NCBI RefSeq assembly: GCF_017254845.1
Contig: NZ_JAFKCU010000002.1
Location: 1,229,956 to 1,293,955, forward strand
Reading direction: 5' to 3'
DNA length: 64,000 nucleotides
Origin: Algoriphagus pacificus
Lineage (GTDB): Bacteria > Bacteroidota > Bacteroidia > Cytophagales > Cyclobacteriaceae
Under the pieces are notes generated by a model that made no database searches, was not told the DNA's origin, and worked only from the letters and a program-made list of their open reading frames with translations. Positions 1 through 64,000 of this stretch are shown in pieces (the stretch's first letter is position 1; each line of letters begins with the position of its first letter). A program made the position numbers and the translations under genes.

Positions 1-263
1 AAGTGACTGATTCTGATGACTTAATGATCATTAATAAGTCGGGAATAATCATCCGGATTTCAATGGATACACTTAGAATTATGGGTAGAGCTACCCAAGG
101 TGTTCGATTGATTAAAGTCGGCGAAAATGATCAGATTTCATCAGTTGAAAAAATCACTGTAGAAGAGGAGGAAGAGATTGACACCCTTGAATCTCCTGAA
201 TCTGATTCTACAGAAACAACAAACGAAGCTCCTGATACCGCAGGGGATGAGCCAAATGAATAA
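1..263 (+). CDS. gyrA: DNA gyrase subunit A, C-terminal end (partial)
   Basis: This is the 3' end of a gene that begins outside the window; the reading frame is open from base 3 to the TAA at 261-263. The residues include a stretch of the type MGRATQGVRLIKV, which matches the last blade of the GyrA C-terminal beta-pinwheel that wraps DNA. It is followed by a long acidic tail rich in Glu, Asp, Ser and Thr, as is usual for Bacteroidota GyrA. GyrA is the breakage-reunion subunit of the type II topoisomerase that introduces negative supercoils. The catalytic Tyr and N-terminal domain are not visible here. The apparent GTG at base 3 is an internal codon, not the start. Confidence 0.9.
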   Translation, partial: VTDSDDLMIINKSGIIIRISMDTLRIMGRATQGVRLIKVGENDQISSVEKITVEEEEEIDTLESPESDSTETTNEAPDTAGDEPNE

Positions 264-292
264 CCAAACAAAAAAGTAAAAACGAATTAATA

Positions 293-1507
293 ATGAAGAA
301 GCTAATTCTATCAATGGCCTTGATCGGTGCAACAACCCTGGCCTTTGGACAAAAAAAAGTAGTTAGGTCCGCAGAAAAAAACTTCAAATCAGGTGATCTT
401 CAAACAGCATTATCTGAGGTAGAAGCTGCATCTGCCGACCCAGAGACAGGATCTGATCCTGCCACCTATCTATTGAAGGCACAAATCGAAACCAAAATGT
501 TTGGTAGCGATTCTTCTAATACCATGCAGACTTATGAAATAGGAAAAGCTGCCCTAGCTACCTATATGAAAACCTTCGAAATGGCTGGATCTGATAAAAG
601 TTCTGGCGTTGGAGAAGAAGTTTGGGAGGAAGATATTACTGGTGTGCCAGATAACTTGAGACCTTATTCTATCAACACTTTGAAAAATACTTCATTTGAC
701 AAAGCGATTGAGAGATTCAATGAAGAGGACGAAGAAATGGCATACTATTTCTTTGACCTAGCAGGTGAAATCGATCCAAAAGACACTACCATTCATTACA
801 ATGCTGGGTATATTGCTAATAACCTAGAAAAGTATGATGAAGCTAAGAAGCACTTTAACATGCTTTTGGACGTGGAAGAATATGATAAATTGAATACATA
901 TTACTTCATGGTTCAAATCTTGAGTGGAGCTGAATCTAATCCAGAAGGAGCTTATGATATGGTAATGGCTGCTAGAGAAGAATATCCAGAAGACAAGATT
1001 CTTGCTGAATATGAAATCCAGTTGTTATTGCAATTGAATAAAATGGATGAAGCAATGGCTTCAATCAAAGAAGCATTGAAAAATGATCCTAACAACTCTG
1101 CAATTCTATTAAGATCTGGATATTTGAAAGAGAAATCTGGAGATATGGAAGGTGCATTAGCAGATTACAAAAAGTCTGTGGAAGTAGATCCTGATTTTTA
1201 TGACGGAAACTTCTACACTGGTGCTTTGATGCTTGATAGAGCAAGAGAAGTATTGGCTGAACTCAACAGTCTTTCTGATGAAGAGTGGGAAAAGAGATCT
1301 GAGTCAATGGGCAAAGAAGCGGATGGATATTACAGAGATGCAATTCCTTACTTTACAAAAGCTTTGGAAATCAGACCTGATAACACTGACGTGATGGAAG
1401 TATTGTTCCAGGTTCATACAAGACTGAAAAACGAAGCTGAAGCTGAAAAATACAATAAGAAACTGATCGAGTTGATTGGTCCAAATTGGATTGAAGGCGG
1501 AAATTAA
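293..1507 (+). CDS. Secreted TPR-repeat protein
   Basis: This 404-residue protein begins with a Sec signal peptide (Lys-Lys, then a hydrophobic stretch ending near Ala-Phe-Gly-Gln at residues 17-20), so it is probably periplasmic or outer-membrane associated. The mature part is alpha-helical and contains several tetratricopeptide repeats, clearest at residues 160-200 and 255-305 and again near 350-390. TPRs are protein-interaction scaffolds; no enzymatic motif is visible. It starts 29 bases after the gyrA stop, so it may be read through from gyrA, and it ends at a strong terminator hairpin. The specific partner is unknown. Confidence 0.85.
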   Translation: MKKLILSMALIGATTLAFGQKKVVRSAEKNFKSGDLQTALSEVEAASADPETGSDPATYLLKAQIETKMFGSDSSNTMQTYEIGKAALATYMKTFEMAGSDKSSGVGEEVWEEDITGVPDNLRPYSINTLKNTSFDKAIERFNEEDEEMAYYFFDLAGEIDPKDTTIHYNAGYIANNLEKYDEAKKHFNMLLDVEEYDKLNTYYFMVQILSGAESNPEGAYDMVMAAREEYPEDKILAEYEIQLLLQLNKMDEAMASIKEALKNDPNNSAILLRSGYLKEKSGDMEGALADYKKSVEVDPDFYDGNFYTGALMLDRAREVLAELNSLSDEEWEKRSESMGKEADGYYRDAIPYFTKALEIRPDNTDVMEVLFQVHTRLKNEAEAEKYNKKLIELIGPNWIEGGN

Positions 1508-1522
1508 TTCCGATAGAATATG

Positions 1523-1551
1523 AAAGCCAACCTTAAGGGTTGGCTTTTTTT
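1523..1551 (+). terminator. Rho-independent terminator after the TPR gene
   Basis: A 10-bp perfect stem (AAAGCCAACC at 1523-1532 with GGTTGGCTTT at 1538-1547) with a 5-base loop is followed by a T-run. It lies 16 bases after the TPR stop codon and separates it from the next gene. Confidence 0.85.
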
Positions 1552-1624
1552 ATGCCCATTCCTCATCAAGAATACTTCCACTTTGGAAAAATTGAAATAT
1601 CTCTCCATTTCATACTTTCAAACT

Positions 1625-1663
1625 CCTTTTAAAAGGGTTCTTTTTTTATTCCTCTTATCTTTG
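1625..1663 (+). promoter_or_regulatory. Putative promoter and palindrome upstream of the PagL-like gene
   Basis: TATCTTTG at 1656-1663 matches the Bacteroidota -7 consensus TAnnTTTG and sits 23 bases before the ATG at 1687. No convincing TTG -33 box is placed 17-19 bases upstream. Instead there is a perfect 12-bp palindrome, CCTTTTAAAAGG, at 1625-1636, which could be an operator or chance AT-rich symmetry. Confidence 0.4.
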
Positions 1664-1686
1664 TGATTCATTTGTGAGTTTTTGCG

Positions 1687-2829
1687 ATGCCAGTACCATT
1701 CAAAGCAGTTACCCTTGCTGTTTTTAGTTTAGTGATTTCTTTCCAGGCAATTGGACAGTCCAAGTTTCAAAAATCATTGGCTATTACCTATGAGAATGGA
1801 CCTTTATTGGGTAATGGAAAAGACTGGGCAGATCAAATCAGGCAAACTGAGAGATACAATGGGATTGATGTACGTTTTGAATGGAGAAAGGTCGAGAACA
1901 CTTTTTATAATTACCTCTATCGATATCCAAGCATGGGTTTTGGATTCAGTTCCTTGGCTCATTATTCAGAGCAATTAGGAAGACCCATGGGGGTTTATGG
2001 CTTTGTAGAAATGCCTTTTTCTCGAAAAGGAATTCACCAAAAGTTTTACCTGAGTTATTTTGGTCAAATTGGATTGGGTTTTCATGTGAAGCCTTACGAT
2101 CCGGAAGCTAATCCTTTAAACTTATTCGTTGGATCCAATTTAAACAGCTACATCCATTTAGGATTTAAAGCTAATTATCAATTGACAGATCGAGTGAGTT
2201 TATTAGGTACAATTGGATTGAAGCATTTTTCTAATGGCTCTACCAAAAAGCCGAATGCAGGAATTAATTATGCGCCTATTGGTTTTGGCATCAAAACTAA
2301 ACTCGGAAAGATAGAGCAATTGCCTTCAGAACGTGTCGCGTATCCGGATTTGGAGAAGAGAGGTTTTTGGAATTTAGCAGTCTATCTGGGAATGAAAAAC
2401 TACGAAATCGGAGACCCGACTTATTTCCGAGGCGGTTTGGGAATCAATTATCTCTGGGAAGCTTCGTACAAATACAGAGTGGGGCTAGGAATAGACTGGT
2501 ATTATGGTGCAGGAATCAAAGAGAGATGGCCAGATCAAAAGACAGATTTCTTTGATGCTAATTCATTTGCTTTGGTTGGATCTTGGGAATGGAAAATCAA
2601 CAAGCATTTGTATGCACCGGTTGCCTTTGGAGTTTATTTCAATCAATCGGAATTCAATCAGGAAGTTTCTTGGTTTTATGAGCGAGTAGGAGTGCGCTAT
2701 CGATTTGATAATAATATTTTTGCGGGTCTGCAGATTAAGGCCCATAAAGCCAAAGCAGATATCTTTGAATTTACTTTTGGTTATACGATTCCCGGTAAAA
2801 TCAAATATATCCGGTCCAAAAACCAGTAA
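1687..2829 (+). CDS. Acyloxyacyl hydrolase, PagL-like lipid A deacylase
   Basis: The 380-residue protein has a signal peptide (cleavage near residue 23, after Ala-Ile-Gly) and then alternating amphipathic strands typical of an outer-membrane beta-barrel. The family signature around residues 178-187 contains His180-Phe-Ser182-Asn-Gly, the catalytic His-Ser pair of PagL-type lipid A 3-O-deacylases. In that family the enzyme removes the ester-linked 3-O acyl chain of lipid A in the outer membrane. The protein is longer than classic PagL (about 150-185 residues); residues after about 225 form a second set of barrel-like strands of unknown purpose. It stands alone between a terminator and the next gene. 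Confidence 0.75.
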   Translation: MPVPFKAVTLAVFSLVISFQAIGQSKFQKSLAITYENGPLLGNGKDWADQIRQTERYNGIDVRFEWRKVENTFYNYLYRYPSMGFGFSSLAHYSEQLGRPMGVYGFVEMPFSRKGIHQKFYLSYFGQIGLGFHVKPYDPEANPLNLFVGSNLNSYIHLGFKANYQLTDRVSLLGTIGLKHFSNGSTKKPNAGINYAPIGFGIKTKLGKIEQLPSERVAYPDLEKRGFWNLAVYLGMKNYEIGDPTYFRGGLGINYLWEASYKYRVGLGIDWYYGAGIKERWPDQKTDFFDANSFALVGSWEWKINKHLYAPVAFGVYFNQSEFNQEVSWFYERVGVRYRFDNNIFAGLQIKAHKAKADIFEFTFGYTIPGKIKYIRSKNQ

Positions 2830-2905
2830 GTTTCCCCATTAATCACAAAATATTTTTATTTGAAGCAGGCTTATTTTAGCTTGTCATGATTATTAATGCC
2901 CATTT

Positions 2906-5371
2906 ATGACCAAATCAAACTTATTCAAAGGTTTAACCTTTTTATTCGCTCTTTTTGCATGGTATTGCGGCAATGCCCAATCCGTTCCATCATCAGAAAT
3001 CTATCATAAGCTTCAGGAATTAAAAGAAACCAGGAGAGTACTTTATGTGGCAGCTCATCCCGATGATGAAAACACTAGATTGATAGCTTATTTGGCCAAT
3101 GGTGAAAACCTGCAGGTTGCCTACTTGAGTTTGACCAGAGGGGATGGAGGACAAAACCTGATAGGAAAAGAGCTAAGTGAAAAATTAGGCCAAATCCGTA
3201 CTCAGGAATTGCTTCAAGCTAGAAAAACAGATGGGGGAAGACAGTTTTTCACCAGAGCCATTGATTTTGGTTATACCAAAACACCAGATGAAACCTTCCA
3301 AAACTGGGATCGGAAAACCATTCTTTCAGATGTGGTTTGGGTAATAAGAAATTTTCAGCCTGATATCATCATTACAAGATTCAATACTGTTCCTGGAGGT
3401 GGAAATCATGGCCAACATACTACTTCAGCAATTTTGGCCGGAGAGGCTTTGGAAGTAGCGGCAGACCCAAGAGCCTTTCCTGAGCAATTGAAATATGTAA
3501 AGCCTTGGAAGGCTAAGCGTGTGTTCTGGAATACTTATAATTTCAGAGGTGAATTCACCAAAGAACCTGGGCAACAATACTTCGAATTTCCAACAGGTGA
3601 TTATAATCCCTTAATCGGTGAAAGCTACAGTCAGATTGCTGCTGATAGCCGTACCATGCATAAATCGCAAGGTTTTGGGAGCACAGCTTCTACCGGTTCC
3701 GCTACTGACCATATACAGTTAGTGGCCGGTGAACCAGCTAAGAATTCCGCTTTTGATGGAGTGAAAAATAGATGGGAGGGAATTCCTGGAGGAGAGGAAA
3801 TAGAGGCTTTAATAGAAGGGCTTCTGGAGTCATTTGATTTCAAATCACCTGTAAACAACCTTGATGAACTTCTTGAAATCAAGTCTAAATTGACTGCACT
3901 CAATTCAAACGAAATCTGGGTAAAAGAAAAAATAACCTTAGTGGATGAAATGATTTTATCCTCCTTAGGAGTAACTGCAGAATGGAATGTCAATCAGGAA
4001 TTGGGATATCCAGGACAAAAAATTGCTACAAGAATAGAATTGACCAACCCAACAAACGACCAACTTCAAATCAAATCATTTAAGGCAGTTGGGGCGAATA
4101 AATCGGAGAATAAAAGCTTGGAAACAAATGAGAGTCTGGTTATACCTCATGAATTTGTGATTCCAGCCGATGCTCCTCTTTCACAACCTTACTGGCTCAA
4201 AGATCCTACCGATGGAGCGGTTTATCACGTAAGCAATCAGCTATTAATCGGAAAGCCATTTGAAAATGATCAGCTAAAGGCAAATCTTGAATTAAACTAC
4301 GCTGGTCAGGATATTTCGATGGAACTTCCATTGATGTATAAATTCAATAGCCCAGTCGACGGGGAGGTTCAACAACCTTTTACGATTGTTCCTCAGGTGG
4401 ACATTGCGCTTTCCAAGGAAAACGTCTTTCTCTTAGAAGGAGCTGATCAAAGCCTTGATGTAACTGTAACTTTTGCAGATAAAATCTTGCCTGGAAAAAT
4501 CGAATTTGAAAATCTCAGCACTGATCAGTTTAAATTGACTTCAATAATTGAAAATCCTGAACAGCATCAGAAAATTTTTAAAGTGACTTTCAATCTTCCA
4601 GATGCAAATGTGAAGAAAACAGTCAAAGCCAAATTTGTGGTTGACTCTCAGGTTTTTGATCAGACTACCAATAGGATTTTATATTCTCATATTCCCAATC
4701 TGACTTATTTCAGTCCGGCTTCTGTCAATTTAATTAAAGAAGATTGGAAGATCTCTTCTGGAGCCAAAATCGGATATATTCCTGGAGCTGGGGATGAAGT
4801 TCCTGAAGTATTGGCTTCATTAGGATATGAAGTTTCAGAAATTACTGCAAGTGATTATTCAATCGAAAATCTAGCTCAATACAAAGCAATCGTAGTGGGG
4901 ATCAGAGCTTATAACACCAATGGGGATTTAGTAGAAAACCAGCAAAACCTTTTGGATTATGTCAATTCCGGTGGGAATATGATTGTTCAATACAATACCA
5001 CTGCTGGACTTAAAACACAAAATATGGGGCCTTATCCTTTCCAAATAAGTAGGGATAGAGTAACGGTTGAAAACTCTCCTTACAAAGTGGATTGGTCACA
5101 TCCGGTGATATCTTCTCCTAATCAATTGGATGATGCGGATTTTGAGGGTTGGGTTCAGGAAAGAGGTCTTTATTTTGTTACAAACGTTTCTCAGGAATAT
5201 AGCGCACCTCTTCAGTTTCAAGATCCTGATGAACCTTTCCTAGATGGTTCTTTGATCTATACCAACTATGGAAAGGGTCATTACGTTTACACAAGTATTT
5301 CTTTTTTCAGAGAGCTACCAGCAGGAGTACCAGGAGCAATCAAGTTATTCATCAATCTAATCGAACAGTAG
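2906..5371 (+). CDS. Secreted PIG-L family deacetylase with C-terminal ThuA/GATase-like region
   Basis: This 821-residue protein has a signal peptide (cleavage near residue 25, after Gly-Asn-Ala-Gln). Residues 40-260 carry the LmbE/PIG-L fold: His51-Pro-Asp-Asp-Glu55 and His168-Gly-Gln-His171 are the zinc-binding and catalytic motifs of this family, which removes acetyl groups from GlcNAc-type sugars and related conjugates. A long middle part (about 350-610) resembles beta-sandwich or NEW3-like domains. The C-terminal 200 residues look like a class I amidotransferase/ThuA-like flavodoxin-type fold. The substrate is unknown, and export points to an extracellular or periplasmic glycan. The next ORF begins 2 bases after the stop, suggesting one transcript with the symporter. 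Confidence 0.85.
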   Translation: MTKSNLFKGLTFLFALFAWYCGNAQSVPSSEIYHKLQELKETRRVLYVAAHPDDENTRLIAYLANGENLQVAYLSLTRGDGGQNLIGKELSEKLGQIRTQELLQARKTDGGRQFFTRAIDFGYTKTPDETFQNWDRKTILSDVVWVIRNFQPDIIITRFNTVPGGGNHGQHTTSAILAGEALEVAADPRAFPEQLKYVKPWKAKRVFWNTYNFRGEFTKEPGQQYFEFPTGDYNPLIGESYSQIAADSRTMHKSQGFGSTASTGSATDHIQLVAGEPAKNSAFDGVKNRWEGIPGGEEIEALIEGLLESFDFKSPVNNLDELLEIKSKLTALNSNEIWVKEKITLVDEMILSSLGVTAEWNVNQELGYPGQKIATRIELTNPTNDQLQIKSFKAVGANKSENKSLETNESLVIPHEFVIPADAPLSQPYWLKDPTDGAVYHVSNQLLIGKPFENDQLKANLELNYAGQDISMELPLMYKFNSPVDGEVQQPFTIVPQVDIALSKENVFLLEGADQSLDVTVTFADKILPGKIEFENLSTDQFKLTSIIENPEQHQKIFKVTFNLPDANVKKTVKAKFVVDSQVFDQTTNRILYSHIPNLTYFSPASVNLIKEDWKISSGAKIGYIPGAGDEVPEVLASLGYEVSEITASDYSIENLAQYKAIVVGIRAYNTNGDLVENQQNLLDYVNSGGNMIVQYNTTAGLKTQNMGPYPFQISRDRVTVENSPYKVDWSHPVISSPNQLDDADFEGWVQERGLYFVTNVSQEYSAPLQFQDPDEPFLDGSLIYTNYGKGHYVYTSISFFRELPAGVPGAIKLFINLIEQ

Positions 5372-5373
5372 TT

Positions 5374-5478
5374 TTGGAAGAAAAACCAATACGTTGGAAA
5401 AATCTGTATATCGGACTAATGGCTAGTTTAGTGATTATAATTATGCTGTTTTACTGGCTTCAAACGACGTTTGCATGA
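5374..5478 (+). CDS. 34-codon single-pass membrane peptide coupled to the symporter
   Basis: This short ORF starts at TTG 5374, two bases after the PIG-L stop, and ends with TGA at 5476-5478. The stop overlaps the ATG of the symporter (5475) in an ATGA arrangement. The 34-residue product has a charged N-terminus (Glu-Glu-Lys-Pro-Ile-Arg-Trp-Lys), one hydrophobic segment at about residues 12-28 and a short polar tail. No in-frame ATG precedes the segment, so the start codon is inferred. Several solute:sodium symporters are known to have small membrane partners (for example DUF485 with ActP and DUF997 with PanF); this one is much shorter and I do not recognise it. The membrane segment and stop/start overlap argue for real translation. 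Confidence 0.55.
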   Translation: MEEKPIRWKNLYIGLMASLVIIIMLFYWLQTTFA

Positions 5479-7178
5479 GCACGATAGACTGGATTGTATT
5501 ATTTGGTACTCTGTTGACCATTGCTGCCTATGGAGTCTATAAGACCTATAAACAAAACAGCTTAGATTCCTATTTGAGAGGTAAAAACTCCATGAATTGG
5601 TGGACGATTGGTCTTTCCATCATGGCCACCCAAGCTTCTGCAATCACCTTTTTAAGCACTCCTGGTCAGGCTTACGAAGACGGGATGAGATTTATCCAGT
5701 TTTATTTTGGCTTGCCTTTGGCGATGATCATCATTTCTGTGAGTTTCATTCCTATTTATTACAAGCTGAAAGTTTATACAGCCTATGAATATTTGGAAAA
5801 CAGGTTTGATCTGAAAACAAGAACATTGGCTTCCCTTTTATTTATTATTCAAAGGGGGTTGGGAGCTGGAATAACGATTTATGCACCAGCTATTATCCTT
5901 TCCACTTTATTAGGATGGAACTTGACCTGGACTAATATTCTGATAGGCACCTTGGTGATAGCCTATACGGTATCAGGAGGAACAGAAGCTGTTTCCATCA
6001 CGCAAAAACAACAGATGGCTGTGATGATGGGAGGGATGATATTGGCAGGGATTATTGTTATCAATATGCTACCTATTTCATTTCAGGAAGCATTACACGT
6101 GGCTGGAAGTATGGACAAGCTGAATATGGTCAATTTTGAATTTGACTTAGCTGATCGTTACAATATCTGGTCAGGTATGACTGCGGCTGTTTTCCTCTTT
6201 CTCGGTTATTTTGGTACCGATCAAAGCCAAGTTCAACGCTACCTTTCTGGACAAACTCTTTCCCAAAGCCGAATGGGGCTAATAATGAATGGCTTTTTAA
6301 AAATCCCCATGCAGTTTGTGATTTTGTTTATCGGGGTAATGGTTTTCGTGTTTTATCAATTTTATCAGCCACCTGTTGTATTCAATCAGGTTCAGACAGA
6401 AAAGCTACGAACCAGCGAATATGCAGGTGATTTCGAAGCTTTAGAAGATAAATACAGTGAGAATTTCGAAGTAAGTAAAGCATCCTATTTGGAGTTGCTT
6501 TCGGCTATTGAGCAAAAAGATGAGACAACTGAAAGCAGAGTAAAGGAAAATCTCAAATCTCTGAAGATAGAACAAAACAAGATTCGGGATGAAGTAAAGG
6601 ATCTAATCGTGACAAATGATCCAGTTGCTGAAACGAGGGACACCGATTATGTATTCATGCGCTTTGTGATGGACAATTTGCCAAAAGGAATTATCGGTTT
6701 ATTGTTTGCAGTGATTTTCTCAGCTGCCATGTCATCCTCGGCATCTGAATTAAATTCTTTAGGCTCGACAAGCACAATAGATTTATATAAGCGATCTATC
6801 AAAAAAGATGGTTCAGATCGTCATTATTTACATTCTTCTAAGTTCTTTACTGCGTTCTGGGGAGTAGGGGCAATTCTTTTTGCCACTTATGCATCCTTGT
6901 TTGAAAACTTGATTCAAGCGGTAAATCTTTTGGGATCCTTATTTTATGGAACAATCCTTGGGATTTTTATAGTAGGTTTTTTCATGAAATGGATCAAAGG
7001 ACAGGCTGTATTCTTAGGAGCTTTGGGTTCTCAGGCTTTGATATTCTTAATCCACTTTAGAAATGGAGAAGGACTATTCGGATTTGTCTGGGATATAGGA
7101 TTTCTATGGTACAATGCCATAGGCTGTCTGGCAGTGATGCTCTTTGGTGCCATCTTTCAATTGTTTATCAAAAAGTAA
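5475..7178 (+). CDS. Sodium:solute symporter (SSS family)
   Basis: This 567-residue polytopic inner-membrane protein has about 13 hydrophobic segments and the SSS-family pattern in the first half: a conserved Gly-Lys-Asn-Ser-Met-Asn-Trp-Trp region at residues 36-43 and the Ser-Gly-Gly-Thr-Glu-Ala sequence at 167-172. It should import an organic solute (sugar, acid or similar) using the sodium gradient. A charged, probably soluble insert spans about residues 300-390 between hydrophobic segments, which lengthens the protein compared with minimal family members. It overlaps the 34-codon ORF upstream and follows a secreted PIG-L deacetylase, so it may import the released product. The substrate cannot be read from sequence. 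Confidence 0.88.
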   Translation: MSTIDWIVLFGTLLTIAAYGVYKTYKQNSLDSYLRGKNSMNWWTIGLSIMATQASAITFLSTPGQAYEDGMRFIQFYFGLPLAMIIISVSFIPIYYKLKVYTAYEYLENRFDLKTRTLASLLFIIQRGLGAGITIYAPAIILSTLLGWNLTWTNILIGTLVIAYTVSGGTEAVSITQKQQMAVMMGGMILAGIIVINMLPISFQEALHVAGSMDKLNMVNFEFDLADRYNIWSGMTAAVFLFLGYFGTDQSQVQRYLSGQTLSQSRMGLIMNGFLKIPMQFVILFIGVMVFVFYQFYQPPVVFNQVQTEKLRTSEYAGDFEALEDKYSENFEVSKASYLELLSAIEQKDETTESRVKENLKSLKIEQNKIRDEVKDLIVTNDPVAETRDTDYVFMRFVMDNLPKGIIGLLFAVIFSAAMSSSASELNSLGSTSTIDLYKRSIKKDGSDRHYLHSSKFFTAFWGVGAILFATYASLFENLIQAVNLLGSLFYGTILGIFIVGFFMKWIKGQAVFLGALGSQALIFLIHFRNGEGLFGFVWDIGFLWYNAIGCLAVMLFGAIFQLFIKK

Positions 7179-7180
7179 AA

Positions 7181-7213
7181 AAGAAGGCCTCAATTTTTGA
7201 GGCCTTCTTTTTT
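7181..7213. terminator. Bidirectional terminator between symporter and DUF2911 genes
   Basis: A perfect 13-bp stem (7181-7193 with 7197-7209, core AAGAAGGCCTCAA) has a 3-base loop. A-rich sequence lies on the left and T-rich sequence on the right, so it can end both convergent transcripts. It lies between stops at 7178 and 7213. Confidence 0.88.
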
Positions 7214-8067
7214 TATTTCAGCGATTTAATCAATCGTTCATTTAATCCTACGTAATCGGGATTTTTAGCTTCTTCAGCCATTTCCATAGATTCTTTAGCC
7301 GAATCGATAGCTTCTGTTTTCATTCCCAAAGCAGCCTCGATTTTTGCCTTTAAGTGGTATGTCCAATATTTCGGATCAGACTCTACTGACTCCTGAATCC
7401 AAGAATAAGCTTGATTTAGATCTCTGCCAGTATTTAGATAATAATTTGAGGCTTCGTAAAGTAAACTTGGATCAGTTGTTTCTTTGTCCAAAACAAATTC
7501 CTTGATCTGAGCCATTACGATAGGATCTGCATCCATTGTGATGTGAAACTCAGCTCTCGTTTGTTCCCATTTCATAGTCAAATCAGCTCCGGTATCAGTC
7601 ATGTTATTGAAGCTGATTTCAAAAGTTTCGTATTTACGGCTGGTTTTAGAAGGTGTTATTTCAAATCGCATTAGATCCTCCTCTGGATTGTATCCTATTG
7701 CTCCCCATAACTTGGTGTTTTTTGAAAGGATAACCGTCCAGGTATTCTTATTCGGGATGGTATACAGAGCATATTGTCCTTGGGGTACTGTTTTGCCATC
7801 AATGATCACATCAGTGGAAAAATTAATGACAGTAGCTCCATTGGCACCAGTTCTCCAAATAGATCCATAAGGAACCAATTCTCCGAAAATCTTTCTTCCT
7901 TTTGTGCTGGGTCTACTATAATCGACGGTCACATCAGTTAGCCCTATTTTTTGGGCAATTTTGGCAGAAGGGGAAGCTTGCGGCATTTGGATTTGCTGCG
8001 CAAAGCTCTGTATTCCAGATAGTAGGAATACAATAAGTACTAGTTTTAAAAAGGAAAGCGTTTTCAT
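7213..8067 (-). CDS. DUF2911 domain protein with TPR-like tail
   Basis: The 284-residue protein starts with a signal peptide (cleavage near residue 23, after Ser-Phe-Ala). Residues 25-165 match the DUF2911 family by its typical segments: a Gln-rich start, Asp-Tyr-Ser-Arg-Pro-Ser, Lys-Gly-Arg-Lys-Ile-Phe-Gly, Trp-Arg-Thr-Gly-Ala-Asn and Gly-Gln-Tyr-Ala-Leu-Tyr-Thr-Ile. The C-terminal 90 residues are helical and TPR-like. The family is common in Bacteroidota and its function is unknown to me. It is monocistronic, ending at the shared terminator. Confidence 0.85.
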   Translation of the reverse strand: MKTLSFLKLVLIVFLLSGIQSFAQQIQMPQASPSAKIAQKIGLTDVTVDYSRPSTKGRKIFGELVPYGSIWRTGANGATVINFSTDVIIDGKTVPQGQYALYTIPNKNTWTVILSKNTKLWGAIGYNPEEDLMRFEITPSKTSRKYETFEISFNNMTDTGADLTMKWEQTRAEFHITMDADPIVMAQIKEFVLDKETTDPSLLYEASNYYLNTGRDLNQAYSWIQESVESDPKYWTYHLKAKIEAALGMKTEAIDSAKESMEMAEEAKNPDYVGLNERLIKSLK

Positions 8068-8172
8068 GTTATTAATATTGGATTATTGCAATTTAAATGA
8101 TATTTAGACTCAGAATGTTTCCAAATTATCTGCAATTTGAAACATTTTCATGCATTTTTGTAATGTAATTAA

Positions 8173-8227
8173 TCGGATTTTCGTTTTTAATCCGAAATCT
8201 TCTTTCTGGTAACCATCGAGGTTTCCA
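8173..8227 (+). promoter_or_regulatory. Two inverted repeats upstream of the 2-hydroxyacid dehydrogenase gene
   Basis: TCGGATT (8173-8179) pairs with AATCCGA (8189-8195), a 7-bp arm with a 9-base gap. TGGTAACC (8207-8214) pairs with GGTTTCCA (8220-8227) with one mismatch and a 5-base gap. Both lie 15-70 bases before the ATG at 8242. They could be operator half-sites or leader hairpins; the regulator is not identified. Confidence 0.3.
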
Positions 8228-8241
8228 ATTTTTCGAATCAT

Positions 8242-9162
8242 ATGAGTTTAGCAATAATAAGTCCAGGAAAGAACGCGCAACCTTGGATTGAGGTTTTAAA
8301 AAATCAAAATCCTGATTTGACGATTCAGGTATACCCTGAAATCAACGATCCAGAATCAGTTGAAGTCGTCATGCTATGGAATCATCCACAAGGCATTCTT
8401 TCAAATTACCCCAACTTAAAACTGATCAGTTCCATGGGAGCCGGTGTGGATCATATCCTGAGGGATGAAACGATACCAGAGGATATTCCTGTGGTCAGAA
8501 TTGTAGATGAGAAACTGACTTTTTCCATGACAAATTATGTGATCATGGGAGTTCTGAATTTCCATCGACAGATTACCAGATATCAGGAAGATCAAAAGAA
8601 GAAGGTCTGGGATATGAGTAATCCAGAAATTGATGTCAAAATAGGAGTGATGGGAGTTGGAGCCTTAGGAGGAGATGTATTGGAAAAATTGGATTTCATG
8701 GGCTTTCCAGTGGCTGGATTTGGTTTCTCAGAAAAGAAAGATTTTCCTTATCCCTATTATTCTAAAGATAAATTATCCGAGTTTCTGGAAGCTGTAAATG
8801 TGATCGTTTGTCTTTTGCCATTGACGCCGGATACAGAGAACATTTTGGATCTAGAGCTGTTTTCTAAATGTAAGAAAGGAAGCTATTTGATTAATGTAGC
8901 CAGAGGGAAGCATTTGGTGGAAGAGGATTTATTGGAAGCCTTGGATAAGGGATTTCTTTCTGGGGCGTTGCTGGATGTTTATAGAACTGAACCATTGCCA
9001 AAGGATCATCCATTTTGGGATGAAAGCAGGATTCAGATTACGCCACATATTGCGAGTGTGACCAATCCCAAAGCGGCGGCTCCTCAAGTGGTTGATAATA
9101 TCAGGAGGATTCAATCGAACCAGCCACTCCAAAATCTCGTAATCCGAGAAAGAGGCTACTAA
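8242..9162 (+). CDS. D-2-hydroxyacid dehydrogenase (glyoxylate/hydroxypyruvate reductase A-like)
   Basis: This 306-residue cytosolic enzyme has the length of GhrA-type reductases. The NAD(P)-binding motif Gly-Val-Gly-Ala-Leu-Gly-Gly lies at about residues 139-145. The catalytic region Asn-Val-Ala-Arg-Gly (about 218-222), the Glu in the Tyr-Arg-Thr-Glu-Pro segment and the His of Thr-Pro-His-Ile-Ala-Ser form the usual Arg-Glu-His set. The family reduces glyoxylate or hydroxypyruvate to glycolate or glycerate. The uspA gene follows 11 bases after the stop and is probably co-transcribed. Exact substrate is inferred from overall resemblance only. Confidence 0.85.
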   Translation: MSLAIISPGKNAQPWIEVLKNQNPDLTIQVYPEINDPESVEVVMLWNHPQGILSNYPNLKLISSMGAGVDHILRDETIPEDIPVVRIVDEKLTFSMTNYVIMGVLNFHRQITRYQEDQKKKVWDMSNPEIDVKIGVMGVGALGGDVLEKLDFMGFPVAGFGFSEKKDFPYPYYSKDKLSEFLEAVNVIVCLLPLTPDTENILDLELFSKCKKGSYLINVARGKHLVEEDLLEALDKGFLSGALLDVYRTEPLPKDHPFWDESRIQITPHIASVTNPKAAAPQVVDNIRRIQSNQPLQNLVIRERGY

Positions 9163-9173
9163 AAATTTTTATT

Positions 9174-10016
9174 ATGTCTAAAACTTTTACGATTCTTTGC
9201 CCCACAGATTTTTCAGAATGTTCCTTGAATGCGATTGAATACGCAGCGAAACTGGGAGAGCTTTTTAAGGCAGATTTATTTCTTTTTCATGTCTTGAATA
9301 AAACGGACTATGAAAAGCTTTCTCCATTGGATACTGAAGGGTATCATCAGGAAGAATTCATCAAAGAAAAACTGGTCAATCTTCAACAAGCTGTCTTAAA
9401 AGAGAGCTTGCCAAAGGGATTGAAAAGCTGTGAGATCTCTTTTAAGGATGGAAAAATAGTTTCCAGAACCTTGAAAGAAGCGAATAAAATCGGTGCAGAT
9501 TTAATCGTCATGGGGACTGAAGGAACCAATGATCTTAGAGAGCATATAATTGGTTCTAGAACCAGTAAACTAGTTGAGGAATCTGAAAAAGATGTGTTTG
9601 TAGTTCCTCGTAAAGTCTATTTTAAGAAGCCAAGGAAAATTGTCTACGCTAGTGATTACTTGGAAGAAGACAAAATCGCTATTCAAAAAGTGGTTGAATT
9701 AGCCCGGTTTTTTGATTCAGAAATCGACATTGTTCACGTAAGCAGCACTCACAAAGCAATAGATAAATCATTGCATATGGAGATGGTCGATGAGCTGACT
9801 CCTTTTGTGAAATATGAAAAAGTGAATTATGTGCTGAAGTCTTACCGGGATGATTTGGCTCTTGGCCTTGAGAATTATCTCCAGACTTCCAAAGGAGATA
9901 TCCTTGTCACATTGAGTAAGAAGAAATCCTTTTTCGATCAGATTTTCTCCAAAAATCTCTCAAAAAAAATGGCTTATTTTATCAATAAGCCACTTTGGGT
10001 AATCAAGTCTTTTTAG
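9174..10016 (+). CDS. Universal stress protein with two UspA domains
   Basis: The 280-residue protein contains two UspA-type domains in tandem (about 1-145 and 150-280). The first opens with Cys-Pro-Thr-Asp-Phe-Ser-Glu-Cys-Ser and contains Asp-Leu-Ile-Val-Met-Gly-Thr-Glu-Gly followed by Gly-Ser-Arg, the ATP-binding G-(2x)-G-(9x)-G(S/T) type region. The second domain is more divergent. Tandem Usps are cytosolic and respond to starvation and oxidative stress in other bacteria. It sits directly after the 2-hydroxyacid dehydrogenase gene. Its last 4 bases overlap the stop of the converging TPR gene, leaving no room for a separate terminator. Confidence 0.87.
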   Translation: MSKTFTILCPTDFSECSLNAIEYAAKLGELFKADLFLFHVLNKTDYEKLSPLDTEGYHQEEFIKEKLVNLQQAVLKESLPKGLKSCEISFKDGKIVSRTLKEANKIGADLIVMGTEGTNDLREHIIGSRTSKLVEESEKDVFVVPRKVYFKKPRKIVYASDYLEEDKIAIQKVVELARFFDSEIDIVHVSSTHKAIDKSLHMEMVDELTPFVKYEKVNYVLKSYRDDLALGLENYLQTSKGDILVTLSKKKSFFDQIFSKNLSKKMAYFINKPLWVIKSF

Positions 10017-10708
10017 CTTTTACTTTTACCGAAGATTCCTTTTAGAAATTTTTTGAAATCGGATCTGGCTTTGGGATCAGAAAACAGAGAACCCAAGGTT
10101 TTGAAATAAAAACTAGCTGTCAATTTTTCCTTCTCATTTACCTGGTCTTCAGATTTCTCCTCTTTTAAATTTTCTGTAGGAGGAGCAGACTCAGGAGTTG
10201 AGGGTTTGTAGCCCACCAAGTCATCTGCTTGAGAAAAGCTTTTTTTAGAACGCTCTTTGTATCCAAGTTTTTCTTCTACCAGACCTTTGTTGTTATAAGC
10301 AACAGCATCTTCAGGATCCAATTCAATTGCTTTTTCATAATCTTCAATAGCACCATTTAAATCTCCAATACGATCTTTGAAATAAGCTCTGCTGCTATAG
10401 CGATAAGGATTTTTAGGATCCAAGTTTGCTGCTCGATCAAATTCAGCTAATGCCTCTTCGTTTCTTTTCAACAAATGAAGGACTACCGCCCGGTCTGAAA
10501 TGTAATTGGTATTGTAAGGATCCAGTTCAATGATCAGGTCAAAATCCTGAATAGCTTCCTCAGTTTTTCCCAATCGGGAAAGAATCCTTCCTCTGTAAAG
10601 ATGCAGCTCAGGATTTTTTTCTACTGTGGTAATCAGTTGGTTGAAAACCTGAAGTGCTTCTTCAAATTTTCCCGTTTTATATAATTCAATTCCTGCCTCG
10701 AAAGTCAT
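10013..10708 (-). CDS. TPR protein
   Basis: Read on the minus strand, the product is 231 residues if it begins at the ATG at 10706-10708. An upstream in-frame ATG at 10792 would add 28 residues that do not look repeat-like, so I prefer the shorter start. Residues 1-150 consist of at least four consecutive tetratricopeptide repeats with Ala-Leu/Ala-Ile-Asp-Phe and Asp-Pro spacing. Residues 160-200 are a Pro/Glu/Lys-rich linker, and the tail is basic. There is no signal peptide, so it is probably cytosolic. It is divergent from holA and overlaps uspA at the 3' end by 4 bases. Confidence 0.8.
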   Translation of the reverse strand: MTFEAGIELYKTGKFEEALQVFNQLITTVEKNPELHLYRGRILSRLGKTEEAIQDFDLIIELDPYNTNYISDRAVVLHLLKRNEEALAEFDRAANLDPKNPYRYSSRAYFKDRIGDLNGAIEDYEKAIELDPEDAVAYNNKGLVEEKLGYKERSKKSFSQADDLVGYKPSTPESAPPTENLKEEKSEDQVNEKEKLTASFYFKTLGSLFSDPKARSDFKKFLKGIFGKSKS

Positions 10709-10831
10709 TCTTCTATTTTTATCAATTAATACAAAGGTAAGGCAGGAATAGTTTACCAAATAATCTTTCTTTTGTTTTTGCACCCAATCCAATCACCCTA
10801 TTATCTTTAAGCTTTAGAGTAATAATCATCC

Positions 10832-11854
10832 ATGGCCCAATCACCCCAAGTTGTACTGAAAGACCTAAAGGAGAAAAAGTTTGCTCCCATTTACTTTTTG
10901 GAAGGAGACGAACCCTTTTACATTGATCAGATTACTGAGTTTATAGAAAAGAATGCTATTGCAGAGCATGAGCGTGGTTTCAACCAAGTGGTGCTTTATG
11001 GAAAAGACAGCAATGTCGGATTGATTATCAATAATGCCCGTAAATTCCCCATGATGGCGGAACGGCAAGTGGTGATTGTCAAGGAGGCTCAAAGTCTTCC
11101 TGATTTGGGAAAAGAGGAAGCTCAAAAACTCTTGATAAGCTATGCGCAGAATCCGCTGCCGAGTACCATTTTGGTTTTTGCTCATAAATACAAAAAACTC
11201 GATAAGCGTACTCAGCTGTCAAAGGAGTTACAAAAAAATACGGTTTACGTAACTTCAGATAAGATTCCTGATTACAAACTGACCGAGTGGGTTCTGCAGT
11301 ATTTCAAAGATATAGGGCATGACATTGAACCGAAAGCAGCTCAGTTTTTAGCGGATGCCATTGGAAACAATCTGGAAGTAATGACCAATGAGGTAGGGAA
11401 GATGCTCATCAACTTTCAGGAGCCTACCAAGTTTACCATACAGCATATTTCGCAGTACATCGGGATCAATAAAGATTACAATAATTTTGAGTTGCTGAAG
11501 GCAATAGGAATGCGTGATCCTATCAAATCAAACCAGATCATTCATTATTTTATCCAGAACCCCAAAGCGCATCCATTGATCCCACTTTTTGCTTTGATGT
11601 ACAACTATTTTTCAAAATTGGCTCTGATCCATCAAGCCAAAGGAGCATCTGATGATCAGATTGCTGCTTTGATAGGTGTTCCGAGATTTGTGGCTAAAGA
11701 GTATTTACAATCCGCCCGAAACTACAAATTGGGCAAGGTAATTGATGTGTTTAGATACATCAAAGAGGCAGATCTTCGTTCTAAAGGAGTTGATTCCGGA
11801 AGTATGACAGATGCTGAAATCCTCCGCGAACTCGTTTATAAGATTTTACACTGA
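10832..11854 (+). CDS. holA: DNA polymerase III subunit delta
   Basis: The 340-residue protein matches HolA in length and layout. It opens with the Phe-Leu-Glu-Gly-Asp-Glu-Pro-Phe segment, the degenerate P-loop-like region of this AAA+ clamp-loader subunit, and ends with the helical collar domain containing Tyr-Asn-Tyr-Phe and Ala-Asp-Leu-Arg-Ser-Lys. Delta opens the beta clamp during loading at primer termini. It heads a long co-directional run of genes up to 21595. A poor Bacteroidota-type promoter (TATCTTTA-like, about 10801) lies in the divergent spacer. Confidence 0.92.
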   Translation: MAQSPQVVLKDLKEKKFAPIYFLEGDEPFYIDQITEFIEKNAIAEHERGFNQVVLYGKDSNVGLIINNARKFPMMAERQVVIVKEAQSLPDLGKEEAQKLLISYAQNPLPSTILVFAHKYKKLDKRTQLSKELQKNTVYVTSDKIPDYKLTEWVLQYFKDIGHDIEPKAAQFLADAIGNNLEVMTNEVGKMLINFQEPTKFTIQHISQYIGINKDYNNFELLKAIGMRDPIKSNQIIHYFIQNPKAHPLIPLFALMYNYFSKLALIHQAKGASDDQIAALIGVPRFVAKEYLQSARNYKLGKVIDVFRYIKEADLRSKGVDSGSMTDAEILRELVYKILH

Positions 11855-11977
11855 TTACCTAAGCCAATTTCTAAATAGTCAGAAGGAATTGTCTGGACTC
11901 AGTTCACTCTAATTCCAACTGGATTAAAGGGTTATACTGGGCCAGCTCATTTTGACAGCTATAACCAACTATAATCT

Positions 11978-14965
11978 ATGAAATATTACCTGGCGCTAGT
12001 AGCTGGATTGGGCTTGAGTTTGGATGCCTTTTCTCAGTCCACAATTTATCAGACCAGTCCACAATTTCCTCTTGATCATCAGCTTGAGTTATTCGATAAG
12101 CAACTTTTTTCTGCTTCTCTTTATGATAACACACGCTTACTGAGTGAAGATTTAACAGAAGACCAAAAAAAATCTGCAGAACTCCATCGGGCCATGTCTG
12201 CCTTGCAGTTAGAAAGTCCTGATGGTCCTGGATTGATGAAATCCTACATCTACGAAAATGGAAATCATCCAACGGTCACTTCAGCCGGACTTTATCTTGG
12301 AGACCATTTTTTTTACAAAAGAAATTATAAGGAAGCAGCCGAAAGCTATGCTTTAGTCAATCCTCAAAGCCTTGGAGATGATAATCGTGGAGATCTTTAT
12401 TTCAAGCAGGGTTTTTCACTTTTTCAACTTAAAAATTACTCGCAGGCAGCGCCTTACTTTGATCAGGCAAAAGTCCTCAATACTTCCGTCAGTCCCGATG
12501 CATATTATTACAGTGGATACATCGCCTTGGAGAATGGGGAAAATGCAAAAGCCATTTCAGATCTTCAAGCAGCCTCTCAAGATGTATTCTATTCAGGAAA
12601 GGTGCCTTACTTGTTGGCAGCACTTTATTATAAAGAAGGAAATTATGATCAATTGATCAGTTATGCTGAGCCAAAGTTTGGAACAGGTCAGCAATTAGAT
12701 AGACCAGAAATCATTCATTTGTATCTGGCAGAGGCTTATTATGCCAAGCAGAATTTTGCAAAAGCTTCTGAGCATTACGAAGCATACATCAATAGCAGAA
12801 AAGGAACTCTTTCAAGAGAAGAAATTTATAAGGCAGGAATATCGCTTTTTGAGATTCAAAACTACGGGAGAGCAGCTGAATACTTGAAAAACTCTGCTTC
12901 AGCCAATGATGAGTTGGGACAGGCTTCCAGTTACTATTTAGGACATGCCTATTTAAAGCAGGAGAATTTCCAGTTTGCTTCCACCAGTTTCGCCGCAGCA
13001 GCAAAAGCTGATTTTAATAAGAAAATCCAGGAAGATGCCTTGGTTAATTATGCCAAAGTAAACCTTCAGAAAGGAAGCTTCCAGCTCGCTATTACAGCTT
13101 TGGATGACTACTTGGAAAAGTATCCTGACGGAAGTCATAAAGCAGAAATCGAGAATTTGCTTTCTGAGGCTTTAGTCAATACCAATGATTATCTGCGAGC
13201 CATCGAACAGATGGATAAGATAACAAACAAGTCTTCCAGAATTCAGGCAGCTTACCAAAAAGTGGCTTTTTATCAGGCGATGGTTTATTTCAGAGACCAA
13301 AGATGGGATGGGGCAATTGCCTATTTGGATAAATCCTTGGCCTATCCGGTTGATAAAACAATCGTCTTGGAATCTCATTTTTGGAAAGGGGAAGCATATT
13401 CAGCAGATGAAAATCTATCATCGGCAATTCGCTCATATGAGCAGGCTATCGCCTTGGGAAGAACGACTTCTTCAGCCTATCTGACAAAAAGTTTGTACGG
13501 ATTAGGCTATGCTTATTTCAACTCCCAGCAATATCCTAAAGCAGAGGTACAATTTAAAACCTACACGGATCGCCTGAGAGGTAGAGAAAATAAGGAGAAT
13601 TATGATGATGCCATGTTGCGTTTGGGCGATTGCTATTATGTTCAGAAGCGATTTGCGGAGGCTGCAGCTACTTTCCAGCAAGCAATTAATGAATCTAATT
13701 CTGGAGTGGATTATGCTTATTACAGATTAGCTGTTGTTCAGAATTTCCAAACAAGAAATCAAGAGGCCTTATCTCAATTGGATGCTTTGATTTCAAGATA
13801 TCCAAACAGCCTTTATTATGAAGATGCCCTTTATCAAAAAGGTCAGATCAATATGGAGGAAACCAATTATTCGGAAGCTTCCCGAGCATTTTCTGATTTG
13901 ATTAATGGAAAACCCAATAGTCCATTTGTTCCATATGCTTTAGAGGGAAGGGCTGTTGCGAATTTCTCTATGCAGAATTATGATCAAACAATTCAGGATT
14001 ATAAGACAATTTTGGATAGACACCCGAATGCCCAGAATTCTGAGACAGCTTTAAAAGGCCTTCAGGAAACATTGGCATTGCAAGGCAGATCAAGTGAGTT
14101 TTCCGAGTATTTGGCAAGGTATAAAGGTTCAAATCCTTCCAATACCAGCGTACAATCCCTGGAATTTGAGGCTGCCAAAAGCATGTATTTTGATAAGAAT
14201 TATGCGCAGGCTACGCGTGCTTTGGAAAATTACCTGAAGAGTTACCCGCAATCTTCTCAGCGTTTGGATGCCTTGTATTTCTTAGGCGATAGTTATTTCC
14301 AATTAGGAGATAAAGATCAAGCTTTGGTACAATTCAAAGCACTTGAAAGAGAGCCGGCTTCCCCTCAGCGATTGAGAGCGATGCAGCGAATCGGTAGCAT
14401 TGAACTTGAGAGAGGGAATTTTGAACAAGCCATTCCTTACCTGCAAACTTCAGCCGAAAATGCGAGAAACAAACTCGAAGAAGTGGAAGCTGTTCAAGGT
14501 TTGATGGTTGCTAATTTTGAAACCAGAAAATACAACCAGGCAATCGTTAATGCGGATAGACTGTTGACATTGGATGGAATTATTCCGGAGTCTACACCTA
14601 AAGCCATGTTGATTAAGGCAAAAGCGCAGCGCGAGACCAATAGGAAAGCAGAGGCAGAGACTACATTGATGTCTTTGGTAAATGAATACAAAACGATCCA
14701 AGGGGCTGAAGGTCTTTACTGGTTGGCCTTTTCCTTCCAGGAAAAAGGAGATGTGGCTCAATCCAATGAAACCATTTTTGATTTTTCAGGGCCTTTTGTG
14801 GATTACGATTATTGGTATGGAAGGATGTTTTTACTGCTTGCAGACAACTATGTGAAGTTGGGAGAGGATTTCCAAGCGAAAGCAACTTTGGAATCTATCG
14901 TGGAGAAATCTACCAATGATGAAATCAAAACAATGGCTCAAACGAAACTTCAAACCTTAAACTAA
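11978..14965 (+). CDS. Large periplasmic TPR protein
   Basis: The 995-residue product has a signal peptide (cleavage near residue 20, after Asp-Ala-Phe-Ser-Gln) and then almost nothing but tetratricopeptide and Sel1/YbgF-type helical repeats to the C-terminus. Typical motifs are Ala-Leu-Tyr-Tyr-Lys-Glu-Gly-Asn-Tyr and Tyr-Pro-Asn-Ser repeated about every 34-37 residues; I would expect over 20 repeats. The next gene, an outer-membrane barrel, starts 3 bases after the stop, so the two are co-translated. Together with the SPOR, ExbB, ExbD and TonB genes downstream it probably forms an envelope-spanning complex, with this protein as the periplasmic scaffold. That role is inference. Confidence 0.85.
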   Translation: MKYYLALVAGLGLSLDAFSQSTIYQTSPQFPLDHQLELFDKQLFSASLYDNTRLLSEDLTEDQKKSAELHRAMSALQLESPDGPGLMKSYIYENGNHPTVTSAGLYLGDHFFYKRNYKEAAESYALVNPQSLGDDNRGDLYFKQGFSLFQLKNYSQAAPYFDQAKVLNTSVSPDAYYYSGYIALENGENAKAISDLQAASQDVFYSGKVPYLLAALYYKEGNYDQLISYAEPKFGTGQQLDRPEIIHLYLAEAYYAKQNFAKASEHYEAYINSRKGTLSREEIYKAGISLFEIQNYGRAAEYLKNSASANDELGQASSYYLGHAYLKQENFQFASTSFAAAAKADFNKKIQEDALVNYAKVNLQKGSFQLAITALDDYLEKYPDGSHKAEIENLLSEALVNTNDYLRAIEQMDKITNKSSRIQAAYQKVAFYQAMVYFRDQRWDGAIAYLDKSLAYPVDKTIVLESHFWKGEAYSADENLSSAIRSYEQAIALGRTTSSAYLTKSLYGLGYAYFNSQQYPKAEVQFKTYTDRLRGRENKENYDDAMLRLGDCYYVQKRFAEAAATFQQAINESNSGVDYAYYRLAVVQNFQTRNQEALSQLDALISRYPNSLYYEDALYQKGQINMEETNYSEASRAFSDLINGKPNSPFVPYALEGRAVANFSMQNYDQTIQDYKTILDRHPNAQNSETALKGLQETLALQGRSSEFSEYLARYKGSNPSNTSVQSLEFEAAKSMYFDKNYAQATRALENYLKSYPQSSQRLDALYFLGDSYFQLGDKDQALVQFKALEREPASPQRLRAMQRIGSIELERGNFEQAIPYLQTSAENARNKLEEVEAVQGLMVANFETRKYNQAIVNADRLLTLDGIIPESTPKAMLIKAKAQRETNRKAEAETTLMSLVNEYKTIQGAEGLYWLAFSFQEKGDVAQSNETIFDFSGPFVDYDYWYGRMFLLLADNYVKLGEDFQAKATLESIVEKSTNDEIKTMAQTKLQTLN

Positions 14966-14968
14966 ACC

Positions 14969-16678
14969 ATGAAAAAGCTAGCGAAATCTATACTTTTGGT
15001 CGGAGTCATTGGTTTGACAACCAGTTTGACCTACGCACAAACCCAATCCCGAGGAGAGGTAACCGATCAGGAATTTGTAATCAGAAAAGACCGTGTATTG
15101 ACAGTGCCTGTTCAACCAAGGGTCTTCGAAAGACTTCCTGTTTTGCCACAGCCCAAAGGGCTTACGGATTTTAATTACATGGTCAATAAATATCCATTGA
15201 CTTTGCCTCCTTTGGTGTTGGAGACCACACCTATACAAAAACCATTTAGAGCACCTCAATTGGATTTGTATCCAGGTTTTCTGAGAGTGGGTTATGGTAA
15301 CTTTGCCTCACCTTTATTGGAAGCTAGATACATGGCTACCGAAGCTGAACAGGTCAATTATTCCATTAATCTTGGCCATCAAAGTTTTGGAAAAGGGCCA
15401 GTGAAAGGTGAACAATCTGCAGAGTCACATACCAAATTCGGTGGGGATGTCAGTTATTTTGCCGATCTCTTTGAAGTCTTTGGTGGATTGGAATGGCAGC
15501 AGGATAAATATTCCTTCTATGGAGTGAGTCCTGTGAATTTTGAAAATCCTGATTTTGAAACTTCAGATAATGTTCTCAATACAGTCAAAGTAAAAGCAGG
15601 GATTCGGGACATTGAAAAAGTTGGCCCATTTTCATACGATGCTCAGATAAGCTATCGAAATTTTAAGGATAGCTATATGGCAAAAGAAAATGAATTTGGG
15701 GCTGCTGCGACGGGTAAATTTAGACCAAATGAGGACTGGAGAGGACAAGTGGGAATCTCTTATTTCATGACTGATCCTGAGGATTTAAACTATTCTAAAA
15801 CCAGAACTTATTTCGCAATCAGACCAGAACTGGCCTACAAAATGGGAGAGTTTAGGTTTTCAGCAGGCTTGAATTTAGTTTCTGAAAATGATTCTATCGC
15901 GGATAAATCAAGTGACTTTAGAATATTCCCTAATCTGAAAGCCTCTTATCAGTTTGCTGAGGAATTTGGCTTCTTTGGAGAGTTTTCTGGAGATGTGAAG
16001 AGAAATACTTATTACAGTTTTGTAAGCGAAAATCCATATCTAGGACCTAGTGAGCAGCTGTTGAATACCATTCAGAATTACAAAGTTGAAGGTGGGATAG
16101 AAGGACAATTTCAAGAAGCGTTTCATTATCGTGCTGCAGTAAATGTCAGCCGCTACAATAACATGCATTTCTTTGTTACCAATTTTCCTTTCCCAACTCC
16201 AGGGGCTGATTCAACCCGATTCAGCATTGTATATGATGATAAAACCACTGTCTTCAATATCAACGGTGAACTTGGATTCAGATTCTCGGATATCTATTCC
16301 ATGGGAACAAGACTTGATTTGTACCAATATGATTTAAGCACTCAGGGAGAAGCTTGGCATAAGCCTACTTGGGAATTCAGAGTGAATAACCAGGTAACGC
16401 CATTCCAGGGGCTTTTACTTCAGGCAAATTTAAACTTCATGGGAGGTATCAAAGCCAGAGGATATGACTTGAGTGATATTTTTGGGCAAACGGGACCTTA
16501 TCAAGTAGTCAAATTGAAGACCATTGCAGATTTGCAGTTGAAAGCAGATTATCAGATCACCAATAGATTTGCAGTATTTGCTGAAGGAAACAATATTTTG
16601 AACGGAAGAAATACCAGATGGCTCAATTATCCGGTTAGAGGAATTCAATTAATTGGTGGGGTATCCATGAAATTCTAA
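14969..16678 (+). CDS. Outer-membrane beta-barrel, TonB-receptor-like without plug
   Basis: The 569-residue protein has a signal peptide (cleavage after Thr-Tyr-Ala, near residue 23). Residues 25-100 form a Pro-rich periplasmic leader. The rest shows alternating hydrophobic/polar strands and ends in Gly-Val-Ser-Met-Lys-Phe with a C-terminal Phe, the outer-membrane insertion signature. I see no plug domain, so it is a barrel rather than a complete TonB-dependent receptor; the last third resembles the TonB receptor barrel. The TPR gene ends 3 bases before it, and a motor gene set follows. It may be the outer-membrane element moved or powered by the TonB-like system; this is inference. Confidence 0.75.
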   Translation: MKKLAKSILLVGVIGLTTSLTYAQTQSRGEVTDQEFVIRKDRVLTVPVQPRVFERLPVLPQPKGLTDFNYMVNKYPLTLPPLVLETTPIQKPFRAPQLDLYPGFLRVGYGNFASPLLEARYMATEAEQVNYSINLGHQSFGKGPVKGEQSAESHTKFGGDVSYFADLFEVFGGLEWQQDKYSFYGVSPVNFENPDFETSDNVLNTVKVKAGIRDIEKVGPFSYDAQISYRNFKDSYMAKENEFGAAATGKFRPNEDWRGQVGISYFMTDPEDLNYSKTRTYFAIRPELAYKMGEFRFSAGLNLVSENDSIADKSSDFRIFPNLKASYQFAEEFGFFGEFSGDVKRNTYYSFVSENPYLGPSEQLLNTIQNYKVEGGIEGQFQEAFHYRAAVNVSRYNNMHFFVTNFPFPTPGADSTRFSIVYDDKTTVFNINGELGFRFSDIYSMGTRLDLYQYDLSTQGEAWHKPTWEFRVNNQVTPFQGLLLQANLNFMGGIKARGYDLSDIFGQTGPYQVVKLKTIADLQLKADYQITNRFAVFAEGNNILNGRNTRWLNYPVRGIQLIGGVSMKF

Positions 16679-16744
16679 GAATGTTTCATTTTGGGGTTGG
16701 GGATTAACCTCATTTATTTTAGTTTCGTAGCTCCCAATTCAATT

Positions 16745-17599
16745 ATGTCAAATTCTTCAGAAAATAAACATTGGCCAGATCCCAAGGATTTTGGACTTCC
16801 CTATGTGGAAGTCAAACCCATTGTGACAGAATATGAAGAAAAACAGCCTGAAATCATTACTCCTCCAGTTTCTGAAAAATCAGAGGAAAAGAAAGTAGTG
16901 ATTGAGGAAACTTCTATCCCAGTCAATAAAACTCCTGAGGTAAAAGAAAAAGTACTGGTTGAAGCAAAGCCGACAGAACCAGAGCTATCTCAAGAAAAAA
17001 AGGAACCAGTTGCTTCCCAACAAACTCGAATTCCTGAAGAAAAGAAGAGTAATTCTTGGATTGCAATCGTACTTATTTTAGCAGTATTGATTGTTTCTGT
17101 GATTGTTTGGCAATTGATGGGACGTGAGAAAGGTTCAGAAATTAAAGAAAGCCAGCTAGCTCAACAAGAAGAGCCAATTCCAGCAAGCGAACCGGTAAAT
17201 CCGGTAATTGAAAATACCCCAACTGAAGAAATTCAAACACCTGATAATCAGGACTCTATTCCAAAATCCAATTCTTCTTTAGAAGAACCTGCAGAAAGCC
17301 CTCAAACTGGTACAACTATTGATCGTACTGGTGCAGAGACTTTGATCCGAGTAGAGAGCAAATCAGATCGACCCACTTATTACATCGTGGTGGGTAGTTT
17401 GCCAAATGAACAAATGGCAATTTCTGAGTCAGCTCAATATTTTAACCGTGCAAGTTCAGTTTATCTGATTTTGCCATACGAAGAAGTTAAAAACTATCGT
17501 TTGGCAATAGGATCATTCACCAGCTTTAGAAAAGCCAGTGAAGAACTTGACCAGATCAAAGATCAGTATACTGAGGCATTATGGATTTTGAAATATTAA
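16745..17599 (+). CDS. Single-pass membrane protein with SPOR-like domain
   Basis: The chosen start is the ATG at 16745, giving 284 residues; an upstream in-frame ATG at 16691 would add 18 residues that look untranslated. Residues 1-100 are acidic/Lys-rich and Pro-rich. A single hydrophobic segment lies at about 103-123 (Trp-Ile-Ala-Ile-Val-Leu). A Glu/Pro-rich linker follows, and the C-terminal 75 residues (about 210-284) match the SPOR fold, which binds denuded peptidoglycan glycan strands. A TAGTTTCG motif just upstream may be a weak promoter. The ExbB gene starts 1 base after its stop. Confidence 0.75.
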   Translation: MSNSSENKHWPDPKDFGLPYVEVKPIVTEYEEKQPEIITPPVSEKSEEKKVVIEETSIPVNKTPEVKEKVLVEAKPTEPELSQEKKEPVASQQTRIPEEKKSNSWIAIVLILAVLIVSVIVWQLMGREKGSEIKESQLAQQEEPIPASEPVNPVIENTPTEEIQTPDNQDSIPKSNSSLEEPAESPQTGTTIDRTGAETLIRVESKSDRPTYYIVVGSLPNEQMAISESAQYFNRASSVYLILPYEEVKNYRLAIGSFTSFRKASEELDQIKDQYTEALWILKY

Positions 17600-17600
17600 T

Positions 17601-18293
17601 ATGATTCTTCTTCAAACCCTTTCTGTTGCGGATTCTTTAGCAACAGCAGACAGCCTGGCAGAAGGCGCTACCAAACAAAGCATAGGTTTATTGGATCTTT
17701 TGATCAAAGGCGGATATATGATGGTCCCCTTGTACCTGCTTTTCATTTTGGCAATCTTTATTTTCTTCGAAAGATTAATTACCCTTAAAAAGGCTTCCAA
17801 AACGTCCACCTCCTTAATGGATCAGATTCGGGTTTTGGTGCAAAGCGGGAAAATCGAAAAAGCTAAAATGCTCTGTGCCGGAGAGAATACCCCGGTGGCA
17901 AATATGATTGCCAAAGGGATCGAGAGGATTGGAAGTCCCTTGAAAAATATTGAAGTCTCCATTGAGAATGTGGGTAAGATCGAGATTTATAAATTGGAGA
18001 AAAACCTGAATTTATTGGCTACAGTATCTGGAGCTGCTCCTATGATCGGTTTCTTGGGAACTGTGGCAGGGATGATACAGGCTTTTATTGCTATTGCGCA
18101 AGAAGAGGGGATGGTCTCTCCAAAACTTCTTTCCGAAGGTATTTATGAGGCCATGATCACTACAGCTGCAGGGCTTGTAGTAGGTATTATTGCTTATTTG
18201 GGATATAATTACCTGGTTTCTCAGGTTTCCAAATTGGTTCATAATATGGAATACACTACAGTAGAGTTTATCGATTTACTTCAAGATAAATAA
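17601..18293 (+). CDS. exbB: MotA/TolQ/ExbB family proton-channel protein
   Basis: The 230-residue inner-membrane protein has three hydrophobic segments, at about 30-55, 130-160 and 170-200. It contains the family signature Ala-Pro-Met-Ile-Gly-Phe-Leu-Gly-Thr-Val-Ala-Gly-Met near residue 145-157 and Glu-Ala-Met-Ile-Thr-Thr-Ala-Ala-Gly-Leu near 175-184. With ExbD it forms the proton-driven stator that energises TonB- or Tol-type systems. It is packed 1 base from its neighbours on both sides (SPOR gene stop 17599, exbD start 18295). The name exbB is by family; tolQ is equally possible. Confidence 0.88.
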   Translation: MILLQTLSVADSLATADSLAEGATKQSIGLLDLLIKGGYMMVPLYLLFILAIFIFFERLITLKKASKTSTSLMDQIRVLVQSGKIEKAKMLCAGENTPVANMIAKGIERIGSPLKNIEVSIENVGKIEIYKLEKNLNLLATVSGAAPMIGFLGTVAGMIQAFIAIAQEEGMVSPKLLSEGIYEAMITTAAGLVVGIIAYLGYNYLVSQVSKLVHNMEYTTVEFIDLLQDK

Positions 18294-18294
18294 G

Positions 18295-18684
18295 ATGGGA
18301 CTTCAAGCAAAAAATAAGGTAGATCCGGCATTCAGCATGTCATCCATGACAGATATTATCTTTCTGTTGTTGATCTTCTTTATGCTGACTTCATCCTTTA
18401 TTACGCCATCAGGTTTGCCAGTCAATTTACCCTCTAGCGAAACTTCGGATATCGTTATGCAGGAAGTTTCCGTTACTATTACGAAGGACTTCAAGTATTC
18501 TGTCAACGATAAAATTGTGGCAAGAGAAAATATAAAGGCTGAATTGACCAACCTGTTGGCAGATAAAAAAGGCCAGGTAGTCTTGCACATTGACAAAGAA
18601 GTTCCTGTAGAATATTTAGTTGAAATAGGTGGAATTGCCGCCGGATTGGAGGCAAACGTTTCCATCGCTACTAAACCTTACTAA
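18295..18684 (+). CDS. exbD: ExbD/TolR family biopolymer transport protein
   Basis: The 129-residue protein has one N-terminal membrane segment (about 20-38). It contains the conserved Asp-Pro-Ala-Phe-Ser-Met-Ser-Ser-Met-Thr-Asp-Ile-Ile-Phe region, in which the Asp at about position 19 is the proton-carrying residue of the stator. The periplasmic part (40-129) has the ExbD/TolR fold with an internal Leu-His-Ile-Asp-Lys-Glu-Val-Pro segment. It follows exbB by 1 base and the TonB-like start is 1 base after its stop, so the three are translated as one unit. Confidence 0.88.
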   Translation: MGLQAKNKVDPAFSMSSMTDIIFLLLIFFMLTSSFITPSGLPVNLPSSETSDIVMQEVSVTITKDFKYSVNDKIVARENIKAELTNLLADKKGQVVLHIDKEVPVEYLVEIGGIAAGLEANVSIATKPY

Positions 18685-18685
18685 A

Positions 18686-19642
18686 ATGCAATATTGGGAC
18701 GCAGATAAAGAAGAATCACAAAGCAAAAAACGGGCATGGATCATTACGATCGTTTTTAATGCCTTGCTATTGATTGCCTTCTACTTTATTGTGGTTTGGA
18801 AACAACCCATTCCACCTCTGCCTACCTTTGGATTAGAATTGAATCTTGGTTTTACACCCACTGGATCTGGAGACAGAAATAGTCCAAATCCACCTTCGGA
18901 AAAAGTTACTCCAGTAACTGAGGCTGCTGCTCCGGGAGAAATCGCAGAGGCTGTTACCAAACCTGCCACTCCAGCACCAAGTCCCAAAACTGAAGTTGCG
19001 AAGCCAAAAGCTCAATCTCAGCCTTCTGTAAATAAGGCTGTTACTACAAAACCTTCGCCAATCAAAGGAGAAGAAAAAGCATCCGAACCATCGAAAAAGC
19101 CTGAGCCAGTAAAAACTGAGCCAGCAAAAACTGTGACCACCCCAGCAAAATCTGAGGCAGAAACCACGACACAAAAGGCCCCTGAAAAACCAAAAGTGGA
19201 CCAAAGGGCTATTTTTGGAGCTGGCGGAACTTCCGGTAAGTCTACTACACCAGCATCTGGTGGAGCTCAAGGTTCATCTAATGAAAAAGGTGATGAAGGA
19301 GATCCAAAAGGCACTGTTGATGGAAGAGCTATTATGGGTACGGGAACAGGCAAAGGAACCAATTCCGGAAACGGAGTAAGTTTGGATTTAGCAGGTTGGG
19401 ATTTTGCCAATCGCCCAAATATCAATGATAGAGTATCCACCAGAAATGGTAGAATAGTTTTTAAAATCACGGTAGATGATGCAGGTAGAGTCGTGCAGGC
19501 AGTACCTTTGGAATACAATGTTTCCAATGAAGTGTTGGCTTATTACCGACAAGTTGTAAACCAAATCTCTTTTAAAAAGCAAGGGGGAGCTGCAGCAGAT
19601 TTCTCTTCCGGTAAAATCACCTTCATCATCAAAGTGGATTAA
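18686..19642 (+). CDS. TonB-like energy transducer
   Basis: I place the start at the ATG 18686, one base after the exbD stop; the longer frame from 18629 overlaps exbD and is unlikely. The 318-residue protein has one membrane helix (about 16-38), then a long Pro/Lys/Glu/Ala-rich linker to residue about 170, the usual periplasm-spanning design of TonB. Two related Gly-rich segments (Asp-Gln-Arg-Ala-Ile-Phe-Gly and Asp-Gly-Arg-Ala-Ile-Met-Gly) sit at about 172-230. The last 85 residues have the TonB C-terminal pattern (Gly-Arg-Ile-Val-Phe-Lys-Ile-Thr-Val). It probably couples the ExbB-ExbD stator to the barrel and TPR protein of the same cluster. Confidence 0.8.
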   Translation: MQYWDADKEESQSKKRAWIITIVFNALLLIAFYFIVVWKQPIPPLPTFGLELNLGFTPTGSGDRNSPNPPSEKVTPVTEAAAPGEIAEAVTKPATPAPSPKTEVAKPKAQSQPSVNKAVTTKPSPIKGEEKASEPSKKPEPVKTEPAKTVTTPAKSEAETTTQKAPEKPKVDQRAIFGAGGTSGKSTTPASGGAQGSSNEKGDEGDPKGTVDGRAIMGTGTGKGTNSGNGVSLDLAGWDFANRPNINDRVSTRNGRIVFKITVDDAGRVVQAVPLEYNVSNEVLAYYRQVVNQISFKKQGGAAADFSSGKITFIIKVD

Positions 19643-19645
19643 TCC

Positions 19646-20932
19646 ATGAACTATCAGCAGACGCTGGATTATTTGTTCAATGCCTTGCCAATGTTTCAAA
19701 GGGTAGGGGCATCAGCATTTAAAAAGGATTTGAGTAATACCCAAGCTCTTTGCAAGCACCTGGGAAATCCTGAAAAGAAATTTAAATCCGTTCACGTAGC
19801 TGGGACAAACGGCAAAGGAAGCACTTCTCATTCTTTAGCGTCAATCCTTCAATCCGCGGGATACAAAACTGGTTTATACACATCCCCTCATCTCAAATCA
19901 TTTACAGAACGTATCCGAATCAATGGAATTGAAATTCCTGAAGATGAGGTTGTTTTGTTTGTGAGAGAAAACAAGCAATTTCTTGAAGATCTGAAGCCTA
20001 GTTTTTTTGAAATGACGGTAGGGATGGCCTTTTGGTATTTCGCGAAAGAACAAGTCGATATTGCTATTGTTGAAGTGGGAATGGGCGGAAGGTTTGATAG
20101 CACCAACGTTATTCTCCCTGAGGTTTCAGTCATTACAAATATTGGATTTGATCATGTACAGTTTCTGGGAGATACGCTTCCTAAAATTGCTGGAGAAAAA
20201 GCTGGGATTATTAAGCCAGATGTTCCAGTGGTCATTTCACAGACTCAAACAGAAACCACCCCCGTTTTTCAGGACAAATCAAAAGAAGTAAAAGCTCCAA
20301 TCACTTTCGCCGATTCCATTTGGGAAGTGAAGAAGCTTGATTCTGAGGTGGGATACGCTACTTATTCAGTAAGAAGCAATGGTAAAGAGTTTGAATTAAA
20401 AATGGATCTGATGGGAAATTATCAGAAATATAATTTGCCAGGAATACTAGAAGCGGTCCATCAACTTCAGCTCAAAAACTGGAAAATCTCAGATCAAGCT
20501 ATTCTTGAAGGCTTATCCAATGTCATCTCAAAAACAGGATTAAAAGGACGCTGGCAACAATTAGGAGAAAATCCACTTGTTATTTGTGATACTGGCCATA
20601 ATGAAGCTGGGATACTCGAAATCTTATCCCAGATTGAAACCTATTCTTTTTCCAAGCTTTGGATGGTTTTGGGAATGGTTCAAGACAAGGATATTTCTAA
20701 AGTACTGGCTATGCTTCCTAAAAAGGTCTCTTATGTCTTTTGCGAAGCGAAAATTCCTCGTGCTCTTGGAGCGGATCAATTAGCAGATAAAGCAGAATTG
20801 GAGGGATTAAAGGGAGTTGTAATTCCAGATGTGAATGAAGCTTTGGAATTTGCCCGAAAAAATGCTGCAAAAGATGACTTGATTTTTATTGGAGGGAGTA
20901 CTTTTGTGGTCGCGGAAATCGAAGACCTATAA
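19646..20932 (+). CDS. folC: Bifunctional folylpolyglutamate synthase/dihydrofolate synthase
   Basis: The 428-residue protein has the Mur-ligase-type ATP motif Gly-Thr-Asn-Gly-Lys-Gly-Ser at about residues 53-59 and the conserved Thr-Ser-Pro-His-Leu and Glu-Arg-Ile-Arg-Ile segments just after. It also has Gly-Met-Gly-Gly-Arg-Phe-Asp and the later Cys-Asp-Thr-Gly-His-Asn motif. The enzyme adds glutamate to dihydropteroate and to reduced folates in the cytosol. It begins 3 bases after the TonB-like gene and is followed directly by trmB with no gap, a mix of housekeeping and envelope genes in one run. Confidence 0.92.
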   Translation: MNYQQTLDYLFNALPMFQRVGASAFKKDLSNTQALCKHLGNPEKKFKSVHVAGTNGKGSTSHSLASILQSAGYKTGLYTSPHLKSFTERIRINGIEIPEDEVVLFVRENKQFLEDLKPSFFEMTVGMAFWYFAKEQVDIAIVEVGMGGRFDSTNVILPEVSVITNIGFDHVQFLGDTLPKIAGEKAGIIKPDVPVVISQTQTETTPVFQDKSKEVKAPITFADSIWEVKKLDSEVGYATYSVRSNGKEFELKMDLMGNYQKYNLPGILEAVHQLQLKNWKISDQAILEGLSNVISKTGLKGRWQQLGENPLVICDTGHNEAGILEILSQIETYSFSKLWMVLGMVQDKDISKVLAMLPKKVSYVFCEAKIPRALGADQLADKAELEGLKGVVIPDVNEALEFARKNAAKDDLIFIGGSTFVVAEIEDL

Positions 20933-21595
20933 ATGAGCAGAAAAAAACTTGTTCGCTTCAAAGAAAATGAAGAGAACCCAAATGTAGTCCAGGCAGGCAA
21001 AGAATTATTTGAAACAATAAAGGGAAATTGGAATTCAGTTCAGTTTCAAAATGAAAATCCAATTGTCGTTGAACTTGCTTGTGGTCGAGGAGAATTTACA
21101 GTCGGACTTGGTCGCGTTTTTACCACACAGAATTTTATTGGTGTAGATATTAAAGGTAGCCGAATTTGGAAAGGAAGCTCCACGGCAACAGAGGAAGGAA
21201 TTCATAATGTGGCATTTCTTCGAACTCAGATAGAACAACTGGATAAGTTTTTTGCTCCAGGAGAAATCAGTGAATTATGGATCACATTTCCGGATCCTTT
21301 TCCAAGAGACGGAGATGAAAAGCGAAGGCTAACATCCCCTCGTTTTTTAGAAATGTACAAGCCACTTCTAAAATCCGGTGGTACGGTTCATTTTAAAACG
21401 GATAATACTGGCCTGTTTGATTATTCATTGGAATTATTCCAAAGCCGAGAGGATATTGATTTAATGGGATTTACCCATGATTTTTACCAATCTGAATGGA
21501 AAGATGATCATTTTGGGATTCAAACTCGGTATGAAAAGATATTTTCCGAAAAAGGGGAAAAGATTAAATACCTCAAATTCAAATTCAAGGATTAG
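20933..21595 (+). CDS. trmB: tRNA (guanine(46)-N(7))-methyltransferase
   Basis: The 220-residue enzyme has the SAM-binding motif Glu-Leu-Ala-Cys-Gly-Arg-Gly-Glu near residues 44-51, followed by the conserved Gly-Val-Asp-Ile-Lys-Gly and Phe-Pro-Asp-Pro-Phe-Pro-Arg segments. It methylates N7 of G46 in the tRNA variable loop. The start ATG directly follows the folC stop. The last 4 bases of the gene overlap the stop of the converging histidine kinase gene (21592). Confidence 0.92.
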   Translation: MSRKKLVRFKENEENPNVVQAGKELFETIKGNWNSVQFQNENPIVVELACGRGEFTVGLGRVFTTQNFIGVDIKGSRIWKGSSTATEEGIHNVAFLRTQIEQLDKFFAPGEISELWITFPDPFPRDGDEKRRLTSPRFLEMYKPLLKSGGTVHFKTDNTGLFDYSLELFQSREDIDLMGFTHDFYQSEWKDDHFGIQTRYEKIFSEKGEKIKYLKFKFKD

Positions 21596-23976
21596 AGGTT
21601 GTTCACCTCTAATCTTTGTAAATAAAGCGCGTTCAGTACTTTTTCCAATAACAATTCAGCATCAATCGGCTTGGTCATAAAATCATCCATACCCACAGCC
21701 CTTGCTCTGATTTTTGTTTGATCTGTAGTGTCAGCAGTTACAGCGATGATTGGAATGTCAGTGTGTCGATCTCTACCATCACCTCTTCTGATCGCTTCTG
21801 TGGCTTCATAACCATCCATTTCAGGCATTTGCAGGTCCATCAAGACCACATCAAATTCAGCAGCTTGCAGTTTCTCTAAAGCTTCCAAACCATGGTTTGC
21901 AAAATCCATTGTAATTCCTTCCCATTTTCTGAGGATGGATTTGATAACTAACTGATTGACAGGATTGTCTTCCACAACTAGTATATGTCGCCCTTTCAAA
22001 AGCTTTTTAGAATCCTGCTTCGCCAATTCAATCAAGTTACTTTCAGATCTTTCGACTTTTTCAAAATTCATCGCTAAAGTCACATGAGTACCTTCACCAA
22101 CCTTACTTTCGATTTGGATAGATCCCTTGAATAGATTTACAAGGGCTTTTACAATACAGAGTCCCAATCCAAATCCTCCAAATTTTCTTTTATCATCGAG
22201 TTGCTGCTGCACAAAGGATTCATAGATTCTTGAAAGCTTACTCTTTTCAATCCCTACACCTGTATCCGAGATTTCTATTTTTAAATGGATCTGACCTTCT
22301 TGTTCTACAATTTCAGAAAACTTCAATTTGACCTCTCCCTGAGGGGTAAACTTGATTGAATTGTCCAAAATGTTTCCAATGATTTGACGGAACCTACCCG
22401 CATCACCAATAATTCGCTTAGGCAAGGGAGCTTCTTCCTCATAGATGAACTTCAGTCCTTTATCCCTTGCTTTTTGAAAAGCAAAAGCCTTGATTTCCTG
22501 AATTAATTTATGAAGGTCAAAAGGTTTGTGATCTAAAATCAATTCACCTTTTTCGATTTTAGAATAATCCAAAATATCCTCAATACTGGAAAGAAGCGAT
22601 ACAGATGAGTATTTGATTACCTCAAGGTTTTCCTTGATTTTGGTATCTGTTATTTCATTCATGATGCTTTGAGATAGCCCCATAATGGCATTCAAGGGAG
22701 TTCTCAGCTCATGACTCATGTTGGATAGGAAATAAGACTTGATTTGGTTGCTTTCTTCAGATTGCTCTAAAGCGATTGCTTGCATTTTCTCTTTTTCTGA
22801 TTTCAGAAGTCGAATTCTATTTGCCATAGAAAGGGATAGAAACATGATCTCGAAACCAGTTCCGATTTTAGCAGAGTTTTCTGTAAGGAAGGAATTCTCG
22901 ATCAATCCAAAGTTATTGAGAATGAAAATTACGAATCCGATAATCAAGGAGGTAATACCTGCGGCAAAGAACAGATCGACAGGTTTTTTGGTGAAGAAAC
23001 TTACGATCACTCCAACTAAGCAAAGTAAAATCAAAATCAAGCCAATAGCATTGGCAGCTGGATAATAGAAAGTCCTACCAGCATCAATAAAGATGATACC
23101 AATAATCAATAGCAGGTTTGCAATTAGTGCTATCTGAAAGACTAGATTGATGTTTTTTGATATCTCCTTCAGTTTAATGAAAACCTGAGTATACCTTCCG
23201 AAGGTAAGGGTAGATATTGCAGCAATTAATAATAGGCTTCGATCATAAAACCACTCCTGACCCCCATTTGTAAATTGGTAAACAAATCCATCTAAGGAAG
23301 AGTGAAGTAATGCTATCGAAGCCACATATAGTGAATAAAGCAGGAAACTCCGTTCTTTGATACCGAAATAGAAGAATAAATAAGTAATCCCTGCCAAAGC
23401 CAGGAATCCATAAAAGCCACCAAAAATCAGCTGATCAAAATAGGATGTCTGAATTAGTGAGTTCGCATCATGAAGCATTATCGGCAGGTTAATAACTTCC
23501 CCGTCGCTCTCTAGATACAAATAATTAGAAAGGGTGGAATTAGCCTCTACCGATATTGGAAAAATAATCTTCCTATGGTTAAATGGTCTTTGATCTGCTT
23601 TAATCAGATCTCCACTTTTTTGGATTTGAACAGTTCCAGAAGCATCTACCGAATATAAATCTGCTACATCTGTAATTGGTCTGGCTACTTCTAAATAATA
23701 GGATTGAGGTTCATTGCTGGTGTTTACAATAGGAAATTTGACCCAAAAATTTGAATCAGTAAATCCCAGATTGGAATTGGAATTTGGAAGTTTTTTGAAA
23801 CTATCACTCAATGCTCCCTCATACAAGGAATCAAAATCCAGTTCGTGATGTCCAAGGTTTAGGATTTCTGCTTGATTGTGTAATGATTTAGGAAATCCAT
23901 TTTGATCTGTCTGAGTGGCACACGAAAACATCGCTAGACAAATGCCCAGTAATAAAAACGTATAACTTTTTTTCAT
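21592..23976 (-). CDS. Hybrid sensor histidine kinase with 7TMR-DISM input and receiver domain
   Basis: The 794-residue protein reads as: lipoprotein-type signal (Leu-Ala-Met-Phe-Ser-Cys19); extracytoplasmic 7TMR-DISMED2-like beta domain (about 35-170); seven hydrophobic segments (about 183-385, 7TMR-DISM type); short coiled coil (390-410); HisKA with phosphoacceptor His422 in Ser-His-Glu-Leu-Arg-Thr-Pro; HATPase_c with Asn-Ile-Leu-Asp-Asn-Ser (about 535-540), Asp-Thr-Gly-Val-Gly-Ile and Gly-Phe-Gly-Leu-Gly-Leu; and a receiver with Glu669-Asp670 and phosphoacceptor Asp714. 7TMR-DISM proteins sense small ligands, often carbohydrates. No regulator gene is adjacent, so signal output probably goes to a distant partner. 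An imperfect 16-bp palindrome lies 29 bases before its start. Confidence 0.9.
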   Translation of the reverse strand: MKKSYTFLLLGICLAMFSCATQTDQNGFPKSLHNQAEILNLGHHELDFDSLYEGALSDSFKKLPNSNSNLGFTDSNFWVKFPIVNTSNEPQSYYLEVARPITDVADLYSVDASGTVQIQKSGDLIKADQRPFNHRKIIFPISVEANSTLSNYLYLESDGEVINLPIMLHDANSLIQTSYFDQLIFGGFYGFLALAGITYLFFYFGIKERSFLLYSLYVASIALLHSSLDGFVYQFTNGGQEWFYDRSLLLIAAISTLTFGRYTQVFIKLKEISKNINLVFQIALIANLLLIIGIIFIDAGRTFYYPAANAIGLILILLCLVGVIVSFFTKKPVDLFFAAGITSLIIGFVIFILNNFGLIENSFLTENSAKIGTGFEIMFLSLSMANRIRLLKSEKEKMQAIALEQSEESNQIKSYFLSNMSHELRTPLNAIMGLSQSIMNEITDTKIKENLEVIKYSSVSLLSSIEDILDYSKIEKGELILDHKPFDLHKLIQEIKAFAFQKARDKGLKFIYEEEAPLPKRIIGDAGRFRQIIGNILDNSIKFTPQGEVKLKFSEIVEQEGQIHLKIEISDTGVGIEKSKLSRIYESFVQQQLDDKRKFGGFGLGLCIVKALVNLFKGSIQIESKVGEGTHVTLAMNFEKVERSESNLIELAKQDSKKLLKGRHILVVEDNPVNQLVIKSILRKWEGITMDFANHGLEALEKLQAAEFDVVLMDLQMPEMDGYEATEAIRRGDGRDRHTDIPIIAVTADTTDQTKIRARAVGMDDFMTKPIDAELLLEKVLNALYLQRLEVNNL

Positions 23977-24004
23977 AGGGTGGTGGGGTATTAACTTTAA
24001 GCTG

Positions 24005-24020
24005 CAACATGTACGTGTTG
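24005..24020. promoter_or_regulatory. Imperfect 16-bp palindrome upstream of the hybrid kinase gene
   Basis: CAACATGTACGTGTTG has 5-bp outer arms (CAACA/TGTTG), a central GTAC and one mismatched pair between them. It ends 28 bases before the kinase start on the minus strand, a position suited to an operator. No cognate regulator is identified. Confidence 0.35.
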
Positions 24021-24140
24021 GACTATGTTTTTGGATTTAAAAAGAAAAATTTCATCCTGAAAAAAAGTTATTTCAAAGCATGAAAAACGAATAAAAATCT
24101 TTTTATAATTAATAAATTAGTCGATTTAAGCTTCTGAATA

Positions 24141-24908
24141 TTAAATGGTAAAGCCTCCATCTGCTGTCATAACAGCACCAGTTGTATAAGATGATCCTGG
24201 AGAGGCAAGAAATAATGCCAATGCTGCAATTTCTTCTGAGCTTCCCACTCGTTTGATAGCAAGCTGCTTTAGCATATAGTCCATGATTTTCTCATTTGAC
24301 CAAAGTGCTTCCGAAAATTTGGTTTTAATCAACCCCGGGCAAATTGCGTTCACCCTGATTTTGGAGTCACCCCATTCTTTGGCATAAACTTTCGTCATAG
24401 AAATCAAGGCTGCTTTGCTGATGCTATAAACTCCTAAGCCTGGTTCTGGTGACAATCCCCCAATCGAACTGATATTGATAACAGAGGCAGAAGATGACTT
24501 CCTTAGGTGTGGGAAGCATAGCCTGCTCAATTCAAAGGGTGCTTTGACGTTGACTGCCATGATTTTATCAAAAGCTTCCAGAGTGGTTTCGTGAATAGGA
24601 CCAAAAATTGGATTTGTGCCAGCGTTATTTACCAATATATCCAATTGGCCATAAGTTTCTACCGATTTATCTACCAGACCTTGCAGCTCTCCAATATTTC
24701 CAACATTACAGGCAATTCCTATAGCCTCATAACCTTTACTTTTTAGGCGATTTGCCTGTTCATCAAGATCTTCTTGTTTTCTGCTGCTTAAAACAACCTT
24801 AGCTCCGGCAGCTGCAAAAAATTCGGCGATGGCAAGGCCGATTCCCTTACTGGCTCCAGTGATTAAAGCCACTTTGCCATCTAAAGAAAAAACTTTTGAT
24901 AAATCCAT
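24141..24908 (-). CDS. Short-chain dehydrogenase/reductase
   Basis: This 255-residue cytosolic SDR has the cofactor motif Thr-Gly-Ala-Ser-Lys-Gly-Ile-Gly at about residues 17-24, Asn-Asn-Ala-Gly near 92-95, the catalytic Ser in Ile-Ser-Ser-Ile-Gly, and Tyr-Ser-Ile-Ser-Lys (Tyr/Lys pair) near 160-164. It ends with the typical Ala-Asp-Gly-Gly-Phe. The Arg after the Leu-Ser-Ser suggests NADPH use. The substrate is unknown. It is divergent from the MDR dehydrogenase at 25032. Confidence 0.87.
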   Translation of the reverse strand: MDLSKVFSLDGKVALITGASKGIGLAIAEFFAAAGAKVVLSSRKQEDLDEQANRLKSKGYEAIGIACNVGNIGELQGLVDKSVETYGQLDILVNNAGTNPIFGPIHETTLEAFDKIMAVNVKAPFELSRLCFPHLRKSSSASVINISSIGGLSPEPGLGVYSISKAALISMTKVYAKEWGDSKIRVNAICPGLIKTKFSEALWSNEKIMDYMLKQLAIKRVGSSEEIAALALFLASPGSSYTTGAVMTADGGFTI

Positions 24909-25031
24909 GGTAGATGCGGTTTTATAGGAAGCCTTAAGATATAAAAAAATGGGGGAGAGAAGTAGACCTTCAGAATATATCCATAGTTTTATTTAAATAA
25001 TTTCAATCGATTGATATTAAATAAGGAAGCC

Positions 25032-26000
25032 ATGAAAGAAGTCATTTTTGAACAGGTAGGAATGCCATTGGATGTTTTGAAGCTCATCAAATCTGAAGTG
25101 CCCCAGCCAAAACCCGAAGAAGTTTTGATTCAAGTGAAAGCCAGAAATATCAATCCAGCAGATCTAATGTTTATTCGCGGGAGGTATGGTATCAGTCCTA
25201 AATTCCCAAGTAGTGCTGGTTTTGAAGCAAGTGGGATAGTGGAAATTCCTGATCAGGAAGGAAAATTTAAGAAAGGAGATCGGGTGATGCTTACAGCTGC
25301 CGGTACTTGGAGAGAATATGTTGCTGTCCCAGCTTCAGCTGTCATTCCTATTCCTGATGGGATGTCTTTTGAAGTGGCGTGTCAGGCATTTGTCAATCCC
25401 ATGACAGCTTTTTGTATGATCGAACAATCAGGATTGCAAGCCGGAGATTGGTTGTTAATTACGGCAGGAGCTTCTGCCTTCGGGAAATTTGCAATTCAAA
25501 TGGCAAAGGCAAAAGGAATAAAGGTAATATGCACCGTTCGACATGAAGAACAAAAGTCATTGCTTCAAGAGCTTGGGGCTGATTTGGTAGTAAATTCAGA
25601 AAAAGAAAAAGTTCAACAAGTAATCACTTCTTTTACCGATGGAGGAGTGCATGTTGCATTTGATGCGGTGAGTGGGATTCTTGGTGCCAAAGCTTTGTCC
25701 TCTTTGAGGAAAGGTGGCTTATTGATGGTTTTTGGAGCTCTTAGTATGGAAAATATTCCTTTGAATAGTGGATTGATGATCTTCAAAGCTTTGCGAATGG
25801 AAGGTTTTTGGTTGACTGATTGGATGATGAATGCCAAGCCAGAAGACAGAAAAAATGCTTTTGCCCAAGTATTCAAATTCCTGATGAATGAGGACTCTAA
25901 AATAGATATTGCCGGAAAGTACCCATTAGAGGAATTTGCTGAAGCCTTAAAAGCATATGAAAAAGCTGGACGAAATGGGAAAATTCTCCTGATCAGTTAA
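25032..26000 (+). CDS. MDR-superfamily zinc-independent dehydrogenase (quinone oxidoreductase-like)
   Basis: The ATG at 25032 follows an AAGGAAG ribosome-binding sequence and gives 322 residues; the earlier TTG at 25011 is less likely. The protein has the medium-chain dehydrogenase layout: catalytic domain (1-120) with Asn-Pro-Ala-Asp and Gly-Phe-Glu-Ala-Ser-Gly, then the Rossmann domain with Ala-Gly-Ala-Ser-Ala-Phe-Gly-Lys (about 145-152). The Cys/His ligands of zinc alcohol dehydrogenases are not evident, so it resembles quinone oxidoreductases and enoyl-type reductases using NADPH. The substrate is unknown. Confidence 0.82.
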   Translation: MKEVIFEQVGMPLDVLKLIKSEVPQPKPEEVLIQVKARNINPADLMFIRGRYGISPKFPSSAGFEASGIVEIPDQEGKFKKGDRVMLTAAGTWREYVAVPASAVIPIPDGMSFEVACQAFVNPMTAFCMIEQSGLQAGDWLLITAGASAFGKFAIQMAKAKGIKVICTVRHEEQKSLLQELGADLVVNSEKEKVQQVITSFTDGGVHVAFDAVSGILGAKALSSLRKGGLLMVFGALSMENIPLNSGLMIFKALRMEGFWLTDWMMNAKPEDRKNAFAQVFKFLMNEDSKIDIAGKYPLEEFAEALKAYEKAGRNGKILLIS

Positions 26001-26076
26001 TTTCTTTGAAATATGTAGGGCATAAAAAAAGAGAATGCCCATCTTTGCATTTTAATAAACAAAAAATCAAGAAGGA

Positions 26077-26499
26077 ATGAATTGGGATAAGCTAGATAGA
26101 GAGCTCACCGAAATTGTAGAAAAAAGAAATCAACTGGCTGAAATGGACTACAGTGATGCCATGTATGATGATTTGGAAGAAGAACTTCATGATTTAGAAG
26201 ATGACTTCAATGCTGATTATGAAGATGTTCTGGAGAAGGAATTGGAGAAGATCTATTCAGTTTTGAAATCTGACACAGATATTTTGTTGCCAACAGCCTA
26301 TTTAGCGAATAAATACAAACCTTTGCTACCAGATGCAAATGGAATTGTAAGCTATGAAGTTGTAGGTAGAGAAGGAGTGCCTATTGAATCGGACCAGTTT
26401 GATAGACAGGATGTTCGGTTGGTTTTGGTGCCAAATCCAGTAAGATTTCTGATGATAATCAATGGTAATCCATTGAAGGTTCTTTGGAGAAGCAGGTAA
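26077..26499 (+). CDS. Conserved acidic hypothetical protein
   Basis: The 140-residue product is strongly acidic and helical in its N-terminal 70 residues (Glu/Asp-rich coiled-coil pattern), then has a compact beta-like C-terminal part with Tyr-Glu-Val-Val-Gly-Arg-Glu-Gly and Leu-Val-Leu-Val-Pro-Asn-Pro. There is no signal peptide or membrane segment, so it should be cytosolic. I do not recognise a named family. It is preceded by CATCTTTG (26040-26047), a near match to the Bacteroidota -7 element, and followed by a terminator at 26553. Confidence 0.65.
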   Translation: MNWDKLDRELTEIVEKRNQLAEMDYSDAMYDDLEEELHDLEDDFNADYEDVLEKELEKIYSVLKSDTDILLPTAYLANKYKPLLPDANGIVSYEVVGREGVPIESDQFDRQDVRLVLVPNPVRFLMIINGNPLKVLWRSR

Positions 26500-26552
26500 G
26501 AAGAGAAATGATTCGGATTACTGAATCCGAACTTTGATAAGAATAGAGGAAG

Positions 26553-26577
26553 AACCTGGCAGAAAGCCGGGTTTTTT
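26553..26577 (+). terminator. Terminator hairpin upstream of the FabF-type gene
   Basis: AACCTGGC (26553-26560) pairs with GCCGGGTT (26565-26572) around a short AGAA loop, with one G-T pair, followed by TTTTTC. It ends the 26077 gene. It also shows that the in-frame extension of the next ORF to 26534 is not its translated start. Confidence 0.75.
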
Positions 26578-26614
26578 CATTCAACACAGGATTTATCCTG
26601 ATTTATTGCTAAAA

Positions 26615-27871
26615 ATGAATTCAAAAAGAGTAGTAATCACAGGCTTGGGAGCCCTATCTGCCTTAGGCAATGATGTTTCTTCCAATTGGTCAAATGCCAT
26701 CCAAGGAAAAAGCGGTGCAGGTCCCATTACTTATTTTAATGCGGAGAAATTCAAAACTCAGTTTGCATCCCAACTGATCGGCTTTGACCCTAGTTCAAGA
26801 TTGGATAGGAATGAGATCAAAAGAGCGGATTTATACACTCAATATGGTCTTTACGCAGTTGCTGAGGCCATGGAAGATGCTGGTTTAGAAATCGATAGGT
26901 TGGATTCTCCCTTTGATGCAGGGGTGATCTGGGGAACTAGCCAAGGTGGAATGAATACCTTCGAAAAGGAAATGAGGGAATTTGTGGAAAATGATTCAAA
27001 CCCCAGGTTCAACCCATTCTTTATTCCCAAATTCCTGGGAAATATGGCTTCAGGATTAATATCCATGAAATATGGAATGATGGGGATCAATTTTGCTCCT
27101 GTTTCAGCCTGTGCCACTTCCAACAGTGCCATCATGGATGCTTTTAACTATATCAAATGGGGAAAAGCAAAAGTTATCTTAACTGGAGGTTCTGAAGCTC
27201 CAATTACAGAAGCTTCCATTGGTGGGTTTGGAGCATTAAAAGCACTTTCTACCAGAAATGAAAACCCATTGATTGCTTCAAGACCATTTGATGTCGAAAG
27301 GGACGGATTTGTGATGGGAGAAGGGGCAGCGGCTTTGATTCTGGAGGAATATGATCATGCCAAAAAACGAGGAGCAAAGATTTATGCAGAAGTAGTTGGA
27401 GCTGCGATGACTGCCGATGCATATCATATGACCGCTACTCATCCGGAAGGTTTAGGAGCGTTTCAATGCATGAAATTTGCGCTGGAAGAAGCTGGTTTGA
27501 CTGTACAGGATGTGGATTACATTAACGCGCATGCAACCTCTACTCCATTAGGCGATGTCAGCGAAACCAAAGCGATTTCCAAGCTGTGTAACGGAGAGAA
27601 AAACAAATTACATATTTCTGCCACCAAATCAATGACAGGCCATCTTTTAGGTGCTGCTGGAGCAATAGAGGCTATTTTTAGTGTAATGGCTATCAAAGAT
27701 GGAGTAATTCCACCTACGATTAATACTGAAAATCTGGATCCGAATATTCCTTCTGATATCGAGATTGTGTACAAGGAAGCATTAAGCAAAAAAGTCAAAG
27801 TTGCCTTGAGCAATACTTTTGGATTTGGTGGTCACAATGCAACCGTCATATTTCAGGAATTCAAAGATTGA
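26615..27871 (+). CDS. Beta-ketoacyl-ACP synthase II (FabF type)
   Basis: The start is taken at ATG 26615, giving 418 residues, the usual FabF length. The catalytic triad is visible: Cys in Val-Ser-Ala-Cys-Ala-Thr-Ser, His in Asn-Ala-His-Ala-Thr-Ser-Thr, and His in Met-Thr-Gly-His-Leu-Leu-Gly-Ala-Ala-Gly. FabF condenses malonyl-ACP with acyl-ACP in fatty acid elongation. The usual partners (acpP, rnc) are absent here, so this may be a second, specialised synthase rather than the main fabF; I cannot tell from this window. It ends at a terminator shared with trpS. Confidence 0.88.
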   Translation: MNSKRVVITGLGALSALGNDVSSNWSNAIQGKSGAGPITYFNAEKFKTQFASQLIGFDPSSRLDRNEIKRADLYTQYGLYAVAEAMEDAGLEIDRLDSPFDAGVIWGTSQGGMNTFEKEMREFVENDSNPRFNPFFIPKFLGNMASGLISMKYGMMGINFAPVSACATSNSAIMDAFNYIKWGKAKVILTGGSEAPITEASIGGFGALKALSTRNENPLIASRPFDVERDGFVMGEGAAALILEEYDHAKKRGAKIYAEVVGAAMTADAYHMTATHPEGLGAFQCMKFALEEAGLTVQDVDYINAHATSTPLGDVSETKAISKLCNGEKNKLHISATKSMTGHLLGAAGAIEAIFSVMAIKDGVIPPTINTENLDPNIPSDIEIVYKEALSKKVKVALSNTFGFGGHNATVIFQEFKD

Positions 27872-27887
27872 TTTTAGGTTAAAAAAT

Positions 27888-27922
27888 AAAAAAGCTGCTT
27901 TTGTGATAAAGCAGCTTTTTTA
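27888..27922. terminator. Bidirectional terminator between fabF-type gene and trpS
   Basis: An A-run leads into AAAGCTGCTTT, a 6-base loop TGTGAT and AAAGCAGCTTTTTT. It works on both strands and sits between the stops at 27871 and 27923. Confidence 0.85.
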
Positions 27923-28897
27923 TTAGCTGAAACCAAGCTTTTCCCTGACTTTCGAGAGGATTGGTTCTGCCACAGCTTTGGCTTTTTCTTCTCCAGCAGC
28001 TAGTTTACTTTCTATTTCAGCAGGATTTTCCATGTAGAAATTAAATAATTCCCGCTCTTTTTGATACTTGGTCAGAATGAGTTCGAAAAATTCCTTCTTC
28101 GCATGTCCATAGCCATAATTGCCTCCTTGGTATTTTCCCCTCATCTCTAAGGTTTGCTCTTGGCTTGCGATCAGACTATAAAGTTTATAAACATTACAGG
28201 TGTCTGGATCCTTAGGCTCTTCCAAAGGAGTGCTGTCAGTAATAATGCTATTGACGTTCTTCTTTAATTGCTTTTCTGGAAGGAAAATGTCTATGAAATT
28301 ATTGTAGGATTTACTCATTTTTTGACCATCCGTTCCCGGAATGGTTTTTACAGCCTCTGAAATTCTAGCCTCAGGAATAGTCAAAATCTCTTCCTCCATG
28401 ATTCTATTGAATGTAGAAGCGATGTCACGAGTCATTTCCAAATGCTGCATCTGATCTTTTCCCACAGGTACCAAATCTGCCGAATAAAGCAAGATATCCG
28501 AGGCCATAAGAACAGGATATGTAAACAGTCCAGCATTGACATCAGAAAGACGGTCTGATTTATCCTTGAAGCTATGCGCATTTGCAAGCATTGGATAAGG
28601 TGTAAAGCAGCTTAAGTACCAGGTCAGTTCTGCTACTTCAGGTCTTCTTGATTGTCTGTAGAAAACCGTTTTATTTATATCTAAGCCAAATGCCAGCCAT
28701 GCTGCTGCTACTGCTAGCGTATTTTCTTTCCTGATTTCACCATTTTTGGTACTCGTCAAGGAATGCATGTCCGCAATGAAAATAAAGGACTCCTCTTGGT
28801 TTTGTTGGATCAATTCAATAGCAGGGACAATGGCCCCAAGGATGTTTCCCAAATGGGGTCTTCCGCTACTCTGAATGCCTGTCAGTACTCTTGCCAT
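27923..28897 (-). CDS. trpS: Tryptophan-tRNA ligase
   Basis: The start is the ATG at 28895-28897 (Met-Ala-Arg-Val-Leu-Thr-Gly), giving 324 residues; the 12-residue extension from 28933 is not needed. The class I synthetase motifs are present: Pro-His-Leu-Gly-Asn (HIGH type) near residue 14-18 and Lys-Met-Ser-Lys-Ser near 192. It charges tRNA-Trp with tryptophan in the cytosol. It is divergent from the DUF1573 gene, with about 70 bases between the starts. Confidence 0.93.
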   Translation of the reverse strand: MARVLTGIQSSGRPHLGNILGAIVPAIELIQQNQEESFIFIADMHSLTSTKNGEIRKENTLAVAAAWLAFGLDINKTVFYRQSRRPEVAELTWYLSCFTPYPMLANAHSFKDKSDRLSDVNAGLFTYPVLMASDILLYSADLVPVGKDQMQHLEMTRDIASTFNRIMEEEILTIPEARISEAVKTIPGTDGQKMSKSYNNFIDIFLPEKQLKKNVNSIITDSTPLEEPKDPDTCNVYKLYSLIASQEQTLEMRGKYQGGNYGYGHAKKEFFELILTKYQKERELFNFYMENPAEIESKLAAGEEKAKAVAEPILSKVREKLGFS

Positions 28898-28966
28898 TTG
28901 TTTAATTTTGACGCAAATTAAGTAAATCAGCATATAATCCGTTTGAAATTATGCGTTAATTGCGAC

Positions 28967-30058
28967 ATGAGCAGAAATCATTCTTCATTCCTATTTACCG
29001 CTGTTTTATTGCTTTTTTCACAAGCCATTCAGGCTCAGAGCCCTGTGGTTCCAAAATTAATTTGGACTGTGAATAAAGTGGATTTGGGGACTGTTTTTGA
29101 GGAACAAGGAACTCAATATGCCACTTACGAATTCACCCATACACAAGATTCTCTATTTTACATTGAGGACGTTTGGTCAGATTGTGGGTGTACTACTGTA
29201 GATTTTACAAAAGATACTCTACAAGTAGGAGAGAAAGGACAGCTGAAGGTGGCTTTTGATCCTGTTTCTGCAGCAGGTTATTTTAACCGCATGATAGTGG
29301 TGAAAGGGAATTTGCAGGATACTCAGGATACTTTGTTTTTAGAGGGTATCGCAATTCCTTATCCTGAAGTTCCAGAAAAAGCTTACCCTGTTGTCAAAGA
29401 AAATGTAGGTTTCCGATTACCAAAGCTAAATATGGGTGAAGTTTTTACGAATGAACCCAAAATTAAAATGCTTGAGTTTTACAATTTTGGCAGTTCAAAT
29501 TTGTATGCGGATAGCCTGATTTTTAATTCACCTGAATTTATACAAGTTTCACAGGTTCAGGAATTTATAAGACCACAGGAAAGAGGTTTGCTTCAAGTAG
29601 TCTATGATGGAAAACTGAAAAATGATCTAGGTTTTTTTGAGGATTATTTTGCAGTGGCTTGGGATTCCACTTCGGTGATTCCGGTTTCCGTTGTTGCGGA
29701 AGTTTTTGAATATTTCCCTCCTTTTTCTAAAGATGAATTAAATGTTGTTCCTCAGTTGAACTTGGGTAATAAAGAAATTGATTTGAAGGAAATTTCTTCA
29801 AAATCGATTCAAAATCGAGTTGTGAGCATTACAAACAAGGGCCAGCAAATTCTCGAAATCAGGAAGATTCAGGGTAATTGTGATTGTCTGCAATTAGAAA
29901 TTGCCAAGACCAGCATAAATCCTGGGGAAAGCATTGATTTGAAAATTACTTTCGACCCTAGTGGCCGAAAAGGAATTGATCAAAGAAACATCTATCTATT
30001 TAGCAATGACCCTGTAAATCCAGTACAATTGTTTATTCTAAAGAGTAGGATTGAGTAA
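28967..30058 (+). CDS. Secreted protein with DUF1573-type domains
   Basis: Starting at ATG 28967 gives 363 residues with a signal peptide (cleavage after Ile-Gln-Ala-Gln, near residue 24). Two immunoglobulin-like segments carry the DUF1573 hallmark: Asp-Cys-Gly-Cys-Thr-Thr at about residue 66-71 and Asn-Cys-Asp-Cys-Leu near 305-309. The Gly-rich stretches after them (Asp-Pro-Val-Ser-Ala-Ala-Gly, Asp-Pro-Ser-Gly-Arg-Lys-Gly) are also typical. The family is frequent in Bacteroidota envelopes, and its function is not established as far as I know. It appears monocistronic. Confidence 0.78.
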   Translation: MSRNHSSFLFTAVLLLFSQAIQAQSPVVPKLIWTVNKVDLGTVFEEQGTQYATYEFTHTQDSLFYIEDVWSDCGCTTVDFTKDTLQVGEKGQLKVAFDPVSAAGYFNRMIVVKGNLQDTQDTLFLEGIAIPYPEVPEKAYPVVKENVGFRLPKLNMGEVFTNEPKIKMLEFYNFGSSNLYADSLIFNSPEFIQVSQVQEFIRPQERGLLQVVYDGKLKNDLGFFEDYFAVAWDSTSVIPVSVVAEVFEYFPPFSKDELNVVPQLNLGNKEIDLKEISSKSIQNRVVSITNKGQQILEIRKIQGNCDCLQLEIAKTSINPGESIDLKITFDPSGRKGIDQRNIYLFSNDPVNPVQLFILKSRIE

Positions 30059-30099
30059 GCATTTAACCCTCAGGATATCAGTATTTTTTTTGAAATTAT

Positions 30100-30129
30100 T
30101 TGAGGATTGAAGAATAGCGAGTAGCTTTA
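30100..30129 (+). promoter_or_regulatory. Putative Bacteroidota-type promoter for the T9SS phosphoesterase gene
   Basis: TTG at 30100-30102 and TAGCTTTA at 30122-30129 are separated by 19 bases, close to the TTG-N17-19-TAnnTTTG consensus. They lie 27 bases before the ATG at 30156. Confidence 0.45.
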
Positions 30130-30155
30130 AATTATTCTCATGAACTTTTTAAGTT

Positions 30156-33100
30156 ATGACCAAAAGGATCCTATTTCTTGTATTTGCAGCCTTCTTTTTT
30201 GGATCGGCTTGGAAATTTTTTGAAGTAAATCCTTTCCGGATTTACCCGTATTTACAGTTCTATAACCAAGGGAAAGTTCAAATAACCTGGTTTAGTAATT
30301 CCTTGACATCCAGTTCGATTAAGGTTTTGGATGATGCAGGAAACACAATTTTGAGTAAAAGTGTCGAGGGCAAATCGATGCCCGAACTATATTATACCAA
30401 TGCTGAAAAGAATCAGGTTTTGGTAGGGTTGGAACAAGGAAGTTGGATTGGGAGCGAAGAGTCCTTCAAATATCAAGTTCAAATCACCTTACCACCCAAT
30501 AAAGCAATAACTTATACCGTTGAACTTGGGGGGCAAAGCTTTTCTTCCGAATTTAAATCTCCTCCTAGTCGGGATAACTGGGATAAGATCAGATTTTTTG
30601 CATTGGCAGATTCAGAAACTGACCCCAGAGGAAGAGTGACAAATCGAGCCTGGTATCCGGGAACGCCACTTTTCCGTCCTATCACTACTGTTCCTGAATT
30701 GTGGAAACAGAAGTTTGGAAGCACAGTGGAGCAAGGTATTGAACTTCCTAATTACATGTTGACTGAGGAAGTTGGGTATGCTGAGAACCTCAAAATTATC
30801 AATAACCGAAATCCAGATTTTATAGTAATGCCGGGTGATTTGGTTCAGGGAGCTGGATATCTCCCGGGTTGGGATGAGTTTTTTAGACAAAATGCTGGTG
30901 AAAAAGGAAAAGGTTTATCCAAGTATGCCATCATCCCTGCTTTAGGAAACTGGGAGTCCTATGGGGCTATCAATGGGGGTTATGGTACCAATGAAAGAGG
31001 AGCTTTCTTACCAGTTTTGAGTAGAAGTCGCTTTCATGCTTATTTTGAAACTCCAGTAGAAGATCCTTTACAAAAGCATCGACAGAGTTACTTTAGAGCT
31101 GATTACGGACCAATTACTGTATTAACCATAGATTCCAGCAACGGAACTCCAGATCAAACAGCCGCTGATTTTGAGGGGCAAACCAAGTTGAAAGGAAAGG
31201 AATACACAGTTCCAGGAACTGACACTCAAGAGAATTATACCGAATCCCAGTACAAAGGTGCAGGAGGAAATGATTTAAGCAGTTTTGGTCCTGGTTCGGC
31301 TCAGTACGAATGGCTGGAATCAAACTTAAAAGAGGCCAATGAATCAGGGCAACTGATATTTGTACAATATCATCATATCGCATTTTCATCTGGTGAGCAT
31401 GGTGTTCCGTTAAACCATGAATTGTCAATTGGACAAGTAGGAACACCGCTTAGAGTCTTGAATCCTTTGCTTGAGCAATATGGAGTCATCGCAGTTTTTT
31501 CAGGTCACGATGAGCTTTTCGAAAGAAGTTTTGTCGATGAGGATGGAGATGGCAAGGGTATCATGTATTATGATGTGGGAGTAGCTGGGGATGGAATGAG
31601 AGGGGAAAAGAGAGATTGGTTGGGAAATCCCTTGAACACTTTGGATTACAATCCCTATCGAAAATGGACTGCAGACCAGAGTGAACCTGAAATTTGGGAT
31701 ACTAGCGGAGCAAATCCGGTATTAGTAGATGGAGGAAAGCATTATGGACATCTCGAGGTTAACCTTGAGAAAATTTCCGAAGGGTCGGATCAGTTTGCAT
31801 TGATCAATTTTACGCCAGTTTATGCTTTTCCTGTTTTGGATCAGAATTACAATCTGGTGAAGGTTGAAAGAAGGGTTTATAAAGATGAAATTCAATTAAA
31901 AATCCCACTAAGAACAAGTGAGGCTGCGCCAGTTTTCAAAGAAAATCTGACCGTAAAATTAGGAGAGGACGGCAACGTAACTCCTGCTATTTCGGAATAC
32001 TTTATTTCGGGCTATTCAGCTGACTATACCTACGATTTATCTAGATCCTCTACCTATTCCTGTGCTGACCTTGGGCTTAAGGAAGTGATCTTAAAAGTCA
32101 AATCAGAAGGAGTAGTCAAATGGGAAGGAGTCATCAAAGTAACAGTTGTGGATGATCTCAAGCCAAGTATGACTCTGAAAGAGTTTAAAGGAACCTTGGA
32201 CGTAACGGCATTTAAACAATTTGAAATAAAAAGGGAGCACATTATAGCTTCAGTTTCTGATAACTGTGGGGATGATCTAGAGATTATTTATTCCCCGAAA
32301 ACAATTGGTTGCGAGGATTTAAATCAGCCGATAAAAGTTGAAGTGACTGTGAAGGACAAATCAGGGAATAGCATTTCGGGTAGTACCACAGTAACAATCG
32401 AAAAAACAGAAAGTAAAAAAATAAGCTTGCAAGGTCCTGGTACTGCGACTGAAGGTTCCGAAATCAAACTGGAACTTGGTTCAGAATTCTCTTATCAAGT
32501 GCTAGGATGGTATAAGGGAGAGGATTTGATTTCTACCTCAGACTCTAAGATCCTGACTGTGACACAATCTGGAGTTTATAAAGCGAAAATTTTACCTACA
32601 AATGGCTGTCCGGTTTTTTCAGCTATAAAAGAAGTAAGTTTTTCAGCTACCTCAGAAAAACCTTATCCTGCGGTAAAAGAGAAAGTTGAGTTGGTGCTAA
32701 ACGAAAATGGGAAGGCCGAGCTTTCAATCAGCAAAGTTTTCACAAGTACTCCTTCAGGTGATTTGATAATTTCCTTTAGCCAAACTCTATTTACCTGTGA
32801 AGATTTGGGTGAAAACCCTGTTACCATCACTATCAAAGATACCAAAGGAAAAGAGTGGACTGAACAAGTTTTGGTGATCGTCCAAGATAATTCCAAACCG
32901 GTTTTGGTTACCAAGAATATTGAAATTGAATTTGATTTAACGAAGGGAGAGATGCCTTTGAAAGCAGCCGATTTTTTAATATCGAGCTCTGATAACTGTG
33001 GAATCAAAGAACTGACTATCAATAAAACTTCTCTCAATTGTGAGTCTGTTGGTAAAGAGATCCAAGTGGAAGTCCGAGCGGTCGATTTTGCTGGAAATGT

Positions 33101-33866
33101 CTCTGAAAAAACTGCCATAGTTAAAGTAAAAGGTTACACTTCATCTCCGGTAGTAATTTCTGGACCACAGGAAATCTGCATTGGTACCAATCAAACCCTG
33201 ACTTTGCAAAGCGATGCAACATTCGAAGTGGTAAGATGGAGAAGAAATGGCGTTGAAATATCAGGGCAAACAGGAAAAGAATTACTGATTGAGGAAGGAG
33301 GGGTGTATCATGCAGTAATCAGATATGCTGGAGGTTGTTTGTTTGAATCGGAAAAACTGGAAGTTAAAACCTTACAAAAACCAACTGGAGAAATTGTTCA
33401 GGATGGAAATATTCTTCGGGCTCCTGAAGGCTTCCAATACCAATGGTATAGAAATGGGGAATTGATTCCTGGAGAAACAAAAAGGGCAATTACCTTAAAT
33501 CAAATGGGTATTTACACAGTGGAAATCACAAATGAAGCAGGTTGTAAATCCAAATTAGGTCCAATAGAAGTAACTATTTCAGGGATATTGCCTTCTGAGA
33601 TTCTATCTCGGGAATTAAAGATTTATCCAAATCCAGTTGAATCTGAAGTTCTTGTCGAGGCTACCGGAGATCTTGAATTTGAAACAAACTCTTGGCAGGT
33701 TTATGATCTGAATGGAAAAAATGTCTCTGGGCAAATCAAACTACTGAATCAAAGTGCTACTCGTCTTGGCATGGAGATTTCAAGTTTGGCAAATGGAACG
33801 TATATAATCACTGTAAATAGTACCGATAACAGTATATTTTTAGGTAGAATAGTTAAAGTGAAGTAG
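30156..33866 (+). CDS. Large secreted metallophosphoesterase with T9SS type A sorting domain
   Basis: The 1236-residue protein starts with a hydrophobic signal. Residues 25-135 resemble the N-terminal fibronectin-like domain of purple acid phosphatases, and residues 145-480 the calcineurin-like phosphoesterase domain: Asp152-Ser-Glu154, Gly227-Asp228, Gly264-Asn-Trp-Glu267, His406-His407 and Gly450-His-Asp-Glu453. Three usual His positions are substituted, so the metal site may be altered. Residues 600-1140 contain repeated Ig/HYR-like and PKD-like modules, with Ser-Asp-Asn-Cys-Gly occurring twice. The last 80 residues form a type IX sorting domain (Leu-Lys-Ile-Tyr-Pro-Asn-Pro), which targets the protein to the cell surface. 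The substrate is unknown. Confidence 0.82.
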   Translation: MTKRILFLVFAAFFFGSAWKFFEVNPFRIYPYLQFYNQGKVQITWFSNSLTSSSIKVLDDAGNTILSKSVEGKSMPELYYTNAEKNQVLVGLEQGSWIGSEESFKYQVQITLPPNKAITYTVELGGQSFSSEFKSPPSRDNWDKIRFFALADSETDPRGRVTNRAWYPGTPLFRPITTVPELWKQKFGSTVEQGIELPNYMLTEEVGYAENLKIINNRNPDFIVMPGDLVQGAGYLPGWDEFFRQNAGEKGKGLSKYAIIPALGNWESYGAINGGYGTNERGAFLPVLSRSRFHAYFETPVEDPLQKHRQSYFRADYGPITVLTIDSSNGTPDQTAADFEGQTKLKGKEYTVPGTDTQENYTESQYKGAGGNDLSSFGPGSAQYEWLESNLKEANESGQLIFVQYHHIAFSSGEHGVPLNHELSIGQVGTPLRVLNPLLEQYGVIAVFSGHDELFERSFVDEDGDGKGIMYYDVGVAGDGMRGEKRDWLGNPLNTLDYNPYRKWTADQSEPEIWDTSGANPVLVDGGKHYGHLEVNLEKISEGSDQFALINFTPVYAFPVLDQNYNLVKVERRVYKDEIQLKIPLRTSEAAPVFKENLTVKLGEDGNVTPAISEYFISGYSADYTYDLSRSSTYSCADLGLKEVILKVKSEGVVKWEGVIKVTVVDDLKPSMTLKEFKGTLDVTAFKQFEIKREHIIASVSDNCGDDLEIIYSPKTIGCEDLNQPIKVEVTVKDKSGNSISGSTTVTIEKTESKKISLQGPGTATEGSEIKLELGSEFSYQVLGWYKGEDLISTSDSKILTVTQSGVYKAKILPTNGCPVFSAIKEVSFSATSEKPYPAVKEKVELVLNENGKAELSISKVFTSTPSGDLIISFSQTLFTCEDLGENPVTITIKDTKGKEWTEQVLVIVQDNSKPVLVTKNIEIEFDLTKGEMPLKAADFLISSSDNCGIKELTINKTSLNCESVGKEIQVEVRAVDFAGNVSEKTAIVKVKGYTSSPVVISGPQEICIGTNQTLTLQSDATFEVVRWRRNGVEISGQTGKELLIEEGGVYHAVIRYAGGCLFESEKLEVKTLQKPTGEIVQDGNILRAPEGFQYQWYRNGELIPGETKRAITLNQMGIYTVEITNEAGCKSKLGPIEVTISGILPSEILSRELKIYPNPVESEVLVEATGDLEFETNSWQVYDLNGKNVSGQIKLLNQSATRLGMEISSLANGTYIITVNSTDNSIFLGRIVKVK

Positions 33867-33953
33867 GATATTTGTTTTAAATAGGCTTCTTCTGTTGCGT
33901 TTAGAAAACACCTACCGTAGGGATTATATCAGTTAACCAAAATAACAATCCCT

Positions 33954-34388
33954 ATGAAGAGAATTTCATGCCTTTTAATGCTTTTTTCATGCCTGATTTT
34001 AGGATGTAGTGAAGATGAAGACCCAGTAATCAAAGTTACCTATGAGGTAATTACCTCAGGTGGAGCGGCCTGGTATGGAGAATTTGATGATGAGAACGGG
34101 CAAAGAATAAATACTTTTGATTTGAATGGAGGACCAGTTCCTAGCGGATGGAAATACAGCTTTGAACCGAAAGTTTCACCGATTATAGTGACAATTCATG
34201 GAACAGCAGAATGTCCAGCCTGCGATAATGCAACTCAAAGAGAGAACTCTCAGGACCTGACTGTCAATTTATATATTAATGACGAACTGGTGCAAACTCA
34301 AACCAATATGTGTCGTGAGTGTACCAATGGAACTGTGAAAGGTATGGCTACTGCTTGGATGAAACTTCCTGAGGAACTAGAAGAATAG
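33954..34388 (+). CDS. Small lipoprotein with two CxxC motifs
   Basis: The 144-residue product has a lipobox ending at Cys18 (Leu-Ile-Leu-Gly-Cys), so it should be lipid-anchored in the envelope. The mature part is beta-rich and contains Cys87-Pro-Ala-Cys90 and Cys120-Arg-Glu-Cys123, which could bind a metal or form a disulfide. I do not recognise a named domain. It follows the T9SS phosphoesterase gene by 87 bases on the same strand and converges with the serine hydrolase gene. Confidence 0.65.
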   Translation: MKRISCLLMLFSCLILGCSEDEDPVIKVTYEVITSGGAAWYGEFDDENGQRINTFDLNGGPVPSGWKYSFEPKVSPIIVTIHGTAECPACDNATQRENSQDLTVNLYINDELVQTQTNMCRECTNGTVKGMATAWMKLPEELEE

Positions 34389-34402
34389 CAGTGAATTGAT
34401 TT

Positions 34403-35443
34403 TTATTTCTCTCTTCCATTTCTCACAATTTTCAGCACACGATTGTAGATGATTTCTGCCAAGCTCCAATCATAGCCATCAAAGTTGGTAGTATTGTTAA
34501 ACTGGATAATGACGGTATCAATGTCCTTGTGGTACTTGGCGATACTCTGATACCCTGGAAGCAAACCGGTATGTTCATATACATAAATCTCTGAATAGAT
34601 CTGTTGTTCGCCTTCCTTAAACACTGAACCATCATTTAATGCCCGTAGGAAAATGCCTACATCTTCCGCGGTAGCGAGCATTAAGCCAGTGTCTTCCGTC
34701 TTGAAGTCTTGGTCAACTCCCACATAATACCCACTCATTACTTCATTCATATCCACCTCACTAAGCGAAGTGTAGGTGTTCTTCAGTCCAAGCGGTGTCA
34801 AAATCTCCTCCCGGATAAATTGCTGATGAGGATAGCCAACGGTTTTGTCAATGAGATCAGAGATCAACATGTAATTCGTATTCGAATAGCCATAGCTTTC
34901 ACCGGGTTCAAAGTCGGCGGGCAGATCCAATGCGTAATCCAGAGTCTCTTGTTTGTTGCTTGGAGGGTTGGTCCAGTAGTCGGGATGATCTACATAATTG
35001 GGAATGCCAGATCGATGCTGCGCCATCATTCTAAGTGTGATTCTATCTGAATACTCAATTCTTCCAGCCAGTTCCGGAAAGTATTCGGCAAGAGTTTTAT
35101 CCAAAGACAAGCGCCCATCTTTGACCAGTTTAGCAACAGAAACTGCAACATAAAGCTTGGTGATACTGGCGATCTTAAATAGCGCTTGTGGATATGCCAC
35201 TATTTTCTTTTCCCTATCATGCCATCCAGCGGCATAAAACTCTGGGGACTTACCGCCTTGATCCACGTAAACAATCATTCCATCAAAGCCCTGCTCAACT
35301 CCCTCTTCCAATTGTTCCTGAACGGAGTCGGGTAAGGGTACTATCCAAGCTTTCACCAAAGGCCATGGAACAAAATACAAGGAACCTATGCTTGCAAGAA
35401 TAAATAGGATTCGGAGTGTTTGTTTGATTTTGGGGGAGAGCAT
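34403..35443 (-). CDS. Serine hydrolase, class C beta-lactamase-like
   Basis: The 346-residue protein has a hydrophobic N-terminal segment (about 8-30) acting as signal or anchor. The serine beta-lactamase-like motifs are Ser93-Ile-Thr-Lys96 and Tyr186-Ser-Asn188. The family includes D-amino-acid peptidases, esterases and penicillin-binding proteins; this member is more likely an esterase or peptidase than a lactamase, but substrate cannot be read. A mirrored repeat pair lies upstream at 35473-35578, in the spacer toward the next gene. Confidence 0.82.
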   Translation of the reverse strand: MLSPKIKQTLRILFILASIGSLYFVPWPLVKAWIVPLPDSVQEQLEEGVEQGFDGMIVYVDQGGKSPEFYAAGWHDREKKIVAYPQALFKIASITKLYVAVSVAKLVKDGRLSLDKTLAEYFPELAGRIEYSDRITLRMMAQHRSGIPNYVDHPDYWTNPPSNKQETLDYALDLPADFEPGESYGYSNTNYMLISDLIDKTVGYPHQQFIREEILTPLGLKNTYTSLSEVDMNEVMSGYYVGVDQDFKTEDTGLMLATAEDVGIFLRALNDGSVFKEGEQQIYSEIYVYEHTGLLPGYQSIAKYHKDIDTVIIQFNNTTNFDGYDWSLAEIIYNRVLKIVRNGREK

Positions 35444-35472
35444 TTTATGAATAAAATGGAATTAATGGCCCA

Positions 35473-35578
35473 GCTATAGCAAGTGCGGGGTTTTGAAACA
35501 GAATCATTGTCCGCCTGACCGAATGTTTTTAGTTGTAATATCTTCATTTTTCAGCAGTCAGTCCTCATTTGCTATAGC
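35473..35578. repeat. 106-bp element bounded by imperfect inverted repeats
   Basis: GCTATAGCAAGTGCGG at 35473-35488 is matched on the other strand by the complement of 35563-35578 (GCTATAGCAAATGAGG), 14 of 16 identical. The bases between are non-coding. The layout recalls attC-like or small MITE-like elements, but the canonical integron core sites are not evident. It separates the serine hydrolase gene from an orphan gene and could mark an insertion. Confidence 0.4.
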
Positions 35579-35604
35579 CGATGTTGGCGTGGCATTGTTT
35601 TCTA

Positions 35605-36099
35605 TTAAAATTCAATTTTTTCACCTGTCAAAGGGTGTCTAAGTTCAGGTTCATCTGGCGATGTCTTATTGAAAAATCCATCTGCTACTACTGCATGTCC
35701 GAAACCACATCCAAAGTTGTAATTGTCTGTTTTCTCTTTAACAGTCACTCCCTTTTCAGTGAAGTCGAATGTTATTTTACAACTTGGGTCAAGTTCAGGA
35801 TCAACATAAATTGCCTTGTTAACATGGTAGTCCAAGGTGTCAACGAAGGAACCTGAATTATAACTTGGAGCGCCTTTGCTAACCATGAAAGTCATAACTA
35901 TTTGTTTTTCATTTAATCGTTTTACTTGTATTTGTCCAAAGTAGGTGTAGATATCGTCTCCATCTTTTGTGGTCTCGCTATTTAGGCCATATGTTCCGGT
36001 TGGATCAATATACTTGTCTTGAAAAGTCAAGCTGTTTAAGAAAGCCCAAGTTGTAAATATGTAGATAGTTTGTTTCAACGGTTTTTCAATGCACACCAA
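35605..36099 (-). CDS. Hypothetical protein, orphan
   Basis: A 164-residue frame. The N-terminus (Met-Val-Cys-Ile-Glu-Lys-Pro) carries a short hydrophobic stretch at about 10-22 that could be a weak signal peptide. The body is Gly/Asp/Thr-rich with beta-strand pattern and contains Gly-Cys-Gly-Phe-Gly-His near residues 129-134. I do not recognise a family. It is bounded by the inverted-repeat element on one side and an AT-rich spacer on the other, so it may be an acquired gene. Length and lack of strong overlap support a real gene only moderately. Confidence 0.5.
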   Translation of the reverse strand: MVCIEKPLKQTIYIFTTWAFLNSLTFQDKYIDPTGTYGLNSETTKDGDDIYTYFGQIQVKRLNEKQIVMTFMVSKGAPSYNSGSFVDTLDYHVNKAIYVDPELDPSCKITFDFTEKGVTVKEKTDNYNFGCGFGHAVVADGFFNKTSPDEPELRHPLTGEKIEF

Positions 36100-36198
36100 T
36101 TTATTTAAAAACGAAACTTTTATCGTTTAAATAATATATCTTACTCCGAATACACTTATTTTAAAATTAGGTTAACTTTTCTTTCTCTTATTGAATAC

Positions 36199-36220
36199 CT
36201 CCGTGCCCTCCGCGGTTAAA
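36199..36220. repeat. Dispersed repeat fragment (CCGCGGTTAAA type)
   Basis: The reverse complement (TTTAACCGCGGAGGGCACGG) resembles the AACCGCAAAGGACGCAAAGG sequence at about 63271 and the ACCGC segment at 61643. It looks like a degraded copy of a short dispersed repeat, 4 bases downstream of the acyl-CoA dehydrogenase stop. Confidence 0.4.
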
Positions 36221-36224
36221 AACC

Positions 36225-37421
36225 TCACACAAAAGCAGGAATCCCAGTAATCTCCTGACCCAAGATTAGCAAGTGAATATCATGTGTGCCTTCGTAAGTA
36301 ATCACCGATTCCAAGTTCATCATATGACGCATAATCGGATATTCTCCTGTAATGCCCATTCCACCATGGATTTGTCTTGCTTCACGGGCGATGTTAAGCG
36401 CCATTTCCACATTGTTGCGCTTGGCCATAGAGATATGGACAGTTTTAGCTTTTCCCTCATTCATCATCTTGCCGACTTTCCAGGCTAGTAGCTGGGCTTT
36501 AGTGATTTCGGTAAGCATTTCAGAGAGCTTCTTCTGTACGAGTTGAAAACCAGCTATTGGTTTACCGAATTGGATGCGCTCAGCAGCATACTTTCTCGCA
36601 GACTCGTAACAATCCATCGCAGCTCCGATCGCTCCCCAGGCTATTCCAAATCGTGCAGAATCCAAGCACATCAGTGGAGCACCCAAACCTGATTTGCCAG
36701 GAAGAAGATTTTCCTTTGGCACTTTCACATTATCAAAAACCAATTCTCCGGTGCAGGAAGCCCGAAGCGACCATTTACCATGAGTTTCCGGCGTGGTGAA
36801 TCCTTCCATTCCACGTTCCACGATCAACCCATGGATTCGGCCTTCCTCATTTTTGGCCCAAACTATCGCAATATCTGCCTGAGGTGAATTCGAAATCCAC
36901 ATTTTTGCTCCATTCAGCAAGTAATGGTCTCCCATATCTTTGAAATTGGTCACCATCCCACTCGGATTGGAACCATGATCGGGTTCAGTCAAGCCAAAAC
37001 ATCCTAGCATCTCTCCAGATGCAAGCTTGGGAAGGTACTTTTTGCGTTGCTCCTCTGATCCGAACTTATAAATGGGATACATCACCAATGAACCCTGAAC
37101 TGAGGCTGTAGATCTCATTCCAGAGTCACCACGCTCAATCTCCTGCATGATCAATCCATAGGCGATGTAATCCAAGCCGCCGCCGCCATACTCTTCCGGT
37201 ATCTGAGGACCAAAGGCTCCAACATCTCCGAATTTTTTAACTATTTCTGTTGGGAAATGAGCTCTTTGTGCCCAATCTTCTATATAAGGTGAAATTTCTT
37301 TTTTGACAAAATCACGCATCGAACTTCTGATCAAAAGATGCTCTTCTGTCAGTAAATCATCGACTTGAAGGAAATCAACTCCTTCAAAAAGGTCTTGCTT
37401 TTGGGATTTTTGGATTGCCAT
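36225..37421 (-). CDS. Acyl-CoA dehydrogenase, glutaryl-CoA dehydrogenase-like
   Basis: The 398-residue flavoenzyme shows the acyl-CoA dehydrogenase fold: helical N-domain (1-130), FAD-binding middle with Cys-Phe-Gly-Leu-Thr-Glu-Pro-Asp-His-Gly-Ser-Asn (about 148-159), and C-terminal helices with Arg-Ile-Gln-Phe-Gly-Lys-Pro-Ile and Gln-Ile-His-Gly-Gly-Met-Gly. The catalytic base is Glu377 in Tyr-Glu-Gly-Thr-His-Asp, the position used by glutaryl-CoA dehydrogenase, which it resembles most in sequence. It would oxidise and decarboxylate glutaryl-CoA to crotonyl-CoA. A tryptophan 2,3-dioxygenase gene is divergent from it, and tryptophan degradation can reach glutaryl-CoA; the link is inference. 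Confidence 0.85.
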   Translation of the reverse strand: MAIQKSQKQDLFEGVDFLQVDDLLTEEHLLIRSSMRDFVKKEISPYIEDWAQRAHFPTEIVKKFGDVGAFGPQIPEEYGGGGLDYIAYGLIMQEIERGDSGMRSTASVQGSLVMYPIYKFGSEEQRKKYLPKLASGEMLGCFGLTEPDHGSNPSGMVTNFKDMGDHYLLNGAKMWISNSPQADIAIVWAKNEEGRIHGLIVERGMEGFTTPETHGKWSLRASCTGELVFDNVKVPKENLLPGKSGLGAPLMCLDSARFGIAWGAIGAAMDCYESARKYAAERIQFGKPIAGFQLVQKKLSEMLTEITKAQLLAWKVGKMMNEGKAKTVHISMAKRNNVEMALNIAREARQIHGGMGITGEYPIMRHMMNLESVITYEGTHDIHLLILGQEITGIPAFV

Positions 37422-37544
37422 TGCTTTCCTGGTATTTTGGTTAATTAGTATGAATCAGTGATTTTTGTCCTGTCAAAAACTTCTGACTTTCTCGAAGTAA
37501 ATAGATTGCTCTCGAAAAGTCTATCTTTTTTAAATAAAATACAG

Positions 37545-38519
37545 ATGAACCAAGACCAATTTGACCCAAAAATCCTGGATAAGATTGAGCAGCTTCAAAG
37601 TAAGTTCAAAGCTTCGGGTCAAGATATGCTGTCCTACCTGGAAGGTTTGTTATATGCGGATTATTTAACCTATTGGGAATACATCAATCTAGACGTTTTA
37701 CTATCCCTTCAGCAACCAAAAACATCCTTTCCAGACGAAAAGATTTTTATCATCTATCATCAGATCACGGAGCTCTATTTCAAATTGATTATTTCTGAAA
37801 TAGAACAGATCTCGATCCAAGAACCGATTTCTGCTGATTTCTTTATTTCCAGATTGGAGCGCATCAATATGTATTTTGATCATCTGATCAGTTCTTTTGC
37901 GATGATGTGGAAAGGAATGGAAAGAGAGCAATTCCTGAAATTCAGAATGTCGCTTTTACCTTCCAGTGGGTTTCAATCTGCCCAGTATCGGGAAATAGAA
38001 TTAATGGCGGCTGATGCTTTTAATCTGGTTGCGCTTAAGAATAGACATGAGCATGATTACCATAGTCCTGCTGATGATCTTTTTGAGCATTTGTATTGGC
38101 AGCAGGGAGCGATTGAATTGGCAACAGGGGAAAAGACTCTAACGCTCAAAAACTTTGAAATTAAGTACGGGAAAAAGCTTAAAGAAATAATTGAGCAGTA
38201 TAGACGTAAAAATCTCTGGCAGAAATATATAGACTGTACCGATAAATCGGATGAGCTTATAGAAGCAATGAAGCAGTTCGATTTGAAAGCAAATGTTTTT
38301 TGGCCTTTGGCACATTACAAATCAGCTGTGAGATACCTGCAGAAAGATCCTGTAGATATCGCTGCAACAGGTGGAACTAACTGGCAAAAATACCTTCCTC
38401 CACGCTTTCAAAAAGTTATTTTTTATCCTGAACTATGGTCTGAGCAGGAAAAGGATGAGTGGGGAAAAGGATGGGTTGTCAAAGAAATTTTTGGAGATGA
38501 TACCCCAGGGAAATATTAA
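37545..38519 (+). CDS. Tryptophan 2,3-dioxygenase family protein
   Basis: The start at ATG 37545 gives 324 residues; an earlier ATG at 37458 adds 29 residues that do not look conserved. Motifs include Tyr-Leu-Leu/Trp-Glu-Tyr-Ile, His72-Gln-Ile-Thr-Glu-Leu-Tyr-Phe-Lys, the Ser-Ser-Gly-Phe-Gln-Ser-Ala-Gln-Tyr-Arg segment and the C-terminal Thr-Gly-Gly-Thr-Asn-Trp. These match the heme enzyme that opens the indole ring to N-formylkynurenine, the first step of the kynurenine pathway. The glutaryl-CoA-type dehydrogenase is divergent from it. It ends before a perfect 12-bp hairpin. Confidence 0.85.
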   Translation: MNQDQFDPKILDKIEQLQSKFKASGQDMLSYLEGLLYADYLTYWEYINLDVLLSLQQPKTSFPDEKIFIIYHQITELYFKLIISEIEQISIQEPISADFFISRLERINMYFDHLISSFAMMWKGMEREQFLKFRMSLLPSSGFQSAQYREIELMAADAFNLVALKNRHEHDYHSPADDLFEHLYWQQGAIELATGEKTLTLKNFEIKYGKKLKEIIEQYRRKNLWQKYIDCTDKSDELIEAMKQFDLKANVFWPLAHYKSAVRYLQKDPVDIAATGGTNWQKYLPPRFQKVIFYPELWSEQEKDEWGKGWVVKEIFGDDTPGKY

Positions 38520-38552
38520 GAAAGAAACCGTATCATAACGCTCCAATTCAAT

Positions 38553-38587
38553 ATAGGCAGGAAAGCAAATTTGATTTTCCTGCCTAT
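38553..38587. terminator. Hairpin between convergent TDO and dipeptidase genes
   Basis: A perfect 12-bp stem (ATAGGCAGGAAA at 38553-38564 with TTTCCTGCCTAT at 38576-38587) with an 11-base loop lies between stops at 38519 and 38625. T-runs are weak, so it may rely on the stem alone. Confidence 0.6.
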
Positions 38588-38624
38588 TAATGGGATGGAA
38601 TTACTCTTTAGAAATGACTTGTTT

Positions 38625-40226
38625 TTAAAGTGATTTTCTCGGGTAATGCTTTTTCACAAATGCAGCTGCATTATTAAAACAAAAATCTTCGACAGCGGCC
38701 CTGACATCCTCCAAAGAGGTTAAATGAGACAAGTATTTTTTATCACCGGATTTGCGTGCCTGTTCTATTTCAAAAATGAGATTTCCAGCAAATACCTCAA
38801 ACTCCAAAACTGTAGGATAGGGGCTTACAGGATCAATTAATCCTTCTAAATCGGTTCCAATAGTAATGCATTTCCAAATGTTTGGTTTTTCTTCCTCTGT
38901 CAGATTTTGGCTGGAATAAGCACTTCTGACGATTCCCTCTATGTTTTCCCATAAGAGTTGGATGCCGTTTCTTTTAGAATCTTTGTCCTTATCCGTAATT
39001 CCTAAGATGCGTTGGTCAAAAGAAAGTCCAAACAACCCTCCGGTCTTCACGATGATTTCAATGTCTTCATCACAAAGATTGATGTTCCAACAATTGAAAA
39101 GTCCCGAATCATCACAAAAATCATCCACCTCCTGAGGCATTCTTTCAATATGTTTTTCCAAGGTTGAAATCCCAGAATAACCGCAATGTGAGCCAATCAC
39201 AGGAATAACATCTCCCTTTTCGATACAAGGAATTACCACTTCCTCATAATACTCTTTTCTTGATCTTGCACTCATGTGCTTTACATCGATCAGAATTCTA
39301 TAGCCAAGATTTTCATCCTTCTCCAGCTTTTTATTCAGACCTAGAAATTCTCTAAGAATCCTACGACCATTATCATTAAAGCCCTGATTGAGGTTTTCTG
39401 TCTGATCCAACAAAGCTTTTCCTTTATCTGGAATGGAATGGGCATGTCCACAAAGTTTGTTGTTAAAGTGATGGGCGAAAGTGATAAAGAAAACCGGAGT
39501 TGGCCATTCCTTTTTGATATGCTGTACCCTTCGGGAAACTTCTGCAATTGTCGCACGATCGGTTCCCAATGAATGAGCACCTTCAATGGTCAAAACCATA
39601 GTGATTTCATTGTCATCCTCAATGGATTTTGCCAGGTCTTCCGGACTCAGAGGGATATGATAGCAGGCATCTAGGGCCACCATTTCCCTTGGGAATTCGC
39701 TTTTTCTGTTTCTTTCAGATTCAAAAATTCTTCTCGCCAAACCCGGAGTGAATACTTCATTTTTCCTGATTCGCTTTCTGGAATCCTTGGTTACAAATTC
39801 CATCTCCCGATTCAAAGACTCCCAATAATCATAGGCAGTAGACTGGAAATAATCCACTGCTTCATCTGGGATCCTCATATAAGCCGTCTGGATAAAATCC
39901 CTCAGTGGGAGCTTGTGCGAAGTAGCATATGCAATCAGAAATCGGGACCATTTATCTTCTCCTACAGTGGGTTTAAATCCTTTGACAAATGATTTTTCAA
40001 GTGGATATAGAGAATTGAAAGTTAGTCTTAGGTTACCGTTCCAGGCTTTTACAAGATCCGTTTGGCTATAGGATGCTCCCATTTTTCCTTTGAGGTATCC
40101 TTTTCGATTGGAGGCAATGACAGTCCAAGGGCTGAATTCATTTCTTCTCTCGAAGCGTTTGCGCTGTTCCTGCATCCAGAAATGTGCGCGCATATGATTA
40201 TGGCAGTGCAGATCAGAAAATCTCAT
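38625..40226 (-). CDS. Membrane dipeptidase-like metallohydrolase (peptidase M19 family)
   Basis: The 533-residue protein opens with Asp5-Leu-His7-Cys-His9-Asn-His11, a metal-binding start of the amidohydrolase/M19 type. Later metal or active-site segments are Thr-Ile-Glu-Gly-Ala-His-Ser-Leu-Gly, Phe-Ala-His-His-Phe-Asn-Asn with Cys-Gly-His-Ala-His, Ile-Gly-Ser-His-Cys-Gly-Tyr-Ser-Gly, and Gly-Thr-Asp-Leu-Glu-Gly. It is longer than classic renal dipeptidases (about 330-410 residues) and has no signal peptide, so it is probably cytosolic. M19 enzymes cleave dipeptides; this divergent member's substrate is unknown. It follows a DUF900 alpha/beta hydrolase by 9 bases, in one operon. Confidence 0.75.
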   Translation of the reverse strand: MRFSDLHCHNHMRAHFWMQEQRKRFERRNEFSPWTVIASNRKGYLKGKMGASYSQTDLVKAWNGNLRLTFNSLYPLEKSFVKGFKPTVGEDKWSRFLIAYATSHKLPLRDFIQTAYMRIPDEAVDYFQSTAYDYWESLNREMEFVTKDSRKRIRKNEVFTPGLARRIFESERNRKSEFPREMVALDACYHIPLSPEDLAKSIEDDNEITMVLTIEGAHSLGTDRATIAEVSRRVQHIKKEWPTPVFFITFAHHFNNKLCGHAHSIPDKGKALLDQTENLNQGFNDNGRRILREFLGLNKKLEKDENLGYRILIDVKHMSARSRKEYYEEVVIPCIEKGDVIPVIGSHCGYSGISTLEKHIERMPQEVDDFCDDSGLFNCWNINLCDEDIEIIVKTGGLFGLSFDQRILGITDKDKDSKRNGIQLLWENIEGIVRSAYSSQNLTEEEKPNIWKCITIGTDLEGLIDPVSPYPTVLEFEVFAGNLIFEIEQARKSGDKKYLSHLTSLEDVRAAVEDFCFNNAAAFVKKHYPRKSL

Positions 40227-40235
40227 TTTTCTAGT

Positions 40236-41276
40236 TTAAAAATTGAAAACTGATTTACCTCCCCAAAAAACAGCCGTAATATCTTTTACAACAGATTCGG
40301 AATTGGTGTAGTACCAATGATGAATGACTTCATGTAATAGTCCATCATCGTCATTGATATCTGTGACATCACATTGATAAATATCATCTGGCAAACTCAA
40401 GGTGTTTTTGGCACCCCATCTTCCCAGCCTGTTAAAAGCATTTTTAGTAACTTCAGAAACTCCTAAAGCCTGATCTTTATTATGGAAATAAACATGCACT
40501 CGTTCTCCTAAATCGATCAATCGATACATGGGTTTTGGTCTTTCTAGGGCATCGTAATCAATATCCGAACCTACCAAGACGATTTCTCCAAAGAGGCAAT
40601 GCAACTCCATTCCTATATCCGCTAGCCCGGCAATCATGTTTTCAAGAACCCTATTTCCCATGCTATGGCATAGCAAATGGATTTTTTGTTCGCAAAGTGG
40701 CTTTCGGTCTTTAACCAGTTTTTCTCTGAAATACTCCCTCAAACTTGCCATGGATCTTGCTAAAGCAAATCCGGATTGAGAGGCATCGTAGGCATCCGAG
40801 CGGTATTTGAGCATCTGCTTTTTGGCCGGCCAGGTAAATAAGACTATATGGCAAATAGGAGAGTCCTCTGGTTCCACATACTTTTTATGAAGTTCTGCCA
40901 ATGTTTGCATGGCAGTTTCCAGATCGGATTTAAACCCATGGACAAATACCAAAATATCCTCCCTTTTCTTGGCTTGGACTCCTGCCTTATACAAAGCTTC
41001 GAATATTTGACCAGAGGGGAATTTGGATTTGCTAATTGGCGCCCCATCGGTGTATTTAATCAAGGTGGGTTCATCTACCTCAGGAATAATATGGATTTTA
41101 AAATCTTTGAGCTTTTTCGCCTTTTTAGGATCAAAAGTCACTGTTCCATAGCGTAGGTTATGTCTTGCTTCTTCATCTCCATCCATTCGCATATACTCTT
41201 TTTCATTGACTGAAATGTAGCTTTTACTCTTTCTGGAGGTTACTTCTCTGTTTGTGATGATATAATGGCTAACCAT
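40236..41276 (-). CDS. Alpha/beta hydrolase, DUF900 type
   Basis: The 346-residue protein has an alpha/beta hydrolase core: the oxyanion region Phe-Val-His-Gly-Phe-Lys-Ser (about 111-117), then Thr-Trp-Pro-Ala, and the nucleophile elbow Cys-His-Ser205-Met-Gly-Asn. The Ser-Met-Gly-Asn context and large N-terminal segment match the DUF900 family. There is no signal peptide. Its operon partner is the M19-like hydrolase, 9 bases downstream on the same strand. Pairing of these two hydrolases suggests joint breakdown of one ester- or amide-linked compound; the compound is not known. Confidence 0.75.
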   Translation of the reverse strand: MVSHYIITNREVTSRKSKSYISVNEKEYMRMDGDEEARHNLRYGTVTFDPKKAKKLKDFKIHIIPEVDEPTLIKYTDGAPISKSKFPSGQIFEALYKAGVQAKKREDILVFVHGFKSDLETAMQTLAELHKKYVEPEDSPICHIVLFTWPAKKQMLKYRSDAYDASQSGFALARSMASLREYFREKLVKDRKPLCEQKIHLLCHSMGNRVLENMIAGLADIGMELHCLFGEIVLVGSDIDYDALERPKPMYRLIDLGERVHVYFHNKDQALGVSEVTKNAFNRLGRWGAKNTLSLPDDIYQCDVTDINDDDGLLHEVIHHWYYTNSESVVKDITAVFWGGKSVFNF

Positions 41277-41526
41277 TCTGATAAGATTTGAAAAATTGAA
41301 AATGAAAAACTTTACTTCCTGAATATTATCAGGTAATTAAAAAACCAAAGAGGCTTTTTTGACCTTAATTTCTAAATTATTTAACTGAATATCAAGGTTA
41401 AAACCATTTGAAGGGGTAGAGAATCTCAAATGATTTTCAATATATTGTGGGTTAAGAGTGGCGGCAAACAATCCGAAAAGCATCCTCTCTTTCAATTTTA
41501 ACTAGTATCACCCAAAAATTAACCCT

Positions 41527-42237
41527 ATGAATTTTCATTATTGCGCTGATTATGATGCCATGAGTCAAAAAGGCGCTGACCTGGTCCATTTTGAAATCGC
41601 TAAAAAACCAAATCTACTATTCTGTGTAGCGAGTGGAGGTTCCCCAGCTGGGCTTTACAGCTTAATGCATCAAAAGCATAGGAAGCATCCTGAATACTTC
41701 AATAAAGTAAGGATGATCAAACTTGATGAATGGGTAGGTTTACCTGCTGGGTCTGAGTTTTCCTCAGAGTTTGATGTGCAAAAGAAACTCTTACAGAAAA
41801 TAGAGATTCCTTCAAGTCGCTATATTTCATTTGACGATCAGGCAAAGGATCCGGGACAAGAATGCGCCAGAGTTCAAGCAGAGTTGGATAAAGCAGGTCC
41901 TATTGATATTTGTATTCTGGGAATAGGTCAAAATGGACATATAGCTTTAAATGAGCCGGCTAAAGAAATGAAAATTGATTGCCATGTGGCTGATTTGACA
42001 GAAACGACTTTGGGAAGTGGGATGATAGAAAAAGTTGGAATCCCTTTAAAGCAGGGGATGACTTTGGGTTTGGGAGGAATCCTCAGTTCAAAAATGATCC
42101 TGCTATTTATCACTGGAAAAGGGAAAAAGGCGGCTTTTGAAAAATTGAAGAACCGGCAGATTAGCACGGAAATCCCGGCCTCATTACTTTGGTTGCACTC
42201 CAATGTGCAAGTGATAGTTGATGAATCTTCCTTATAA
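41527..42237 (+). CDS. Aminosugar-6-phosphate isomerase/deaminase, AgaI-like
   Basis: This 236-residue protein belongs to the NagB/RpiA fold. It has Ser-Gly-Gly-Ser-Pro-Ala-Gly-Leu-Tyr (phosphate binding, about 38-46), Lys-Leu-Asp-Glu-Trp-Val-Gly and Gly-Ile-Gly-Gln-Asn-Gly-His-Ile-Ala-Leu-Asn-Glu-Pro (active site, about 138-150). NagB proper reads Glu-Asn-Gly-His-Ile-Ala-Phe-Asn-Asp; the changes here suggest galactosamine-6-phosphate isomerase rather than glucosamine deaminase. It is monocistronic, ends at a clear terminator, and is distinct from the nagB at 55642. Confidence 0.75.
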   Translation: MNFHYCADYDAMSQKGADLVHFEIAKKPNLLFCVASGGSPAGLYSLMHQKHRKHPEYFNKVRMIKLDEWVGLPAGSEFSSEFDVQKKLLQKIEIPSSRYISFDDQAKDPGQECARVQAELDKAGPIDICILGIGQNGHIALNEPAKEMKIDCHVADLTETTLGSGMIEKVGIPLKQGMTLGLGGILSSKMILLFITGKGKKAAFEKLKNRQISTEIPASLLWLHSNVQVIVDESSL

Positions 42238-42240
42238 AAA

Positions 42241-42270
42241 AAAGGCTTACGGGAAATCGTAAGCCTTTTT
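42241..42270. terminator. Terminator after the AgaI-like gene
   Basis: AAAGGCTTACG (42241-42251) pairs with CGTAAGCCTTT (42258-42268) around a 6-base loop and is followed by T-rich sequence. A-rich sequence on the left makes it usable for the converging nitroreductase gene as well. Confidence 0.85.
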
Positions 42271-42283
42271 ATTTTAATCTACT

Positions 42284-42916
42284 TTAAATCTCTGTCACAA
42301 ATTCCTCTATTGGATTTCTGACTTTCTTCATTGGCAGAAGCCAATCACCTTCCTCATCTCTGTATCCAATTGGAAGCATTAAGACAGATTTCAACCCCTT
42401 TGAACGAAGGTCAAGAAGTTCGTCAAGTTGCTCGCTATTAAACCCTTCCATAGGAGTAGCATCAATTTTCAACTCTGCCGCTTGAGCGATGGAAAGACCA
42501 AAAGCAATATAGGCTTGCTTTGCAGTATGAGTGAAATTCTGTTCAGGACTTTGCTTCAAATAAATTGCCTTCAACCGATTAGTGTAATCCACAAAACGAT
42601 CACTTGGAAGTCCTCTTTCTTTGGAAGTCAAATTAAAAATAGAGTCAATTCTTTCCTCCGTATACTTATCCCAAGCTGCAAAAACCAAAACATGGGATGC
42701 ATCAGCAACAATCTGTTGGCCATTAGATAAACCGACCATTTTGTTTTTCAATTCCTGATTTGAAATCACAAATATTCTGAACTGCTGCATGCCTGAGGAA
42801 GTAGGAGCAAGTCTTGCTGCTTCTACAATTTTATCTACATTCTCTTGACTGACCTTTTTGTTTGGGTCATATTTTTTGGTGGCATATCTCCACTCCAAAT
42901 CATTTAATAGTGCCAT
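42284..42916 (-). CDS. Nitroreductase family oxidoreductase
   Basis: The 210-residue protein matches FMN-dependent nitroreductases of the NfsB type: Trp-Arg-Tyr-Ala-Thr-Lys-Lys-Tyr-Asp near residues 8-16, Ala-Pro-Thr-Ser-Ser-Gly-Met-Gln (about 37-44) that binds FMN, and the C-terminal Pro-Ile-Gly-Tyr-Arg-Asp-Glu segment. It would use NAD(P)H to reduce quinones or nitro compounds in the cytosol. It appears monocistronic. Confidence 0.88.
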   Translation of the reverse strand: MALLNDLEWRYATKKYDPNKKVSQENVDKIVEAARLAPTSSGMQQFRIFVISNQELKNKMVGLSNGQQIVADASHVLVFAAWDKYTEERIDSIFNLTSKERGLPSDRFVDYTNRLKAIYLKQSPEQNFTHTAKQAYIAFGLSIAQAAELKIDATPMEGFNSEQLDELLDLRSKGLKSVLMLPIGYRDEEGDWLLPMKKVRNPIEEFVTEI

Positions 42917-43299
42917 TGTATTTAGATTTTAATGTTTTTTGATTGCTTGTTTCATTCAGATACCACAAGATATATTTAAAGGGAATAGTTCAATGTATGT
43001 GTATTAAATGTATAGACAGTAGAAAATACTGAAAGTATTTTATTTTAAAATTTCACCTTTCTTACACTCTTTTCTTTTGTGATTGAGTCAATTTTAAACT
43101 CAAAAAATGGGTATTATTTCATTTTCATAAGAATTCATATGGATTAAATAAATTTTTAGCAGGGATGTTTTGTACTTTGCTAATAGGAATTTCAGTATTC
43201 CAACCACCACCTGTACCTATTGTAATGATTCCCCAGCACCAACTCAATCCAGATCAGGATCATTCTTGTCTGGCTGATTCATATTTCCCTTGGAAGCCG
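42917..43299. other. AT-rich spacer with putative promoter
   Basis: No convincing gene or RNA lies here, although the downstream ORF is open back to 43165. A TACTTTG motif (43173-43179), similar to the Bacteroidota -7 element, sits 121 bases before the ATG I prefer for the next gene. If it is used, the ATG at 43165 would lie before the transcript. Confidence 0.35.
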
Positions 43300-44049
43300 A
43301 TGCTCATTAGCATCTGTTTATTAATCTGCTGTTTACATGTAAAAGGACAAACTGCCGAAGAGCCTAATTCGGTTCGTCATTTTAGTGGTTCTCTGCAGGT
43401 CACTCAAAATGGTATTTCTCTGATTCCTTCCTTCAGTTTGGGAAAGCCGGCAACCTTACTGAATTTTTCAATAGGTGGTGAAAAAGTAGCTTTTGAACCC
43501 CAATTAAGGTTTGGCTTGGATGGTAAACCTTGGTCCTTTGTATTCTGGTGGAGATATAAAGGAATTAAAACCGATCACTTCAGTTTAAATGTGGGTGTTC
43601 ACCCAGCCATTTCCTTTCGAAGGATGGTGACTTTGATGAATGGGCATGAAATAGAGGATGTAGTAGCAAAACGTTTTTTGACAGGAGAACTAGCACCCAC
43701 TTGGTTGATTAATAAGAATTCCAGTCTAGGAATTTATTATTTACATGCTTTTGGTTTTGATCAGGGAATCAGTAAAAATACAGATTTTTTGGCCTTGAAT
43801 GGAGTGATCAATAACATCAATCTATTTAGCAAGGTTTATTTGAACATGAACCCACAACTCTATTTGCTTCGGATGGATGAGGATCATGGATATTACGTCA
43901 CTTCAAATTTCAATCTGAGATACGGGACATTTCCAATTTCTATTGGCTCAATTGTCAACAAAGCCATTGATACAGAGATAGCTGGGAAGGAATTTATCTG
44001 GAATATCAGTTTGATTTATTCCTTTAACCAGCAATTTGAAAGAAAGTAA
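43300..44049 (+). CDS. Outer-membrane protein of unknown function
   Basis: I choose ATG 43300 because it begins a good signal peptide (hydrophobic Leu/Ile/Cys stretch, cleavage near Val-Lys-Gly-Gln at residues 15-18); the ORF also has an ATG at 43165 giving 294 residues. The mature part alternates hydrophobic and polar residues in the way of a beta-barrel (for example Leu-Asn-Phe-Ser-Ile-Gly-Gly) and carries no known enzymatic motif. I do not recognise the family. It converges with the TauE gene. Confidence 0.62.
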   Translation: MLISICLLICCLHVKGQTAEEPNSVRHFSGSLQVTQNGISLIPSFSLGKPATLLNFSIGGEKVAFEPQLRFGLDGKPWSFVFWWRYKGIKTDHFSLNVGVHPAISFRRMVTLMNGHEIEDVVAKRFLTGELAPTWLINKNSSLGIYYLHAFGFDQGISKNTDFLALNGVINNINLFSKVYLNMNPQLYLLRMDEDHGYYVTSNFNLRYGTFPISIGSIVNKAIDTEIAGKEFIWNISLIYSFNQQFERK

Positions 44050-44062
44050 GATGGATTTTAGT

Positions 44063-44818
44063 TTAGATTTTGATGTTAAAACCATGCAACAAAACCAATC
44101 TTAAACCTACGTAAATCACTAATAGGGCAGTCAACCCTCCTAAAAATCGAAGGTTAAACTTCTTACTGGAAAGGTAGGAACCAATGGAACCTCCTAACAC
44201 TACAGCAAGAATTAGTTTCCAAATGAGTTCTGTGTCAAACTCAAAAGTGCCAGCCACGGTCAAACCGATCAGTCCAGCTATAGAATTAACTAGGATAAAG
44301 ACGGAAGCTAGAGAAGCCACTGTTCTAGGATCTTTCCAATTCAACAGATTAAGAACGGGTGAAAGGAAAATCCCACCTCCAATACCTGAAACTCCAGCTA
44401 AAAGCCCAACACTTCCACCCAAAGCCAGCTTTTTTGAAACGCTGAATTCCTGGGATTTCAATTTTACTTTGATATATCGAATCAGCATAAAAACTCCAGA
44501 AAGTATCAATGCTGTGCCGAGAATTAAAAAGAAGGAAGTCTGTGAAAGTTTCAGTTGAGCGCCTAAATAGGCCAAAGGAATGCTGCTGATTAGAAATGGC
44601 CAGAAGAGTTTGAAATCAAATACTTTGTTTCTTACAAAAATCAAGGTACCGATTGTAACCACGCAGATGTTTAGAATTAAAGCAGTCGATCTAATTTGAA
44701 AGAAATCAGTGATAAATAGACTGAGAATAGCCAAATAACTAGATCCACCACCAAAGCCAACGGAACTGTAAAATAAAGCGATGATAAAAAAGATGAAGGG
44801 TAGGTAGTCTATACTCAT
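44063..44818 (-). CDS. TauE/SafE family sulfite/organosulfonate exporter
   Basis: The 251-residue polytopic inner-membrane protein has about eight hydrophobic segments, and two Gly-rich repeats at Gly-Phe-Gly-Gly-Gly-Ser (about 21-26) and Gly-Val-Ser-Gly-Ile-Gly-Gly-Gly (about 140-147), the family signature. Members export sulfite, sulfoacetate or related anions. The sulfite oxidase genes lie 15 kb away, so a functional link is not supported here. It follows the ior-type operon on the same strand. Confidence 0.82.
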   Translation of the reverse strand: MSIDYLPFIFFIIALFYSSVGFGGGSSYLAILSLFITDFFQIRSTALILNICVVTIGTLIFVRNKVFDFKLFWPFLISSIPLAYLGAQLKLSQTSFFLILGTALILSGVFMLIRYIKVKLKSQEFSVSKKLALGGSVGLLAGVSGIGGGIFLSPVLNLLNWKDPRTVASLASVFILVNSIAGLIGLTVAGTFEFDTELIWKLILAVVLGGSIGSYLSSKKFNLRFLGGLTALLVIYVGLRLVLLHGFNIKI

Positions 44819-44928
44819 AAGATCGATTTCAATTTCAGAGATTGAAATACTGGTTTGGTTTACCTAAGTAAAGAAGAAAACTGCTTTGAACGGCAGATTT
44901 TGATAGGTTTTTGTTTTTATAAAAAGGC

Positions 44929-44968
44929 AAAAAATAAGCTCAAGAAAATCAATTGATTCTCCTGAGCT
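44929..44968 (-). terminator. Terminator of the molybdenum hydroxylase operon
   Basis: On the minus strand a long stem (AGCTCAGGAGAAT with ATTTTCTTGAGCT, one mismatch and a G-T) is followed by TATTTTTT. It lies 20 bases after the stop of the large subunit gene. Confidence 0.75.
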
Positions 44969-44988
44969 CAGCGTTAATTTAAATCTAT

Positions 44989-47259
44989 TTACATTCTTAG
45001 ATTTTCCATTTCCATTAGCTTAGGCTGGAAAGGTTGCTCATATAAGCGCTTTCCCGTCGCTTTGTATAAGGAATTGCCCAAAGCAGCAAAAACAGGAGGG
45101 AAGAGAGGCTCACCAAGTCCAGTTGGTGCTTCATTACTTTCCACAAAATGGACCTCGATTTTCTTTGGAGCTTCCCTATGGCGTATCATTCGATAGGTAT
45201 CAAAATTTGTTTTTGTAGGAGCTCCATTTTCGAAGGCCATTTCTCCGTAGAATGCATTTCCTATTCCATCTACAATTGCTCCTTCACCCATATTCGCAGC
45301 AGCATCAGGATTGACTACAATTCCACAATCAACTGCGGCAAATACATTTTCTACCACAGGCTGTTTGTCTTTGATGCTGATATCTACGACTTCAGCCACA
45401 TAAGAATTATGGCAGAAATAAGCTGAAACACCTCTAGAAATTCCATTTGGCACGTTAGACCAGTTCGATTTATCTCTTACCAACTCCAAAACTCCCGCAT
45501 AACGTTTCGGATCATAATCATTGTTTTCTCCTACAGGATTGGTTTCAGCTCTTTTCAGCAATTCCAATCTGAATTCAATCGGATCTTTACCCATTTCTTC
45601 TGCCAATTCATCTAGGAAGCTTTGCTCTGCTCCGGCGATAAAATTGGATCGCGGTGCACGGAAAGCACCAATGGTAATATTGGATTCAATTTGCCAACCT
45701 TCGGCAAGGTAATTATCAATTGCTCCAGCGGGGAATCTATTCGCATGAATCGGAGACTCTGGAATACCTCCTGCTTTCACATGAAGTGCAAGCAGGTTGT
45801 TATTTTCATCTAAAGCAGCTCGGTAAGTTGCAGAGTAAGTTGGTCTATAAACTCCAGCAGTCATATCATCTTCACGGGTATAGACCATTTTTACAGGTGC
45901 TTGGATTTTCTGAGAAATCAAAGCTGCTTCCGTCATATGGTGACTATAGGCTCTTCTTCCGAAACCACCACCCATTCTGGCCAGATTGATTTGGACATTT
46001 TCTTGAGGCATTCCCAATCTTGCGGCAATAGTTTGTCGAATCAGTTCAGGTGCCTGGGTTGGACCATAAATCACTGCTTTATCTCCTTTTACGTCGGCAA
46101 AGCAGTTCATCGGTTCCATCGTATTATGCGCCAAGAAAGGAGCCGTATAGGTTCTTTCCATTACCTTGAAAGCCTTTTTGAAAGCTCCTTCAGGATCCCC
46201 GTCTTTTCTTAAAATATTACCCGGTTTTTGGATGTACTCTGCCATTTGATTTTTATGGGAACTGCTATTTTCCAATCCAGCTGGCACTTTGATATCTATG
46301 TTATTTCCTCCTCTTCCTGCCATTGGAAATGTAGTTTCAGGAGCTTTTTCCCATTCTGCTTTCAGGTTTTTCTTAGCCTGCAAAACTTCCCAAGTTGAAT
46401 TCCCAACTATTGCAATGATCTCAGGGAAGGTAGTGGTGTCAAAAAAGTTTCTGGCATAGTCGTCTTTGAAGATTTTCACTTCAAATGCGTCTAGAATTCC
46501 AGGCATGGATGTCACCGAGCTTTTATCAAATGATTTCAATTTCATACCAAATGCCGGAGGATGAACGATCGCTGCATACTTCATTCCTTCCACCTTATGG
46601 TCTATTCCAAACATAGGCTTTCCGGTAACGATCTTCGTACCGTCTACATTCTTTTTGGAATTACCGATAATTTTGAAATCTGAAATTTCTTTGAGTTTAA
46701 CGGTCTCAGGATCTGGAGCTTCTAAGGTTCCGGCTAAAGAAGCTAATTCCCCATATCCAGCTCTTTTTCCTGAGGCTATGTGTTCTACATATCCAGCCTT
46801 TGTTGTGATTTCAGTTGCTGGAACATTCCAGGTTTGGGCTGCAGAATTCACGATCAGTTGTCTGGCAGTTGCCCCAGCAGTTCGCAATGGAGTCCAAGCA
46901 GATCTAACTCCTTGGCTTCCTCCAGTGAATTGACGGTCAAATCGCTCAGGATAAAAATCAGCCTGTTCGACGAACACATTTTTCCAATCCACATCTAGCT
47001 CTTCTGCCAGAATCATGGGAAGGGAAGTTTTGACATTGGAACCGAATTCCGGATTCGGATTGAAAAGTGTCACAGCACCATTTTCACCAATTTTGATATA
47101 ACTGTTTAGCTCAAACCATTCCTTAGGCATGGTCAAGACTTCCTCTGGCGTCGGTTTACAACCTGCTAGCCAACTAAAACTCAACATCATTCCACCACCC
47201 GCAAGTGTAGAGACTTTCAGAAAGGATCTTCTATCTAATTTTTTCTTTAATATGGTCAT
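44989..47259 (-). CDS. Molybdenum hydroxylase large subunit, IorB-like
   Basis: The 756-residue protein begins with a twin-arginine signal (Asp-Arg-Arg-Ser-Phe-Leu-Lys, residues 9-15, then a hydrophobic Gly-rich segment), so it is exported folded. It has xanthine-dehydrogenase-type molybdopterin motifs, notably Gly-Gly-Gly-Phe-Gly-Arg-Arg and the C-terminal Gly-Leu-Gly-Glu-Pro with the base Glu. The domain order resembles the isoquinoline 1-oxidoreductase beta subunit rather than cytosolic xanthine dehydrogenase. The partner (2Fe-2S) subunit gene starts upstream in the same operon, 11 bases away. The substrate, probably an N-heterocycle or aldehyde, is not known. Confidence 0.85.
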   Translation of the reverse strand: MTILKKKLDRRSFLKVSTLAGGGMMLSFSWLAGCKPTPEEVLTMPKEWFELNSYIKIGENGAVTLFNPNPEFGSNVKTSLPMILAEELDVDWKNVFVEQADFYPERFDRQFTGGSQGVRSAWTPLRTAGATARQLIVNSAAQTWNVPATEITTKAGYVEHIASGKRAGYGELASLAGTLEAPDPETVKLKEISDFKIIGNSKKNVDGTKIVTGKPMFGIDHKVEGMKYAAIVHPPAFGMKLKSFDKSSVTSMPGILDAFEVKIFKDDYARNFFDTTTFPEIIAIVGNSTWEVLQAKKNLKAEWEKAPETTFPMAGRGGNNIDIKVPAGLENSSSHKNQMAEYIQKPGNILRKDGDPEGAFKKAFKVMERTYTAPFLAHNTMEPMNCFADVKGDKAVIYGPTQAPELIRQTIAARLGMPQENVQINLARMGGGFGRRAYSHHMTEAALISQKIQAPVKMVYTREDDMTAGVYRPTYSATYRAALDENNNLLALHVKAGGIPESPIHANRFPAGAIDNYLAEGWQIESNITIGAFRAPRSNFIAGAEQSFLDELAEEMGKDPIEFRLELLKRAETNPVGENNDYDPKRYAGVLELVRDKSNWSNVPNGISRGVSAYFCHNSYVAEVVDISIKDKQPVVENVFAAVDCGIVVNPDAAANMGEGAIVDGIGNAFYGEMAFENGAPTKTNFDTYRMIRHREAPKKIEVHFVESNEAPTGLGEPLFPPVFAALGNSLYKATGKRLYEQPFQPKLMEMENLRM

Positions 47260-47270
47260 GATCTGCTGGT

Positions 47271-47729
47271 TTAGACGTTTTGAGAAGCTGTTTTGATGGC
47301 TGCTTTGATACGGGTGTATGTGCCGCAGCGACAGATATTACCATTCATCGCATTATCAATATCCTCATCACTTGGACTTGGATTATCTTTTAGCAAGGCC
47401 ACTGCAGACATGATCTGTCCAGCTTGGCAATAGCCGCATTGGGGAACATCATGTTCCAGCCAAGCTTTTTGAACAGGGTGATCGCCTTTTTCAGAAATAC
47501 CTTCGATAGTTGTGATTTCAGCGCCTTCAGCAGCGGAAACAGGTAGTTGGCATGAGCGGGTTGCCGTGCCGTCCAAATGAATAGTACAAGCACCACATTG
47601 CGCAATCCCACAACCGAATTTCGTTCCTACTAAATCCAAATGATCCCGGAGAACCCAAAGCATGGGAGTATTCGGATCTACGTCAACTTGTTTGTTTTGT
47701 CCGTTAATCGAGAGGTTAAATATGGCCAT
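47271..47729 (-). CDS. (2Fe-2S)-binding subunit of molybdenum hydroxylase, IorA-like
   Basis: The 152-residue protein carries two [2Fe-2S] clusters: Cys-Gly-Ile-Ala-Gln-Cys-Gly-Ala-Cys (plant-ferredoxin type, about 40-48) and Cys-Gly-Tyr-Cys-Gln-Ala-Gly with Cys-Arg-Cys-Gly-Thr (helical type). It passes electrons from the molybdopterin subunit to an acceptor. No FAD subunit gene is adjacent, typical of Ior-type two-subunit enzymes that use cytochromes. It lacks its own signal and probably is exported with the Tat-tagged partner. Confidence 0.88.
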
Positions 47730-48051
47730 ATTGCTTTTGGTTTAGAATTAAAGGTAGCCTTTTTTCAATTTTTATCTTAACGAAAATCAAACGAAAACTA
47801 CTAGATATCAATTAAATAAGCGTTTTCAGCGCTGTTTGTTTGCTCGGTTCAAATAGGAATCCAAGGCTGAATGGTTGATAAAAAAACTTTTTCCAACTGC
47901 AACTCATGGAGCATTAGCCTAGGTCGTAAGGAGATCAATAAATTTTGAAAGAAAATGAGAGCAGGGATTTCTTTTGAAAAAATGGTTAACTGGATTTTGA
48001 TTTGATTGGGCTTAAATTTTAGCTAGCCCATTCCAGTTAAGGGTTGATAAT
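47730..48051. other. Intergenic region with hairpin
   Basis: No gene is visible. At 47986-48040 there is a two-stage inverted repeat: TTAACTGGA pairs with TCCAGTTAA and the inner TGGGCT pairs with AGCCCA. On the minus strand it is followed by ATTTTTTC, so it could end the M23-like gene. The rest looks like upstream sequence of the IorA-like gene. Confidence 0.5.
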
Positions 48052-48933
48052 TTAATTTTTCTGGAACTTCTTCAACTCTTTTTTATCCATTTCTTGGGTT
48101 ATCAAATCCATTGGGTGTGAAATAACGGTGTTTTCTAGTTCTTCAGAACTGATAATTGAACCGTCTTCCGTAAAGATGTTTACAGGAAAATTCACCCATG
48201 TCATTCCCTTTTCCCCAAATTCCCATCTACTCTGAACCATCTTCACATGTTGTTTAGATTGGTTGGCATCTAGTTCAGAAGTGGCAATCACTTGGCCGGG
48301 ATAGACTAGCTCACCCACAGAGACAGTTTCTGAATTTTTCTTTAAACCACTCAATCTACTGAAAGTACCATCTTCATGATAAATCTCAATATAGTTCTCA
48401 GAATCAAAATTTGAGGGTCCGGATGTATTTGCCTCTAAATCCATTTTCATTTCAGAAACAATCCCTTTTCTTGGAGAAACTATTGAAGTCTCCTCTTCAA
48501 AATAGAAGCCAACTCCTGTGTAAGAATCCTTTTTGGAAGGATCAGAATATTGAACTGATAAAGGACTTATTTTGACCGTTTGATCTGCTTCTCCAGGGAT
48601 CAAATAGGGCAAGTTGGAGGGAATCGTCTCCTGAAAATTCCCCTTAAATAATTTCGTGTTGTATTGAAATCCTGTTTTTTCGTTGCTATAAATGGATTGA
48701 AGCTTGACTAAATCAGTTTTTCCGGGATCTGCAGTAGCTAAAATAATATTGCCTTTCAGAGACTCTAGATTTTCCAGTTTCAGAAATTCTATTTGAATAG
48801 TGTAGGGGATTTTTTCTTTGTTGAAAGCAATCAGAGTCAGGTTTCTTTCTTGATCTTGTTCAGCCACTATTTCAACCTGGGCAGATAATTGAATGCTTGA
48901 AAGTAAAATGACAGCTAGGATAAAATATTTCAT
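48052..48933 (-). CDS. Degenerate M23 (LytM-like) peptidase-domain protein
   Basis: The start at 48933 gives 293 residues with a signal peptide (cleavage after Gln-Leu-Ser-Ala, near residue 18); the earlier ATG adds 13 residues. Residues 140-245 resemble the LytM fold: Gly-Val-Gly-Phe-Tyr-Phe, Ser-Pro-Arg-Lys-Gly-Ile-Val-Ser, Tyr-Ile-Glu-Ile-Tyr-His-Glu-Asp-Gly-Thr-Phe and Val-Tyr-Pro-Gly-Gln-Val. The catalytic HxxxD and HxH ligands of active M23 enzymes are missing (Leu-Ser-Gly-Leu stands in place of the usual His pair). It is probably a non-catalytic regulator or binding protein at the envelope. Confidence 0.6.
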   Translation of the reverse strand: MKYFILAVILLSSIQLSAQVEIVAEQDQERNLTLIAFNKEKIPYTIQIEFLKLENLESLKGNIILATADPGKTDLVKLQSIYSNEKTGFQYNTKLFKGNFQETIPSNLPYLIPGEADQTVKISPLSVQYSDPSKKDSYTGVGFYFEEETSIVSPRKGIVSEMKMDLEANTSGPSNFDSENYIEIYHEDGTFSRLSGLKKNSETVSVGELVYPGQVIATSELDANQSKQHVKMVQSRWEFGEKGMTWVNFPVNIFTEDGSIISSEELENTVISHPMDLITQEMDKKELKKFQKN

Positions 48934-49039
48934 TCTAATTTTTGGATCGGGATTCATAAAATCTGCCTCCAAAATAATGATTCTTTAGTTTATCCCCTTA
49001 TATAAAAATGATTCATTCATAATTGAAATGAATAATCCT

Positions 49040-49195
49040 TCAAATCTTCTGAGGATTATCAAAAAGCTTAAATAGTACTGAAATACTTGCTAGGACGAAT
49101 ACGATCTGGAAAATTTCCGTCATGCTTCCTATCACAAATCCAACTCCACAACCCAGGCATAGAAGAATTCCAATCAGAAAGAGTAGTGACTTCAT
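49040..49195 (-). CDS. Small hypothetical membrane protein
   Basis: A 51-codon ORF from the ATG at 49195 codes for two hydrophobic segments (about 2-22 and 26-43) with a Gly/Cys-rich middle and a Phe-Asp-Asn-Pro-Gln tail. No homology is recognised. It is a plausible small inner-membrane protein. Confidence 0.4.
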   Translation of the reverse strand: MKSLLFLIGILLCLGCGVGFVIGSMTEIFQIVFVLASISVLFKLFDNPQKI

Positions 49196-49545
49196 TTGGT
49201 TGAGTGTTAATGCTTTCAGCATGAAACCAATCCAAATGCCAGCTTTTTTTAACTTTTTATAAGGTCAAATAGCCTTTTGAAAGGTTAGTTAACCTGTTTT
49301 ACGTTTTCGAGTTAAAAACCGGGAATTTTCCTTGAGAAATACATTCCTCAGTTTGGGAAGGAAATTGTCCTGTCAATTGAAAGTCTCCGAATTAATTCAT
49401 CTTTTTTCAATGGTCTATAGATCCTTTAAGACAATCGAATAAAAGAGCCCATTCGGTTTTCTTGTTCATCCAAATGGATTTATCAGGAAGAAAAATAACT
49501 TTGCCAAGCTTTTAGTATCATTCCAAACCAAATTTCGATTACCCA
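49196..49545. other. Intergenic region with promoter-like motif
   Basis: No gene is visible. TAACTTTG at 49496-49503, 43 bases before the ElaA ATG, matches the -7 consensus TAnnTTTG. The nearest TTG upstream (49472-49474) is 21 bases away, slightly too far. The rest is AT-rich with no long repeat. Confidence 0.4.
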
Positions 49546-49995
49546 ATGCAATTCACAACAAGCATCAAATCTTTTTCAGAACTGAGCAACGAGGAACTTT
49601 ATGCGATCATTCGACTCAGAAATGAGGTCTTTGTTGTGGAGCAAAATTGTGTTTTTCAAGATGCGGACAATAAGGATCAAAAAGCTTTTCACGTGCAGGT
49701 GAAAAAAGGAGATGAACTGGCTGCTTATACTCGAATTTTACCCGCAGGAATTTCTTATGAAGAAGTTTCAATTGGGAGAGTCGTCAGTGATATGAAGTTC
49801 CGCGGAACGGGAGCAGGAAGGAAAGTGATGCAGGAATCCTTGAATTTTATCAAACAGACGTATGGAAATTGTGTAGTCAGAATTAGTGCACAAACCTATT
49901 TATTGAAATTTTATAAATCATTTGATTTTCAAGAAGTTGGAGAGGTTTACTTAGAGGATGACATTGAGCATATTGAAATGGTAGCTCAGCTGTAA
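49546..49995 (+). CDS. GNAT acetyltransferase, ElaA type
   Basis: The 149-residue protein has the GNAT fold with ElaA-like segments: Arg-Asn-Glu-Val-Phe-Val-Val-Glu-Gln (about 27-35), then the acetyl-CoA loop Gly-Thr-Gly-Ala-Gly-Arg (about 87-92). It is cytosolic and its acceptor is unknown. It is monocistronic. Confidence 0.82.
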   Translation: MQFTTSIKSFSELSNEELYAIIRLRNEVFVVEQNCVFQDADNKDQKAFHVQVKKGDELAAYTRILPAGISYEEVSIGRVVSDMKFRGTGAGRKVMQESLNFIKQTYGNCVVRISAQTYLLKFYKSFDFQEVGEVYLEDDIEHIEMVAQL

Positions 49996-50189
49996 TTAGA
50001 CTTTGTACTGTCTTTATTTTCACTTTTTAAGAAGCAATAAAAAAATCCGGGAAAGTATTATCTTGACGGTACTTACTTTGGTTTCTTCGCTTGTCAAAAC
50101 TTGTTTTGAGAATACTTGTAGCAATTTCACTGGCAGCAGCTAAGTAATAGTACCCTCATTAAATTGCATGCTTTTTTAGTGCTGTCAAG

Positions 50190-51374
50190 ATGAAAAAAAG
50201 ACTCTTACTAATTGTCATTTATTTGGCATTTATCAGCCTTGGTTTGCCGGATTCTTTGTTGGGTGCTGGTTGGCCGTCCATGTATAAAAGCTTGGGGACT
50301 CCCATTCATTTTGCAGGAATCATCTCCATGATCGTAGCTGGTGGAACAGTTATTTCCAGCCTATTCAGTGCAAGATTTATCAATCGCTTTGGTGTTGCTA
50401 AAATCACCGCATTCAGTGTCTTCCTGACCGCTATTTCTTTGTTTGGTTTTGCCTATTCTGATCAATTTATTTTCCTCTGCCTTCTGGCTGTTCCTCTCGG
50501 TTTGGGAGCAGGATGTGTGGATGTTGCCTTGAATAATTATGTGGCCCTGCATTATCAGGCAAAGCATATGAATTGGCTGCATTGCTTTTGGGGAGTGGGG
50601 GCTGCGATTGGCCCAATGCTAATGGCTGGATATCTGGCTCAGGGGAAATCCTGGGAAAGCGGATATCATACGGTGGCTTTGATCCAATTTGGATTGGTTT
50701 TGATTTTAGTTTTATCATTCCCGCTATGGATCAAGAAAGAGGAGAATGCCAATGAAGCGAATGAGACTTCCAGCAGCAAATCCTTTAAAAGGATTTTGGC
50801 TATTCCAGGGCTTAAATCTGCCTTATTGCTGTTCTTTTGTTATTGTACCATCGAAGCAACTTTTGGACTTTGGGCAGCCAGCTATTTGGTTTTTGTCCGA
50901 GAATTTAAAGTTGAAGACGCCGCCCAATTGGTTTCCTTGTATTATGGTGGGATAACTATTGGTCGATTTTTATCTGGATTTATTTCCTTGAAATTGAGTA
51001 ATCAAAATCTAGTCAAAGCAGGGCAGGGTCTGATTTTACTGGGTTTGGTTTTACTTTTCTTGCCAACAGAATTTACAATAATCCCAGGGATCTTATTGGT
51101 TGGATTGGGCTGCGCACCTATTTTCCCAAGTTTATTACATGAGACTCCGAGAAACTTTGGTGAAAAGGATTCAGAATCCATCATGGGAATGCAAATGGCA
51201 AGTGCCTATGTGGGAATTACGATTATGCCTCTGATTTTTGGAAAGTTGGCTGGACAGATTGGATTTGAGTCCTTCATTGGCTTCCTCGGATTGATTCTTT
51301 TGCTGAAAGTCTTCCTTACTTATGATATGAATGTTCGCGTTTCAAAGCGAAAAAAATCTATTGAAGGAAAATAA
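50190..51374 (+). CDS. Major facilitator superfamily transporter
   Basis: The 394-residue protein has about 12 hydrophobic segments and an MFS-type Gly-Ala-Gly-Cys-Val-Asp-Val region in the fourth segment. The N-terminal half has Leu-Gly-Leu-Pro-Asp-Ser and Ser-Ala-Arg-Phe-Ile-Asn-Arg-Phe-Gly. It is an inner-membrane carrier of unknown substrate, somewhat similar to sugar/drug MFS proteins. The VanZ-like gene follows 26 bases later and may be co-transcribed. Confidence 0.82.
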   Translation: MKKRLLLIVIYLAFISLGLPDSLLGAGWPSMYKSLGTPIHFAGIISMIVAGGTVISSLFSARFINRFGVAKITAFSVFLTAISLFGFAYSDQFIFLCLLAVPLGLGAGCVDVALNNYVALHYQAKHMNWLHCFWGVGAAIGPMLMAGYLAQGKSWESGYHTVALIQFGLVLILVLSFPLWIKKEENANEANETSSSKSFKRILAIPGLKSALLLFFCYCTIEATFGLWAASYLVFVREFKVEDAAQLVSLYYGGITIGRFLSGFISLKLSNQNLVKAGQGLILLGLVLLFLPTEFTIIPGILLVGLGCAPIFPSLLHETPRNFGEKDSESIMGMQMASAYVGITIMPLIFGKLAGQIGFESFIGFLGLILLLKVFLTYDMNVRVSKRKKSIEGK

Positions 51375-51400
51375 TTGAAAGGAAAACAAGTCTAAGATTC

Positions 51401-51937
51401 ATGCATAAAACTCAAAAAAGCATTCAGGCAGATCTGATCACAAAAATTCTATTGATTAGCTATTTACTGATTTTGATCTGGATTTTACTTTTTAAATTCG
51501 GAGTTCAGTTTTCTTACATGAGTGAAAGAAACATCAATCTTTCTCCTTTCCGCGAGTTTTATACCAGTGCCGAAAATGTAGACCCTCCCCAGATCATTCT
51601 AAATATCCTGATCTTTGTCCCGCTCGGCTTATATACTGGGATACTATTTTCAAAGCTTCATTTTTTCACAAAAACAGCCTTGTTTTTTCTGGTGAGTTTC
51701 TTCATCGAGCTCTTTCAATACATTCTTAAAATTGGAGCCTTTGACATCACAGACATCATCAATAATACAGCAGGAGGAATCCTCGGATTACTGATTTTAA
51801 AATTTCTTATTCTACTTTTTGGTACACATCTCAAGGCCCAAAAAGTTGTCAACTGGCTGGGGATTTTAGGAACTGTATTGATGCTGCTTTTACTGATCCT
51901 ACTCAAGCTAAATATGCTTCCAATTCGGTATCAATAA
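51401..51937 (+). CDS. VanZ-like membrane protein
   Basis: The 178-residue protein has four to five hydrophobic segments. It includes Asn-Leu-Ser-Pro-Phe-Arg-Glu-Phe (about 46-53) and Phe-Asp-Ile-Thr-Asp-Ile-Ile-Asn-Asn-Thr-Ala-Gly-Gly, both typical of VanZ family. VanZ homologues are common inner-membrane proteins; teicoplanin resistance is known only for some. It converges with the UBP zinc-finger gene. Confidence 0.8.
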   Translation: MHKTQKSIQADLITKILLISYLLILIWILLFKFGVQFSYMSERNINLSPFREFYTSAENVDPPQIILNILIFVPLGLYTGILFSKLHFFTKTALFFLVSFFIELFQYILKIGAFDITDIINNTAGGILGLLILKFLILLFGTHLKAQKVVNWLGILGTVLMLLLLILLKLNMLPIRYQ

Positions 51938-51964
51938 ACCGATAGTCTCAGCAGTTATTGCTTT

Positions 51965-52234
51965 TTAACCCTTGGTCAATAAGGCTTCATGAATAAAACA
52001 ATAAGCCCAATCTTCTCCTAGTTCGGCCGATTTGATTACCGGATGGTTCATCTTTCTGGCATGGGCACTGGCATGTTGGTTTGGTGAGGAATCGCAACAA
52101 AGGGTTACTCCGCATTCCTGACAGGTACGCAGATGCACCCATCGATCTCCTGTTTTTACACATTCCTCACATTCATAGGCTTTTGGATCCTTATTCTCAT
52201 AATTATCCAGATGTTCACAGCTTCCAAATCGCAT
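51965..52234 (-). CDS. Free-standing UBP-type zinc-finger protein
   Basis: The 89-residue protein is essentially one ZnF-UBP domain. Ligand pattern: Cys6-x-His8, Cys22-x-x-Cys25, Cys38-x-x-Cys41, Cys46/47, His54, His58 and His64. Trp32 in Arg-Trp-Val-His-Leu and Trp76-Ala-Tyr78-Cys match the aromatic positions of eukaryotic ZnF-UBP domains (USP5, HDAC6) that hold the free C-terminal Gly-Gly of ubiquitin. The Gly-Arg-Tyr of those proteins is not present. It is the last gene of a three-gene operon with the REC-flavoprotein fusion and the cNMP-domain kinase. In bacteria the ligand is unknown and might be a peptide C-terminus. Confidence 0.82.
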   Translation of the reverse strand: MRFGSCEHLDNYENKDPKAYECEECVKTGDRWVHLRTCQECGVTLCCDSSPNQHASAHARKMNHPVIKSAELGEDWAYCFIHEALLTKG

Positions 52235-52255
52235 AATTCTAAGGTGTTTATTCGG

Positions 52256-53917
52256 TTAAAATGAGGCTAAATATTCATGTACAAATTTGATTGCCATAGA
52301 ACCTTCACCCACTGCTGAGGCAACTCTGTTCATAGCCCCGGCACGAACGTCTCCTGCTGCAAAAATCCCAGGGATACAGGTTTCCAAAAGCAAAGGATCC
52401 CGTTTTAGTTTCCAGCTTTTTTTGAAATTAGGATAGTTGGCTAGGGAAGGACCTGTCTCTACAAAGCCACTTTTATCCTTGATCATATCTATTTTCAGCC
52501 AGTCTGTAACAGGCTTGGCACCAATGAAAATAAACAGGGCTGCAGCGGCTCTTGTCTCTTCTTTGTTGATTTTTGAGTTAACGAGAATAATCTCGGAAAG
52601 CCTACCATTTCCTTTTACTTCAGTGATTTCGGCTTGGCCTAACACTTCAATGTTTTCAGTAGAAGCTATTTGATCAATCAGATACTGAGACATGCTGCTG
52701 CTCAGATCAGGTTTTCTGATGACGATAAATACTTTTCTTGCAAATTTGGAAAGGTACATAGCCGCCTGACCTGCAGAATTCCCACCTCCAACAATATAGA
52801 TATCTTCATTTTCACAGGCTGTAGCCTCTGTTGTTGCTGCTCCATAATAAATTCCGGCACCAGTAAAATCGTCAATTCCTTTTGCAGGATGCTTTCTGTA
52901 ATCCACACCAGTAGCGATAATGATGGTTTTGGAATTGATGACTTCTCCATTTTTCAGGCTGATAATCTTATAATTATCTTTTACTTCAATATTCACCACC
53001 TCTTGAGGAGAGAGGAATTCAATCCCAAAGCGAGTAGCTTGAGTAATAGCCCTTCTGGAAAGCTCAGCGCCGCTTAGACCATTCGGGAAACCTAAGTAAT
53101 TTTCAATTCTGGAACTGGTCCCAGCCTGACCTCCAGGGGCTCTTTTTTCAATCAATAAAGTATTCAATCCTTCAGAGCCTCCATACACACTTGCTGCCAA
53201 TCCAGCTGGACCTGCCCCGATTACCGCCACATCATACATGGCTTGTTTGGCTTTGATGGACATCCCAGATTTTTCGCCTACCTCAGAGGTACTTGGATTG
53301 GTTAGATAACTTCCATCATCAAAGAAAACTGCAGGAAGATCCTTCATATCAATGCCATGCAACTCAAGCAATTCTTTTCCCTTTTCGCTGGTCTCGATAT
53401 TCATCCAATTATAAGGAACCAAGTTGCCGGACAGAAAATCTTTGATTTGATGGGATTTGGGAGACCATTGATGTCCAACTATCCTCAATCCTGTTGCTTC
53501 CGGAATATAGCTTCCTTTCCAGTCCTCCAACTGATCATGAAGGATGGGGAAAAGCTTTTCCTCTGGAGGATTCCAAGGTTTCAGAAGATAGTAATCCAAT
53601 TGTACATCATTGATGGCTTTAATGGCAGCTTCGATATCAGAATAGGCAGTGAGTAAAATCCTTTTGGCCTCTGGATAAAATGCTTTGGCTTTTTCTAGAA
53701 AAGTAACGCCAAGCATTTCAGGCATGCGTTGATCTGAGAGGAAAAGGGCAACTGTTTCCCCTTTCTTTTTGAATTCAGGCAAAGCTTCTAAAGCTTCCAA
53801 AGCAGATTGGGTCGCGATAATTCGATAATCTTGCCTAAACTCCTCCCTTACATCCCTTTGAACTGACTTCAGAACTGCTGGATCATCATCCAACAGAAAT
53901 ATGATGGGTTTTTTCAT
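52256..53917 (-). CDS. Response regulator fused to glutaredoxin-like and thioredoxin-reductase-like domains
   Basis: The 553-residue protein has three parts. Residues 1-125 are a receiver (Asp10-Asp11, phosphoacceptor Asp62 in Ser-Asp-Gln-Arg-Met-Pro, Thr90, Lys113). Residues 143-215 look like a glutaredoxin-like domain, but the CxxC position reads Ser152-Pro-Lys-Ser155. Residues 227-553 are a thioredoxin-reductase-like flavoprotein with Gly234-Ala-Gly-Pro-Ala-Gly239 (FAD), Gly-Gly-Gly-Asn-Ser-Ala-Gly (NAD(P)H) and Ala-Ala-Gly-Asp-Val-Arg (FAD), but its redox CxxC is replaced by Ala360-Ala-Thr-Thr363. It therefore should not reduce disulfides; it may sense or oxidise NAD(P)H under control of phosphorylation by the upstream kinase, whose gene ends 3 bases before it. 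Confidence 0.85.
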   Translation of the reverse strand: MKKPIIFLLDDDPAVLKSVQRDVREEFRQDYRIIATQSALEALEALPEFKKKGETVALFLSDQRMPEMLGVTFLEKAKAFYPEAKRILLTAYSDIEAAIKAINDVQLDYYLLKPWNPPEEKLFPILHDQLEDWKGSYIPEATGLRIVGHQWSPKSHQIKDFLSGNLVPYNWMNIETSEKGKELLELHGIDMKDLPAVFFDDGSYLTNPSTSEVGEKSGMSIKAKQAMYDVAVIGAGPAGLAASVYGGSEGLNTLLIEKRAPGGQAGTSSRIENYLGFPNGLSGAELSRRAITQATRFGIEFLSPQEVVNIEVKDNYKIISLKNGEVINSKTIIIATGVDYRKHPAKGIDDFTGAGIYYGAATTEATACENEDIYIVGGGNSAGQAAMYLSKFARKVFIVIRKPDLSSSMSQYLIDQIASTENIEVLGQAEITEVKGNGRLSEIILVNSKINKEETRAAAALFIFIGAKPVTDWLKIDMIKDKSGFVETGPSLANYPNFKKSWKLKRDPLLLETCIPGIFAAGDVRAGAMNRVASAVGEGSMAIKFVHEYLASF

Positions 53918-53920
53918 GAA

Positions 53921-55312
53921 TTATGCCTCAGTAATTGGTAAGCAAATGGTAAAAATTGTTTTGCCGGGTTCGGATTCTAGATAGACCGCTCCCTTGTGCT
54001 GTACTTTTATGATTTGCTGAACAAATTCAAGTCCCAGCCCGGTTCCTTTTCCGATACCTTTGGTGGTAAAGAAAGGATCAAAGATTTTATCCTGGATTTC
54101 CTTCGGGATTCCTGTTCCCGAATCTTCGATTTTAATATTCAAAAATTCTCCTTCTTTTTTGGTGGAAATAGTTAACTGTTTTTGTGATTGATCTTCCATG
54201 GCATCAATTGCATTGTCAACCAAATTGGTCCAAACCTGATTGAGTGGGCTCGCCAGAATGGATGCTTTTGGTAAATCTTCTGCATAGTTTTTTACAACTT
54301 TCACATCTTTCAGCTTATGATTGAGCATGGTCAATGTGTTATTCAGGCCAACATGAATATCCGTTGGGGTTTTCTCAGGAGCCTGATCCATATGGGTATA
54401 ACTCTTAATGGAGGAAACCAAATCGTTGATTCTCTGAGAGGCATCTTCGATCTCGGAAACAAGCTTTTCTGTTTTGAAAACTTGGTTCAGCCAACTGAAA
54501 ATCGCGTTTTGCTGAGAATCTGGAATGGCTTCGGAAAAGGATTCTAAATCATCCTCCGTAATCCCAAAATCCACAAAATTGGCAGATAGTTCATCCGCGT
54601 CTTCAATTCCATGATCATCTAACCAGTCCATCAATTCATCTTCCAGACTTGACTTTTCAATCAGATTCATCTCTTTGATATTCCCATCTATCTTTTGGAA
54701 AAGGGTGGTCGTGATCCTATCTATTTCTTCATCAGAGATCTTGATTTTGATGACATTCTTGAATTTATCAGGACTGATTTTCAAGAGTTTGGACAACTCC
54801 TTCGAACTCCTCACTACAGCTGCTGATGGATTATTTAGCTCATGCGCCAAACCCGCAGATAGTTTTCCAAGAGCCATCATTTTATCATCTTGCTGTTCTT
54901 GTTTAGTGAATTGGCGGATTCGGGTACTCATGGCATGGACAAATACCGTTGTCAATTCATGATGATCCCGGATCATTTCTTTAAAAAGTGCTTCATCCAA
55001 ACTGATCACAGAGGAGTCGCTAAGCGCTTCGGCATAAGCACGGGCAGATTGCGCTCTGGAATAGGGGAGCATTCCCGTTATCGTATATTTTTGAAGACGA
55101 CCTACATTTACAAATTGATTGTTTCTTTTTAATCGAAGGGTGAAATCACCTTCTAAAATGATGAAGAGGCGATTAATAGGATCTCCAGGTGAAAACATGG
55201 TTTCCCCTTGCTTGATTTCATGAAACTCGCTGTTGTTGATCAACCAGTTTAATTGCTCCTCAGGAACGTCCTTCAGTTCATCAATTTGCTGTAATGCCGC
55301 TAATGTATCCAT
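53921..55312 (-). CDS. Cyclic-nucleotide-binding-domain histidine kinase
   Basis: The 463-residue protein has an N-terminal cNMP/CRP-type domain (about 20-125, with Gly-Glu-Thr-Met-Phe-Ser-Pro-Gly-Asp and Ile-Leu-Glu-Gly-Asp-Phe), then HisKA with His157 in Leu-Ala-His-Glu-Leu-Asn-Asn-Pro, a helical spacer, and HATPase_c with Asp-Asn-Ala-Ile-Asp-Ala, Asp-Ser-Gly-Thr-Gly-Ile-Pro and Gly-Thr-Gly-Leu-Gly-Leu. There is no membrane segment, so it is a cytosolic kinase. It is the first gene of the operon and is expected to phosphorylate the receiver of the REC-flavoprotein fusion. The input may be a nucleotide or other ligand of the CRP-type fold. Confidence 0.86.
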   Translation of the reverse strand: MDTLAALQQIDELKDVPEEQLNWLINNSEFHEIKQGETMFSPGDPINRLFIILEGDFTLRLKRNNQFVNVGRLQKYTITGMLPYSRAQSARAYAEALSDSSVISLDEALFKEMIRDHHELTTVFVHAMSTRIRQFTKQEQQDDKMMALGKLSAGLAHELNNPSAAVVRSSKELSKLLKISPDKFKNVIKIKISDEEIDRITTTLFQKIDGNIKEMNLIEKSSLEDELMDWLDDHGIEDADELSANFVDFGITEDDLESFSEAIPDSQQNAIFSWLNQVFKTEKLVSEIEDASQRINDLVSSIKSYTHMDQAPEKTPTDIHVGLNNTLTMLNHKLKDVKVVKNYAEDLPKASILASPLNQVWTNLVDNAIDAMEDQSQKQLTISTKKEGEFLNIKIEDSGTGIPKEIQDKIFDPFFTTKGIGKGTGLGLEFVQQIIKVQHKGAVYLESEPGKTIFTICLPITEA

Positions 55313-55641
55313 TGGATTTAATTTAAGAAGAATAGCAGGTTTAAGTTCTATTTCCTCGAGTTTTAATAAACTGAAATCATTTCAATTTAGGTCATTTTAG
55401 TCCCCAAATACTTCACTTTTTTTACTTTAAATAGAAAACTGTCGCCTGGAGATTCTATATAGTAATTCCTATTTCAGCTTTTCTAATTCAATATAGGCCT
55501 TGATATTCCTTGAATCTGAAAAGACATTGGAACAATAGTTTTCATCTTGCTGGGATATCTTATATTTAATGATGCTGTAGGCTTGGAAGAAGATTTCAAT
55601 TCCAAGAATAAAGAGTTTTATAATCCAATTAACTCATCTGA
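55313..55641. other. Divergent intergenic region between kinase operon and nagB
   Basis: No gene is visible. CTTGGAA (55582-55588) pairs with TTCCAAG (55600-55606), a perfect 7-bp inverted repeat 36 bases before the nagB ATG, which could be an operator. I found no good -33/-7 pair for either side. Confidence 0.35.
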
Positions 55642-56412
55642 ATGATCGATTTTCCTCCCCATATCCATGTATATGAAACCAAAAAACTAGCTTGGGAAGC
55701 TGCAGGTAGAGATGTTGAAAAATGTATTATTCAACTTCAGGAAAGGCAGGAGGAGATTCGGATGATTTTTGCGGCAGCACCTTCTCAAACCGGCATGCTG
55801 GAATACCTGGCCAATTCTATTTCCATTAGATGGGAGAAAGTAATTGCCTTTCATATGGATGAATACATTGGTTTAGAAGAAAATGCCGCTCAATTATTTT
55901 CCAAGTACCTTGAGGAGAAGCTATTTTCAAAAGTTCCCTTGAAAGCCATCCATTACATTCAGCCAAAAGGTGATTTATCCTCTGAAATAGACAGATATAC
56001 TGCTTTGTTGGAATCAGAGCCAATTGATATTGTTTGTCTTGGGATAGGAGAAAACGGGCATATTGCTTTCAACGATCCTCCTGTGGCGGACTTTCAGGAT
56101 CCACTAACAGTGAAAGTGGTCAGCTTGGATGAGGCTTGTAGGATTCAGCAGGTTAATGATGGTTGTTTTGAAAGCATAGATCAAGTTCCAATGGAGGCTT
56201 TGACATTGACAATTCCTGCGCTGATGTCAGGAAAGAACCTTTTTTGTGTGGTATTGGGAGAAAAGAAAAGCGAGGCAGTAAAAAATACTTTGACCGGCCC
56301 TATAGAAACAGCTTGTCCCGCTTCAATTTTGACCACCCATCCCCACTGTGAATTTTATTTTGATTTGGCAGCTATAAGTAAGTTGGCGGATTCTAATCTC
56401 TCAGATCGATAA
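55642..56412 (+). CDS. nagB: Glucosamine-6-phosphate deaminase
   Basis: The 256-residue protein has the NagB pattern: Phe-His-Met-Asp-Glu-Tyr (about 71-76) and Gly-Ile-Gly-Glu-Asn-Gly-His-Ile-Ala-Phe-Asn-Asp-Pro-Pro (about 134-147). It converts glucosamine 6-phosphate to fructose 6-phosphate and ammonia. It is slightly short compared with the 266-residue E. coli enzyme and lacks obvious allosteric elaboration. It is followed by a symporter and nagA at 4 and 3 bases, forming a GlcNAc use operon. Confidence 0.87.
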   Translation: MIDFPPHIHVYETKKLAWEAAGRDVEKCIIQLQERQEEIRMIFAAAPSQTGMLEYLANSISIRWEKVIAFHMDEYIGLEENAAQLFSKYLEEKLFSKVPLKAIHYIQPKGDLSSEIDRYTALLESEPIDIVCLGIGENGHIAFNDPPVADFQDPLTVKVVSLDEACRIQQVNDGCFESIDQVPMEALTLTIPALMSGKNLFCVVLGEKKSEAVKNTLTGPIETACPASILTTHPHCEFYFDLAAISKLADSNLSDR

Positions 56413-56416
56413 AGAG

Positions 56417-57889
56417 ATGGAAACTCTGGACTGGATTATTCTGACCCTTTATTTTGTGATGTTATTGTCCATTGGATTATGGGCCTATTTCAAAGTGAAG
56501 AATTCTGAGGATTTCTACACTGCGGGAGGAAAGCTTCCTTGGTGGCTTTCCGGAATTTCCCATCATGTCTCAGGTTACAGTGGTGCAGTATTCGTGGCTT
56601 ATGCAGGGATCGCCTATACCCATGGATTTACGATTTATGTTTGGTGGGCATTTACTGTGGGGATTTCGGTCTTGGTTGCGGCTTTTTACATTGCGCCAAG
56701 ATGGGCCAGATTGAGGATACTATCAGGTATTCAATCACCTACTGAATACTTATTGGTTCGATATAATTTACCTACTCAGCAACTTATCGCCTGGGTGGGA
56801 ACGCTCATTAAAATCTTTGATACGGGCGGGAAGTTGGCTGCAATAGCGCTTTTGCTGAATGTGTTTAGCGGAGCTTCAATCACTTTTGGAGTTCTTTTGG
56901 TGGGATTTGTTTCCATGATTTATATCACCATTGGCGGCTTGATGGCGGATGTTTGGAATGATCTGGGCCAATTTGTGATTCAGGTTTTGGCTGGCTTGAC
57001 CATGTTTGTGGTCATCTTGATCAAATTGGATGATGGTTTGGCTGGAGTTGTTACCCTTTGGGAACGATTACCGCAGGAAAATTCACAATTTTTCCATGAT
57101 CCTTACACCTTGGGTTTTGCCATCGTGATGCTGGTTATCAATTTTTTCAGTTATAGCGGTGGAACCTGGAATTTAGCTACCCGATTTATTTCAAGCTCCT
57201 CTGGGGGAGTAGCGAAGAAAGCAGCAATCCTATCGTCAATGCTTTATCTTATCTGGCCATTGATTTTGTTTTACCCAATGTTTGCCGCTCCTATATTCTT
57301 TGAGAATCTAAGTGATCCGACCATTTCTTATGGGAAAATGGTTTTGGAATTTTTGCCTTCTGGATTGGTAGGATTGATTTTGGCTTCTCTTTTTGCCAAT
57401 ACGCTATCTATGACGGCCTCCGATTCCAACACAGTTTCTGCCGTGATAAGTAGAGATATCTTGCCGGTTTTATTCCCTAAGTTAAAGGAGATATCAAAGT
57501 CTAATGGATTGAAACTGGCCAGATTAACCACCCTGTGCTTTACCCTATTGACAATTATTACCGCTCTGAATTCTGCTTATTTTGGAGGAGTTATTGGATT
57601 GATAATATCTTGGTTTGCAGCACTTTTAGGTCCTATTGCTATACCAATGATTTTGGGTCTTTTACCTGCGTTTAAAGGGAGTAATGGGAGAATTGCAGTC
57701 TTATCAATTCTATGTGGTTTGCTCACTTTTATACTACTGAAGCTTTTCCCAGTTTCTTCTTTAGCTATTTCAATTGGTTCTCCAACCCTAGTTTCATTTT
57801 TGATTTTTACTGTTTCAGGATTGCTGAATAAAAAAGCTCCAAGTGATGAGGTTGAAATGTTATTAAGCAACTTGAGCAAATCCGGATAA
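56417..57889 (+). CDS. Sodium:solute symporter, probable GlcNAc or related aminosugar importer
   Basis: The 490-residue SSS-type protein has about 13 hydrophobic segments and the Gly-Gly-Lys-Leu-Pro-Trp-Trp and Ser-Gly-Tyr-Ser-Gly-Ala N-terminal pattern. It starts 4 bases after nagB and ends 3 bases before nagA, so aminosugar import is likely; direct substrate evidence is absent. No phosphotransferase genes are present, so a kinase encoded elsewhere would be needed to make GlcNAc 6-phosphate. Confidence 0.85.
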   Translation: METLDWIILTLYFVMLLSIGLWAYFKVKNSEDFYTAGGKLPWWLSGISHHVSGYSGAVFVAYAGIAYTHGFTIYVWWAFTVGISVLVAAFYIAPRWARLRILSGIQSPTEYLLVRYNLPTQQLIAWVGTLIKIFDTGGKLAAIALLLNVFSGASITFGVLLVGFVSMIYITIGGLMADVWNDLGQFVIQVLAGLTMFVVILIKLDDGLAGVVTLWERLPQENSQFFHDPYTLGFAIVMLVINFFSYSGGTWNLATRFISSSSGGVAKKAAILSSMLYLIWPLILFYPMFAAPIFFENLSDPTISYGKMVLEFLPSGLVGLILASLFANTLSMTASDSNTVSAVISRDILPVLFPKLKEISKSNGLKLARLTTLCFTLLTIITALNSAYFGGVIGLIISWFAALLGPIAIPMILGLLPAFKGSNGRIAVLSILCGLLTFILLKLFPVSSLAISIGSPTLVSFLIFTVSGLLNKKAPSDEVEMLLSNLSKSG

Positions 57890-57892
57890 AGC

Positions 57893-59047
57893 ATGGCTAT
57901 GAAAACAAGTTTGGAAGTTATTCACTATAAAACCCAAAAGCCAATTCAATTAATTTTGGAAGGAGAGAGAATCTCTAAAGTTATTGAATCAGATTCAAAT
58001 GATAATAATATCTTTCTTTCTCCGGGTTTAGTAGACCTACAAGTAAATGGTTTTCAGGGTATTGATTTTAATGAAGATAAGTTTTCTGAAGAAGATGTCA
58101 TAACTCTTACTACTCACTTGTGGCAAGTTGGAGTTACATCTTACATGCCCACATTAATCACTGGAAGTGATCAAAAAATCAGCAAAGCTATCAAAACGAT
58201 TGTCAATGCCTGCTCAATAAATGCTTTAGTTGATCAGTCGATTTTAGGGATTCATCTGGAAGGGCCGTTTATTTCAAAGGAAGAAGGTCCTAGGGGAGCC
58301 CATCCTCTGGAATTTGTGCAGGAACCAAATTGGGATTTATTTAAAAGTTGGCAAGAATTAGCTGAAGGAAGAATCAAATTGATCACCTTATCGCCTGAAT
58401 GGGATAAAGCGGTTGATTTTATTGAACGATGTGCGGAATCTGGTGTGAAAGTGGCTATTGGCCATACTGCAGCCAACAGTTTACAGATTGAAGCAGCTGT
58501 GAAAGCTGGTGCAAGTTTATCCACTCATTTAGGAAATGCAGCCCATTTGATGCTAGCTCGACATCCGAATTACATTTGGGATCAATTGGCAGCAGAAGAA
58601 CTTTGGACCAGTCTTATTGGGGATGGATTTCATCTTCCAAATTCAGTTTTAAAAGTTTTCATGAAAGTAAAGCCCAACAAAACCTTTCTAATCAGTGATT
58701 CAACCAAATTTGCGGGTCTTACTCCAGGAAATTATTCAAGCCCCATAGGAGGAGAGATTCAACTTTCCTCATCAGGAAGACTTTCTATGAGACATAATCC
58801 AGCTTTGTTAGCTGGTTCAGCTTCCACCTTGCTTCATGGCATCAATTATCTAATTCAAAACGATCTTGCAAGACCAGATGAAGCAATTGATATGGCTTCA
58901 GTAAAACCTTTTGAGTATTTGTCAGGAGCTGCTCAAAGCACTTTTACAAAAGGAGAAAAGGCAGATTTTTTAGTTTTTGAAAAGAAAGGATCAAAGATCA
59001 AATTGCTGCAAACCATCAAATCTGGAGAAATTGTTTATTCAGTGTAA
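57893..59047 (+). CDS. nagA: N-acetylglucosamine-6-phosphate deacetylase
   Basis: The 384-residue amidohydrolase has the metal and substrate motifs Gly-Ile-His-Leu-Glu-Gly-Pro-Phe (about 120-127), Gly-His-Thr-Ala-Ala-Asn, Thr-His-Leu-Gly-Asn-Ala and catalytic Asp in Ile-Ser-Asp-Ser-Thr. It removes the acetyl group from GlcNAc 6-phosphate to feed NagB. It is the last gene of the operon and converges with the cytochrome gene 18 bases away. Confidence 0.9.
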   Translation: MAMKTSLEVIHYKTQKPIQLILEGERISKVIESDSNDNNIFLSPGLVDLQVNGFQGIDFNEDKFSEEDVITLTTHLWQVGVTSYMPTLITGSDQKISKAIKTIVNACSINALVDQSILGIHLEGPFISKEEGPRGAHPLEFVQEPNWDLFKSWQELAEGRIKLITLSPEWDKAVDFIERCAESGVKVAIGHTAANSLQIEAAVKAGASLSTHLGNAAHLMLARHPNYIWDQLAAEELWTSLIGDGFHLPNSVLKVFMKVKPNKTFLISDSTKFAGLTPGNYSSPIGGEIQLSSSGRLSMRHNPALLAGSASTLLHGINYLIQNDLARPDEAIDMASVKPFEYLSGAAQSTFTKGEKADFLVFEKKGSKIKLLQTIKSGEIVYSV

Positions 59048-59065
59048 CCTGTTGGTTTAAAGCTT

Positions 59066-59578
59066 TTATTCTTCCAAAGTATACCATTCAATGTTTTCCA
59101 AGGGTTTTCTCCTGCCTCGGAATTCTTCTGGGGCATAATTAGCAGCCAAGTAATCAAGGATAATGGGTTCGTTTGCTCCCAAATCCCAAAGTCCTTGGGT
59201 CTCTTGCATCCATTCAATTTTTGATTTCCAGGTTTCCCGGTTGAATCGGTTCTGAAGAATTAATGCACTTGAATGGCATGCTGTACAGTGTGCTTTCACA
59301 AGTTCCAATCCCTCATCCACTAGCAATCCGGTTTCTACATCTTTGCCATCTACAATTTCAGAGTTTTCTAAGTCAAGAGGACCATCTGGTATTTCTGTTG
59401 TAGAATCAGAATTAAAACTTGAAGTAATTTCTGGTTGGAATATCAGCAGAGTTACTAAGCCGAGAAGTATTACCAAAGCAGCTATTAATCCCAAAATAGA
59501 TTTTCCTAAGCCTGAAATTAAGGTCAATGATTTTTTATTGCTTGAATTAGAGGATTTGCCTTCAGATGATTTTTTCAT
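59066..59578 (-). CDS. Membrane-anchored monoheme cytochrome c
   Basis: The 170-residue protein has an N-terminal Ser/Lys-rich start, a membrane anchor at about residues 28-50 and a C-terminal domain with one heme c site (Cys-Thr-Ala-Cys-His, about 97-101). A likely axial Met lies in Glu-Trp-Met-Gln-Glu. Its gene follows the sulfite oxidase by 5 bases, so it is the expected electron acceptor of that enzyme, linking it to the respiratory chain. The pairing resembles SorAB. Confidence 0.85.
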   Translation of the reverse strand: MKKSSEGKSSNSSNKKSLTLISGLGKSILGLIAALVILLGLVTLLIFQPEITSSFNSDSTTEIPDGPLDLENSEIVDGKDVETGLLVDEGLELVKAHCTACHSSALILQNRFNRETWKSKIEWMQETQGLWDLGANEPIILDYLAANYAPEEFRGRRKPLENIEWYTLEE

Positions 59579-59583
59579 AGTTC

Positions 59584-60849
59584 TCAGCTTACTTTCACGG
59601 CGATTCGATGACAGGCATTATTTAAATAGCCCTTCGGATTCCAGCCTGGCATTACCATAGGTTGGGATACTCCTTGAACATCGGTAGCCTTAGCCCAGAC
59701 TTCATAGTAACCTGGTTCGGGGAAATTTAAGTCGATGGACCATTGCTGCCAAGCAAGTCTGTTGGCCGGTTTTTTTAAAGCGCATTTTTTCCAAGTTGCT
59801 CCAAAATCTATGGAAACCTCCATTTCACTTACCTCATTTTCTCCTGCCCATGCATGACCTTGAACTTTCAGTACTTTGTTTTTGTCAAACATCGCCCCGG
59901 TTTTAGGATAGGTAATAATTGATTTGATAGGCATGGATTCGATGATTTTCATATCCTCATCAGGGACCTTTTCTCCTGGCGCTACTGGATATTTGGGAAC
60001 TCGGTAGGCATCGCCCATCATTTTCTCCCCATCATGAACTTTGTTCCTCACCACCAGTTTATGCAACCATTTTCCTGAGGCAGACGCCGGCCAACCTCCA
60101 CAAACCAATCGAAGCGGGTAGCCATGTTGGATAGGAATATCTTTTCCATTTAAAGCCCAAGCAACTAATGTTTCATCCTGCATGGCTTTTGAAATTGGCA
60201 CACCTCGAGAGATAACCACCTTGTTTGGATCTCCATTCAGGTGCTTGTCCTTGCCATAATACCCGACATAAACTGCATCCGAATTAATCCCAACATCCGC
60301 TAATAGGTCTTTTAGGCGAACTCCAGTCCATTCAGAGCAATAGACGGCTCCCTCTTCCCATTGATTGCCAGAGGCTGGTGGATAAAAACCTGCACGTCCA
60401 TTTCCTCCACATTCCAAAACCAGCTGATAGGAATATTGCTTGAAATTCTTCTTTAGGTCTTCAAGGGAATAAGTTTTTTCTTGCCTTGCCGATTCACCAC
60501 CTATCGTAAGTGTCCAGGTCTTGCTATCGAGATCTTCAGGAATGATCCCATTGTTTCGGATAAAAATATTAGGAAAAGGAGTGACGGGATCATTGAGAAG
60601 GTGAGGGACAGCTTCCACATTCCAGGGTTTTTCATTTCGCACGATCATGTCCTTGCTTTTACCTTCCATGGGATCAAAATCAGCTACCAAAGCAAGGGGA
60701 ATATAACCTTCCGGCATAGTTGCCGCATGAATGATATCTGTACCAAGAAATGCGGACAACATGGCTATGCTGCTTTTTTGAAGAAACTCTCTACGCTGCT
60801 TTTGGGGTTTATCACTTCCCTTGTATAGATTCTGATTGGATTTAGACAT
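59584..60849 (-). CDS. Sulfite oxidase family molybdoenzyme (SorA-like)
   Basis: Starting at ATG 60849 gives 421 residues; a TTG at 60882 is an alternative with a better upstream purine run. The protein has a Tat signal (Arg-Arg-Glu-Phe-Leu-Gln-Lys, about residues 19-25). The molybdopterin domain carries the catalytic Cys in Leu-Glu-Cys-Gly-Gly-Asn-Gly-Arg, followed by Tyr/Trp-rich pterin segments, and the last 110 residues form the dimerisation (Mo-co) domain. It oxidises sulfite to sulfate in the periplasm. The cytochrome gene follows immediately. Confidence 0.88.
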   Translation of the reverse strand: MSKSNQNLYKGSDKPQKQRREFLQKSSIAMLSAFLGTDIIHAATMPEGYIPLALVADFDPMEGKSKDMIVRNEKPWNVEAVPHLLNDPVTPFPNIFIRNNGIIPEDLDSKTWTLTIGGESARQEKTYSLEDLKKNFKQYSYQLVLECGGNGRAGFYPPASGNQWEEGAVYCSEWTGVRLKDLLADVGINSDAVYVGYYGKDKHLNGDPNKVVISRGVPISKAMQDETLVAWALNGKDIPIQHGYPLRLVCGGWPASASGKWLHKLVVRNKVHDGEKMMGDAYRVPKYPVAPGEKVPDEDMKIIESMPIKSIITYPKTGAMFDKNKVLKVQGHAWAGENEVSEMEVSIDFGATWKKCALKKPANRLAWQQWSIDLNFPEPGYYEVWAKATDVQGVSQPMVMPGWNPKGYLNNACHRIAVKVS

Positions 60850-61055
60850 CTGGGTATTGTTTGGCCTATTTTCTGTTTTCAAAAGGTTATCCTTTCCTAA
60901 AGAAATTGAAAATAGTCAATAATATTTTTTTCTCTTAGAGTAATAGTAAGAATTACTAATTTCGATAATAGAGTATGTTTGGTATTTAGAATTTGTAAAA
61001 TAGAATTAATATTGATCAAAAACTTGAGTCAAAAACTTGATGCAAAAAATGTAAA

Positions 61056-61520
61056 ATGGTAATTGAAATTATTAATATCAAAGAACATTATTACAAAAAA
61101 ACTATCCCATTTTTTCTGATGGTTTGTTGTTTGATTTCATACGGGTTTCCATTCAAATTTCCTCACAATACCTTCAATTGGATTCAGAAATATGGGCTGC
61201 CTGAATATTGTTATCCTGCATTTATCGTAATTTTTATCGTTTTTTTCATTTTAATGATTGTGAGCTTTTTTTTAAGCCCAGGTATCGGAATAAATAAAGA
61301 TGATTTGATTGATGGGGTTATAAATTATAAAGGTTCCTCAATTGAGTTAAGAGAAATAGCAACGTACGAGATAGAAGGACTTTATTGGATAACTTATGAG
61401 AATAAAACTGTTTGGAAATTTAGTGGCAAGACTAAAGAGAAATCCTTTTCATTATTTTTATTAATGAATTTTTCACAAAAAATAGAAATTGAAAATTACT
61501 TAAGAATTTTAGTAGAGTAA
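61056..61520 (+). CDS. Hypothetical small membrane protein
   Basis: The 154-residue product has two hydrophobic segments (about 14-30 and 53-75) and a soluble C-terminal part of about 70 residues with beta-strand pattern (Ile-Ala-Thr-Tyr-Glu-Ile-Glu-Gly-Leu-Tyr), reminiscent of small PH-like domains. No family is recognised with certainty. The base composition here is lower in GC than the neighbours, so it may be a recent arrival. It is flanked by intergenic sequence with dispersed repeats downstream. Confidence 0.5.
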   Translation: MVIEIINIKEHYYKKTIPFFLMVCCLISYGFPFKFPHNTFNWIQKYGLPEYCYPAFIVIFIVFFILMIVSFFLSPGIGINKDDLIDGVINYKGSSIELREIATYEIEGLYWITYENKTVWKFSGKTKEKSFSLFLLMNFSQKIEIENYLRILVE

Positions 61521-61948
61521 GGTTAAAAGAGATTTCAGGATTTTTTTAATTCTATAATTTTCAATTCTTATTCCTTAAAAGTTGATTTTAGCCGAACAAA
61601 GAATCCCGGTTTGTGATGGTATTGAATGCGTCACTATTTTTTACCGCTAAGCCGAAGAGATCGCAGAGTTTCGCAAAGAAGATTGTTATTAGGAATAGCT
61701 CCAGAGGAGTGACAAATTTGTACCCATAGGTAAAGATTTAGCCTAAAAATAACCTCTCGCTCTAAATCATCTTTTGAAAACAAATAGAATTGCGGGAGGC
61801 TGGCAGTCAAGGTTAGTGGTTTGGAGAAATTCTCATTCTTGAAGACATGAATGGAATCATAGTTTTATAAGTAGAGTAATGGTGAATCGTATGATCGGTT
61901 GTTTACCCAAATATTTTTTGAATACTTTTAAAGCAAAACTTTGCCAGC
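61521..61948. repeat. Non-coding region with dispersed repeat elements
   Basis: No gene is visible. TTACCGCTAAG plus TCGCAGAG and TCGCAAAGAAG (about 61641-61683) resembles the ACCGCAAAGGACGCAAAGG repeat at 63270. A second segment at 61691-61730 contains CTCCAGAGGAG (61699-61709), which also occurs at 63373-63383. Both lie upstream of the serine hydrolase gene at 61949. Confidence 0.5.
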
Positions 61949-63244
61949 ATGAAGAAAATAGCCTTTTCGTTTTTATTCATTATACTAATCACTCAGCTTG
62001 GATTTGCTCAGCGAACGCTAATCCATGCCAGTCCCTCTAAACTCGGATTCGATGAAGTTTACATCAATCAAAAGGTGGATTCCATCATGCAAATTGGCAT
62101 GGACAGTCTGGCTTTTCCAGGTGCGCAAGTGTTAGTTGCAAAGAACGATACGGTGATTTTTCACAAGGCCTACGGATACCATACTTATGACAAGAACCAG
62201 CCTGTCGCATTGAATGACCTTTACGATTTGGCTTCAGTGACCAAGATTTCAGGGCCTTTACCTGCACTTATGAAGTTGGTGGAGGATGGGAAACTTGATC
62301 TAGACGAGCCTTTCAGTACTTATTGGAAACCTTGGAGAAACAGAAAAGACAAAAAAGACCTCACACTTCGGGAGATTCTGGCGCATCAAGCGGGTTTGGT
62401 TCCATACATTGTGTTTTTGAATGAGGTAGTTCGAAAAAACGGGAAGGTCAAAAAACGTTTTGTTCATGATTCATTTGATAAGAGATTTCAGGGACAAGCC
62501 TACGATGGGATCTATATCAACGAGCGTTTTAAACGGAAAATGAACCGAATTATTAATCGCTCCGACGTTTCAGATGAAAAGAAATATCTCTATTCGGGAC
62601 TTACTTTTTTGATTTTCCCAACTCTAATTGAGCAACTCACAAGAAGTGACTATCAGACTTATTTGGAAGAGAATTTCTATCAACCAATTGGCGCAAAGAC
62701 CTTGGGATATCTGCCTAAGGTGAAAAATTTCGAAAACGAGATTGTTCCCACAGAAGTAGATTCTCTATTTAGAAAAACCTTGGTAAAAGGTTGGGTTCAC
62801 GATGAAAATGCCGCGCTTAAAGGTGGGGTTTCTGGAAATGCAGGTTTGTTCGCCACGGCTGATGATCTGGCGAAACTGATGTTACTTTATCAGAATTATG
62901 GAAACGTAAACGGGCAACAGTTGATTTCTGCTGAAACTGTCAAAGAGTTTACCGAAGTGCAGTTTCCGGAAAATGATAATCGACGGGGTTTGGGTTTTGA
63001 CAAACCTCTTTTAAACAATTCAGAACTTCCTCTGCCTGATGCTTATCCTTCTCCTTTAGCGAGTCCTGAGAGTTTTGGACATTCTGGTTTTACAGGAACT
63101 TTCGTTTGGGCGGATCCAGAAAAAAAGATCACTTACATCTTCCTTTCCAACCGAGTTTATCCGTCCCGAGATCATCAAAAATTATACAGTTTACATATTA
63201 GGGAGGCTCTGCAGGATGTTTTCTATAGAGCAGAACAAAGGTGA
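61949..63244 (+). CDS. Secreted serine hydrolase, class C beta-lactamase-like
   Basis: The 431-residue protein has a clean signal peptide (cleavage after Gly-Phe-Ala, near residue 20). The motif Ser96-Val-Thr-Lys99 is present, and the second motif reads Tyr-Ser-Gly rather than Tyr-Ser-Asn. The family covers periplasmic esterases, D-amino-acid peptidases and beta-lactamases; this one is not assigned. It is bordered on both sides by related dispersed repeat fragments, and a poor promoter (TTG 61918, AAACTTTG 61936) lies just upstream. Confidence 0.82.
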   Translation: MKKIAFSFLFIILITQLGFAQRTLIHASPSKLGFDEVYINQKVDSIMQIGMDSLAFPGAQVLVAKNDTVIFHKAYGYHTYDKNQPVALNDLYDLASVTKISGPLPALMKLVEDGKLDLDEPFSTYWKPWRNRKDKKDLTLREILAHQAGLVPYIVFLNEVVRKNGKVKKRFVHDSFDKRFQGQAYDGIYINERFKRKMNRIINRSDVSDEKKYLYSGLTFLIFPTLIEQLTRSDYQTYLEENFYQPIGAKTLGYLPKVKNFENEIVPTEVDSLFRKTLVKGWVHDENAALKGGVSGNAGLFATADDLAKLMLLYQNYGNVNGQQLISAETVKEFTEVQFPENDNRRGLGFDKPLLNNSELPLPDAYPSPLASPESFGHSGFTGTFVWADPEKKITYIFLSNRVYPSRDHQKLYSLHIREALQDVFYRAEQR

Positions 63245-63269
63245 TTTTGAACTTGAATATGTTTTTATT

Positions 63270-63383
63270 CAACCGCAAAGGACGCAAAGGCAACTAAGAA
63301 TTTTAATGATCCAGAATCAACTCCCCCTTCACAAGGGGGCTAGGGGGATTAAAATTCCTTTATTTTAACCACCTCCAGAGGAG
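63270..63383. repeat. Dispersed repeats downstream of the serine hydrolase gene
   Basis: Three short elements are seen. AACCGCAAAGGACGCAAAGG lies at about 63271-63290. A CCCCCTT/AAGGGGG hairpin-like sequence lies at about 63321-63347. CTCCAGAGGAG at 63373-63383 is identical to that at 61699-61709. Such C/G-rich short palindromic repeats are common between genes in Bacteroidota and may act in transcript stability; function is unknown. Confidence 0.5.
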
Positions 63384-63405
63384 CAATTGCTTATTCTTAG
63401 CTCAA

Positions 63406-63437
63406 AAAAAATGGCTATCTCTACGATAGCCATTTTT
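63406..63437. terminator. Bidirectional terminator before the fasciclin gene end
   Basis: AAAAATGGCTATC pairs with GATAGCCATTTTT around a 5-base loop TCTAC, with A-run on the left and T-run on the right. It lies 22 bases before the fasciclin stop (63459) and can end that minus-strand gene. Confidence 0.85.
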
Positions 63438-63458
63438 ATTATTATTTATGAAAACCAA

Positions 63459-64000
63459 TTACTCCATAGGAGGGAGTAATACCTGATCAATTGCATGGAT
63501 TACTCCATTGACACCATGGATATTCAATGCCGATGGAATCAAAGAGCTTTCATTGATTTGAAGGTTAGCTAAATCTACTGTAAGTGATTCACCTTCTAGA
63601 AGTGTTGGCAAGCTGGCATCTTGTCTCAAATCTTGAGAGAAAGCCCTTGCAGGAACAACATGGTAAAGCAATACATCAGTCAATTGATCCAAAGGAATAT
63701 CATCTACTCCATTAACTCCTAAAGTTTGATACAAATCCTCAAACGCAGCATCTGTAGGAGCGAAGACCGTCAAATTATCCATTGCATCTCCACTTACATT
63801 TTCTACCAATCCTGCTCTAGTCAATGCAGCAACTAGTTGGGTAAACTCGGGTTCAGCCGCAGTGCTACTCGCTACAGCAATTTCTGCAATAGATTCACTA
63901 GGTGGAATAATCACTTGGTCCAAAGCATGTATTATCCCATTTGTTGCACCGATATCTGTTGAAATGATTTTAGCATTTCCGTTGATCCAAAGATCTCCGG
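63459..64000 (-). CDS. Fasciclin-domain protein, 3' part (runs off the window)
   Basis: The frame stays open to base 64000, so the N-terminus is missing; the Met at 63923 is internal. The visible 180 residues hold the end of one fasciclin domain (Gly-Ala-Thr-Asn-Gly-Ile-Ile-His-Ala-Leu-Asp-Gln-Val-Ile) and one complete fasciclin domain with Phe-Ala-Pro-Thr-Asp-Ala-Ala-Phe (H1 region) and Ile-His-Gly-Val-Asn-Gly-Val-Ile-His-Ala-Ile-Asp. These are cell-surface or secreted adhesion-type modules. It is a multi-domain fasciclin protein of unknown partner. Confidence 0.85.
   Translation of the reverse strand, partial: GDLWINGNAKIISTDIGATNGIIHALDQVIIPPSESIAEIAVASSTAAEPEFTQLVAALTRAGLVENVSGDAMDNLTVFAPTDAAFEDLYQTLGVNGVDDIPLDQLTDVLLYHVVPARAFSQDLRQDASLPTLLEGESLTVDLANLQINESSLIPSALNIHGVNGVIHAIDQVLLPPME

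Follow-up and report, generated by a model that had tools for sequence, protein, structure and literature searches.

Which process brings together a soluble histidine kinase, a receiver domain fused to a reductase-like flavoprotein and a zinc finger of the UBP class (zf-UBP)? This question is raised by an operon of Algoriphagus pacificus, located in the stretch of 64,000 nucleotides that was analysed here (the window). The three genes are located on the minus strand, encode proteins of 463, 553 and 89 aa and are separated by intergenic gaps of 3 and 21 bases, and thus the originally predicted three-gene operon was borne out by the open reading frames and the Pfam domains. It contains the following features:

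53921..55312, minus strand: gene 1, soluble histidine kinase with CRP-type N-terminal domain, 463 aa (ORF, Pfam, alignment)
54962..55219, minus strand: CRP-type domain (Pfam cNMP_binding) of the kinase, aa 32-117, with GMLPYSR at aa 80-86 (Pfam, alignment)
54842..54844, minus strand: phospho-acceptor His157 within AHELNNP (59/59 rows)
54473..54805, minus strand: about 110 residues, roughly aa 170-280, from the H-box helix to the second dimerisation-domain helix (estimated boundaries)
53930..54247, minus strand: HATPase_c domain, aa 356-461 (Pfam, 86 bits)
52256..53917, minus strand: gene 2, receiver / glutaredoxin-like / thioredoxin-reductase-like fusion, 553 aa (ORF, Pfam, profiles)
53555..53905, minus strand: receiver domain, about aa 5-121, with phospho-Asp62 at 53732-53734 (Pfam, alignment)
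53270..53488, minus strand: glutaredoxin-like domain, about aa 144-216, with Ser152 (SPKS) at the place of the catalytic Cys (TIGR02200 below cut-off, alignment, model)
52265..53239, minus strand: thioredoxin-reductase-like FAD/NAD(P)H module, about aa 227-551, with GAATT (aa 359-363) at the place of CxxC (Pfam, PDB matches, alignment)
51965..52234, minus strand: gene 3, zf-UBP protein, 89 aa (ORF, Pfam, alignment)

These parts, the intact kinase and receiver sites, the loss of thiols and the conserved linkage are all evident at the level of the sequence. No experimental work on the three-gene module was found in the literature. Eight of the nine flanking genes shown are singletons among the 63 compared loci, and the cluster of the ninth recurs only in L097 among the stretches listed. 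The Bacteroidetes-type promoter pattern gave two matches in the window, fewer than the chance mean of 4.33, neither of them upstream of the operon.

Kinase and receiver

The prediction of a CRP-type kinase was correct for the domain itself, which matches Pfam cNMP_binding with 48.4 bits, but the usual cyclic-nucleotide pocket motif is missing. Cyclic-nucleotide phosphate-binding cassettes usually read GE...R(S/T)A, and this cassette is absent from the CRP-type domain of the kinase. It is replaced by a conserved GxLP[FY]SR motif (G in 58, L in 56, P in 55, S in 54 and R in 53 of the 59 aligned kinase rows), and thus the ligand of the kinase need not be a cyclic nucleotide. Both hallmarks of a histidine kinase are present, the H-box histidine (His157 in every row) and the HATPase domain. 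The HisKA match is below the cut-off (21.4 bits versus 26.9) and covers the H-box only; it stops at aa 167, matches to kinase profiles and PDB chains start near aa 280, and the extent of the linker was estimated from these two limits.

The receiver of the fusion protein (Response_reg, 51.8 bits) carries the response-regulator residues D10, D11, D62, T90 and K113, which were found in all 62 receiver-type rows, including L128, L056, L074, L075 and L100, counted as receiver type because their receiver residues align. Asp62, which had been named as the phospho-site, is thereby confirmed as an invariant Asp. Of the 62 receiver-type fusions, 57 have a kinase gene on their strand at a distance of no more than 4.5 kb, compared with none of the 20 receiver-less fusions. 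Pairing of kinase and receiver is strongly implied by this linkage together with the intact catalytic residues of both partners, and signalling from the kinase to the receiver is a well-supported prediction on these grounds.

In a tree of the Grx-TrxR part, the proteins form three clades, with a CRP domain, with no N-terminal domain and with a receiver (supports 0.997, 1.0 and 0.995). The kinase gene adjoins the receiver clade only, whereas zf-UBP and antiporter genes occur in loci of all three clades. This is a natural signalling experiment, in which one output protein receives its input from a fused CRP-type domain in some cases and from a kinase-receiver pair in others.

A thioredoxin reductase look-alike that has lost its thiols

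The C-terminal module of the fusion matches Pyr_redox_2 with 121.7 bits and the NCBIfam thioredoxin reductase profile TIGR01292 with 228.3 bits, the latter below the cut-off of 343.45. The FAD motif GxGxxG (G234, G236, P237, G239) and the GxGxxA-type NAD(P) motif (G377, N380, S381, A382) are kept in 73/73 rows, and the protein probably binds flavin. The mycoredoxin/glutaredoxin profile TIGR02200 is matched by residues 146-216 with E 1.7e-8 and a score of 34.7 bits, which does not reach the cut-off of 89.5, and in a low-confidence AlphaFold2 model generated from four sequences (mean pLDDT 57.1, pTM 0.39; ten-residue block means of 55-86 over residues 141-220) aa 144-216 are arranged as beta-alpha-beta-alpha-beta-beta-alpha.

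The NAD(P)H domain is devoid of the redox CxxC in all 82 aligned relatives (a broken piece, L133, was left out), at a place where the window genome's own TrxB has CAVC. The place of the glutaredoxin catalytic Cys is occupied by Ser in 77 of them, by His in two and by Ala, Asp and Asn in one each, and never by Cys. Ordinary thioredoxin-reductase chemistry is therefore impossible. The sole column with Cys in at least 40% of the rows is 368 (53/82). The original prediction of a reductase-like flavoprotein changes in this respect, as both thiol sites of a reductase are lost. Some relatives are publicly annotated as 'thioredoxin-disulfide reductase', yet the cysteines needed are absent in all that were aligned, and these names are probably wrong.

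The zinc finger protein

The product of gene 3 matches Pfam zf-UBP with 35.6 bits (cut-off 22.7), and its conserved Trp residues align with Trp residues of HDAC6. In the ZnF-UBP domain of HDAC6, the Arg of the CGRY motif holds the C-terminal carboxylate. With this column set from the HDAC6 alignment, the Arg is missing in all 50 zf-UBP rows (S in 42, Q in five and N, E and D in one each), and the earlier proposal that the zinc finger reads the C-terminus of a protein or peptide is thus not supported. Ubiquitin-like signalling was also considered and rejected: a terminal GG is missing from all 73 fusion, 60 kinase, 28 antiporter and 49 UBP proteins that were compared. A search for ubiquitin in the window genome carries no information on this point, as no control genome gave a match.

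The closest solved chain is a bacterial zf-UBP protein (PDB 2ida, E 5.8e-22), named just 'hypothetical protein' in the PDB listing; the CCDxS signature is common to both. No role for bacterial zf-UBP proteins turned up in the literature searched, and the module would provide them with concrete partners and a testable setting, namely electrophile/thiol stress and cation efflux.

Conservation and neighbours in other genomes

The conserved adjacency on which the prediction was to be judged was found. In a 395-genome sample of the phylum, the fusion is present in 53 genomes, zf-UBP in 36 and both in 33. The cut-offs used in the analysis were E 1e-60 and 1e-100; with the latter, only three first-look candidates were scored per genome, so that more divergent proteins and additional copies may have escaped. 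In 23 of the 33 genomes with both, the two genes are located within 3 kb on one strand, compared with about 0.02 expected (Fisher's p from this sample carries no relatedness correction); in the other 10 the zf-UBP gene lies away from the fusion, with varied neighbours. The three-gene set was also found in Nocardia farcinica and Tsukamurella plasmids, where the order differs from that of the window and is fusion-kinase-UBP. Among the plasmid genera with UBP, 8 of 23 have no flavoprotein or antiporter nearby.

In some relatives, the operon includes a KefB/C-like CPA2 antiporter. This label goes no further since the protein, tested for L089, is below both NCBIfam cut-offs (KefC 134 bits, cut-off 752; KefB 115.7 bits, cut-off 804). 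The antiporter C-terminus carries a fused zf-UBP in five loci (L081, L084, L086, L107 and L129) and a glutaredoxin domain in two others, L096 with 25.6 bits and L087 with 19.6 bits, the latter short of the 22.9-bit cut-off. In two same-genus genomes (G019 and G021), genes for the antiporter, a CPKS glutaredoxin, a CRP-Grx-TrxR protein and zf-UBP follow in a row. A gene of the VOC/glyoxalase superfamily (VOC-dioxygenase) is present in 16 searched loci and a phospholipase/carboxylesterase gene in 14; both sit beside the antiporter, L109 excepted, and 15/16 and 14/14 of these loci, respectively, belong to one bacterial family (f42). An S-(hydroxymethyl)mycothiol dehydrogenase gene follows the three-gene set of Tsukamurella, and Rhodococcus and Streptomyces have the row dnaK-grpE-dnaJ-clpB-trxA-UBP-CRP-TrxR. 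The antiporter, glutaredoxin, dioxygenase/carboxylesterase and chaperone neighbours point to thiol/electrophile stress, and the occurrence of relatives of the three-gene set in very different bacteria, in many cases next to an ion pump or to detoxification genes, suggests a stress-response system.

These recurrent neighbours in other genomes, which the original prediction did not include, are the best clue to function. Anti-phage defence was considered as well and rejected: PADLOC gave no match for the fusion or zf-UBP, and for the N-terminal region of the kinase it gave only weak matches to TIR-effector models (best PycTIR, 33.1 bits).

A possible regulatory flavoprotein and the alternatives

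KefF is the ancillary flavoprotein of Kef. Our preferred reading, which we put forward tentatively and at somewhat less than an even chance, is a thiol/electrophile-stress module in which a phosphorylation-gated, thiol-less flavoprotein acts like KefF, with the zf-UBP protein as docking or adaptor partner. The soluble kinase with its CRP-type sensor domain would autophosphorylate at His157, the phosphate would move to Asp62 of the fusion, and phosphorylation there would switch the thiol-less FAD- and NAD(P)H-binding AhpF/thioredoxin reductase look-alike. This flavoprotein would mainly be a redox-state-dependent regulatory subunit, perhaps with a side activity on quinone-like acceptors, and would regulate an effector in much the way that KefF regulates KefC, a K+/H+ antiporter, with the zf-UBP protein joining the two. 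The effector might be the KefB/C-like antiporter in other genomes and elsewhere perhaps the products of chaperone/thioredoxin genes; the window genome would encode it away from the operon. Flavin binding, phosphotransfer, gating, adaptor role and stress signal are the steps that we infer. The model draws on the conserved linkage, the exchange of inputs among the three clades, the antiporter genes and fusions and the electrophile-related neighbours.

Several observations speak against a KefF-like model. No antiporter gene is located beside the window operon (window ORFs, Pfam and flanks compared), and when one such antiporter was used to search the window genome, nothing closer than a distant CPA2 relative was obtained (23-31% identity). 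Of the 62 receiver-type loci, 38 have no zf-UBP gene on the same strand within 3 kb, and for the antiporter the same limits give 20 loci with and 42 without. The zf-UBP genes that lie away from the fusion (10 of 33 genomes), the plasmid genera with UBP but neither flavoprotein nor antiporter nearby (8 of 23) and the different flavoprotein fold of KefF weigh against the model as well. The dioxygenase/carboxylesterase neighbours are nearly limited to family f42.

It might also be, with rather less confidence, that a widespread undescribed stress system is seen here, with a thiol-less core, a zf-UBP adaptor and exchangeable modules on both sides: a fused CRP-type domain or a kinase with its receiver as input, and a KefB/C-like cation/proton antiporter or a chaperone/disaggregase set as output. 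Ion efflux and protein repair would then be gated jointly by a second signal and by the NAD(P)H-flavin state.

The fusion could instead be a switched enzyme that, once phosphorylated, reduces small electrophiles, quinones or flavodoxin-like carriers with NAD(P)H, or acts as an oxidase; its product or NAD(P)H consumption would be the output, and antiporter and UBP would be co-regulated stress genes. The conserved cofactor motifs and the VOC-dioxygenase and carboxylesterase neighbours agree with this, as do other CxxC-less proteins of the thioredoxin-reductase fold, which are described as ferredoxin/flavodoxin-NADP reductases (PMC8564101, PMC10294844). However, the fusion is closer in sequence to thioredoxin reductases than to these, and neither the retention of zf-UBP next to each of the three input forms nor its fusion to the antiporter would be explained; we regard this alternative as less likely than the KefF-like reading, though not by much. 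Much less probable is a loose co-transcription of three general stress genes under common promoters without physical interaction. UBP and antiporter are often missing or elsewhere, and UBP adjoins other genes in some genomes, but the linkage persists in several phyla despite altered gene order, altered inputs and direct gene fusions, and in the examined loci the occurrence of the kinase follows that of the receiver exactly.

Electrons might also pass from the flavin straight to cysteines of partner proteins, such as the CPKS glutaredoxin, a DsbA-like CPYS protein or TrxA, and some operons do encode Cys-bearing thioredoxin-fold partners. Most receiver-type operons, including that of the window, have no such partner adjoining, and the fusion itself offers no CxxC and no Cys-rich column besides 368, which makes this route improbable to a slightly greater degree. 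We give the least credit to the pathway originally proposed, in which zf-UBP would read free protein C-termini in a ubiquitin-like manner and report on tagged proteins: the fold and the aligned Trp residues fit, but neither the CGRY Arg nor a GG end was found in the proteins compared.

Comparison with known systems

The electrophile-gated K+ efflux system KefC/KefF is a comparison of how the module may work, not a family to which it belongs; the flavoprotein fold of KefF differs from that of the fusion, which is not a KefF homologue. The likeness is confined to relatives, in which a KefB/C-like CPA2 antiporter is encoded together with an NAD(P)H-type flavoprotein in one operon, with detoxification-type genes in one family. 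Unlike in KefC/KefF, the flavoprotein has a thioredoxin-reductase fold with its own putative phospho-switch, zf-UBP and Grx modules are added, and the window genome has no linked antiporter.

A predicted thioredoxin reductase domain has also been described in response regulators from metagenomic archaeal samples (PMC5847659). They share with the fusion a receiver and a thioredoxin-reductase-like domain; in the fusion this domain is thiol-less and belongs to a conserved kinase/zf-UBP operon.

The two-domain FAD/NAD(P)H core resembles low-Mr thioredoxin reductase (4gcm, E 3.1e-48) and AhpF (1hyu, E 3.8e-30), the latter described with an N-terminal extension that carries redox cysteines (PMC8945050). 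In contrast to both, the fusion has neither the CxxC of the core nor the catalytic Cys of the glutaredoxin domain, and it carries a receiver or a CRP domain in front.

Results

The kinase, fusion and zf-UBP genes on the minus strand of the window are separated by gaps of only 3 and 21 bases and carry the domains originally predicted. The three-gene operon stands as described and is a real, conserved unit.

Minus strand, 463 aa: soluble histidine kinase, N-terminal domain of CRP type
54473-54805, about aa 170-280 of the kinase: putative insert containing a conserved ED.l.dW stretch
Minus strand, 553 aa: fusion whose modules are a receiver, a glutaredoxin-like stretch and a flavoprotein resembling thioredoxin reductase
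Minus strand, 89 aa: zf-UBP zinc-finger protein

The flanking genes closest to the operon are on the plus strand: those to one side are VanZ-like, MFS transporter and acetyltransferase genes, and the one to the other side is of glucosamine-isomerase type.

In a sample of 395 genomes of the phylum, in which every N-terminal form of the fusion was counted at E 1e-100 or better, we found the fusion in 53 genomes, zf-UBP above cut-off in 36 (with sub-cut-off matches in two more) and both together in 33 (Fisher p 8.6e-31, kinship ignored). The conserved adjacency that the original prediction had proposed as its test was found: of the 33 genomes with both, 23 have fusion and UBP on one strand and at most 3 kb apart, versus about 0.02 expected, and these pairs cover 8 of the 10 families concerned. 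In 10 of the 33 genomes the two genes are apart, and the neighbours of the UBP genes retrieved there vary. An antiporter adjoins or is fused to UBP in the three UBP genomes that lack the fusion (G099, G140 and G340). The distribution of the fusion in the phylum is patchy; the receiver form was found in none of 35 other genomes of the same genus searched at E 1e-60, two of which (G019 and G021) contain the CRP-domain form in the gene row antiporter, CPKS glutaredoxin, CRP-Grx-TrxR (Grx, glutaredoxin-like; TrxR, thioredoxin-reductase-like), zf-UBP. The window genome has a single zf-UBP match.

Outside the phylum, fusion-like genes or zf-UBP are present on plasmids of Pseudomonadota, Actinomycetota, Cyanobacteriota, Deinococcota and Gemmatimonadota. 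Taking one UBP-bearing record per genus (23 genera, from the 60 listed of 87 records), we found an intact flavoprotein relative about 2 kb or less from UBP in 13 genera, 11 on the same strand and 2 on the opposite one. A Hymenobacter plasmid carries the flavoprotein gene in broken pieces directly behind an intact zf-UBP gene (locus L133, 7298-8098), a Deinococcus plasmid encodes an antiporter that ends in zf-UBP, and in eight genera both flavoprotein and antiporter are absent near UBP. Plasmids of Nocardia farcinica and Tsukamurella each carry the complete set, arranged as fusion, kinase, UBP. Their receiver and CRP-type domains exceed the Pfam cut-offs; the kinases (L148 4470-5963 and L152 4481-5965) barely pass the CRP-domain cut-off of 27.5 with 29.4 and 28.0 bits. 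On plasmids of Nostoc, Caballeronia and Deinococcus aetherius the kinase adjoins the fusion and UBP is nowhere on the record. A DUF5996 gene adjoins zf-UBP on a cyanobacterial and an actinobacterial plasmid (L136 6998-8253, L155 4913-6321) and is possibly a second recurrent zf-UBP neighbour.

Of the 62 receiver-type loci, 57 have the kinase gene on the fusion's strand and no farther than 4.5 kb away (52 of them no farther than 500 bases), whereas it is near none of the 20 fusions without a receiver. The five exceptions are L003 (at a contig start), L069 (kinase on the opposite strand), L078, L090 and L102. All 62 receiver-type rows of the alignment keep Asp62 together with the remaining receiver residues, and kinase His157 is kept in 59 of 59. 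Thus, of the flow originally claimed, from ligand through kinase and receiver to flavoprotein, the predicted passage of phosphate between kinase and receiver is well supported. The reductase-like label of the output changes: none of 82 intact relatives has the CxxC of thioredoxin reductases.

In the glutaredoxin-like domain, the place of the catalytic cysteine is taken by Ser in 77 of these relatives, His in 2, and Ala, Asp and Asn in one each. Cys reaches at least 40% of rows at a single column only, position 368 (53 of 82; Phe in 20). The flavoprotein is thus without redox thiols at the known places and the family name thioredoxin reductase misleads. By sequence it is closer to thioredoxin reductases (4gcm, 167.8 bits) than to ferredoxin-NADP reductases (3lzw, 61.8). 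It retains FAD and NAD(P)-type motifs; the AlphaFold2 model of the fusion is of poor quality. Elsewhere the window genome encodes an ordinary thioredoxin reductase (405.2 bits, above cut-off; motif CAVC). It also contains a second TrxR-like protein (L139, C12:122483-123340) whose aligned place has no CxxC and which may belong with the ferredoxin-NADP reductases.

In a midpoint-rooted FastTree phylogeny of the Grx-TrxR part that all forms share (80 rows), the CRP-domain, no-domain and receiver forms make up separate clades, supported at 0.997, 1.0 and 0.995. Each form has loci with zf-UBP and loci with antiporter genes, and the kinase is confined to the receiver form. It therefore seems that the input was exchanged and the core partners retained. 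UBP accompanies 11 of 15 CRP-domain and 2 of 5 no-domain fusions, shares that are biased upwards since plasmid loci had been picked for carrying UBP.

The CRP-type domain of the kinase lacks the usual cyclic-nucleotide cassette and has a conserved GxLP[FY]SR motif, so that its putative ligand need not be a cyclic nucleotide; in the 15 CRP-domain fusions printed, GE or GD is mostly kept and the following Arg-Ser/Thr-Ala, by eye, is not. The kinase also seems to contain an insert of about 110 residues, placed after the H-box helix and before the second dimerisation-domain helix.

The antiporter is of the KefB/C-like CPA2 type: it scores 134 bits with the KefC model, whose cut-off is 752, and above cut-off with both Na_H_Exchanger and TrkA_N. 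Its gene is on the fusion's strand and no more than 3 kb away at 20 of the 62 receiver-type loci, 2 of the 15 with a CRP domain and 1 of the 5 of the no-domain form. Its C-terminus carries zf-UBP in L081, L084, L086, L107 and L129, and a glutaredoxin domain is attached to it in L096 and, below cut-off, L087. A VOC/glyoxalase-superfamily gene is present in 16 loci, of which 15 belong to family f42 and one to f62, and also in L156, and a phospholipase/carboxylesterase gene in 14, every one f42; both stand near the antiporter, save in L109, where UBP alone was found. These neighbours may resemble the MhqO/MhqD quinone-resistance genes of Bacillus. In L089 (3371-7252) and like loci they precede the antiporter, and behind it is the gene of a DsbA-like CPYS protein, which stays below the cut-off of its nearest NCBIfam model, that of a thioredoxin-like (seleno)lipoprotein family. 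A mycothiol-dependent dehydrogenase follows the Tsukamurella set. The row dnaK-grpE-dnaJ-cbpM-clpB-trxA is followed by zf-UBP and a CRP-domain thiol-less flavoprotein in L130 (223-8948, Rhodococcus pDK2) and L131 (64-8988, Streptomyces p1), and in genome G177 a gene that is ClpB-like by eye stops 3 bases before the no-domain form.

Discussion

The zinc finger had been proposed to read a protein or peptide C-terminus. It aligns with 2ida, with CxxC, WvHLRxC, CCDxS and HP motifs common to both; however, the Arg of the HDAC6 CGRY motif, which we take to be the residue holding the C-terminal carboxylate, is present at the aligned position in none of 50 zf-UBP rows, and the sequence comparison thereby weakens the tail-reading idea.

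The gene settings, with antiporter, VOC, carboxylesterase, mycothiol dehydrogenase and chaperones, fit a role in thiol or electrophile stress. Stress-linked regulation of an effector is our best present reading, a tentative one whose probability we place somewhat short of even. No bacterial operon joining zf-UBP to a TrxR-like protein, kinase or antiporter is named among the literature matches listed. A predicted thioredoxin reductase domain is mentioned for response regulators from metagenomic archaeal samples (PMC5847659).

A search of the window genome with one such antiporter returned only a distant CPA2 relative. On the basis of PMC11150392, we propose that the flavoprotein may act as a KefF-like regulatory subunit. 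The likeness to KefF is one of analogy: the window operon has no antiporter linked to it.
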